24,833 nucleotides of DNA from a virus. Each line of letters starts with the position of its first letter. The stretch's first letter is position 1. Positions 1-24,833 of this stretch are shown here, one piece after another. The notes under the pieces are model-generated. The model was not told the origin of the DNA. It worked only from the letters and a program-made list of their open reading frames with translations, and did no database searches. The translations under genes were made by a program, and so were the position numbers. Where the stretch lies: positions 1-24,833 of the IMG/VR virus record IMGVR_UViG_3300029787_000309. The stretch is one strand, 5' to 3'.

Positions 1-87
1 GTAAGACTTTCAAGTGATGTACAAGAGTATTCTATTGCAGAAAATAATCTTTACACTTATGAGGTTGATTTAATAGAGAGTATATAA
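1..87 (+). CDS. C-terminal end of a minor tail protein (partial)
   Basis: An open frame enters from the left edge and stops at the TAA at 85-87, one base before the ATG of the next gene, giving the last 28 residues of a protein (ending EVDLIESI). The frame has no stop upstream and abuts the tail operon in the same orientation. In siphovirus and GTA-like tail operons this position, just before a DUF2163-like protein, is held by a minor tail protein (for example the DUF2460 family or lambda gpM). The remaining sequence is too short to choose between them, so the assignment is by position only. Confidence 0.6.
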   Translation, partial: VRLSSDVQEYSIAENNLYTYEVDLIESI

Positions 88-642
88 ATGGCTAGAACCC
101 TTACAACCGCAGTAAAAAATGAATTAGCAACAAATAGTTTACAACCTATTAATCTTTTATTTCTTAATGTGAGTACAGGTTTAAGGTTTACCGATCATTA
201 TAAAAATGTAACATATGATTCTAACACTTATACTGCATCATCTTTATTTACAAAATTATCAAGTGTTACTGAATCTTCTGAAATACAAGTAAGCAATATT
301 ACAGTTACTTTTACAGGTGCAGACCAAACCATAACATCTATATTTTTAAGTAATGATTATATAGAAAAAGAAGCTGAAATTCATAAAGGTTTTATAGGTA
401 GTAATGAAGCTGTAATTGCAGACCCTTTTTTATTATTTAAAGGTCGTATTGAATCATTTAGTATTAGCGAAACACTTAAAGATTCAAAAGTAAACATTTC
501 TATTGCTTCACATTGGGCAGATTTTAGCAAAGTTGAAGGAAGGAAAACAAATACAGGTTCACAACAAATACATTTTCCAAATGATTTAGGGTTTGAATTT
601 GCTTCACAAACTGTTCAAGATATAAAATGGGGTAGGTCATGA
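88..642 (+). CDS. DUF2163-like distal tail/hub protein
   Basis: A 184-residue protein, probably part of the distal tail/baseplate hub that links the tail tube to the tip protein. The N-terminal half has the beta-rich pattern of DUF2163/BR0599-type phage proteins (residues about 20-130: a surface loop with YDSNTYTAS, then an ISNITVTFTG strand pair and a GRIESFSI segment). The C-terminus (SQQIHFPNDLGF then IKWGRS) matches the SQ...D.GF...WG ending common in phage hub proteins. It is shorter than many DUF2163 proteins. The gene starts directly after the previous stop and its TGA overlaps the next ATG (ATGA), indicating translational coupling. Family call from remembered motif patterns; role from position. 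Confidence 0.7.
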   Translation: MARTLTTAVKNELATNSLQPINLLFLNVSTGLRFTDHYKNVTYDSNTYTASSLFTKLSSVTESSEIQVSNITVTFTGADQTITSIFLSNDYIEKEAEIHKGFIGSNEAVIADPFLLFKGRIESFSISETLKDSKVNISIASHWADFSKVEGRKTNTGSQQIHFPNDLGFEFASQTVQDIKWGRS

Positions 643-1034
643 ATGAAGTTATTGATCTATTCTATAAATTTGATAAATATAAAAATAAATCACACAAAAA
701 ATTAGAAGAATATTTACAACCCTCAATAAATTTAAATCAACACAAAAAGTTCTTTGAAAACAACGAGTTAATAGGTTTTGTTTCCTGGGCATATCTTCAT
801 AATTTAGTACAAGAAAGATTTAAAGAAACTGGTAAAATAAAAACATCTGAATGGAAGTCTGGAAATAATTTATGGTTAATAGATATAGTATCAATTAGAA
901 ACACTTTTGTAATAATGCGTTGGGTTTATAATCATTTTAGAAAAGAGTTAAAAGTAAATACATCTATTAATTGGTTAAGGACAGATGATAAAATTTATAG
1001 AGTTGGTGAAAAATTTAAAAGGGATTTTCATTAA
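639..1034 (+). CDS. HlyC/RtxC-like toxin-activating lysine acyltransferase
   Basis: A 131-residue protein resembling the RTX-toxin acyltransferase family (HlyC, PF02794), which moves a fatty acyl group from acyl-ACP to internal lysines of a protein. Visible matches to E. coli HlyC: LQPSINLNQHKKF against VLPAIRANQYALL; GFVSWAYL (46-53) against AYCSWANL; EWKSGNNLWLID (71-82) against DWTSGDRKWFID. D82 aligns with the essential HlyC D92, and H19 is the likely counterpart of catalytic H23, though the segment after it is about five residues shorter. The hallmark APFG after the Asp is absent here (VSIRN), and the protein is shorter than HlyC (170 aa), so activity is unproven. It overlaps both tail neighbours (ATGA upstream, shared A of TAATG downstream), so it is made with them. 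No RTX toxin or export genes are present; a tail protein is the obvious candidate substrate (inference). Confidence 0.75.
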   Translation: MNEVIDLFYKFDKYKNKSHKKLEEYLQPSINLNQHKKFFENNELIGFVSWAYLHNLVQERFKETGKIKTSEWKSGNNLWLIDIVSIRNTFVIMRWVYNHFRKELKVNTSINWLRTDDKIYRVGEKFKRDFH

Positions 1035-4000
1035 TGGGTAGTGTAGTTGATGCTGTTGTTAATGTCGTTAACGATTTTATTGGTTGGTTGTTACCAATAC
1101 CAGATGTTCCTGAGTTCGGTGCTTCTGAACAAGTTCGTGGAGTATTAATAAATAAACAATCAAACAATGCACAAATACCTGTAGTTTATGGAAGGCGAAA
1201 AATTGGTATTACAAGAGTGTTTGTAGAATCTTCTGGAACTGATAATCAATATTTATTTGTTGCGGGTGTTGTTTGTGAGGGTGAAATAGAAGAAATAGAA
1301 CAAATTTTTATTGATGATAAAGTTGTTTTATTTAATGGGGATTTAGATCATGGAGTAACGAGAGAAGTAGCAGAAGATGATTTAAACTTTTATAAAGACT
1401 CATCACATATACAAATTCAAGCTTTTTTAGGGCAAGATGACCAGATTGCTTCATCAGTCTTAACTCAGTCTTTTAGTTGGTCTACAGATCATAGATTAAG
1501 AGGTGTTTGTTATTTAGCTTTTAGGTTTAAATGGAATCAAGATATATATAGTTCTATTCCAGATATTAAGGTTATTTTGAAAGGGAAAAAAGTTTTTGAC
1601 CCTAGAGATTCAACTACAGGATACACTCAAAATTCAGCATTAGTTTTATTAGATTATCTTAGGAATAATAGATATGGGAAAGGTATACCAGATGATGCTT
1701 TTGAAACTAATTTTGCATCTTTTCAGACTTCTGCAAATGAAGCTGATACTGAAATAGTGCCTAGATCAATAACAGTTACACCAGTAGCGGGTATAACAAA
1801 ACAAGATATAAATGGATATTACCATGACCGCCCATCTTTTTTTGTTGATAAATTTATTAGAAGTCAAGAACAAGTAACATCAATAAGCGGTATTTCAAGT
1901 GGTACTTATTCATCAGATAGATTTTTTGGTTATATAAATGCACCTTCAACAAATACATTTGAATTTCAAACAACATCAGATGATGCAAGCCATGTTTATA
2001 TTGGTAATAACGCACAAACTGTAGATAATTTAATAAAAGAAATAGAGAAAAATAGATCATCTAAATTAATAGTAAATAATGGTGGATTACACCCCACAGT
2101 AACAAAATCTGGCTCTAAGGCTCTTGTAAATGGTGAACAATATCCAATAGTTATTTATTATGGTCAAGCTAGAGGTGGCTCTAATATGACCTTTAGATGG
2201 CGAGTAAGTGGTGGTACTTATGCCACAGATTTATCACCAATATTTTCTAATGGAGAAAATACAACAGATGAAGTTCCAGCAGTTATCAAGTTTGAAACTC
2301 ATGCTGTTTTAGACACAGATCAAAAAGTTATTGAAAATGTAAAAAAATTATTAAATCCAATGAGTGCTTTATTTACTTATAATAATGGAGTTTATAAGGT
2401 AAAAATAGAGGGAACTGGTTCTGCTTCAAAAACTATAACATCTGATAATGTCGTTGGTGGTGCTAAAGTATTAGGCGAAAGAAAAAACAATAAATATAAT
2501 CGTGTAATAGGAACTTATGTAAATCCATTTAAAAATTATCAAAATGATACAGTTACATTTCCACCTAGTGACGATAGCAATATAGAAACAGCTTTTAAAC
2601 ACGCAACAATGTTAGCAGTAGATAATAACACATTATTAGAGGGTAATTTTCAATTTCCAAATGTTACTAATACTTATAATGCAGAAACTTTATGCGAAAT
2701 TATTTTAAGACGTTCAAGAAACCAATTACAAATTCAATTAACACTTACATCTGAATTTTTAGAATTAGAAATTGGTGATATTGTTGCAATCACTTACCCT
2801 AGTGGTGGATTCAATGCAAAACCTTTTCGTGTTTTAGGTTTAACAATAAATGAAGATTTAACTGTAAATGTTCAGTTGTTTGAACATCAAGATAATTTTT
2901 ATACATTTAATGAAAAAAATGTAATTCCAACAATACCAGATACAACTTTGCCAAACCCTTTTATAGTACAAACTCCAACAGTTTCAGCTACAGATGAATT
3001 AAGGGCAAGAAATGAGGAAGCAATAGCTGTATTATTGGTTAATGTAACAGCAACAGATTTATTTATTAATGATTTCGAAGTACAAGCAAAACGATCAACT
3101 GATTCTGTGTTTATTAATTTAGGTCGTGGCAGTTCATCACAATTTGAATTAGTGAATGTTGAGGATAATGTTGTATATGATATTAGAGCAAGGTCTGTTA
3201 GTTCTATTAGTCGATCTTCATTTGTAAGTATACAGCATCAAGTTGTAGGTAAAACAGAACCCCCAGAAGATGTAACAAACTTTAGTGTTAATATTATTGG
3301 AACAGAAGCCCATTTAGGGTGGACACCAGTAAGCGATTTAGATTTATCACATTATAGAATAAGGCATTGTAGGGAAACTAGTGGGGGTACATATGCTAAT
3401 TCTATAGATATAGCTGATAAAGTATCAAGACCCGCAAATACTGTAATTGTACCCGCTATGACAGGCACATATTTTATTAAAGCTGTGGATAAAGTCGGTA
3501 ATTCTTCAAGAAATGCTGTTAGTAAAGTTGCAATTATTGAGAACATAAAAGGGTTAAATGCGGTTGCAACATCGACACAAAGCCCTAATTTTACAGGTTC
3601 AAAAACAAATACTGTAGTTGTGGATAATAAACTTCAATTAGGTACATCTAATTTATTTGATAGTGTTGCAGGAAACTTTGATGATGCTTCTGGATTATTT
3701 GATGCGGGGCAAGGAAATATTGCTAGTTCTGGCACATATGAATTTGATACACATATTGATTTAGGTTCTGTTTATACTAGCCGAGTAACTGCAAATATGA
3801 ATGTTGCAAATTTTAGTTATGTAGACTTATTCGATAGTGCTACAGGTAATTTTGACGATAGAGATGGAGATTTTGATGGTGACCCCTCAGAATTTGATGA
3901 TACTAATTCAGAATTATTAGTTGCTACCACAGAAGGCGATCCATCTGGTTCACCTACATATACTGATTTTAGAAAGTTTTTTGTTGGGGATTATAAAGCA

Positions 4001-4342
4001 AGAGCATTTAAATTTAAGGTTCAGATGACAAGTACAAAAGGCACAGCAACCCACCAAATTTCAGCATTATCGGTGACTGTAGATATGCCAGATAGGGTAT
4101 TTTCAGAATCAGACATTGTTAGTGGTACTAGTGCAAGTGGTAAAACTGTTACATATTCACCCGCTTTTAAACAGGTTCAAGGGATAGGAATTTCTGCAAG
4201 TAACTTAACAAGTGGAGATTACTATGCTATAACAAATAAAAGTGCTACAGGATTTACAATTGAGTTTTTTAATAGTTCCAATGCAACAGTAAGCAGAACA
4301 TTTGATTATGTTGCTAGAGGATATGGAGAGTTAGCAAGTTAG
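1034..4342 (+). CDS. Lambda J-like tail tip/host-recognition protein with PA14-like insert
   Basis: An 1102-residue protein, the largest in the window, forming the tail tip that contacts the host. The N-terminus has the J-family hallmark with a conserved PVVYGRRKIG stretch (about 50-59), followed by the tip core to about residue 240. Residues about 245-400 look like a PA14/GLEYA carbohydrate-binding domain: FFGYINAP, FEFQTTSDDASHVYIG, NGEQYPIVIYYGQARGG and MTFRWR reproduce the PA14 pattern. The second half of the core follows (about 410-640), then two fibronectin-III-like modules (about 640-740 and 740-825), then a region with a duplicated Asp-rich motif (LFDSxxGNFDDxxGxFD, about 874 and 932). 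The start overlaps the acyltransferase stop. Family confidence is high; domain edges are approximate. Confidence 0.88.
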   Translation: MGSVVDAVVNVVNDFIGWLLPIPDVPEFGASEQVRGVLINKQSNNAQIPVVYGRRKIGITRVFVESSGTDNQYLFVAGVVCEGEIEEIEQIFIDDKVVLFNGDLDHGVTREVAEDDLNFYKDSSHIQIQAFLGQDDQIASSVLTQSFSWSTDHRLRGVCYLAFRFKWNQDIYSSIPDIKVILKGKKVFDPRDSTTGYTQNSALVLLDYLRNNRYGKGIPDDAFETNFASFQTSANEADTEIVPRSITVTPVAGITKQDINGYYHDRPSFFVDKFIRSQEQVTSISGISSGTYSSDRFFGYINAPSTNTFEFQTTSDDASHVYIGNNAQTVDNLIKEIEKNRSSKLIVNNGGLHPTVTKSGSKALVNGEQYPIVIYYGQARGGSNMTFRWRVSGGTYATDLSPIFSNGENTTDEVPAVIKFETHAVLDTDQKVIENVKKLLNPMSALFTYNNGVYKVKIEGTGSASKTITSDNVVGGAKVLGERKNNKYNRVIGTYVNPFKNYQNDTVTFPPSDDSNIETAFKHATMLAVDNNTLLEGNFQFPNVTNTYNAETLCEIILRRSRNQLQIQLTLTSEFLELEIGDIVAITYPSGGFNAKPFRVLGLTINEDLTVNVQLFEHQDNFYTFNEKNVIPTIPDTTLPNPFIVQTPTVSATDELRARNEEAIAVLLVNVTATDLFINDFEVQAKRSTDSVFINLGRGSSSQFELVNVEDNVVYDIRARSVSSISRSSFVSIQHQVVGKTEPPEDVTNFSVNIIGTEAHLGWTPVSDLDLSHYRIRHCRETSGGTYANSIDIADKVSRPANTVIVPAMTGTYFIKAVDKVGNSSRNAVSKVAIIENIKGLNAVATSTQSPNFTGSKTNTVVVDNKLQLGTSNLFDSVAGNFDDASGLFDAGQGNIASSGTYEFDTHIDLGSVYTSRVTANMNVANFSYVDLFDSATGNFDDRDGDFDGDPSEFDDTNSELLVATTEGDPSGSPTYTDFRKFFVGDYKARAFKFKVQMTSTKGTATHQISALSVTVDMPDRVFSESDIVSGTSASGKTVTYSPAFKQVQGIGISASNLTSGDYYAITNKSATGFTIEFFNSSNATVSRTFDYVARGYGELAS

Positions 4343-4351
4343 GAGAATTAA

Positions 4352-5512
4352 ATGTCACAAAATGATTTAACAATAGCTAATCAAGGGTTCGCATCTTTTA
4401 GATCAGATCTAAATAGTGCCTTACAAGCATTAGGTTCTTTAAGTTCTGGAACGTCAGCACCTTCAACAACGTTTTCCTATCAATTATGGTATGATGTAAC
4501 AAACAATATTTTAAAAATTCGTAATGGTGATAATGATGCCTTTATAAATTTATTTTCTTTTGACCAAACAAACGACAATGTTTCTGCTTTTACTATAGGA
4601 GGGAGCATAACAACAGAGGGTGGTGATAACTTATTCAGAAATAGTTCTGGAAGTTCTTCTGTATCGATAATTAGTGCAACAAATGGTATATCAAGCCTAA
4701 AATTAGGTGATACAGCAGACTTTGATGTTGGGGTTATTGCTTATAATAATTCTGGAAATTCAATGGAAATTCAAACCAATGACTCAGCAAAAGTTATAAT
4801 TGATAGTGCGGGAAATTTTACATTACCATTAGATAACCAAAAACTTTTATTAGGTGCATCAAATGACCTTCAAATTTATCATGATGCATCTCATAGCTGT
4901 GTTCAAGATTTGGGTACTGGAGATTTAAGGCTAAAAACTAATAATACAATTATGTTGTTAAAAGGAGACTCGGAAGTATTAGCACAGTTTGATGCAGATG
5001 GGCCTGTTACTTTAAAATATGATAATACAACAAGATTAGCAACTAACCCTCATGGTATACAAGTAGATGGATATTCTCACCAAACAGCACCAGTTGTTAC
5101 AATTATTCATTCAAATGCAACTACGACAATAAATGATAATACTATCACAAACATACCAATGCAAGTAAGTGCTTTAGATACTCATAGTTTATATGATGCT
5201 ACAAATGATAGAATATTAATTCCATCAGCATTTAATGGACATTATTTTTTATTTAAATGGGCAGTTACTATTACTGGACCGGGCGATAATATGGCTGGTC
5301 ATCTTTATAAAAATGGAGCAACAGTCCAAGATGATAGGCGATTTTATGTAGGTGATGAAGGCGAAAGTATAACTTTTCAAGGTGTTTATTTTGCTACAGT
5401 TGCAACAGGTGATTTCTTTCAAGTTTTTGGATTTTCTGATAAAGGTAGTGGTTCAAGTTCAAGTGTAGCAGGTTTGCAACTTACACATATATTTGCTACT
5501 AAATTGCATTAA
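4352..5512 (+). CDS. Tail fibre with C1q-like C-terminal domain
   Basis: A 386-residue fibre. The N-terminal segment (MSQNDLTIANQGFASFRSDLN...SSGTSAP.TTFSYQLWYD...LKIRNGDNDAF) matches a widespread phage fibre attachment module that would anchor it to the tail tip. The middle (about 75-235) is Asn/Ser/Gly-rich beta repeat, including LKLGDTADFDVGVIAYNNSG and LLLGASNDLQIYHDASHS, a motif very common in marine phage fibres. The C-terminal 140 residues (NIPMQVSALDTHSLYDATNDRILIP then FLFKWAVTITG then DDRRFYVGDEGESI) read like a C1q/TNF-type jelly roll, a typical receptor-binding trimer head. An AGGAG ribosome-binding site sits just upstream, overlapping the preceding stop. Confidence 0.82.
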   Translation: MSQNDLTIANQGFASFRSDLNSALQALGSLSSGTSAPSTTFSYQLWYDVTNNILKIRNGDNDAFINLFSFDQTNDNVSAFTIGGSITTEGGDNLFRNSSGSSSVSIISATNGISSLKLGDTADFDVGVIAYNNSGNSMEIQTNDSAKVIIDSAGNFTLPLDNQKLLLGASNDLQIYHDASHSCVQDLGTGDLRLKTNNTIMLLKGDSEVLAQFDADGPVTLKYDNTTRLATNPHGIQVDGYSHQTAPVVTIIHSNATTTINDNTITNIPMQVSALDTHSLYDATNDRILIPSAFNGHYFLFKWAVTITGPGDNMAGHLYKNGATVQDDRRFYVGDEGESITFQGVYFATVATGDFFQVFGFSDKGSGSSSSVAGLQLTHIFATKLH

Positions 5513-5521
5513 GGAGTTATT

Positions 5522-5893
5522 ATGGCAATAGATTATTTAAGCTCTAAAGTTAAATTATACTGTGCATCAAAAGGTGTATCTTCTGTTAATTTTACAAAAG
5601 ATGTTTTACTGCAAGATGATGGAGATGGTTCTTATATAAAGGAATGGAATTTAGACATTGATAAACCGACAGATGCAACATTAAATAAATTTGATGGGCA
5701 AAGTTCAAGGCGAATGAGTATTTTAAGAAATCAAAGAGATAAATTATTAAAAGAAACAGATTGGTTAGCTTTATCAGATGTAACAATGAGTGACGATTGG
5801 AAAACTTACAGGCAATCTTTAAGGGATATTACGACACAAACTCCAAGTGACGATTCTTTAAGTAATATTACATTTCCAACAAAACCTAGTTAG
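5522..5893 (+). CDS. Tail fibre assembly chaperone-like protein (gp31/XkdW type)
   Basis: A 123-residue protein directly downstream of the fibre, the usual place for a fibre assembly protein. The segment RNQRDKLLKETDWLALSDVTMSDDWKTYRQSLRDI (written as about residues 67-101) carries the R..RN.LL..TDW...SD......W..YRQ.LRDIP signature of Phage_tail_APC (PF16778) and XkdW-like chaperones; the usual final Pro is replaced here. These proteins help fold or attach fibres and may not remain in the virion. The upstream site is AAGGAG with good spacing. Confidence 0.75.
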   Translation: MAIDYLSSKVKLYCASKGVSSVNFTKDVLLQDDGDGSYIKEWNLDIDKPTDATLNKFDGQSSRRMSILRNQRDKLLKETDWLALSDVTMSDDWKTYRQSLRDITTQTPSDDSLSNITFPTKPS

Positions 5894-5902
5894 GAAGAAA
5901 AA

Positions 5903-6133
5903 ATGACAGATCAAAAATCAAATGTAATAAAAATAGACAATAAAGATTATAATATAGAAAAAGATTTATCTAATGAACAAAAATATTATTTAAATCAATT
6001 AGATGATTTAGAAAAAAAAATAAAAATTAACCAGAAAGAAATAGAAAAGTTAGCTTTAGAAAGAGATCAGATTATTTGTGCAAAGGAACATTTTAATTTG
6101 AAATTAAAAAATTCTTTATCTGAAGCTAGTTAA
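5903..6133 (+). CDS. Small coiled-coil protein, function unknown
   Basis: A 76-residue protein. After an N-terminal segment with a short hairpin-like IKIDNKDYNIEKDLS, residues about 22-70 form a strongly heptad-like, Lys/Glu-rich coiled coil (QLDDLEKKIKINQKEIEKL). The arrangement (small beta turn, then QL..LE..I......I..L..ER..) resembles short proteins found next to fibre and tail genes in marine T4-like and other phages (DUF6447-like), but I cannot confirm the family. A GGAAGA site precedes the ATG. Role unknown; position suggests a virion assembly or lysis accessory protein. Confidence 0.65.
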   Translation: MTDQKSNVIKIDNKDYNIEKDLSNEQKYYLNQLDDLEKKIKINQKEIEKLALERDQIICAKEHFNLKLKNSLSEAS

Positions 6134-6183
6134 ATTCTTTTGTTTTGGCTAAAATATTTTTAATATTTGAGAGGCACAAAAAA

Positions 6184-6342
6184 TTGAAATCTAAATTACA
6201 ACATTTATTATCATTAAAAGATGAAATAGCATATTTAAAAACACAAACAGAAGGTGGTGGAAAAGGTCATTTTTTCACAACTATAAACGTTTTAGAAAAA
6301 CGTATAGAAGATATTGCGAAAGAAATAGATAAAGATGCCTAA
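6184..6342 (+). CDS. Small helical protein, function unknown (TTG start)
   Basis: About 52 residues if translation starts at the TTG at 6184, chosen because a GAGAGG ribosome-binding site lies at 6169-6174, nine bases upstream. A longer in-frame reading from a TTG at 6145 has no clear site. The protein is helical (KSKLQHLLSLKDEIAYLKTQ, then a GGGKG loop, then VLEKRIEDIAKEIDKDA) and could pack as a helical hairpin. Its end overlaps the start of the next gene by 8 bases. No family recognised. Confidence 0.55.
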   Translation: MKSKLQHLLSLKDEIAYLKTQTEGGGKGHFFTTINVLEKRIEDIAKEIDKDA

Positions 6343-6502
6343 ACCTAATTTACAAGAAATCCATGTAACGTTGGAAAGACACATTGCTGTTAGTGATGAA
6401 AGGTGGAAAGAAGCTATTTTAAGAATAAAAAGAATTGAATTATATATGATAAGTTCTGTTTCAGCGATTGTCTTATTATTAATAGGTTTACTAGTGAGGT
6501 AG
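6335..6502 (+). CDS. XhlA-like small membrane protein (lysis accessory candidate)
   Basis: A 55-residue protein, small enough to be missed by gene finders. An amphipathic N-terminal helix (LERHIAVSDERWKEAILRIKRIE) leads into one C-terminal membrane segment (MISSVSAIVLLLIGLLV) and a final Arg. This is the layout of XhlA/haemolysin-type proteins that assist holins. It overlaps the preceding gene and sits three bases before the next, at the start of a run of membrane and lysis genes. Role is inferred from topology and context only. Confidence 0.65.
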   Translation: MPKPNLQEIHVTLERHIAVSDERWKEAILRIKRIELYMISSVSAIVLLLIGLLVR

Positions 6503-6505
6503 TAA

Positions 6506-7255
6506 ATGGTAGTCGCTGAAGTTTTAACTGGTATCAGTCTTTTGAAATCGGCAACTGATGCGATAAAAAATGCCTTAGATACTGGCAAAGAAGCACATGG
6601 TATTATGAAATTAGTCCATCAAGCTTTTACTGCTGAGCAACAAATACAAAAACAAAGAAATCATAATGTTGGTGTTAAAGATCAGCTTGGTATGGAAAAT
6701 ATAGTCCAACAACAAATTGATTTGAAATTAGCTTCCGAGTTGATGCAAGAGATTAAGACCTTATGTGGGCTTAGATTCGGACCCACTTTTTGGAGTGATT
6801 GCATCATTGCTAGAAACAAGGCTATAGAAGAACAAAAAGAAAGAGAAAGAAAAGCAAGAATTAGAAAACAACAAGAAGCAAAAGAAATGCGACAAGGATT
6901 ATTTACTGTGATTTCAATTATTGTTGTTGCGGGTCTAATTTTTGGTGTAGCTATGGTTTATCAAAAGGCTTTTGCTAAAGATTATACTAGAAGTCAGAAG
7001 ATACATCGTGGAGATATAGTTATAATCAAAACAACAACTTGTAGATTATTCGCACAAGATTTAAAAGATAATGGAACGACTAGATGGTGTTTTTATCAAA
7101 CTAGAATTGGTTTTGAAAGGAAGTTTGCAACCATAACACAAGATAAAATTGCTTTTTGTCAAAGAGAATACCAATGTAGAATCAACACATTAACAGATAA
7201 ACCACCAAAAGAAGTTAATGAAACTATGAAAAACTTAAATAAAGGTTTTAAGTAA
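6506..7255 (+). CDS. Single-span membrane protein with cysteine-containing C-terminal domain
   Basis: A 249-residue protein. The N-terminal ~125 residues are alpha-helical and hydrophilic, begin with VVAEVLTGISLLKSATDAIKN, and end in a very charged stretch (EEQKERERKARIRKQQEAKE). One membrane segment follows at about 131-153 (GLFTVISIIVVAGLIFGVAMVY). The C-terminal ~95 residues contain four cysteines (TTTCRLF, RWCFYQT, AFCQREYQC), consistent with two disulfides if this part is periplasmic. The N-terminal module recalls conserved proteins of unknown function in cyanophages and marine T4-like phages. The ATG is shortly after the previous stop. A role in envelope interaction or lysis is likely from position but unproven. 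Confidence 0.65.
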   Translation: MVVAEVLTGISLLKSATDAIKNALDTGKEAHGIMKLVHQAFTAEQQIQKQRNHNVGVKDQLGMENIVQQQIDLKLASELMQEIKTLCGLRFGPTFWSDCIIARNKAIEEQKERERKARIRKQQEAKEMRQGLFTVISIIVVAGLIFGVAMVYQKAFAKDYTRSQKIHRGDIVIIKTTTCRLFAQDLKDNGTTRWCFYQTRIGFERKFATITQDKIAFCQREYQCRINTLTDKPPKEVNETMKNLNKGFK

Positions 7256-7578
7256 TGGTACAAAAAAGATTAGAAAAAAACTCAATATTAAACGAATATG
7301 ATTTAGATGGTGATAATGAAATCACAAATGAGGAATTACAACAAGCTAAAGAGATAAAGGAAACAGAAACAAAGTTAAGAAAAAATTTAGCACAATTAAG
7401 AATGGCAAGATATACTTTAATTGGAATGGGTATATTTACAGTTGCTATGTTTTTGGTACCTATTGAAAGAGTTAATGCCTTGTCAGATATAAGCAATTTA
7501 TTCTATATTTCTGGTGCGGGTATTGTTGGAACTTATATGGGTACTTCTGCTTATATGCAAAAAAATGGGGTGAAATGA
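7255..7578 (+). CDS. EF-hand two-span membrane protein (possible holin or lysis regulator)
   Basis: A 107-residue protein with one textbook EF-hand loop near the N-terminus: D16-L-D18-G-D20-N-E22-I23-T-N-E-E27, with calcium ligands at positions 1, 3, 5 and 12 and Ile at position 8. A short helix rich in Lys/Glu follows, then two membrane segments (about 51-68, TLIGMGIFTVAMFLVPI; about 80-100, NLFYISGAGIVGTYMGT) joined by a short loop. Located directly before the endolysin and holin genes and overlapping the lysozyme start, it fits a membrane component of the lysis cassette. Whether the single EF-hand binds calcium is not shown. Confidence 0.7.
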   Translation: MVQKRLEKNSILNEYDLDGDNEITNEELQQAKEIKETETKLRKNLAQLRMARYTLIGMGIFTVAMFLVPIERVNALSDISNLFYISGAGIVGTYMGTSAYMQKNGVK

Positions 7579-8012
7579 TGGATTTAGAAAAATTACAAGA
7601 AGATATTATAAGGGAAGAAGGAGGGTTATTATTAGAACCTTACCAAGACCACCTTGGATTTTGGACGACAGGTGCAGGGCATTTGATTCGAGATAATGAA
7701 AAAGATGAATTAATGAATCCAATAACAGAACAAAGAGCTAAAGAATTATTTATTTTTGATTTGGATAATTCTATAGAAGATGCTGAAAAATTTTGTGAGG
7801 GTATGAACATTGACGAAAATGTTAGAGAATGTGTAACACATATGGCTTTTCAATTAGGTTTACCAAAATTAAATCAATTTAAAAAATTTAAAAAAGCATT
7901 AGAAAATAATGATATTGCGGAAGCTATGGCACAAATGAAGGATAGCAAAGCATATAGGCAGACAACGAATCGTTGGGATAGATTAATAGAAAAAATGGGG
8001 AAAAGTCTATGA
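7575..8012 (+). CDS. T4-type lysozyme/endolysin (GH24)
   Basis: A 145-residue muramidase that would cleave the peptidoglycan sugar backbone at lysis. The catalytic region EEGGLLLEPYQDHLGFWTTG (14-33) aligns with the T4 lysozyme triad E11/D20/T26: E15 (or E14), D25 and T31, followed by GAGH (33-36). The Glu-to-Asp spacing is one residue longer than in T4 lysozyme. Later helices (LGLPKLNQFKKFKKALENND and AYRQTTNRWDRLIEKM) match the family C-terminus, and the length is close to T4 lysozyme (164 aa). No signal peptide or SAR segment is seen, so it depends on a holin. The start overlaps the preceding TGA (ATGATGA region), with GGGGTGA as ribosome-binding site. Confidence 0.9.
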   Translation: MMDLEKLQEDIIREEGGLLLEPYQDHLGFWTTGAGHLIRDNEKDELMNPITEQRAKELFIFDLDNSIEDAEKFCEGMNIDENVRECVTHMAFQLGLPKLNQFKKFKKALENNDIAEAMAQMKDSKAYRQTTNRWDRLIEKMGKSL

Positions 8013-8386
8013 TAGCTAGTTTATTACCAGTTGCATCTAAATTATTAGGTAAATTTATTGAGGATAAGGACACTAAAAATAAACTTGCTCATGAAATAGC
8101 GACAATGGCAGAAAAACACGCACAGCAGATAGCATTGGAGCAAATAAAGGTAAATCAAGAAGAAGCAAAAGGTAATTGGTTTCAAAGTTCCTGGAGACCC
8201 CTTATTGGTTGGATTTGTGGGCTATCTCTTGCTATCAATTATATGGTTTCGCCAATATTAGCAGGGTTTGGAATTATAATACCACAAGCGGATATGTCGG
8301 TTATGATGCCTTTATTATTTGGTATGCTTGGCATATCTGGTATGAGAAGTTTTGATAAATATAAAAAAACGGACACAAAAAAATGA
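8009..8386 (+). CDS. GTA-type 3TM holin
   Basis: A 125-residue membrane protein of the GTA_holin_3TM family (PF11351). The diagnostic segment is SWRPLIGWICGLSLAINYMV (about 60-79), beginning the first of two strong hydrophobic spans; the second is MMPLLFGMLGISGM near residue 100-113. The N-terminal LLPVASKLLGKFIEDKD could form a third, amphipathic one. The tail is charged (KYKKTDTKK). It follows the endolysin with an ATGA overlap, so endolysin and holin are coupled. This is the most likely pore former releasing the cytoplasmic lysozyme. Confidence 0.88.
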   Translation: MIASLLPVASKLLGKFIEDKDTKNKLAHEIATMAEKHAQQIALEQIKVNQEEAKGNWFQSSWRPLIGWICGLSLAINYMVSPILAGFGIIIPQADMSVMMPLLFGMLGISGMRSFDKYKKTDTKK

Positions 8387-8556
8387 CAAAATTTTATATG
8401 AAATTATATGAGTTCTTAAATAGTATAGCTAATTATTTTTGGAAAAAAGCATTGCAACCTAAAAAAGAAAGGGGTTATCATGGCACTAACACAGAAACAA
8501 AAAAAGTTACCAAAGGGGCTTCAAGAAGCAATTCTAAAAAGTCAAAAAAAAGGTAA
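8383..8556 (+). CDS. Small basic protein, function unknown
   Basis: A 57-residue open frame starting at an ATG that overlaps the holin TGA (ATGA). An aromatic amphipathic N-terminal helix (FYMKLYEFLNSIANYFWKK) is followed by a Lys/Ser/Arg-rich disordered tail (ending SNSKKSKKR). Its last third is overlapped in another frame by the next tiny gene, which has its own strong ribosome-binding site, so the 3' end of this gene is under double coding constraint if both are real. A membrane-surface peptide is possible. No family recognised. Confidence 0.5.
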   Translation: MTKFYMKLYEFLNSIANYFWKKALQPKKERGYHGTNTETKKVTKGASRSNSKKSKKR

Positions 8557-8581
8557 AAAGAAAAAGAAGGGAAAAAAATAA
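8480..8581 (+). CDS. Tiny lysine-rich protein
   Basis: A 33-residue open frame (MALTQKQKKLPKGLQEAILK then lysine-rich to the end) with a strong AAAGGGG ribosome-binding site just upstream of its ATG. About half of its residues are lysine. It lies inside the end of the previous gene in another frame, and its TAA shares an A with the ATG of the next gene. Similar tiny Lys-rich proteins beginning MALT.(K/R)Q. are common in marine phage genomes; function unknown, nucleic-acid binding plausible. Confidence 0.6.
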   Translation: MALTQKQKKLPKGLQEAILKSQKKGKKKKKGKK

Positions 8582-8670
8582 TGCCATATCATACAGGAAA
8601 AGGTTCACATTCTAAGGGAATGAAGAAAAAGAAAAAAAATAAAAGAATGAAAATGAAGAAAAAAAAGTAA
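8581..8670 (+). CDS. Tiny lysine-rich protein (MPYH type)
   Basis: A 29-residue frame starting MPYHTGKGSHSKGMKKKKK and consisting almost entirely of Lys, Met, Gly and His. The MPYxxGK...K start is one I associate with small proteins of marine phages. It starts on the A of the previous TAA and stops directly before the next ATG, so four tiny genes are read as a coupled string. Function unknown; strong positive charge suggests binding to DNA or RNA. Confidence 0.6.
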   Translation: MPYHTGKGSHSKGMKKKKKNKRMKMKKKK

Positions 8671-8853
8671 ATGGTTTTAGTAAAATCTATTAAAAAGTTT
8701 ACTTCAAAGCTAAATAAAACCCAACAAAAGGCTATGAATAGACATGCTAGGCATCATTCATTAAAGCATATGAAACAAATGGCGAAAGATTTAGAAGATG
8801 GAAGAACTTTTGGACAATCTCATAAAAGAGCTATGGCGAAGGTTGGCAGATGA
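8671..8853 (+). CDS. Small basic helical protein conserved-type in marine phages
   Basis: A 60-residue protein. The pattern LNKTQQKAMNRHARHHSLKH (about 13-32), then MKQMAKDLEDGRTFGQSHKRAMAKVGR, reads as two amphipathic basic helices and ends in A..KVGR; I recall similar LT..Q...M.RH..HH...HM proteins from cyanophages and other marine phages, with no known function. The five His and many Lys/Arg residues suggest a nucleic-acid or metal interaction. It overlaps the next gene start (ATGATTG region). Confidence 0.65.
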   Translation: MVLVKSIKKFTSKLNKTQQKAMNRHARHHSLKHMKQMAKDLEDGRTFGQSHKRAMAKVGR

Positions 8854-9005
8854 TTGGTTTTACAACAACTGCTACTATTAGTGAATTAATAGACAAACGA
8901 CCTATGAGAAGAAGAAAGAGTAAGACAAAAAAGAACAGAATGCCCTTTAAGGGCAGTTTAAGGGCGGTACAGAAACTTTTGCCCACTAGAAGGATAAAGT
9001 ACTAG
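8850..9005 (+). CDS. Small arginine/lysine-rich protein, function unknown
   Basis: A 51-residue frame overlapping the previous stop by four bases (ATGA). A short N-terminal segment (MIGFTTTATISELIDKRP) is followed by RRRKSKTKKNR and a C-terminal FKGSLRAVQKLLPTRRIKY. It is the last forward gene before the single reverse-strand gene and is separated from that gene's end by eight bases. No family recognised; counted as real because it is coupled to the previous gene and has the same composition as its neighbours. Confidence 0.5.
   Translation: MIGFTTTATISELIDKRPMRRRKSKTKKNRMPFKGSLRAVQKLLPTRRIKY
8941..8955. repeat. 15-bp perfect palindrome
   Basis: TGCCCTTTAAGGGCA is a perfect inverted repeat of 7-bp arms around a central T; TTTAAGGGC recurs at 8957-8965. 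It lies inside the last forward late gene, just before the convergent junction. With no loop it is a poor RNA hairpin, although pairing of GCCC with the second GGGC copy could form one. It may be a protein site, part of the end-of-operon signal, or chance. Confidence 0.3.
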
Positions 9006-9013
9006 GCTAATCC

Positions 9014-9385
9014 TCAACACCTCACGGGAATGTTTTTATGGATTATTTGTTTTATTTGATCCAGGCATTCAGTTAAACCCCCCTTGACTACAAAATGGGG
9101 TGTACCAAGTGCTTTTGATTGTACCGCCCACAACTTTTGATTATTGGACAATTTGCCCTTTTCGTTTTTAAGTTCAATATATAATAATTTCCCTGGAAAA
9201 TACTCAATTATAATATCTGGACAGCCAGGTTTTAAACCCATTCTTTTCATTTTAGCATGATAGGAAATAGACCTTTTACCTTCATTGGCAACATGGAAAT
9301 GTCTAAAATAATAAGTATTAGCTAAATAATTTAAATATTCATTACAAGCAATCTGAATTTCTGATTCTTTCGTCACAGGGGGCAT
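9014..9385 (-). CDS. VRR-NUC domain nuclease
   Basis: A 123-residue protein of the VRR-NUC family (PF08774), a PD-(D/E)XK-type endonuclease fold used in phages for replication, repair or host DNA attack, often as a stand-alone Holliday-junction or flap nuclease. Catalytic motif: G54-C-P56-D57, then E71-L-K73, followed by S80-N-N-Q83; the N-terminal ESEIQIACNEYL (about 7-18) is the usual first helix. It is the only reverse-strand gene in the window, converges with the late operon and diverges from the early region. The reverse-strand site AGGTGA lies close to the ATG. Confidence 0.88.
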   Translation of the reverse strand: MPPVTKESEIQIACNEYLNYLANTYYFRHFHVANEGKRSISYHAKMKRMGLKPGCPDIIIEYFPGKLLYIELKNEKGKLSNNQKLWAVQSKALGTPHFVVKGGLTECLDQIKQIIHKNIPVRC

Positions 9386-9436
9386 AGTTCACCTAAGATA
9401 AATTATTACCCCCCATGTTAAGAAGATCACAATTTG

Positions 9437-9517
9437 GAGATCGAGATCAAAAGAAAGATAACAAAAAAATCTTTATTTATCAATACAATAAAAAAAAATA
9501 AAAAAAAATTAAAAAAA
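9437..9517 (+). promoter_or_regulatory. A-rich tract and orphan GGAGATC in the divergent intergenic region
   Basis: The space between the divergent nuclease gene and the first early gene holds a copy of the early-region ribosome-binding motif (GGAGATC, 9437-9443) with no start codon in range. About 20 bases further begins an extremely A-rich run (about 9464-9516, long A tracts broken by short T/C). The A tract ends directly upstream of the -35-like box of the next feature, the position of an UP element or intrinsically bent DNA. The orphan motif may be the remnant of a lost gene. Confidence 0.4.
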
Positions 9518-9519
9518 TG

Positions 9520-9553
9520 CTTTACCTTAAAAACCTAGCCTGTATGCTAGGTT
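9520..9553 (+). promoter_or_regulatory. Promoter/palindrome unit 1 (AACCTAGC hairpin)
   Basis: A -35-like TTTACC (9521-9526) and -10-like TATGCT (9543-9548) are separated by 16 bp. Overlapping them is an 8-bp perfect inverted repeat, AACCTAGC (9532-9539) and GCTAGGTT (9546-9553), around a 6-base centre. The same arrangement, box for box, recurs at 10401. A start near 9555 would leave a leader of about 25 bases with GGAGATC (9570-9576) before the ATG at 9580. The palindrome could be an operator over the -10 region, or an RNA hairpin if transcription starts upstream. Confidence 0.55.
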
Positions 9554-9579
9554 ATATAAACAAATCAATGGAGATCGAA

Positions 9580-9804
9580 ATGCAATTTAATATTAACGGT
9601 GTTATCAAATTTCAAAATGAAAAAGATTTTATTTCTTATTGTGAAAACAAGGGTTTTAAATATCTTGGCAAAGAAATGGGAACACATCTAAGAGAAGAGT
9701 TATTTCTTAAGCCTAAATTTTCAGAATTAAGTGGACCTTGTTTTGATGGCGAAAATTCAATTCGTTATGAAACATGGGATATTCAAGAAGTTTTATCAAG
9801 ATAA
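9580..9804 (+). CDS. Small early protein, function unknown
   Basis: A 74-residue protein starting MQFNINGVIKFQNEKDF. The ATG at 9580 is chosen because GGAGATC lies at 9570-9576. An in-frame ATG at 9517 would place the promoter palindrome inside the coding region and is rejected. The N-terminus suggests a beta hairpin (FNINGVIKFQN) and a helix; the C-terminus is acidic and aromatic (YETWDIQEVLSR). It is the first gene after the putative early promoter, a position typical of host-takeover proteins. No family recognised. Confidence 0.6.
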   Translation: MQFNINGVIKFQNEKDFISYCENKGFKYLGKEMGTHLREELFLKPKFSELSGPCFDGENSIRYETWDIQEVLSR

Positions 9805-9824
9805 TAAAAATGGAGATCAAGAAA

Positions 9825-10088
9825 ATGTTTTATAATGAAGTTACAAAAAAGCCTTATACTGGAAAGAATGTTGAGATATTAGCTTCTACTGGTTTAAAGG
9901 GTGGTTTTATGACATTCAAGCAAGCTTTATCGCTTGGATATTCTATACCGAAGGGTACTAAGACAGTTGCTAAATTGACAAGACCAATGATGGAAACTGT
10001 TGAAGACAAAAACGGTAAAGAAGAAGTTATGAGGTCTGGAAGAACTTTCCACGTATTTCATACTTCACAACTAGAGCAGAGTGCTTAA
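9825..10088 (+). CDS. Stand-alone ArdC-type N-terminal domain protein (antirestriction-like)
   Basis: An 87-residue protein corresponding to the ArdC N-terminal ssDNA-binding domain (PF08401). The matching pattern is PYTGKN (10-15), G-FMTFKQALSLG (about 27-38), IPKGTK (41-46) and FHVFHTSQ (75-82), compared with the family's PY.G.N / W.T..Q...G..V.KG...  / VFN..Q. The C-terminal metalloprotease part of full ArdC/TraC proteins is absent. ArdC-type proteins bind single-stranded DNA and protect entering DNA from restriction. The ATG at 9825 is chosen because GGAGATC lies at 9812-9818; longer readings are unsupported. A terminator overlaps its stop codon. Confidence 0.72.
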   Translation: MFYNEVTKKPYTGKNVEILASTGLKGGFMTFKQALSLGYSIPKGTKTVAKLTRPMMETVEDKNGKEEVMRSGRTFHVFHTSQLEQSA

Positions 10089-10105
10089 CGGCACTCTTTT
10101 TTTTT
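10078..10105 (+). terminator. Rho-independent terminator overlapping the ArdC-like stop
   Basis: AGAGTGC (10078-10084), loop TTAACG and GCACTCT (10091-10097) form a perfect stem followed by a run of T (10097-10105). The 5' arm contains the last codons and the loop contains the TAA of the ArdC-like gene. It closes a two-gene unit running from promoter unit 1. Confidence 0.85.
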
Positions 10106-10132
10106 AATAATAATAATAATAAGGAAAATAAA

Positions 10133-10396
10133 ATGAAATATATGTTTGAAAAAAAAATAAATGAAGTATGGACAAAATGGCTTAGAACAGAGTCATATTT
10201 TGGTCAATTTAAATTTGATGTTCACGAATGGTACTTTGATAGACCCCATACTCAAGATTATTCTATTGAAAGTTTTCTAATGAATTTTGAAGACCAGCTT
10301 GACGAAAGACAAAGAAATTTTGCAAATCATATGTTGCAAGTAATGGTTGAAATACAAAACCATGAGCATATTGGTAAAACTTTATTGAAAAAATAA
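10133..10396 (+). CDS. Hypothetical early protein
   Basis: An 87-residue, charged, aromatic protein (MKYMFEKKINEVWTKW; YFGQFKFDVHEWYFDRPH; C-terminal helix with FANHMLQVMVEIQN). The start has AAGGAAA at good spacing and follows an (AAT)n run after the terminator; no separate promoter is obvious, so it may be expressed by read-through. No family recognised. It is followed by promoter/palindrome unit 2. Confidence 0.65.
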   Translation: MKYMFEKKINEVWTKWLRTESYFGQFKFDVHEWYFDRPHTQDYSIESFLMNFEDQLDERQRNFANHMLQVMVEIQNHEHIGKTLLKK

Positions 10397-10400
10397 ATAA

Positions 10401-10436
10401 CTTTACTTTATGAACCTAGCATTTATGCTAGGTTTA
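10401..10436 (+). promoter_or_regulatory. Promoter/palindrome unit 2 (AACCTAGC hairpin)
   Basis: The -35-like TTTACT (10402-10407) and -10-like TATGCT (10424-10429) are 16 bp apart, with AACCTAGC (10413-10420) and GCTAGGTT (10427-10434) around ATTTAT. The distance from the CTTTAC box to the palindrome is 12 bases, identical to unit 1, while the loop and flanks differ. The stem can extend by a G-T and a T-A pair. An (AAT)n leader and GGAGATC (10461-10467) follow before the ATG at 10471. Conservation of boxes and arms with drift between them argues for function. Confidence 0.58.
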
Positions 10437-10470
10437 TAGACTTAATAATAATAATAATTTGGAGATCAAA

Positions 10471-10710
10471 ATGCAAAACTTACTAAGTTCACAACAATAC
10501 GAAAATTACCTCAAGAATTATATTCATAGATATATTGTAACTACCTTCAAAGGCAGAGGAAGGTACGATAAAGAATATTTTGAAAATATGGAATGTGCAA
10601 AAAAGTTCAAAGACTTTCAAATCAATATGGGCGAAAGAGCAGTTGTCTATGGTATTTCAAAGCCCCCTCATACAGTCCTGGAAGTTAATGTATTGATGGA
10701 GAATCTATAA
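10471..10710 (+). CDS. Hypothetical early protein
   Basis: A 79-residue basic protein (MQNLLSSQQYENYLKNYIHR; TTFKGRGRYDKEYF; C-terminal VLEVNVLMENL). The ATG at 10471 is set by GGAGATC at 10461-10467. The centre has a small basic GRGR loop that could touch nucleic acid. It is the first gene after promoter unit 2 and shares an A between its TAA and the next ATG. No family recognised. Confidence 0.62.
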   Translation: MQNLLSSQQYENYLKNYIHRYIVTTFKGRGRYDKEYFENMECAKKFKDFQINMGERAVVYGISKPPHTVLEVNVLMENL

Positions 10711-10883
10711 TGGAAAATAGATATAAGGAATTAGACCTTACTCATAAATTGAATATTAATAGTTTTATTAATCAAATAGCATCACATCAAGGCAGTTATG
10801 AAATGGACAAAGCGATTATGATTGCAATACATGATGCTATGGAAAAAGTTTATTATAGTTATACAAACGGAGATTCAAAATGA
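10710..10883 (+). CDS. Small hypothetical early protein
   Basis: A 57-residue frame beginning MENRYKELDLTHKLNINSF on the A of the preceding stop and overlapping the next gene by ATGA. It is predicted helical (FINQIASHQGSYEMDKAIMI then AIHDAMEKVYYSY). Coupling on both sides supports it as real. No family recognised. Confidence 0.55.
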   Translation: MENRYKELDLTHKLNINSFINQIASHQGSYEMDKAIMIAIHDAMEKVYYSYTNGDSK

Positions 10884-11152
10884 TTGAAGAACCTAAAAAA
10901 ATCGGAAATACAGAACTCTACACAGTTAGGGTTCTGAATATGTCAGTTGCTAAATATTATGGAGTTACAAAAGAGTATACTGAAATTGTTGTTCAAGCAC
11001 GAGAATTGAATAAAAAAGAATTAGCAAAGAATAAAGAAAAAGCTGAATTAAATCTTTATTATGGAGTTAGATACCTTCTTAATAAATTAGTTTTAAGAAA
11101 GTTAGAAGATGAATTAGATAAAGAAATAGAAAAATTAAAAGGGGTTAAATAA
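10880..11152 (+). CDS. Hypothetical early protein with helical C-terminus
   Basis: A 90-residue protein. The N-terminal half looks like a small beta sheet (TELYTVRVLNMSVAKYYGV then TEIVVQARELN); the C-terminal half is a long charged helix (LVLRKLEDELDKEIEKLKG). GGAGATT precedes the ATG. Here the codon upstream in frame is ACG, not ATG or TTG, which supports reading the motif as a ribosome-binding site. No family recognised. Confidence 0.62.
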   Translation: MIEEPKKIGNTELYTVRVLNMSVAKYYGVTKEYTEIVVQARELNKKELAKNKEKAELNLYYGVRYLLNKLVLRKLEDELDKEIEKLKGVK

Positions 11153-11244
11153 TGATTAATTTTTTAAAAAACTATGGTGTTTATCTTTTAGAGTTTTTGG
11201 TTTTTGGAACAATCGGATTTTGTTTATTTATGTTTATTTTATAG
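11152..11244 (+). CDS. 30-residue single-span membrane peptide
   Basis: A tiny frame (MINFLKNYGVYLLEFLVFGT...) that is almost one hydrophobic helix after a short basic start. It begins on the A of the preceding TAA, and AAGGGG lies about eight bases upstream. Tiny membrane proteins in phage early regions can block host functions or superinfection, but nothing here shows that. Real because of coupling and a good ribosome-binding site; function unknown. Confidence 0.5.
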   Translation: MINFLKNYGVYLLEFLVFGTIGFCLFMFIL

Positions 11245-11247
11245 ACT

Positions 11248-11271
11248 AATCCTAAATAATAATATAGGTTT
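11248..11271 (+). promoter_or_regulatory. Imperfect AATCCTA/TAGGTTT hairpin before the lipoprotein gene
   Basis: AATCCTA (11248-11254) and TAGGTTT (11265-11271) pair with one mismatch around an AT-only loop. It is flanked upstream by TTTATAGACTAAT, which closely resembles TTTATAGACTTAAT just after promoter unit 2, and downstream by GGAGATC. It could be a decayed third copy of the promoter/palindrome unit. Confidence 0.35.
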
Positions 11272-11291
11272 AAGAAGATTTGGAGATCGCA

Positions 11292-11612
11292 ATGAAACAA
11301 TCAATAATAATAAAAAGTTTCCTAATATTATCAATCCTGGGTGCTGTGAGTTCATGCTCAACTATGCCTATTGTTGATAGTAGAGGAAAATCATCGGCAA
11401 ATATTAAAGGCGATATGAACCGATTCCATGATGATTATTATACCTGTAAAAGCTTAGTTGAAGATCAAACTAATACTGGGTGGGAAATAGGAAAAAATAT
11501 TTATAATAATCTAAGGTGGAAAGTACTTTGGCTTAGTCCTAAACTAAATACCAGAAAAGACTTTATTAATAGGTGTTTAGAAGGTCGTGGCTATAATGTA
11601 ATTAATAAATAA
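11292..11612 (+). CDS. Phage-encoded lipoprotein
   Basis: A 106-residue protein with a lipoprotein signal peptide: basic start MKQSIIIK, hydrophobic SFLILSILGA, lipobox V-S-S-C with the acylated Cys at 22. The mature part has two more cysteines (YYTCKSL and INRCLEGRGYNVI); the C-terminal RCL..RGY.V pattern occurs in small bacterial and phage lipoproteins. The ATG at 11292 is set by GGAGATC at 11282-11288; the longer reading would put extra residues before the signal. It should be anchored in the periplasmic or outer membrane leaflet. Candidates are superinfection exclusion (compare T5 Llp) or an Rz1-like role; the early position favours the first. Function is inference. Confidence 0.75.
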   Translation: MKQSIIIKSFLILSILGAVSSCSTMPIVDSRGKSSANIKGDMNRFHDDYYTCKSLVEDQTNTGWEIGKNIYNNLRWKVLWLSPKLNTRKDFINRCLEGRGYNVINK

Positions 11613-11625
11613 TAAAGGAAATAAT

Positions 11626-12093
11626 ATGGCTAATATAATAGATAAAATATACGATAATACTAAAGATGGAGTACCTAATTATTCTATTGATTTAATTGAT
11701 GGCACTAGATTGTATTTTAGAGGGGTTAGCATGAACCCATTACCCTCTCATGGTGATGCTATCAATTATACAGTTATCAACACTAAGACCTCTGCAAATG
11801 GCAATCAATACACTAATATAAAAGATGTATCAGTAGCTTATAATCCAGATGGACAAAATGATGCACCTAGTAATAATGCACCTCAAAGTTTAGGGAATGT
11901 TGTTAGTAATGTTGCACCAACACCACCACCACAAAATAATGGTTTTAGTAAAAGCGATAGTCAATCGCTGATGATTTTTGTCACAGGAATAGTAGGAAGG
12001 TCAATGCAATCAGGACATTTTTCAATAAACGATATTGAGCAACTTACTAAAAACGCAGTAAGGGCATTTGATGAAAACCTTAAAAAATTATAA
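11626..12093 (+). CDS. Putative OB-like N-domain protein with Pro-rich linker
   Basis: A 155-residue protein of three parts. Residues 1-70 are beta-rich (YSIDLIDGTRLYFRGVSM, then INYTVINTKTSANGNQYTNI), reminiscent of a small OB or SH3-like barrel. Residues about 71-107 form an Asn/Pro/Ser linker (APTPPPQNNG). Residues 108-155 form two helices (SQSLMIFVTGIVGRSMQSGH; INDIEQLTKNAVRAFDENL). This layout, next to nuclease genes, suggests a DNA-binding or single-strand-binding-like protein, but I recognise no specific family. The ribosome-binding site is AAGGA. Its end overlaps the HNH gene by 23 bases. Confidence 0.6.
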   Translation: MANIIDKIYDNTKDGVPNYSIDLIDGTRLYFRGVSMNPLPSHGDAINYTVINTKTSANGNQYTNIKDVSVAYNPDGQNDAPSNNAPQSLGNVVSNVAPTPPPQNNGFSKSDSQSLMIFVTGIVGRSMQSGHFSINDIEQLTKNAVRAFDENLKKL

Positions 12094-12451
12094 AAAGCTT
12101 TTTGCCGACTTTTGGGGATATCACGAAAATGATATTCCTAATTGTTGGAATTGTAATAAGGCTCAAGCAGTTGATATTCACCATATAATACCGAAGGGCA
12201 TGGGCGGAGTTAAAAATAATAGATTGAATAGGATAGACAATTTATTTCCACTTTGCAGAGTATGTCATAATAAAGCTCATTCAAATAAATCATTAAATGA
12301 AGATTTTAAAAAAATATTAATGGCTAAATTTAAATTGGATAGACAAGAAAAAATAGATTTTTGGATTAATTGTAGAATGTCAGTAAGTGAAGTTAAAAAA
12401 CAAATCATAAGGTTAGATGATAAATACAAGGAGTATGGCATAAATGTCTGA
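12071..12451 (+). CDS. HNH endonuclease
   Basis: A 126-residue HNH nuclease. It contains a structural zinc pair C25-x2-C28 and C62-x2-C65, the HH pair H37-H38 (in DIHHIIPKGMGG), N57 (in IDNLFPLC), and H66/H70 (CHNKAH), which together form the beta-beta-alpha-metal site. Such proteins nick or cut DNA; in phages they serve as recombination factors or homing endonucleases. Nothing shows an intron or an interrupted gene, so a recombination role with the nearby PD-(D/E)XK protein is equally possible. The ATG at 12071 is preferred to the TTG one codon earlier; AAGGG lies upstream. Confidence 0.85.
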   Translation: MKTLKNYKKLFADFWGYHENDIPNCWNCNKAQAVDIHHIIPKGMGGVKNNRLNRIDNLFPLCRVCHNKAHSNKSLNEDFKKILMAKFKLDRQEKIDFWINCRMSVSEVKKQIIRLDDKYKEYGINV

Positions 12452-12797
12452 TATTTACACAATAGAATTTGATCCTGCAAAACTTTCTTATCAACAAGAA
12501 TCCCTGGGATTAACTTTTGCTGATTTTGATACGGCAGTTGAATTGATGAAGAAAGAGGAAAAAATGATAATTGCTGAATTGACGATTTACTTTAGTAAAG
12601 AAGGCGGATACAAAAATATGACAGAATTAAATGGATTAATTTATTCTGATATAAAGTTTAGGGAGTTTTTTGATAGATACCAGAAAACCCTAAAAGAGAG
12701 GAATCAAGCCAAGATTAGGTTTGAAACCTTTAAGGCTTTCAGAGATGACCTAAGAACTAAGGTCGTTAATGAAAGGGAATTGGCAAAAAATTTTTAG
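12444..12797 (+). CDS. Hypothetical helical protein
   Basis: A 117-residue, mostly alpha-helical, charged protein (LTFADFDTAVELMKKEEKMI; FREFFDRYQKTLKERNQAKI; AFRDDLRTKVVNERELAKNF). It is likely a coiled-coil bundle. AAGGAG at 12428-12433 serves the ATG, which lies just before the stop of the HNH gene. Its place between HNH and PD-(D/E)XK genes suggests a replication or recombination accessory, but no family was recognised. Confidence 0.65.
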   Translation: MSDIYTIEFDPAKLSYQQESLGLTFADFDTAVELMKKEEKMIIAELTIYFSKEGGYKNMTELNGLIYSDIKFREFFDRYQKTLKERNQAKIRFETFKAFRDDLRTKVVNERELAKNF

Positions 12798-12809
12798 AAA
12801 GGATTCAAA

Positions 12810-13052
12810 ATGTCAAATCAAGGAATTAATTTTAAATTAACACAAAACCAACAAATATTAGATTATCTTAAAGAGGGAAAAAGTATAAACCCACTTGAGG
12901 CTTTAAATTTATTTGGGTGCTTTAGATTAAGTGCCAGGATTCATAATTTAAGGCAAGACGGACATGATATAATAAAAAGAACAATCACATCAGATCATGG
13001 CGATAAACATTTTGCTGAATATACTCTTTTAAAATTAAAGGAGAAAAAATAA
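12810..13052 (+). CDS. Helix-turn-helix protein (HTH_39-like)
   Basis: An 80-residue DNA-binding protein. Residues about 10-60 (QNQQILDYLKEGKSINPLEA, LNLFGCFRLSARIHNLRQDG, then HDII) follow the winged-helix pattern of HTH_39 (PF14090): Q...IL.YL..G..I.P.EAL..FG..RL.ARI..LR..G. The end (HFAEYTLLK) supplies the wing strand. Such small phage proteins are thought to act as transcription regulators or replication accessories. It could be the protein that reads the AACCTAGC sites, but nothing direct links them. Ribosome-binding site AAAGGA. Confidence 0.78.
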   Translation: MSNQGINFKLTQNQQILDYLKEGKSINPLEALNLFGCFRLSARIHNLRQDGHDIIKRTITSDHGDKHFAEYTLLKLKEKK

Positions 13053-13285
13053 TGTCAGATAAATTAATAACAGATCAAGATATTGCTGATATTGATAGAG
13101 TAAAAGAACAGGCTATTGCTAAACATATGAGTGATATTAAAGTAATGAGCAAATTAATATTATCGATAAATGAATATATAATTAGGTTTGGCAGAACAAG
13201 TAATATTCACGATCAATGCTTTGATTTAAAGGCTCAAGTAGTTAAAAACCGAGATACTCTGCAAGATTGGGTTAATAAGATATGA
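13052..13285 (+). CDS. Hypothetical small helical protein
   Basis: A 77-residue protein read as two or three helices (DQDIADIDRVKEQAIAKHM; VMSKLILSINEYIIRFG; FDLKAQVVKNRDTLQDWVN). It begins on the last A of the preceding stop and ends with an ATGA overlap into the nuclease gene, so it is made with it. No family recognised. Confidence 0.6.
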   Translation: MSDKLITDQDIADIDRVKEQAIAKHMSDIKVMSKLILSINEYIIRFGRTSNIHDQCFDLKAQVVKNRDTLQDWVNKI

Positions 13286-14076
13286 TAGAGCATTTTAAAA
13301 AGTTTGATGATTATGGAAAGGGTTTACTTCCATTGTCATTTAGTCATCTTAATGAATTTGCTTTTTATCGAGAAAGATGGGCATTAAGGCGAATATTTGG
13401 TTATAAGTTTCCTAGTAGTGCATCAGCAGAAAGGGGAAAAGCTGTTGAACAAGGATTAAATCTTATCTTAAGTTTTGGTATGTCATTTGAACAAGCTACT
13501 GAAATTATGTATGATGTTTATGATGATAATTGTTCTTATATCACAGACCCTAAAATTGAAGATGAGAGAAAAAACTTAATGCCATTATTTGAACTTGGAT
13601 TAAAACAGTTTCAAAAATATGCTTTTAGTTGGAAACTTTTAGAATATCAAAAAGAAGTTAAAGTTGAAATAGATGGTATACCATTCATAGGTTATACTGA
13701 TTTTTATTTTGAGGATAAAAACACCAAAGAAGATTTTTTTATTGATTTGAAAACATCTAAAATCTTACCCCAAAAAATAAGTATTTCCCATGCTATGCAA
13801 CAAGCTATTTATCAAAAAGCGACAAACTCAATTCAATGGTTGTGGTATCTCAAAAACCCTACAAAGACCAAAGATGCTGAATTTATTGCCATGTCATTAG
13901 ATGATTATTCAATGCCTATGAAGATATGCGAACATATTGTTAATGTTATGGGTAATTATTTAAAAACTGTTAATTCACCAGATGATGTTAAGAACTCTTT
14001 GATTCCAAACCCAGACAATTGGATATGGAAAGAACAAACAGTTTTAAATGCTAGAAAAGAAGTTTGGGGATATTAA
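13282..14076 (+). CDS. PD-(D/E)XK exonuclease (Cas4/RecB-like)
   Basis: A 264-residue nuclease of the PDDEXK_1/RecB-Cas4 superfamily. Motifs: RGKAVEQG (51-58, with E56 where many members have His), GYTDF (137-141, catalytic D140), IDLKTS (154-159, catalytic D155 and K157), then a QQAIYQ helix near 175. The N-terminal LSFSHLNEFAFYRERWALRR (18-37) is the usual lead-in. No Cys cluster typical of 4Fe-4S Cas4 is seen. Phage proteins of this type usually act as recombination exonucleases or degrade DNA during replication. It closes the replication/recombination gene string before the hairpin at 14083. Confidence 0.85.
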   Translation: MIEHFKKFDDYGKGLLPLSFSHLNEFAFYRERWALRRIFGYKFPSSASAERGKAVEQGLNLILSFGMSFEQATEIMYDVYDDNCSYITDPKIEDERKNLMPLFELGLKQFQKYAFSWKLLEYQKEVKVEIDGIPFIGYTDFYFEDKNTKEDFFIDLKTSKILPQKISISHAMQQAIYQKATNSIQWLWYLKNPTKTKDAEFIAMSLDDYSMPMKICEHIVNVMGNYLKTVNSPDDVKNSLIPNPDNWIWKEQTVLNARKEVWGY

Positions 14077-14082
14077 CCAATA

Positions 14083-14112
14083 AATCCCTTTAGGTTTTTG
14101 CCTAGAGGGGTT
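14083..14112 (+). promoter_or_regulatory. 12-bp hairpin in the leader of the DUF1376 gene
   Basis: AATCCCTTTAGG (14083-14094) and CCTAGAGGGGTT (14101-14112) form a 12-pair stem with two G-T wobbles around TTTTTG. There is no T-run after it, so it is a weak terminator at best. It lies seven bases after the nuclease stop and 14 bases before GGAGATC, so it may be an RNA processing or stability element, or an attenuator for the replication gene. Confidence 0.5.
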
Positions 14113-14135
14113 ATACTTACAAAATGGAGATCAAA

Positions 14136-15020
14136 ATGAATTTAGAAAAAACAGAAGTAATTGACGAAAATTCGAAGCCTAAGGACAAATTAAAAGCCTG
14201 GTATCTTTTTACAGATGATTTTATTGCGGGTACTCAGCACCTCACAAATGAGCAAATAGGGATATATATTAGGCTACTTTGTTATAATTGGAATAAGAGA
14301 TGCAATGGTATACCATGCGATAGTATGACATACTATAGGATAGGTAGTTGTTTTACAGAAAGTGAAAAAGCAAGTTGTCATAAAATTTTAGAACAATTTT
14401 TTATCCAGGTTGGGGATCATTTCCAGAATGAAAGGCAACTCCAGGAATATTTATTTATTACTAAGAGAATTGATGCTTCTAAGAAAAATGGCAAGTTAGG
14501 TGGCAGACCTAAAAAACCTAGCATAGAACCTAGACTAGAACCTAGCACAAACCCCCCTACCACTACCCCTACCCCTACCACTACTAAAACCAAGAATAGT
14601 TATAATGCTCTTTTTAATACTTTTTGGGATAAGGTAGGAAATAAAGTAAGTAAGGGGATAGCAGAAAAGAATTATATAAAGTTAGATGAAGAATGGATTA
14701 ATAAACCGCAAGATTTAGCGATAATGTATAATAATTATTTTAATTCTGTAGCGGATAAACAATTTGTAAAGCAACCTGCTTTCTGGTTATCGGCTAAAAA
14801 ATATTTAGATGAAAATCCAAAAAATAAAAGTACTGATAAAATTGAACAATATGACATGAGATTAAAAATGTTTACGGAAGCGGTACAAAAGAAACAAGGT
14901 AGTGCATTTATTCAAAGTTATGCAAAGAAATATCCTTATGATGTTTCCAGGGCTATCCAGGAAGGGCATATAACAAAAGAAGATGCTAAAAAATATTTAG
15001 ATATGGAGAATTGGGTATGA
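14136..15020 (+). CDS. DUF1376 replication-initiator-like protein with AT-hook-like motif
   Basis: A 294-residue protein. Residues about 20-110 match DUF1376 (PF07120): KAWYLFTDDFIAGTQHLTNEQIG then IYIRLLCYNWNK, a winged-helix-like domain typical of phage replication initiation proteins. Residues 120-128 contain GGRPKKP, an AT-hook-like GRP core, followed by a Pro/Thr linker (about 128-155) encoded by tandem repeats. The C-terminal part contains FNTFWDKVGNKVSKGIAEKN and FWLSAKKYLDENP, like the C-terminal segment of lambda O-type proteins. The start at 14136 is set by GGAGATC at 14126-14132. It probably marks replication origin firing; no helicase or polymerase is in the window. Confidence 0.8.
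   Translation: MNLEKTEVIDENSKPKDKLKAWYLFTDDFIAGTQHLTNEQIGIYIRLLCYNWNKRCNGIPCDSMTYYRIGSCFTESEKASCHKILEQFFIQVGDHFQNERQLQEYLFITKRIDASKKNGKLGGRPKKPSIEPRLEPSTNPPTTTPTPTTTKTKNSYNALFNTFWDKVGNKVSKGIAEKNYIKLDEEWINKPQDLAIMYNNYFNSVADKQFVKQPAFWLSAKKYLDENPKNKSTDKIEQYDMRLKMFTEAVQKKQGSAFIQSYAKKYPYDVSRAIQEGHITKEDAKKYLDMENWV
14515..14550 (+). repeat. Three 12-bp iteron-like repeats inside the DUF1376 gene
   Basis: AACCTAGCATAG, AACCTAGACTAG and AACCTAGCACAA follow each other with a strict 12-bp period. The repeated AACCTAGC is the same octamer that forms the arms of promoter units 1 and 2. In lambda the replication origin is a set of iterons inside gene O, the same arrangement. The repeat also gives a four-residue peptide period ([KE]-P-[SR]-x), so protein-level selection could explain it. 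Confidence 0.55.
14558..14581 (+). repeat. Four TACC(A/C)C hexamer repeats
   Basis: TACCAC, TACCCC, TACCCC and TACCAC run in tandem directly after the iteron-like repeats, giving a pyrimidine-rich, C-rich top strand very unlike the AT-rich surroundings. They encode the Pro/Thr linker. The strand asymmetry would suit a single-stranded or structured region next to an origin, but may only reflect the linker. Confidence 0.5.
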
Positions 15021-15190
15021 GATTAATTACATTAAATTATGATTTGAAATCAGAAGAAGTAAAACCAAAATTTCTTAAATCTTTTGATGTTTTGCCAGAT
15101 GAAATAAAAATGGATTGCTTAATAGATGCTTTATATTTTTTAGAAAATTATAGATTAGATTTACGTGATAAAATGTATAAAGAAAATTAA
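15017..15190 (+). CDS. Small hypothetical acidic protein
   Basis: A 57-residue frame overlapping the DUF1376 stop by ATGA (MRLITLNYDLKSEEVKPKFL, then helix MDCLIDALYFLENYRLDLRD). Compact alpha/beta look, no family recognised. Coupling to the initiator-like gene suggests co-expression. Confidence 0.55.
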   Translation: MRLITLNYDLKSEEVKPKFLKSFDVLPDEIKMDCLIDALYFLENYRLDLRDKMYKEN

Positions 15191-15192
15191 TT

Positions 15193-15408
15193 ATGTTTTT
15201 AGATAATGGTTTGACATTAGAGCAACAGGAACACGCAGATAATGTTTATGAAACTCTTATGTCAGACCTTAAAAGCATAAATCCTAAACTATATCAAAGA
15301 TTAAGAGGAAAAGAACTAACAGAAAAAGACGTTTATAAGTTAATAAATAGTAAAAATAAAAACATAATAATAAATGATAAAGAGCAATTAGAATTTTTTG
15401 GAGATTAA
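15193..15408 (+). CDS. Hypothetical small protein
   Basis: A 71-residue helical protein (LTLEQQEHADNVYETLMSDL; INPKLYQRLRGKELTEKDVY; C-terminal acidic EQLEFFGD). It begins two bases after the preceding stop with only a weak purine-rich site. No family recognised. The next gene's ribosome-binding site lies inside its last codons. Confidence 0.55.
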   Translation: MFLDNGLTLEQQEHADNVYETLMSDLKSINPKLYQRLRGKELTEKDVYKLINSKNKNIIINDKEQLEFFGD

Positions 15409-15409
15409 T

Positions 15410-15616
15410 ATGAATGTAATAGACATAACAAAACCATTAGAAAGAAAAAGGGCAACATACCTCACATTCTACAAAGATGGTATATTTGATGGAATATTAA
15501 ACCAAAAACCAGACCCTAGAAATACTTCATCTGCTTATTATAAAAAGGGTTTTGATGATGGTTTGAAATTGTTAGAATTAATAAAAGAATATAAAATTGG
15601 AGATGATAATGTATAG
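15410..15616 (+). CDS. Hypothetical small protein
   Basis: A 68-residue protein starting MNVIDITKPLERKRATYLTF. The ATG at 15410 is preferred because GGAGATT lies just upstream (15400-15406). It contains a GFDDGLKLLELIKEYKIG helix. No family recognised. Its 3' end overlaps the next gene start by eight bases. Confidence 0.58.
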   Translation: MNVIDITKPLERKRATYLTFYKDGIFDGILNQKPDPRNTSSAYYKKGFDDGLKLLELIKEYKIGDDNV

Positions 15617-15932
15617 CAAAAGTAGTGTAAAAGATAGTTACTATGGTTTAAAAGAGCTTTATAATGAATTAAAAAACAAGAACAAAAAGAAAAAAGCTAA
15701 AGTAAAAGCTAAAGTAAAAGCTAAAGTAAAAGATGAAGAAAAATTTGAAGATGTACCAATAGAATTATCTGATAAGGATAAAGAGGGAAAAATAAAAAAA
15801 AATAGTTATATGAATTTTTATCTAAGTGTTAAATCAAATAGACAATTAAAAGATTTGTTGATTCCAAGTGGTTTAACTGCAACTAACAGAAATTATGCAG
15901 ATGTTAGATTTGTTAAGGATTTGGATAAATGA
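15609..15932 (+). CDS. Lys-rich protein with KAKV repeat
   Basis: A 107-residue protein from the ATG at 15609, placed by GGAGAT a few bases upstream. The centre (about 22-42) is a run of lysines followed by three KAKV repeats, then an acidic DEEKFEDVP stretch. The C-terminal part (SYMNFYLSVKSNRQLKDLLI, PSGLTATNRNYADVRFVKD) looks folded. The repeated basic segment may bind DNA. It ends with an ATGA overlap into the ParB-like gene, so it may belong to that module. No family recognised. Confidence 0.58.
   Translation: MYSKSSVKDSYYGLKELYNELKNKNKKKKAKVKAKVKAKVKDEEKFEDVPIELSDKDKEGKIKKNSYMNFYLSVKSNRQLKDLLIPSGLTATNRNYADVRFVKDLDK
15693..15728 (+). repeat. Three perfect 12-bp tandem repeats
   Basis: AAAGCTAAAGTA is repeated three times without a mismatch, encoding (KAKV)3. 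Perfect identity suggests recent slippage expansion; copy number probably varies between relatives. Confidence 0.85.
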
Positions 15933-16534
15933 AAGTAAAACAAATAAGTATTGATAAAATAATACCTTATCATAATAACCCCAGGAAAAACCAAGCAATA
16001 GATAAAGTTGCTAGTTCAATTAATGAATATGGATTTCAACAACCTATTGTGGTTGACCAAAATATGGTTGTAATTGTAGGGCATACAAGATTATTAGCAT
16101 CAAAAAAATTAAAATTAAAAAAGGTACCTATTGCAATAGCTGATCTTACAAAAAGTCAAGCGAAGGCTTATAGATTAGCTGATAATAGAACAAATGAAGA
16201 TAGTTCCTGGGACGAAGAATTATTAAAAGGTGAATTATTAGATTTAGAGGGTTTATTAAATTCAACAGGTTTTGAAGATAGTGAATTAGAAAAATTATTA
16301 GACGATCCAGAACCAGAAGATGAACCAGATATTGAATTTTCAGAAGAAATAGGAGAACAACATAATTATGTAGTTTTATATTTTGACAATGATATTGATT
16401 GGCTTTCAGCTCAAACACATTTTGGATTAAAAACAGTTTCATCAAAGAGATCAAATGGAAAACCCTGGAGTAAAGGTGTTGGAAGGGTTATAAATGGAGG
16501 AAATTATTTAACAAACTTACAAAAGTTTTCATAA
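15929..16534 (+). CDS. ParB/sulfiredoxin-fold protein linked to DNA modification or packaging
   Basis: A 201-residue protein. The N-terminal ParB-like nuclease domain (about 1-110) is clear: NNPRKN (16-21), GFQQPI (35-40), VGHTRLLASKKL (50-61), then PIAIADLTKSQAKAYRLADN. An acidic linker (LDDPEPEDEPDIEFSEE, about 129-145) leads to a C-terminal domain (YVVLYFDNDIDWLSAQTHFG; SKRSNGKPWSKGVGRVING). This two-domain form is common just upstream of phage terminases and DNA methylase or glycosyltransferase genes, and in comparative genomics it is associated with modified-base systems. Catalysis is not assured; ParB-fold phage proteins can bind, nick or hydrolyse nucleotides. It directly abuts the glycosyltransferase gene. 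Confidence 0.82.
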   Translation: MKVKQISIDKIIPYHNNPRKNQAIDKVASSINEYGFQQPIVVDQNMVVIVGHTRLLASKKLKLKKVPIAIADLTKSQAKAYRLADNRTNEDSSWDEELLKGELLDLEGLLNSTGFEDSELEKLLDDPEPEDEPDIEFSEEIGEQHNYVVLYFDNDIDWLSAQTHFGLKTVSSKRSNGKPWSKGVGRVINGGNYLTNLQKFS

Positions 16535-17265
16535 TGGAAAAAATAGAATTTTATTCGCCTTCATATAAAAGAGCAGAAACATCGATAACTCAAAACTATT
16601 TACCTTTTTGCAAATATGTTGTTGCTGAATTTGAAGCAGAAAAATATATAAAAAACAAAAAAGATGTTTGGGTTGTGCCGAATGAAGCACAAGGTTCAGT
16701 AAGTAAAATAAGAAATTATATTTTAAATAATGCTGAATCCAAAAAAATTGTTATGTTAGATGATGATATGACTAGAATTGGAAGGTGGCAAAATCAAAAA
16801 GTAAAAAAATTAAATGCAGAAGAAGTTTTAGAGTTTTGCGAAAATGCGTTTAATTTGTGTGATGATTTAAATATAAAATATTGGGGAATGAATTTACTGC
16901 CAGATAAAGGTGCTTATAGGGAATATACACCTTTTAGTTTAACTGTTCCAATATTAGGACCTTTTCAAGCTTTTAATAATTTAGATTTAAGATATTCTGA
17001 ATCGCTTCCATTGAAAGAGGATTATGACTTATCTTTGCAAGTTTTAAATAAATATAGAAAAACATTAAGATTTAATGCTTATCATTATTATGTAAAACAA
17101 CATACAAATATAGGTGGTTGTGCTGATTATAGAACATTAGAAAGAGAAAAAGCACAGATAATTGCATTTCAGAAAAAATGGGGAAAGCAAATAGTACAAG
17201 AAGATAAATCAAGTAAAGGGTTTGATATTAACCCAATAGTTAAAATACCGATTAGAGGGGTATAA
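16534..17265 (+). CDS. TET-associated-type glycosyltransferase (GT-A fold)
   Basis: A 243-residue glycosyltransferase like those described with phage TET/JBP base-hydroxylating enzymes (TAGT family). The N-terminus FYSPSYKRAETS (about 6-17) is the nucleotide-sugar side; LDDDM (75-79) is the DXD metal motif; LGPFQAFNNLDLRYSESLPL precedes L160-K-E-D163-Y-D, the likely catalytic acidic stretch; HHxxx-like HYYVKQHTNIGGC closes the acceptor region. It could attach a sugar to a modified base in phage DNA, hiding it from restriction enzymes. No hydroxylase or hydroxymethylating enzyme is in the window, so the acceptor base is unknown, and a protein or lipid acceptor is not excluded. It shares an A with the small terminase start. 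Confidence 0.78.
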   Translation: MEKIEFYSPSYKRAETSITQNYLPFCKYVVAEFEAEKYIKNKKDVWVVPNEAQGSVSKIRNYILNNAESKKIVMLDDDMTRIGRWQNQKVKKLNAEEVLEFCENAFNLCDDLNIKYWGMNLLPDKGAYREYTPFSLTVPILGPFQAFNNLDLRYSESLPLKEDYDLSLQVLNKYRKTLRFNAYHYYVKQHTNIGGCADYRTLEREKAQIIAFQKKWGKQIVQEDKSSKGFDINPIVKIPIRGV

Positions 17266-17570
17266 TGGCAAGACCTAAAAAATATGAAATAGACCCAAAA
17301 CAAGTTCAAAAATTATCTGCATTAGGTTGTACTAATAAAGAAATATCGGAATTTTTTGGTTGTTCAGCAGACCTTTTAGAAAAACGTTATTCGGAATTTC
17401 TGACAAAAGGGAGGGCAGAGCAAAAAATAAGGTTAAGACAGTTGCAATGGAAGTCTGCAGAAAAAGGAAATGTTACAATGCAAATATTCCTGGGTAAGAA
17501 TATGCTAGGGCAACAAGATAGGATTGAATCTAATGAATTGGAAGAGCCTTTGGTTTGGTCTGCTGATTAA
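17265..17570 (+). CDS. Terminase small subunit-like DNA-binding protein
   Basis: A 101-residue protein immediately before the large terminase and coupled to it (TAATG). The N-terminal part is a helix-turn-helix (KQVQKLSALGCTNKEISEFF, GCSADLLEKRY), followed by a helix (QKIRLRQLQWKSAEKGNVTM) and QIFLGKNMLGQQD, the layout of small packaging subunits that recognise the phage DNA. These assemble in rings and hand the DNA to the motor. Confidence 0.85.
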   Translation: MARPKKYEIDPKQVQKLSALGCTNKEISEFFGCSADLLEKRYSEFLTKGRAEQKIRLRQLQWKSAEKGNVTMQIFLGKNMLGQQDRIESNELEEPLVWSAD

Positions 17571-18787
17571 TGCCTTTAACAAGTCCACAAAAAAAAGTAA
17601 TTGAAGATAGTTCCAGATTTAGAGTTTTAATTACTGGAAGAAGATTTGGAAAAACATATTTAGCAATAAATGAATTGGCAAAATTTGCTAGTCAACCTAA
17701 TAAAAAAGTTTGGTATGTTGCACCAAGTTATAGACAAGCAAAGGCGATATGTTGGTCGGTATTAAAAGAAAAGATGATAAATCATAAATGGGTGAAAGCA
17801 ATAAACCATAGTGATCTTACGTTAACTTTAAAAAATAACTCACAAATCTCTTTAAGGGGATCAGATAACGAAAATTCTTTAAGGGGCGTTGGGCTTCATT
17901 TCCTAGTGATGGACGAGTTCGCAGACATAGACAAACAAGCATGGTATGAGGTTTTAAGACCTACTTTATCTGATACAAGAGGACATGCTTTATTTTGTGG
18001 TAGTCCTAGAGGATTTGGCAATTGGAGTTATGAATTATTTAAACAAGGTGAATCAAATAATGATTGGCAATCTTTCAAATATACAACACTTGAAGGTGAG
18101 CAAGTAAGCCAAGATGAAATAGAACAGGCTAAACAGGATTTGGATTTAAGAACATTTCAGCAAGAATATGAAGCAACCTTTGTTAATTATTCTGGTATGA
18201 TTTATTACAATTTCAGTAGAGATAAAAATATAATTGATAAATATAATAAAGATCATCAGTTTTTACATATCGGTTTAGATTTTAATGTAGACCCAATGAC
18301 AGCAGTAGTTTGTAATATTGAGGGTGAGAAAATCCTGGTTATTGATGAAATACAAATATATAGTTCAAATACTAATGAAATGTGTGAAGAAATAAAAAAC
18401 AGATATTCAAATAAAAAAATTATTGTTTATCCAGACCCAAGTGCAAGACAAAGGAAAACTTCTGCAGGTGGCACTACAGATTTAGCTATTTTAAAAAATG
18501 CAGGTTTTGAGGTAAAATGCAAAAATACAGCACCATTGGTTAGAGATAGAATAAATGCAGTAAATTCAAAGTTAAAAAATGTTAATGGCAAAAATAATTT
18601 ATTTATTGTATCATATTGCAAGAATGTCATTAAAAGTTTAGAAAGACAGATATATAAAGAGGGAACACATATACCAGATAAAGAAAGTGGCTACGATCAT
18701 ATGAATGATGCACTAGGGTATTTGATTGAATATAATTTTCCATTAAAAAGGAATTTTGTTACTAAACCACAACAGAGGTGGAGTTAA
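17570..18787 (+). CDS. terL: Terminase large subunit
   Basis: A 405-residue DNA-packaging motor. ATPase: Walker A GRRFGKT (23-29), Walker B FLVMDE with D115-E116, coupling motif GSPRG (about 143). Nuclease: GLDFNVDP (D237 is the first metal ligand), YPDPSAR in the middle, HMNDALGY (D380) near the C-terminus. The size is slightly short for the family but all key motifs are present. It pumps DNA into the prohead and cuts the concatemer. It starts on the stop of the small subunit and overlaps the portal region, so the packaging genes form one block. Confidence 0.95.
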   Translation: MPLTSPQKKVIEDSSRFRVLITGRRFGKTYLAINELAKFASQPNKKVWYVAPSYRQAKAICWSVLKEKMINHKWVKAINHSDLTLTLKNNSQISLRGSDNENSLRGVGLHFLVMDEFADIDKQAWYEVLRPTLSDTRGHALFCGSPRGFGNWSYELFKQGESNNDWQSFKYTTLEGEQVSQDEIEQAKQDLDLRTFQQEYEATFVNYSGMIYYNFSRDKNIIDKYNKDHQFLHIGLDFNVDPMTAVVCNIEGEKILVIDEIQIYSSNTNEMCEEIKNRYSNKKIIVYPDPSARQRKTSAGGTTDLAILKNAGFEVKCKNTAPLVRDRINAVNSKLKNVNGKNNLFIVSYCKNVIKSLERQIYKEGTHIPDKESGYDHMNDALGYLIEYNFPLKRNFVTKPQQRWS

Positions 18788-20205
18788 TGAACAGGGAAAC
18801 ACTTACAAGCAAACATGATCTATGGCATTCAAATATAAGTAATTGGGAATTTTATATTCGCAGTTATTTAGGGGGTAATGATTACAAAAACGGATATTAC
18901 CTTCACAGATATATTTTAGAATCACCAGAAGATTATGACCAAAGAATAAGACATACCCCCCTGGATAATCATTGCAAAAATGTTGTTCAAATATATACAA
19001 GTTTTTTATGGAGAGTTTCACCGACTAGAGATTATGGTAGTTTAGATGGTGATGAACAATTAAGTTCATTCCTGGCAGATGCTGATTTAGATGGAAGATC
19101 ATTTAATACAGTTATGCGAGAGGTACAAATGAATGCGAGTATTTATGGGAATTGTTGGGTTATTATAGACAAACCACAATCAAATGCAAATACTAGAGCA
19201 GAAGAATTACAGCAAGATATTAGACCTTATATTTCAATATTAACTCCAGAAAATGTTGTGAATTGGAATTATTCAAGATCAACAAGTGGCAGATTTTATT
19301 TAGACATGTTGATGGTGATTGAGGATATAAATGAAGAAAGAGCAATAGTAAAAGTATTTACAGAGGAATCAATAAGCACTTATGAGGTCGAGGAATACAC
19401 AAAAGATTATGCAGAAGGGGATTATAAGCTATTAGAAGAAATACCTAACCCTTTGGGTAAAATACCAGCAGTAAATGTGTATAATCTTAGAGGAGCAAAA
19501 CGACCTATTGGCATTTCAGATTTGGCAGATGTAGCTTATTTACAGCAATCCATTTATAATGATTATTCAGAAAAAGAGCAGTTAATTAGACTAGCAAATC
19601 ACCCGAGTTTAGTTAAGACTCCTAATGTGGAAGCAAGTGCGGGAGCGGGTGCAATAATAGAAATACCAGAAGATTTAGATTCAGCTTTAAAGCCTTATAT
19701 TATTCAACCAAGCGGACAAAACCTAGATGGCATAATGAAATGTATTCAAAACAAAGTTGATGCAATCGACAGGATAACTCATATGGGAAGTGTAAGGGCA
19801 ACAGGCACACAAATAGCTAGTGGAATTGCATTACAAACAGAGTTTCAATTATTAAATGCTAGATTATCAGAAAAAGCAGATTATTTAGAAAATGCAGAAG
19901 AGCAAATATGGGGTTTGTTTGCTATGTGGCAAGATAAAGAATTTGATGGAAAAATAAATTATCCAGATACTTTTGACATAAGAGATTGGGCTAATGATTT
20001 ACAATATCTACAAATTGCTAAAGCAAGTGGCATTAAATCTGAAACTTTTAATAAGGAATTAGATAAGCAGATTGCTCAAGCAGTTATTGACGATAATGAA
20101 ATGATTAAAACAATAAATGAAGAAATAGATTCAACCAGGGCTGTAAGAGGTCAATTTCAGACAGTAGAAGTGGAAGGACAAACAGTTGGCGAGGAAGAAA
20201 CGTAA
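18787..20205 (+). CDS. Portal protein (DUF4055 type)
   Basis: A 472-residue portal, forming the 12-mer channel at one capsid vertex. The DUF4055 family (PF13264) pattern is seen in TPLDNHCKNVVQIYTSFLWR (about 58-77), DADLDGRSFNTVMREVQMNA then YGNCWVIIDKP, LSPENV-like LTPENVVNWNY, and HMGSVRATGTQIASGIALQTEF. The C-terminus is acidic. The start at 18787 is preferred because GGTGGAG lies directly upstream, inside the terminase end; the GTG at 18778 would translate that site. The last 20 bases are overlapped by the next small gene. Confidence 0.9.
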   Translation: MNRETLTSKHDLWHSNISNWEFYIRSYLGGNDYKNGYYLHRYILESPEDYDQRIRHTPLDNHCKNVVQIYTSFLWRVSPTRDYGSLDGDEQLSSFLADADLDGRSFNTVMREVQMNASIYGNCWVIIDKPQSNANTRAEELQQDIRPYISILTPENVVNWNYSRSTSGRFYLDMLMVIEDINEERAIVKVFTEESISTYEVEEYTKDYAEGDYKLLEEIPNPLGKIPAVNVYNLRGAKRPIGISDLADVAYLQQSIYNDYSEKEQLIRLANHPSLVKTPNVEASAGAGAIIEIPEDLDSALKPYIIQPSGQNLDGIMKCIQNKVDAIDRITHMGSVRATGTQIASGIALQTEFQLLNARLSEKADYLENAEEQIWGLFAMWQDKEFDGKINYPDTFDIRDWANDLQYLQIAKASGIKSETFNKELDKQIAQAVIDDNEMIKTINEEIDSTRAVRGQFQTVEVEGQTVGEEET

Positions 20206-20377
20206 AGTTAGAAAAGTTCCGAAAGATAAAGAAACCAAGATACCAAAAAAATATTTATCTGGTTTAAAAGGCGGAAGAAGAAGAACAAGGGCTAATTTAT
20301 TGAAACAAGTTAGTTCACTTTATAAATCTGGTGCTAGAATACCTTTATCATTATTAAGAAAAAGGACAAGGGCATAA
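20186..20377 (+). CDS. Small basic protein, TTG start
   Basis: A 63-residue protein. The TTG at 20186 has a strong GGAAGGA at 20172-20178 at ideal spacing. It is very basic: ARKKRKVRKVPKDKE, then KKYLSGLKGGRRRTRANLLK, SLYKSGARIPLSLLRKRTRA. The LSGLKG..R..R......LYK.G...P pattern recalls small proteins conserved in marine phages between portal and capsid genes. Likely a DNA-binding or prohead-associated protein; function unknown. Confidence 0.7.
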   Translation: MARKKRKVRKVPKDKETKIPKKYLSGLKGGRRRTRANLLKQVSSLYKSGARIPLSLLRKRTRA

Positions 20378-20643
20378 TGGCAAGTAAATTTAGAAAACCT
20401 TTATCAGCAAGAGTTGTTGCAACACTTAAATCAAAAGCAAAAAAATCAAAATTATTTAATTTAACAGATTTAAAAGCATCATATAGAAGGGGACAAGGTG
20501 CATTTTTATCTGGAGGTAGTAGACCTAGAATACCAATGTCTGCATGGGCTATGGCAAGAGTAAATAAGCTTATAAGCCGTGGTAGGTCTGGAACATTTGA
20601 TAAAGATATAATTTCAAGAGCAAGTAAAAGAAAGAGAAAATAA
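20377..20643 (+). CDS. Small basic protein with YRRG...WAMARVN motif
   Basis: An 88-residue protein. Diagnostic segments: LTDLKASYRRGQGAFLSG (about 29-46), IPMSAWAMARVNKLISRG (about 52-69) and a basic end (SRASKRKRK). The L..V..RG.GA......P......WAMARVN.F pattern occurs in many cyanophage and T4-like proteins of unknown function (DUF5824-like). It starts on the A of the preceding TAA. Its location next to portal and prohead genes suggests a structural or internal-head role. Confidence 0.72.
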   Translation: MASKFRKPLSARVVATLKSKAKKSKLFNLTDLKASYRRGQGAFLSGGSRPRIPMSAWAMARVNKLISRGRSGTFDKDIISRASKRKRK

Positions 20644-20807
20644 TGTCTGCACCTAGTTTATCTTTATTAAAAGAAAAAATTAGAAAAAAAAAGAAATTAG
20701 GATTTACAGAAAGAGCCAGTGCAGTAGCTAGAGGTTTATTACCTAGGAAATCTGGTAAATTTAAGGGAAAAAAAGTTAAAAGCAAAAAATATGGTGGAAG
20801 AGCGTGA
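20643..20807 (+). CDS. Small basic protein, function unknown
   Basis: A 54-residue frame coupled to the preceding gene (TAATG). LSLLKEKIRKKKKLGFTERA then SAVARGLLPRKSGKFKGKKV are typical of a basic disordered peptide; the ending KYGGRA is shared with other phage peptides. Its stop lies inside the next gene. No family recognised. Confidence 0.6.
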   Translation: MSAPSLSLLKEKIRKKKKLGFTERASAVARGLLPRKSGKFKGKKVKSKKYGGRA

Positions 20808-20922
20808 AAAAAATAAAATATGTATTATTTGTAAGGTTTATTTGATTGAGAAAATCAAAGATGTATATGTATGCTCAGTTTGCAAAGCAATAGTAAATGA
20901 AAGATTAGACAATAGGAAATAA
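20791..20922 (+). CDS. Zinc-ribbon peptide (two CxxC)
   Basis: A 43-residue protein with two zinc knuckles, C11-I-I-C14 and C28-S-V-C31, spaced as in a rubredoxin-like zinc ribbon (KICIICKVYLIEKIKDVYVC). It overlaps the preceding gene by 17 bases and ends directly before the ATG at 20923. The ribosome-binding site is weak, so the exact start is uncertain. Likely nucleic-acid or protein binding; function unknown. Confidence 0.6.
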   Translation: MVEEREKNKICIICKVYLIEKIKDVYVCSVCKAIVNERLDNRK

Positions 20923-21201
20923 ATGGCAAAATATAGAGGACGAGCAGTAAAATTAAATAAGCCTTTTAGAACGCCTGGAGAATCTAAAAAGTTTGCTGTT
21001 TATGTAAAAGATAAAAAAACAGAGAATGTTAAAAAGGTTAGGTTTGGCGATCCTACTATGAAAATAAAAAAGAGTATTCCTGCAAGGCAAAAATCATTCT
21101 TGGCTAGAATGGGTGGAGTATTAAATAAAGTAAAAGGGCAAAAATCCTTATCACCTGCTTTCTGGTCAATTAAAGCTTGGAAAAAAGACTTTCCTTTATA
21201 A
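20923..21201 (+). CDS. Small basic phage protein (VYVKDKKT...VRFGDP type)
   Basis: A 92-residue protein. The central part (KKFAVYVKDKKTENVKKVRF, GDPTMKIKKS, ARQKSFLARMGG) matches a pattern I recall from T4-like and other marine phages, K..VYV.D..T..VKKV.FGDP.M.I....P.R...FRARH, ending in a conserved W. The Cys seen after RAR and near WS in many relatives are replaced here (MGG; WSIKAW), so any metal site is lost. It shares an A with the next start. Role unknown, head-associated by position. Confidence 0.72.
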   Translation: MAKYRGRAVKLNKPFRTPGESKKFAVYVKDKKTENVKKVRFGDPTMKIKKSIPARQKSFLARMGGVLNKVKGQKSLSPAFWSIKAWKKDFPL

Positions 21202-22103
21202 TGTCAAAAATTTTAGAAAAATTAGCAGATCAACATGAACAGCGTATTATTAATGTTTTATACACGCTTGAAAGAGATATTGTAAAAGAGATTACAAGGG
21301 CAACAAAAGGTGAATTAGTATCACAAAGATTAGCTATTCAATTACAACCTAAATTAAGAGCAGTTATTCAATCATCATTCCTGGAGGAAGCTGATCTAAT
21401 AATTAATGAAGAATATAATAAAATAGCAAAAGAGGTATTAGATACTTTTGGAAAAATGCCTATTCCTAATAAATTTAAAAATTTAACTGATGTTGATTTG
21501 CAAACTATCAATGCTTTGAAATATCAATCATTTAGCGGATTTGAGGATATTGCAGAAAGATTTTTAAAAGTAATAAATGATGAAGTTTACCAAAGCACAA
21601 TAGCAGGGCGACCTTTTGATGATATGGTTGCAAATATAAGAGGGCATATAAATGGAGTTTATCAAAGTTCAAATACTCGTGAGATAAATGAATTAGTTGA
21701 TTTTATTAACGAGAATAAATTTGATAATTCAAAAAGGGTACAGATTGAAGAAGCGGTAAGGAAATTGCATACGCAATACGCAAGTGATAGAGCAGGAAAT
21801 AATTTAAGACGTTATGCAAGTCAGATTGCACATGATTCAGTTATGCAGTTTCATGGACAGTTTACAGTAGCAAAAGCAAAGGCATCTGGTTTGGATCATT
21901 ATAGGTATACTGGAACACTTGTAAGGGATAGTAGACCTTTTTGTAGAAATATGCTAAACAGAACACTAACGGAGAAAGAAATTAGAGATACTTGGAATAA
22001 TCAAGGTTGGGGCGGAAAATCACCAGGCGATCCTTTTATTGTAAGAGGTGGATATAGATGCAGACATACTTGGATTCCAACAAACCCAGAATGGGATATT
22101 TAA
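21201..22103 (+). CDS. Minor head protein (SPP1 gp7/Mu F-like)
   Basis: A 300-residue head morphogenesis protein, which in related phages sits inside the capsid and helps DNA exit or prohead assembly. Start at 21201 follows the previous stop (TAATG); a longer reading is unsupported. The N-terminal 200 residues are helical. The C-terminal signature is clear: YRYTGTLVRDSRPFC (about 240-254), then NQGWGGKSPGDPF and GGYRCRHTW, equal to the family's D.RTR..C...G....G....C.C. It lies after the portal and before scaffold and capsid, its usual place. Confidence 0.85.
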   Translation: MSKILEKLADQHEQRIINVLYTLERDIVKEITRATKGELVSQRLAIQLQPKLRAVIQSSFLEEADLIINEEYNKIAKEVLDTFGKMPIPNKFKNLTDVDLQTINALKYQSFSGFEDIAERFLKVINDEVYQSTIAGRPFDDMVANIRGHINGVYQSSNTREINELVDFINENKFDNSKRVQIEEAVRKLHTQYASDRAGNNLRRYASQIAHDSVMQFHGQFTVAKAKASGLDHYRYTGTLVRDSRPFCRNMLNRTLTEKEIRDTWNNQGWGGKSPGDPFIVRGGYRCRHTWIPTNPEWDI

Positions 22104-22113
22104 GGAGCAAAAC

Positions 22114-22824
22114 ATGGCAGAAGAAAATCAAGAGCAAGCTAAAGAAGTAATTCAAGAAACACCAGAAACACCTATTGAAGAAGTGCAAACAGAAAAAGTT
22201 TATACAGAAGCACAAGTAGGTGAAATAATCGAAAATAGAATTGCTAGAGAAAGAAGTAATTTAAATAAAAGATTAGGTGTAAATGATATTGATTTAGCAA
22301 TCAATGCTGTCAAGACACAAAAAGAATTAGAGGAAAAGCAAAAGATTCAAAAGGGTGAATTTGAGGAAATATTAAAATCAAGAACCCAGGAATTTAATAA
22401 AGAAAAAGAAAATTTAGAAAATCAATTAAAAGATATCAAAATAAATAAATCTTTATTAAGTTCTGCTTCCAGGAATAAAGCAATAAATCCAGATCAAGTT
22501 GTTGAGCTTTTAAGTAAGAATATAAAATTAAATGAAAGTGGAAACGTAGAAATTCTTGATTCTAATGGAATAGCACGCTATAACAAAATGGGGGAACTCT
22601 TTAGTACTGATGAATTAGTACAGGAGTTCTTGACACAAAACCCGCACTTTGTTTCTGCAACCCCTAGTGGTTCTGGCTCGGTGTCAAATGTGGATAGGAC
22701 AAACTCTAAGCAATCCTTTAAACTTGAGGAACTAGATATGAATAATCCAGAGGATAGAAAAAAGTATGCAGAATTTAGAAAGCAACGAAATTCTAAACCT
22801 TATGTGATTAATTCAAACCCTTAA
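22114..22824 (+). CDS. Scaffolding protein
   Basis: A 236-residue protein. The N-terminus is acidic and disordered (EENQEQAKEVIQETPETPIE). Residues about 30-115 form a long coiled coil (ENRIARERSNLNKRLGVNDI; KQKIQKGEFEEILKSRTQEF), the typical phage scaffold layout. The C-terminal half has a small folded domain (LFSTDELVQEFLTQNPHFVS) and a basic end (FRKQRNSKPYVINSNP) that could bind the capsid subunit. Start at 22114 with AAGGAG just upstream; longer readings would start inside the minor head gene. It directly precedes the capsid gene. Confidence 0.82.
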   Translation: MAEENQEQAKEVIQETPETPIEEVQTEKVYTEAQVGEIIENRIARERSNLNKRLGVNDIDLAINAVKTQKELEEKQKIQKGEFEEILKSRTQEFNKEKENLENQLKDIKINKSLLSSASRNKAINPDQVVELLSKNIKLNESGNVEILDSNGIARYNKMGELFSTDELVQEFLTQNPHFVSATPSGSGSVSNVDRTNSKQSFKLEELDMNNPEDRKKYAEFRKQRNSKPYVINSNP

Positions 22825-22850
22825 ATTTGTTTTATTTATAGGAGTAAAAA

Positions 22851-23690
22851 ATGGCAAATGAAACAACCAGTTCTACCATTTCGGAACTCTACACCGAAAT
22901 CGTAGCAGAAGCGTTATTTGTTGCTAGTGAGCAATCAATAATGAGAAACTTAGTTAGAAACTACACAATTGCGGGTGGTGGAAAATCAGTAGAAGTACCA
23001 ATATATGCTACAGTTTCTGCAGGAGCAGTTAGTGAAGCATCAGACCTATCTAATACAGCAGTAAATCCAAGTTCTGTTACAATCACTGCATCAGAAGTTG
23101 GAATCATGACTACACTTACTGATTTGGCAAGAAATTCTGCAGGAAGAAATGTTGCAGGGGATATTGGCAGATTATTTGGTGAAGCTATTGCTAGAAAGAT
23201 GGACAGTGATTTATCAGCTTTATTCACAGGCTTTTCTACAGAAAGAGCGGCAGGTGCTGGAAATGAACTTACTATAGCGGATATATTTGAAGCTGTAGCT
23301 GATTTAAGAACAGCAAATGCTCCTGGACCTTACTATGGCGTGTTTCACCCAAAGCAAATATTTAATGTTAAAAAGTCTTTAACAAATACATTTGTTGGAA
23401 GGGATACAGAGCTTTCTAATGAAGCAATGAGAAGTGGCTTAGTTGGAAATATTGCAGGGGTTCAAATCTTTGAATCTTCTAATATATCAGTTGATGGCTC
23501 AGATGATTCAATTGGTGGTGTATTCTCACAAGATGCTCTTGCTCTAGCAATGATGCAAGATTTGAAACTCGAAACTCAAAGAGATGCTTCATTAAGAGCA
23601 GATGAAATAGTTGCTACAGCAGTTTATGGAGTAAGTGAAATCCATGACAGTTATGGTGTTAAATTAACAGCAGACACATTAGCTAACTAA
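22851..23690 (+). CDS. Major capsid protein (HK97-fold, short type)
   Basis: A 279-residue protein, richer in Ala/Ser/Thr and less AT-biased than its neighbours, as expected for a highly expressed virion protein. An N-terminal helix (SELYTEIVAEALFVASEQSI) is followed by GGGKSVEVPIYATVSAGAVS, the E-loop-like region, and later PYYGVFHPKQIFNVKKSL, GNIAGVQIFES and GGVFSQDALALAMMQDLKLE, which together match HK97-fold coat proteins of marine phages. An AGGAG site lies upstream and a strong terminator follows. It forms the capsid shell after scaffold-guided assembly. Confidence 0.9.
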   Translation: MANETTSSTISELYTEIVAEALFVASEQSIMRNLVRNYTIAGGGKSVEVPIYATVSAGAVSEASDLSNTAVNPSSVTITASEVGIMTTLTDLARNSAGRNVAGDIGRLFGEAIARKMDSDLSALFTGFSTERAAGAGNELTIADIFEAVADLRTANAPGPYYGVFHPKQIFNVKKSLTNTFVGRDTELSNEAMRSGLVGNIAGVQIFESSNISVDGSDDSIGGVFSQDALALAMMQDLKLETQRDASLRADEIVATAVYGVSEIHDSYGVKLTADTLAN

Positions 23691-23698
23691 AAACTAAT

Positions 23699-23722
23699 GG
23701 GGTGGGAAACCACCCCTTTTTT
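23699..23722 (+). terminator. Rho-independent terminator after the capsid gene
   Basis: GGGGTGG (23699-23705), a GAAA tetraloop and CCACCCC (23710-23716) form a perfect 7-bp GC-rich stem followed by six T. It is the strongest stem in the window and sits nine bases after the capsid stop. It probably trims or terminates the abundant capsid message, with some read-through into the connector genes. Confidence 0.9.
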
Positions 23723-23737
23723 CTAGGATTATAAAAC

Positions 23738-23968
23738 ATGGAAATGGTGAAACTTGTAAAAGGTGATAGAATTATAGAAAGAAGAAAAGTTGATTATGAA
23801 AGCAATATAAATATTTGGACAATAAGAGGTTGGAAACTTGATAATGGAAAACCTAAAGTACAACCTAAACCAGAACCCAAGCCAGTTCCAGAAGTAAAAG
23901 AAGATGCTATAAGCTCTGATTCGATAGAAGAAGAAAAACCTAAAAAATCCAAAAAAAAGGATAAATAA
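23738..23968 (+). CDS. Small head-associated protein with Lys/Pro-rich tail
   Basis: A 76-residue protein. The first 40 residues form a small beta-rich part (MVKLVKGDRIIERRKVDYES, then NIWTIRGWKLDNG). The rest is a disordered Lys/Pro/Glu tail (PKPEPKPVPEVKEDAIS; KPKKSKKKDK). The layout resembles small proteins between capsid and connector genes in other phages, possibly decoration or head-closure helpers. Start at 23738 uses AGGA upstream; an ATG two codons later is possible. Confidence 0.6.
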   Translation: MEMVKLVKGDRIIERRKVDYESNINIWTIRGWKLDNGKPKVQPKPEPKPVPEVKEDAISSDSIEEEKPKKSKKKDK

Positions 23969-24444
23969 TGGCTACATCTGAATTTAGTGTTGCACATAGC
24001 GATTTACAAAAGATACAACCAGATATTTTAGGTTTTGGGATAACAGATTTTGAAAATCAAATGCAGTTTGCTGAAAATGACGTTTTAAGAAGGATTCGCG
24101 AGGAATGGTGGGAAAGATACAGACACCAGGTAAGATATAAAGATATAACAAAGATAACAACTGTCGAAATGACAAATAGCAAGTTAACTAATTCTCAATG
24201 GATACAATCAGTTGTTTATTTAACTTTATGGAAATATGCTTATCCTATTTTGACTAAATGGCGTGATCCAGATACAGGCGAGGGCAAAGATACATTCCAG
24301 GTACAAATTGATTTTTATAGGGATAGATACGAAGAAGAATTTCAAGCTATATTAAGAGATGGCGTGGAATATGACGAAGATGGGGGCGGTTCAGTAAGTG
24401 ATTCTGAAAAAGAGCCTTTGCATTATTTAAGATTAGTTAGATAA
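23968..24444 (+). CDS. Head-tail connector/head completion protein
   Basis: A 158-residue protein starting on the A of the preceding stop. The helical core (DLQKIQPDILGFGITDFENQ; AENDVLRRIREEWWERYR) is of the type seen in gp6/gp15-like head-tail adaptors, which begin with D...Y.....L......D..I...L..A. The C-terminal part (FQVQIDFYRDRYEEEFQAIL) is a long helix. It probably plugs into the portal after DNA packaging. The family call rests on pattern and on its place between capsid and neck genes. Confidence 0.7.
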   Translation: MATSEFSVAHSDLQKIQPDILGFGITDFENQMQFAENDVLRRIREEWWERYRHQVRYKDITKITTVEMTNSKLTNSQWIQSVVYLTLWKYAYPILTKWRDPDTGEGKDTFQVQIDFYRDRYEEEFQAILRDGVEYDEDGGGSVSDSEKEPLHYLRLVR

Positions 24445-24833
24445 ATGGAAGTTGGTATTAACATCAATAATATTGAAGTTAAGAATCTTTTAAAAAATAT
24501 TTCCAGGAAACAAAAAGCAGTAATAACAAAATCATTAAACAGAGTATCAAACATGGCAGTTCTTATGATTACAAAGAGGACTCAGGGCGGTAAACTGCCA
24601 GATGGTGGGAATATGAGGGCTTATGCTTCTTCAACTGTCAGAAGTCGAAAAGAGAGGGGAAGACAAACAGGTTTTGTTGATTTAACCGATACTGGAAAAA
24701 TGTTTAGAAGTTTAGATTTTAAAACTGGCGGATTAAAAAGCACATTATTTTTTGCAAATAAAGAAAGAGAAAAAATAGCAAGTTACCATGACACATTTGG
24801 TGTAGGTAAAAGAAAAATAAAAAGACCTTTTTT
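24445..24833 (+). CDS. gpG-like/HK97 gp10-like neck protein (partial)
   Basis: The gene starts on the base after the previous stop and runs off the right edge (129 codons seen). The segment RKQKAVITKSLNRVSNMAVL, then RQTGFVDLTDTGKMFRSLDF and FFANKEREKIASYHD matches the virion morphogenesis (gpG) and HK97 gp10-like neck families, where RG.VDLT.TG.M..S followed by a short strand and Y...H..G is typical. Such proteins complete the head or join it to the tail. The remaining tail genes must lie beyond the right edge. Confidence 0.78.
   Translation, partial: MEVGININNIEVKNLLKNISRKQKAVITKSLNRVSNMAVLMITKRTQGGKLPDGGNMRAYASSTVRSRKERGRQTGFVDLTDTGKMFRSLDFKTGGLKSTLFFANKEREKIASYHDTFGVGKRKIKRPF

What the first reader, a model, noticed from the sequence alone, without database searches (positions are those of the whole stretch)
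9520..10436. Two near-identical promoter/palindrome units in the early region
At 9520 and 10401 the same layout occurs: a CTTTAC box, exactly 12 bases to AACCTAGC, a six-base centre, GCTAGGTT, with the -10-like TATGCT at the same place (16-bp spacer). Centres and flanks differ while boxes and arms are conserved, which suggests selection. They are placed just before GGAGATC-led genes, and a terminator (10078) splits the two units. They may be early promoters whose -10 lies in the operator of a phage repressor or activator.
Basis: seen in the sequence. Interest (0 to 1): 0.66.

Follow-up and report, generated by a model that had tools for sequence, protein, structure and literature searches.

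The report
Early phage promoters with initiator-like operators
A marine virus related to phages of the ocean bacterium Pelagibacter has two early gene switches in which the promoter is overlaid by a mirror-image protein-binding site, and the same short DNA word is repeated inside its replication-starter gene, which suggests that the replication protein also turns the early genes off.

Summary
At 9520-9553 and 10401-10434 the window carries TTTACY-16 bp-TATGCT overlaid by the palindrome AACCTAGC-N6-GCTAGGTT (two exact copies; about 0.04 expected even with 3 mismatches).

It is a conserved module. IMG/VR scans found 62 + 28 contigs with TTGAC/TTTAC + AACCTAG-N8-CTAGGTT, nearly all from this marine phage family. 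All 11 family records over 24 kb have at least one AACCTA-N10-TAGGTT palindrome. The promoter slides along the palindrome but keeps 17 bp between -35 and -10 (d=6: 36 of 36 units; d=8: 18 of 18), sometimes as perfect TTGACA-17-TATAAT. These are two overlapping elements: promoter and operator.

The new point: the half-site AACCTA(G) is also repeated every 12/11 bp inside the phage's DUF1376 replication-protein gene, in two reading frames, with extreme codon bias (Leu CTA 56/56 against 109/720) and 29x background density. Likeliest reading: the replication initiator binds its own origin repeats and, as inverted repeats, shuts off early promoters, as plasmid Rep proteins do. No binding or transcription data exist; the binder is inferred.

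The parts
9521..9526 (+). -35 box of unit 1, TTTACC
   Evidence: sequence; position matches TTGACA/TTTAC of relatives
9532..9553 (.). operator 1, AACCTAGC-CTGTAT-GCTAGGTT
   Evidence: conserved in relatives
9543..9548 (+). -10 box of unit 1, TATGCT, 16 bp from the -35, inside the right arm; predicted start near 9555
   Evidence: sequence; TANNNT at fixed spacing in relatives
9580..9804 (+). first early gene after unit 1, 75 aa with stop excluded, unknown function
   Evidence: relatives in L004-L007
9825..10088 (+). second early gene, ArdC N-terminal (anti-restriction) domain, 87 aa
   Evidence: Pfam PF08401 6e-08
10078..10105 (+). intrinsic terminator between the two units
   Evidence: fold z -2.9
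10402..10407 (+). -35 box of unit 2, TTTACT
   Evidence: sequence
10413..10434 (.). operator 2, AACCTAGCAT-TT-ATGCTAGGTT
10424..10429 (+). -10 box of unit 2, TATGCT; predicted start near 10436
   Evidence: sequence
10471..10710 (+). first gene after unit 2, 79 aa, unknown function
14075..14096 (.). operator-like site just before the replication gene, AACCAA-N10-TAGGTT; perfect AACCTA-N10-TAGGTT in L074, L076, L090, L173, L189
14136..15020 (+). DUF1376 replication (primosomal/initiation) protein, 294 aa: proposed binder
   Evidence: Pfam PF07120 3.4e-10; PHROGs primosomal/replication initiation
14515..14546 (+). three AACCTAG direct repeats, 12-bp period, in the linker of the DUF1376 gene: proposed origin iterons
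12810..13052 (+). HTH_39 winged-helix protein, 80 aa: rival binder
   Evidence: Pfam PF14090 8.9e-18

Best explanation
The two units are early promoters for the host's main (sigma-70-type) RNA polymerase, each overlaid by a 22-bp dyad operator (AACCTAG-N8-CTAGGTT) that covers the end of the spacer, the -10 box and the start region. Early after infection the promoters are open and drive the early genes, including the replication operon. The phage's own replication initiator (DUF1376 protein, 14136-15020) recognises AACCTA. As direct repeats in the linker of its own gene these sites act as origin iterons; as inverted repeats at the promoters, and probably just upstream of its own gene, they let the protein block RNA polymerase. 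Supported by comparison: promoter, overlapping operator, and a shared half-site selected at the DNA level in the replication gene. Inferred: that one protein binds both, that it is the DUF1376 protein, and that the effect is repression. My confidence in promoter plus operator alone is about 0.9; the score below is for the full account.
For: Promoter: 70 distinct units; TANNNT lies exactly 17 bp after the -35 in 36/36 units with d=6 and 18/18 with d=8, so promoter and palindrome are separately constrained; perfect TTGACA-17-TATAAT in L088, L119, L130. Operator: arms conserved while centre and flanks vary; 90 contigs in scans by motif alone, nearly all one phage family; all 11 family records over 24 kb have one or two, reversed-pattern control zero; not found in marine alphaproteobacterial genomes. 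Shared half-site: AACCTAG repeated at 12/12 bp in the window gene; 91 observed against 30.7 expected, maximum 43 of 200 synonymous-codon shuffles; frame switch with an 11-bp step in L062-L071, L085, L093, L094; linker Leu codon CTA 56/56 against 109/720 and Ser AGC 77/82 against 38/462 in the N-domain; 41 distinct linkers; 29x background density in 45 nonredundant contigs and 4-7x just upstream of the gene. Binder: the protein matches primosomal/replication initiation families. The initiator-with-sites-in-its-own-gene layout is established for lambda O (PMC7466680) and pSK41 Rep (PMC5703833), and dimeric RepE of F binds inverted repeats at its own promoter (PMC13028717).
Against: No transcription start, footprint or binding data. 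The seventh base does not covary between iterons and operators. Several relatives have operators but only one AACCTAG in the gene (L072, L090, L091, L095-L098), so multiple iterons are not universal. The winged-helix model is confident in only one of five AlphaFold models and failed for the N-domain alone; structural matches to pSK41 Rep are at Z about 5, a middling level. Window -35/-10 boxes are weak matches to consensus. The codon and shuffle tests use related sequences, so their numbers overstate independence.
Confidence: 0.5

Rival explanations
1. The HTH_39 winged-helix protein (12810-13052) is the repressor of these promoters; the AACCTA repeats in the replication gene are either its additional sites or serve something else.
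For: It is a strong predicted DNA-binding protein, lies in the same early operon, and accompanies the palindromes in nearly all family contigs that reach it. The RLSARI stretch of its putative recognition helix is conserved.
Against: L009 and L172 share identical operators and mostly 85-100% identical early proteins (g13052 74%), but their HTH_39 proteins are only 49% identical; L004/L060 keep the window's operator with a 45% HTH_39 protein, whereas L008 has an 87% HTH_39 protein but altered operator arms. HTH_39 relatives in 36 other contigs come without the palindrome, though these are more distant.
Confidence: 0.2
2. An unrecognised phage protein or a host regulator binds the operators; the shared hexamer reflects that protein acting at both promoters and the replication gene.
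For: Several conserved early proteins have no annotation (12444-12797, 11626-12093). Binding has not been tested for any protein.
Against: A scan of 84,980 genomes for the TTGAC-type promoter-operator gave 7 unrelated hits, about the number expected by chance by my estimate, and none in marine alphaproteobacteria. The ParB-like protein and the 10880 gene have no match in many contigs that have operators.
Confidence: 0.2
3. The palindromes act only as RNA hairpins (terminator, processing site or attenuator) in read-through transcripts.
For: Both window copies fold well as RNA (-11.2 and -18.7 kcal/mol, z -3.6 and -6.3). L004 has a compensated change in both arms (CCCAGC/GCTGGG), which also fits a dyad protein site.
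Against: No T-tail follows, and the terminator scan lists only 10078 and a weak site at 9921. In L008 and L010 the upstream arm decays and folding falls near shuffle level (z -0.7, -1.5) while the -10 side stays intact. The fixed 17-bp relation to a -35 box is unexplained. A transcript from the promoter would start beyond the palindrome.
Confidence: 0.05
4. These are operators of a CI/Cro-like lysogeny or immunity repressor.
For: Dyad operators overlapping early promoters are typical of temperate phages (general knowledge).
Against: No integrase or CI-like protein was found among the window ORFs scanned; related isolates HTVC111P/112P/202P/026P lack the palindrome. The window lacks part of the genome, so absence is not proven.
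Confidence: 0.05

Closest known systems
F plasmid RepE and other iteron plasmid initiators (monomer on direct-repeat iterons, dimer on inverted repeats at the rep promoter; PMC13028717)
   Same: One short half-site used as direct repeats at the proposed origin and as inverted repeats at promoters; predicted autoregulation.
   Different: Here in a phage; the inverted repeats lie on early promoters about 4-5 kb upstream of the replication gene; 7-bp half-sites; the protein is of the DUF1376 family, not Rep_3; no binding shown.
pSK41 Rep (RepA_N), sites in the centre of the rep gene that encode the linker (PMC5703833)
   Same: Same gene layout: N-terminal DNA-binding domain (predicted here), linker encoded by the repeats, C-terminal domain. 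The AlphaFold N-domain gives Z about 5 to its structures.
   Different: No sequence homology detected; I know of no use of inverted copies at phage-like early promoters in pSK41.
Phage lambda O protein and ori-lambda in the O gene (PMC7466680)
   Same: Replication initiator of a tailed phage with (here proposed) iterons in the middle of its own gene.
   Different: Lambda iterons are 19-bp imperfect inverted repeats; here they are 7-bp direct repeats with 12-bp period, and the same word forms operators at early promoters.
Pelagibacter phages HTVC111P, HTVC112P, HTVC202P, HTVC026P
   Same: Closest isolated phages by terminase (57%); HTVC112P has a 30% DUF1376 relative.
   Different: They lack the palindrome.

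Membership tests
Sigma-70-type promoter | -35 and -10 hexamers 16-18 bp apart at a conserved position | tested here: met
   TANNNT at 17 bp in all d=6 and d=8 units; TTGACA-17-TATAAT in L088, L119, L130; window 16 bp with weaker boxes
Sigma-70-type promoter | Transcript starts about 7 bp after the -10 | not testable with these tools
   no RNA data
Dyad operator | Conserved symmetric arms, variable centre, overlapping a promoter | tested here: met
Dyad operator | Specific binding by a regulator | not testable with these tools
   no binding data
Iteron-type initiator with origin in its own gene | Helically phased direct repeats in the initiator gene, selected as DNA | tested here: met
   12/11-bp steps across a frame switch, codon bias, shuffles, density; single copy only in some relatives
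Iteron-type initiator with origin in its own gene | Winged-helix DNA-binding N-domain | tested here: inconclusive
   one confident AlphaFold model of five; N-domain alone failed; Z about 5
Iteron-type initiator with origin in its own gene | Replication starts at the repeats | not testable with these tools
   needs a replication assay
Plasmid-type Rep autoregulation | Inverted copies of the iteron half-site at a promoter of the initiator operon | tested here: met
   AACCTAG in both; operator-like site also directly upstream of the gene
Plasmid-type Rep autoregulation | Half-site bases covary between iterons and operators (expected if one protein reads both) | tested here: not met
   seventh base does not covary; only the core AACCTA is shared
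Plasmid-type Rep autoregulation | Monomer on iterons, dimer on operator | not testable with these tools
   needs purified protein
Lambda O-type iteron | 19-bp imperfect inverted repeat per iteron | tested here: not met
   repeats are AACCTAG direct repeats without dyad
Intrinsic terminator | G+C-rich hairpin followed by a T-run | tested here: not met
   no T-run after either palindrome; scan lists 10078 and a weak site at 9921 only

The most novel reading that the evidence does not exclude
In a large family of uncultured marine (Pelagibacter-phage-related) phages, the replication initiator is also the early-gene repressor. It reads one hexamer as direct repeats at the origin and as inverted repeats over early promoters, coupling the start of replication to early shut-off without a separate repressor.
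Probability: 0.45. Interest if true: 0.65.

Novelty: new variant of a known kind. Interest (0 to 1): 0.52.

Why it matters
Gene control in pelagiphages and similar uncultured marine phages is, as far as I found, not worked out (literature searches). If true, a single protein would couple origin firing to early shut-off in a phage, a plasmid-like strategy moved to early promoters. It gives a concrete, cheap test: one purified protein against three short DNA sites. The 22-bp motif is also a ready marker for early promoters in this phage family.

Tried and rejected
Literal '12-base gap' pattern: no match; the finding counts start to start. Exact unit with the window's spacing and 8-base arms over viral contigs: no hits, because spacing and the eighth base vary. 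Generic sigma-70 scan: does not list the two units. Covariation of the seventh base between iterons and operators: not seen. Pelagibacter phage isolates: no palindrome, and no comparable early palindrome that I could recognise. Motif hits L182/L193/L195 and L170/L175/L184/L186/L188/L194: not this family; where neighbouring genes were read (L182, L193, L175) the palindrome follows rather than precedes them; treated as coincidences. Host operator: 7 unrelated genome hits. N-domain-alone AlphaFold: low confidence, not used. ParB-like protein as binder: no match in many contigs with operators. A 14-bp-spaced AACCTAG pair in the portal gene: probably coding, left open. Literature searches found no description of this arrangement; the library is incomplete.

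Full report
What is there. The window is a 24,833-base fragment of an uncultured virus. Its terminase is 57% identical to those of Pelagibacter phages HTVC111P, HTVC112P, HTVC202P and HTVC026P, and its tail, holin, portal and capsid genes are those of a tailed phage. The early region starts after a nuclease gene on the minus strand (9014-9385). Two units lie in it: TTTACC-16-TATGCT with AACCTAGC-CTGTAT-GCTAGGTT (9521-9553), and TTTACT-16-TATGCT with AACCTAGC-ATTTAT-GCTAGGTT (10402-10434). The palindrome is far beyond chance. The terminator between the units is real.

Conservation. A protein of the first operon brought in four relatives, and the replication protein (14136-15020) brought in 45. 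Many of them carry AACCTAG-N8-CTAGGTT at the same kind of place. Scans of IMG/VR for TTGAC or TTTAC followed by the palindrome gave 62 and 28 contigs; most encode the same early genes. About a dozen contigs are not of this family and are set aside. All 11 family records longer than 24 kb have one or two perfect AACCTA-N10-TAGGTT sites, while the reversed control pattern has none and five isolated or named phages have none.

Promoter and operator are two elements. Among 70 distinct units, the distance (d) from the -35 box to the palindrome takes mainly two values. In each class TANNNT lies exactly 17 bp after the -35: 36 of 36 with d=6 (TATGCT, TAAGCT and similar, overlapping the right arm) and 18 of 18 with d=8 (TATAAT, TAATAT and similar, ending just before the arm). 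A third, small class places TAGGTT of the arm itself at the -10, which is automatic once the -35 sits there. L088, L119 and L130 have perfect TTGACA-17-TATAAT. The window has d=5, 16 bp and weaker boxes. A hairpin-only reading does not explain this; in L008 and L010 the upstream arm has decayed and RNA folding is near shuffle level, while the -10 side is intact.

The same word in the replication gene. The replication protein matches DUF1376 and phage primosomal/initiation families. Its linker carries three AACCTAG direct repeats 12 bp apart (14515, 14527, 14539). In relatives the AACCTA repeats number one to five, keep 12- or 11-bp steps in most linkers, and switch reading frame: (A)A CCT AG(N) for K/E-P-S/R and AAC CTA G for N-L-D, or AAC CTA A for N-L-N. 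Leucine in the linker is always CTA (56/56 against 109/720 in the N-domain) and serine nearly always AGC (77/82 against 38/462). Synonymous shuffles give 30.7 expected AACCTAG against 91 observed, at most 43. In 45 nonredundant contigs the linker bin has 29 times the background density of the hexamer; bins just upstream of the gene have 4 to 7 times, where AACC(A/T)A-N10-TAGGTT with operator geometry recurs (window 14075-14096). These counts use related phages, so they overstate independence; the frame switch is the strongest single argument for selection on DNA.

Which protein. The initiator is the natural candidate: lambda O and pSK41 Rep bind sites in the middle of their own genes (PMC7466680, PMC5703833), and RepE of F binds inverted repeats at its promoter (PMC13028717). 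The HTH_39 protein is the main rival. In L009 and L172 most other early proteins are 85-100% identical (g13052 74%) and both operators are identical, yet the HTH_39 proteins are 49% identical. L004/L060 and L008 show the same mismatch between HTH_39 and operator. A conserved motif in its putative recognition helix keeps this rival alive. The AlphaFold model of the initiator shows a winged-helix-like N-domain, but only one of five models is confident and the domain alone failed; a second look gives Z about 5 to pSK41 Rep structures, among unrelated winged helices. The seventh base of the half-site does not covary between repeats and operators, and several relatives with operators have only one copy in the gene.

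Mechanism. Shown by comparison: conserved promoter, overlapping operator, and a shared half-site in the replication gene that is selected as DNA. Repression rather than activation is favoured by the overlap with the core promoter and by consensus promoters in relatives. A host operator is unlikely from the genome scan.

Standing. I rate promoter plus operator at about 0.9, and the initiator as the binder and repressor at about 0.5. The kind of control is known from plasmids; its use at early promoters of a phage family would be a new variant. The literature library available here is incomplete, so prior description cannot be excluded.

Noticed in passing
window 12810-13052; L009 and L172: The HTH_39 gene exists as strongly different alleles (49% identical) between phages whose other early proteins are mostly 85-100% identical (g13052 74%), as if exchanged by recombination.
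   Followed up: partly
window 10441-10470 and most relatives: An AATAATAAT (TAA repeat) leader lies between the palindromic promoters and the GGAGATC/GGAGTTC ribosome site.
   Followed up: no
window 14548-14590: A C-rich ACCCCT/ACCACT tract follows the AACCTA repeats in the replication gene in nearly all relatives, possibly part of the origin.
   Followed up: no
window 14084-14107: A conserved hairpin (CCCTTTAGG ... CCTAGAGGG) without T-tail lies just before the replication gene.
   Followed up: no
window 19706-19726; L066 11158, L078 11643 and others: The portal gene of many relatives has two AACCTAG copies 14 bp apart in different frames (QPSGQNLDG); the window has one of the two.
   Followed up: partly
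window 9825-10088: A stand-alone 87-aa ArdC N-terminal (anti-restriction) domain is among the first early genes.
   Followed up: no
window 9014-9385; L167 856-1224: A VRR-NUC nuclease gene on the opposite strand borders the first palindromic promoter in the window, and a similar nuclease-like gene does so in L167.
   Followed up: partly

Follow-up and report, generated by a model that had tools for sequence, protein, structure and literature searches.

The window, by which we mean the whole 24,833-base virus record analysed here (G+C about 30%), carries a gene for a ParB-domain protein followed by a gene for a TET-associated glycosyltransferase (TAGT). These two genes form a real cassette, paired far beyond chance, which keeps a fixed order and usually lies just upstream of the small and large terminase subunit genes (TerS and TerL) in phages with unrelated terminases. 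We propose that it is probably a mobile DNA-glycosylation cassette of two components, in which the ParB-domain protein would recruit the glycosyltransferase. Modification of DNA by this pair is likely, by a route other than the standard TET one. The features on which the argument depends are as follows.

15929..16534, + strand: ParB-domain protein, 201 aa (ParB_N, acidic linker and C-terminal TAGT-associated domain; PF02195, phrog_620, AF2 model)
15929..16312, + strand: ParB N-terminal domain, residues 1-128, co-inherited with the terminase lineage
16331..16531, + strand: ParB C-terminal domain, residues 135-201, which tracks TAGT; proposed TAGT docking domain
16534..17265, + strand: TAGT, 243 aa, predicted GT-A fold (PF20691, AF2 model, viral structure neighbours)
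16759..16767, + strand: DDD, DxD-type metal/nucleotide-sugar motif, TAGT residues 76-78 (invariant in 47/47 aligned TAGTs)
17011..17028, + strand: LKEDYD motif, TAGT residues 160-165 (D163 invariant in the 47 aligned sequences)
17265..17570, + strand: terminase small subunit-like protein, 101 aa (phrog_309, E 1.4e-9; 1-base overlap with TAGT)
17570..18787, + strand: TerL, 405 aa (Terminase_6N, 42.2 bits)

The gene order from 5' to 3' is ParB, TAGT, TerS, TerL and portal. One-base stop/start overlaps (TAATG) link ParB to TAGT, TAGT to TerS and TerS to TerL, which suggests that TAGT, TerS and TerL are translationally coupled. The earlier note had described a ParB-fold gene and a GT-A glycosyltransferase gene coupled to the terminase genes, and the TerS PHROG match, the adjoining TerL and these overlaps agree with that description. 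The window TerL was 53-57% identical to those of pelagiphages and DSL-LC06, the pelagiphages HTVC112P, HTVC111P, HTVC202P and HTVC026P falling at 56-57%. No exact terminal repeat was found in the window, and the idea that it is a terminally redundant sequence was therefore rejected. Elsewhere in the window, the ORF at 639-1034, between two tail genes, matched HlyC (RTX toxin acyltransferase family, 59.7 bits, cut-off 25). A lysine-acyltransferase-like gene is unusual in a phage tail region, and a close relative (G027) has a different small ORF at this place. One further ORF matched the ArdC N-terminal anti-restriction domain, another matched EF-hand, and a VRR_NUC nuclease was found at 9014-9385 on the minus strand.

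The ORF at 16534-17265 matched Pfam TAGT (PF20691, E 4.3e-15, 56.6 bits, cut-off 27.5), its sole hit above cut-off, and PHROG family phrog_842, 'beta-glucosyl-HMC-alpha-glucosyltransferase' (E 2e-19). Among aligned TAGT sequences, 46/47 matched the Pfam model and 45/45 matched phrog_842. The sequence motifs that the earlier note had singled out in this protein held up, as both DDD and the Asp of LKEDYD were invariant in the alignment. The AF2 model had a mean pLDDT of 92.1 and a pTM of 0.90. Compared with a library of viral structures, it matched mainly TAGT-domain proteins among the named top hits; the named viral TAGTs in the top 20 gave TM 0.74-0.80, and a Klebsiella beta-glucosyl-HMC-alpha-glucosyltransferase gave TM 0.80. 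The PDB neighbours were generic GT-A enzymes alone (TM about 0.5), and no solved structure matching TAGT by sequence was found. Since the structural neighbours are viral TAGTs, the fold search did not place the protein among the glycosyltransferases of cell-surface glycans, the outcome that the earlier note had named as counting against its reading. The profile match, predicted GT-A fold and DxD-type motif identify the window protein as a TAGT.

The ORF at 15929-16534 matched Pfam ParB_N (PF02195, E 9.1e-10, 38.9 bits, cut-off 26.3) and phrog_620 (E 4.7e-48). Profile searches thus recovered both identities given in the earlier note, a ParB-like protein and a TET-associated-type glycosyltransferase. 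In the AF2 model, the N-terminal domain matched Noc/ParB CTPase structures by Foldseek (E about 1e-6). Among the ParB_N motif residues, G51 and N86 were invariant and R54 was conserved in at least 90%. Known members of the ParB/Srx fold bind nucleotides and DNA. The predicted ParB_N fold and the conserved Gly/Arg and Asn residues place the window protein in this class, and it may bind CTP. Residues 135-201 matched no Pfam or NCBIfam model; they carry the motifs YFDNDIDWLSAQTHF and SKRxNGKPWSKGxGRV, and AF2 confidence was low here, with pLDDT <50 over much of the domain. Classical ParB/Spo0J proteins have a central HTH, a C-terminal dimerisation domain and a ParA partner, whereas ParB_N was the sole domain matched in the window protein, its C-terminal domain differs, and no ParA-type family was seen in the window scans.

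The association of the two genes was examined from both sides. ParB residues 135-201 had 114 relatives in IMG/VR when searched alone, and we kept 80 of these loci; a TAGT profile query gave 244 relatives, with 80 loci kept and 74 of them newly fetched. Combining the ParB C-terminal loci with the TAGT-derived loci and removing redundancy left 90 non-redundant loci. TAGT lay downstream, on the same strand, of a conserved ParB C-terminal domain of about 65 aa in 90/90 of these loci. From the TAGT side, a ParB with this domain was present in 69/69 evaluable loci, the other 5/74 being cut by contig ends. Some loci belong to both sets, and this linkage applies to the window's TAGT subfamily. The TAGT of Nonlabens phage P12024L adjoins TET and methylase genes instead of ParB. 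A recognised TerL followed ParB-TAGT in 73/90 loci, mostly about 300-500 bp further on with one gene between. These TerL genes were picked up by 6/7 TerL seed sequences, and their median pairwise identity was 19%. ParB and TAGT were the sole two gene families common to 14/14 TAGT-bearing genomes compared. In GTDB genomes, no TAGT relatives of the window were found, and the ParB C-terminal query gave one locus, L216. We found no paper that links TAGT with ParB, although ParB may have been mentioned before in connection with systems of this kind.

The cassette varies around this core. Two different TAGTs stood in tandem in 24/90 loci, and several loci had a methyltransferase-like ORF between ParB and TAGT. 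The only such ORF scanned, from L183, was a class I SAM methyltransferase (Methyltransf_23). Genome G024 has an additional ParB-TAGT pair near the contig end opposite its main ParB-TAGT-TAGT set (L123, 14761-16076), and the C-terminal domain of this second ParB is divergent. In KaiHaiDragon (L023, 7824-9343), TAGT is followed by a UDP-glucose/GDP-mannose dehydrogenase-domain protein, a neighbour that hints at an oxidised nucleotide-sugar donor.

The ParB protein itself is a hybrid. Across 77 loci, distances of the ParB N-terminal domain correlated with TerL distances (Mantel r 0.76) and hardly with TAGT distances (0.11), whereas those of the C-terminal domain correlated with TAGT (0.45, the same with TerL controlled) more than with TerL (0.19); TAGT and TerL were nearly independent (0.07). 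Mantel p-values correct for shared ancestry only in part. In 45-residue windows sliding along the protein, residues 1-128 gave r 0.68-0.76 with TerL distance and about 0.1 with TAGT, and the switch from TerL-tracking to TAGT-tracking fell near residue 130. Among pairs with TerL at least 50% identical, the C-terminal domain correlated with TAGT at r 0.79. For ParB pairs with N-terminal identity <60%, mean identity was 35% in the N-terminal and 66% in the C-terminal domain. Two loci illustrate both cases: L075 resembles the window in TerL (95% identical) and ParB N-terminal domain (91%) with a TAGT only 53% identical, while L011 shares 28% in TerL and 37% in the N-terminal domain with 79% in the C-terminal domain and 70% in TAGT. 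By these correlations, residues 1 to about 130 go with the terminase lineage and residues from about 130 to 201 go with TAGT. The simplest reading is that the ParB C-terminal domain and TAGT were swapped jointly between phage backbones, with an exchange point inside the ParB gene; it is not easy to account in another way for a gene whose halves behave so oppositely. Joint exchange suggests a fit between the C-terminal domain and the enzyme, which this domain may physically dock.

What else occupies the position of TAGT bears on its substrate. In HTVC112P, ParB_N is followed by a TET/JBP dioxygenase (103 bits) and an FkbM methyltransferase upstream of a TerS-like gene, and the C-terminus of this ParB differs from that of the window. 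L216, a metagenome-assembled bacterial contig, has the order ParB-TAGT-ParB-Mom-Mom before a terminase-like gene, the second ParB and the two tandem Mom proteins (133 and 167 bits) occupying 3919-5894. Mom catalyses an acyl modification of N6 of adenine in DNA (PMC7824862). In Lactobacillus phage CR191, ParB_N is fused to N6_N4_Mtase before TerS. TET/JBP, Mom and N4/N6 methylases are all DNA-base enzymes, and this is the main reason for reading TAGT as DNA-directed. The tie between ParB, TAGT, DNA modification and the packaging locus that the earlier note had drawn is strengthened by these occupants.

Several annotations near this slot deserve correction or mention. HTVC112P gp18 (L114, 2636-3544), a TET/JBP dioxygenase, is mislabelled 'DnaJ chaperone / SNF2 DNA repair protein'. 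The label 'DNA modification methylase' is unreliable both for a 196-aa Javan291 protein with ParB_N alone and for a pre-terminase ParB_N-DUF4417 fusion in Streptococcus phage Javan576 (L110, 3998-5086); DUF4417 may be another DNA-modifying domain. In Lactococcus phage P335 (L112, 3989-5169), an ABC-type ATPase comes after ParB_N and before the terminase, and ABC-ATPase/GNAT is a predicted DNA-modification system (PMC7824862). Derivation of the pair from a simple ParB-methyltransferase ancestor was considered and rejected; they have just the N-terminal domain in common.

We further searched for enzymes that could make an acceptor for the sugar. Scans of the window revealed no TET/JBP, hydroxymethylase, 2OG oxygenase or DNA methylase, in agreement with the earlier note, which had seen no hydroxylase there. 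Tet_JBP (PF12851) was absent in 22 records and then in every TAGT record of a further 24, HTVC112P serving as positive control (105 bits). Thymidylate synthase (PF00303) was absent in 26 records and present in 9/14 control genomes, C5 methylase was absent in 22 records, and 2OG-FeII_Oxy_3 and Mom were absent in 17. Exact terminal repeats of 113 bases in G033 and 127 bases in G036 led us to take both relatives as complete. An unbiased Pfam scan of terminally redundant G036 showed no acceptor-making enzyme, and neither did 37 mostly non-structural Javan291 proteins (among the 25 of 30 Pfam families listed). An alpha- or beta-glucosyltransferase for a first sugar was likewise missing from the unbiased scans of the window (among the 25 of 26 families listed) and G036. 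An N4/N6 methylase model gave one weak match below cut-off in G036, overlapping the TAGT-A gene.

The earlier note had suggested that the base-modifying enzyme might lie in the part of the phage lacking from the window. G027 has a TerL about 95% identical to that of the window, and its two contig ends join in the early region. It reveals the content of this part: about 4.1 kb (14,883-19,013) of head-tail, tail-tube-like and long tape-measure-like genes, whose names follow from their position and from synteny with the annotated genome of HTVC202P. A hydroxylase in the missing part was rejected on this synteny. Moreover, no TET/JBP, thymidylate-synthase-type hydroxymethylase or C5-methylase was recognisable in the two terminally redundant relatives and two GenBank complete genomes. 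With some 4 kb of tail genes missing and no recognisable enzyme of these kinds in complete relatives, a hydroxylase there is unlikely. Because no phage TET/JBP, dCMP/dUMP hydroxymethylase or C5-methylase was recognisable, we infer that the sugar goes onto a base that is either unmodified or has been altered by an enzyme of the host or one that escapes recognition.

We propose the following model. The ParB N-terminal domain would act as an adaptor on phage DNA, perhaps binding CTP, and the C-terminal domain would bring TAGT to it. With a nucleotide-sugar as donor, TAGT would then glycosylate bases of phage DNA between its replication and its packaging, shortly ahead of the latter, and the glycosylated DNA would be protected from host nucleases. 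In relatives with tandem TAGTs or an inserted SAM methyltransferase, the sugar may be lengthened or capped. Two points count against the model: we know of no TAGT that works on a base which no other enzyme has prepared, and the conserved position of the pair could stem from late-operon regulation and not from a DNA substrate. A narrower version, in which ParB and TAGT alone attach the sugar in one step to an unmodified base (for example at an exocyclic amine), with no prior hydroxylation, and the ParB-fold protein is an adaptor, itself exchangeable, that joins phage DNA to different base writers (TAGT, TET/JBP, Mom and methylases), seems to us rather unlikely as a whole.

An oxidise-then-glycosylate pathway, in which an undetected or host hydroxylase supplies the hydroxylated base and TAGT only adds the sugar, would fit the family name, which reflects TET association, the side-by-side TET, TAGT and methylase genes of P12024L, and the ParB adjoining TET/JBP in HTVC112P. 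We hold it to be distinctly unlikely in view of the searches above, in which Tet_JBP, thymidylate synthase, C5 methylase and 2OG-FeII_Oxy_3 were absent and the scans of G036 and Javan291 proteins showed no such enzyme. No third family was common to all TAGT genomes, and one host hydroxylase is unlikely to serve phages that are unrelated and have both Streptococcus and Microbacterium among their known hosts.

TAGT might instead glycosylate something other than DNA, and ParB would then be its partner or its substrate; candidate acceptors are proteins of the virion or of host defence, a subunit of the terminase, and ParB itself. The generic GT-A enzymes among the PDB neighbours of TAGT transfer to small molecules, lipids or proteins, our searches gave no enzyme that would make an acceptor, and the TAGT gene directly precedes the late virion genes. 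This alternative is nevertheless doubtful, as the viral structural neighbours are TAGTs, the other enzymes in the ParB slot write on DNA bases, and the linked terminases are mutually unrelated, so that no common virion partner is evident. That ParB serves in plasmid-like partition or in regulation and adjoins TAGT by coincidence is hardly credible. The PHROG name 'ParB-like partition protein' points that way, but ParB_N is the one domain that the protein matches, the window scans gave no ParA-type family, the two genes pair almost without exception whichever of them is used as query, and the ParB C-terminal domain co-varies with TAGT. ParB-recruited transfer of sugar to DNA thus stays our preferred reading.

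What is new here is the obligate partner of TAGT, the position of the pair, the boundary inside the partner, and complete genomes with no recognisable acceptor-making enzyme, one of them from a cultured phage, Microbacterium phage KaiHaiDragon. If DNA is the acceptor, this would be an undescribed DNA modification in phages, and ParB_N would be a common adaptor for several kinds of base writer. To our knowledge, the T6 enzyme is the only characterised TAGT, and it extends an existing sugar. T6 TAGT adds glucose to glucosyl-hmC in DNA (PMC13216743). The T-even enzyme (beta-glucosyl-HMC-alpha-glucosyltransferase of T2/T6; PMC13216743, PMC13390438) shares with the window TAGT the PF20691 and PHROG families, the GT-A fold and the DDD motif. 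However, in T6 the second glucose is added to alpha-glucosyl-hmC made by a hydroxymethylase and an alpha-glucosyltransferase, whereas the window has no recognisable hydroxymethylase and a dedicated ParB partner; no dCMP hydroxymethylase was found in 26 records, and no alpha- or beta-glucosyltransferase in the window and G036 scans. TAGT homologs without an alpha- or beta-glucosyltransferase occur in 288/753 phage genomes with these glucosyltransferases and were proposed as potential novel transferases, and the 2026 literature treats as open what TAGTs do in phages with no enzyme for making their known acceptor (PMC13216743). The window resembles these 'solitary' TAGTs in lacking both enzymes, and differs in its strict ParB partner with a conserved C-terminal domain and its pre-terminase position. 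The TET-TAGT-methyltransferase set of P12024L uses the same transferase family, whereas no TET/JBP was found in the window or the scanned TAGT relatives. The ParB-TET-FkbM set of HTVC112P shares ParB_N and the pre-terminase slot with the window (TerL 57% identical), but the TET/JBP enzyme belongs to HTVC112P. CR191 has a homologous ParB_N at the same pre-TerS position; where the window has a small C-terminal domain and a separate TAGT, the CR191 chain continues into an N4/N6 DNA methylase.
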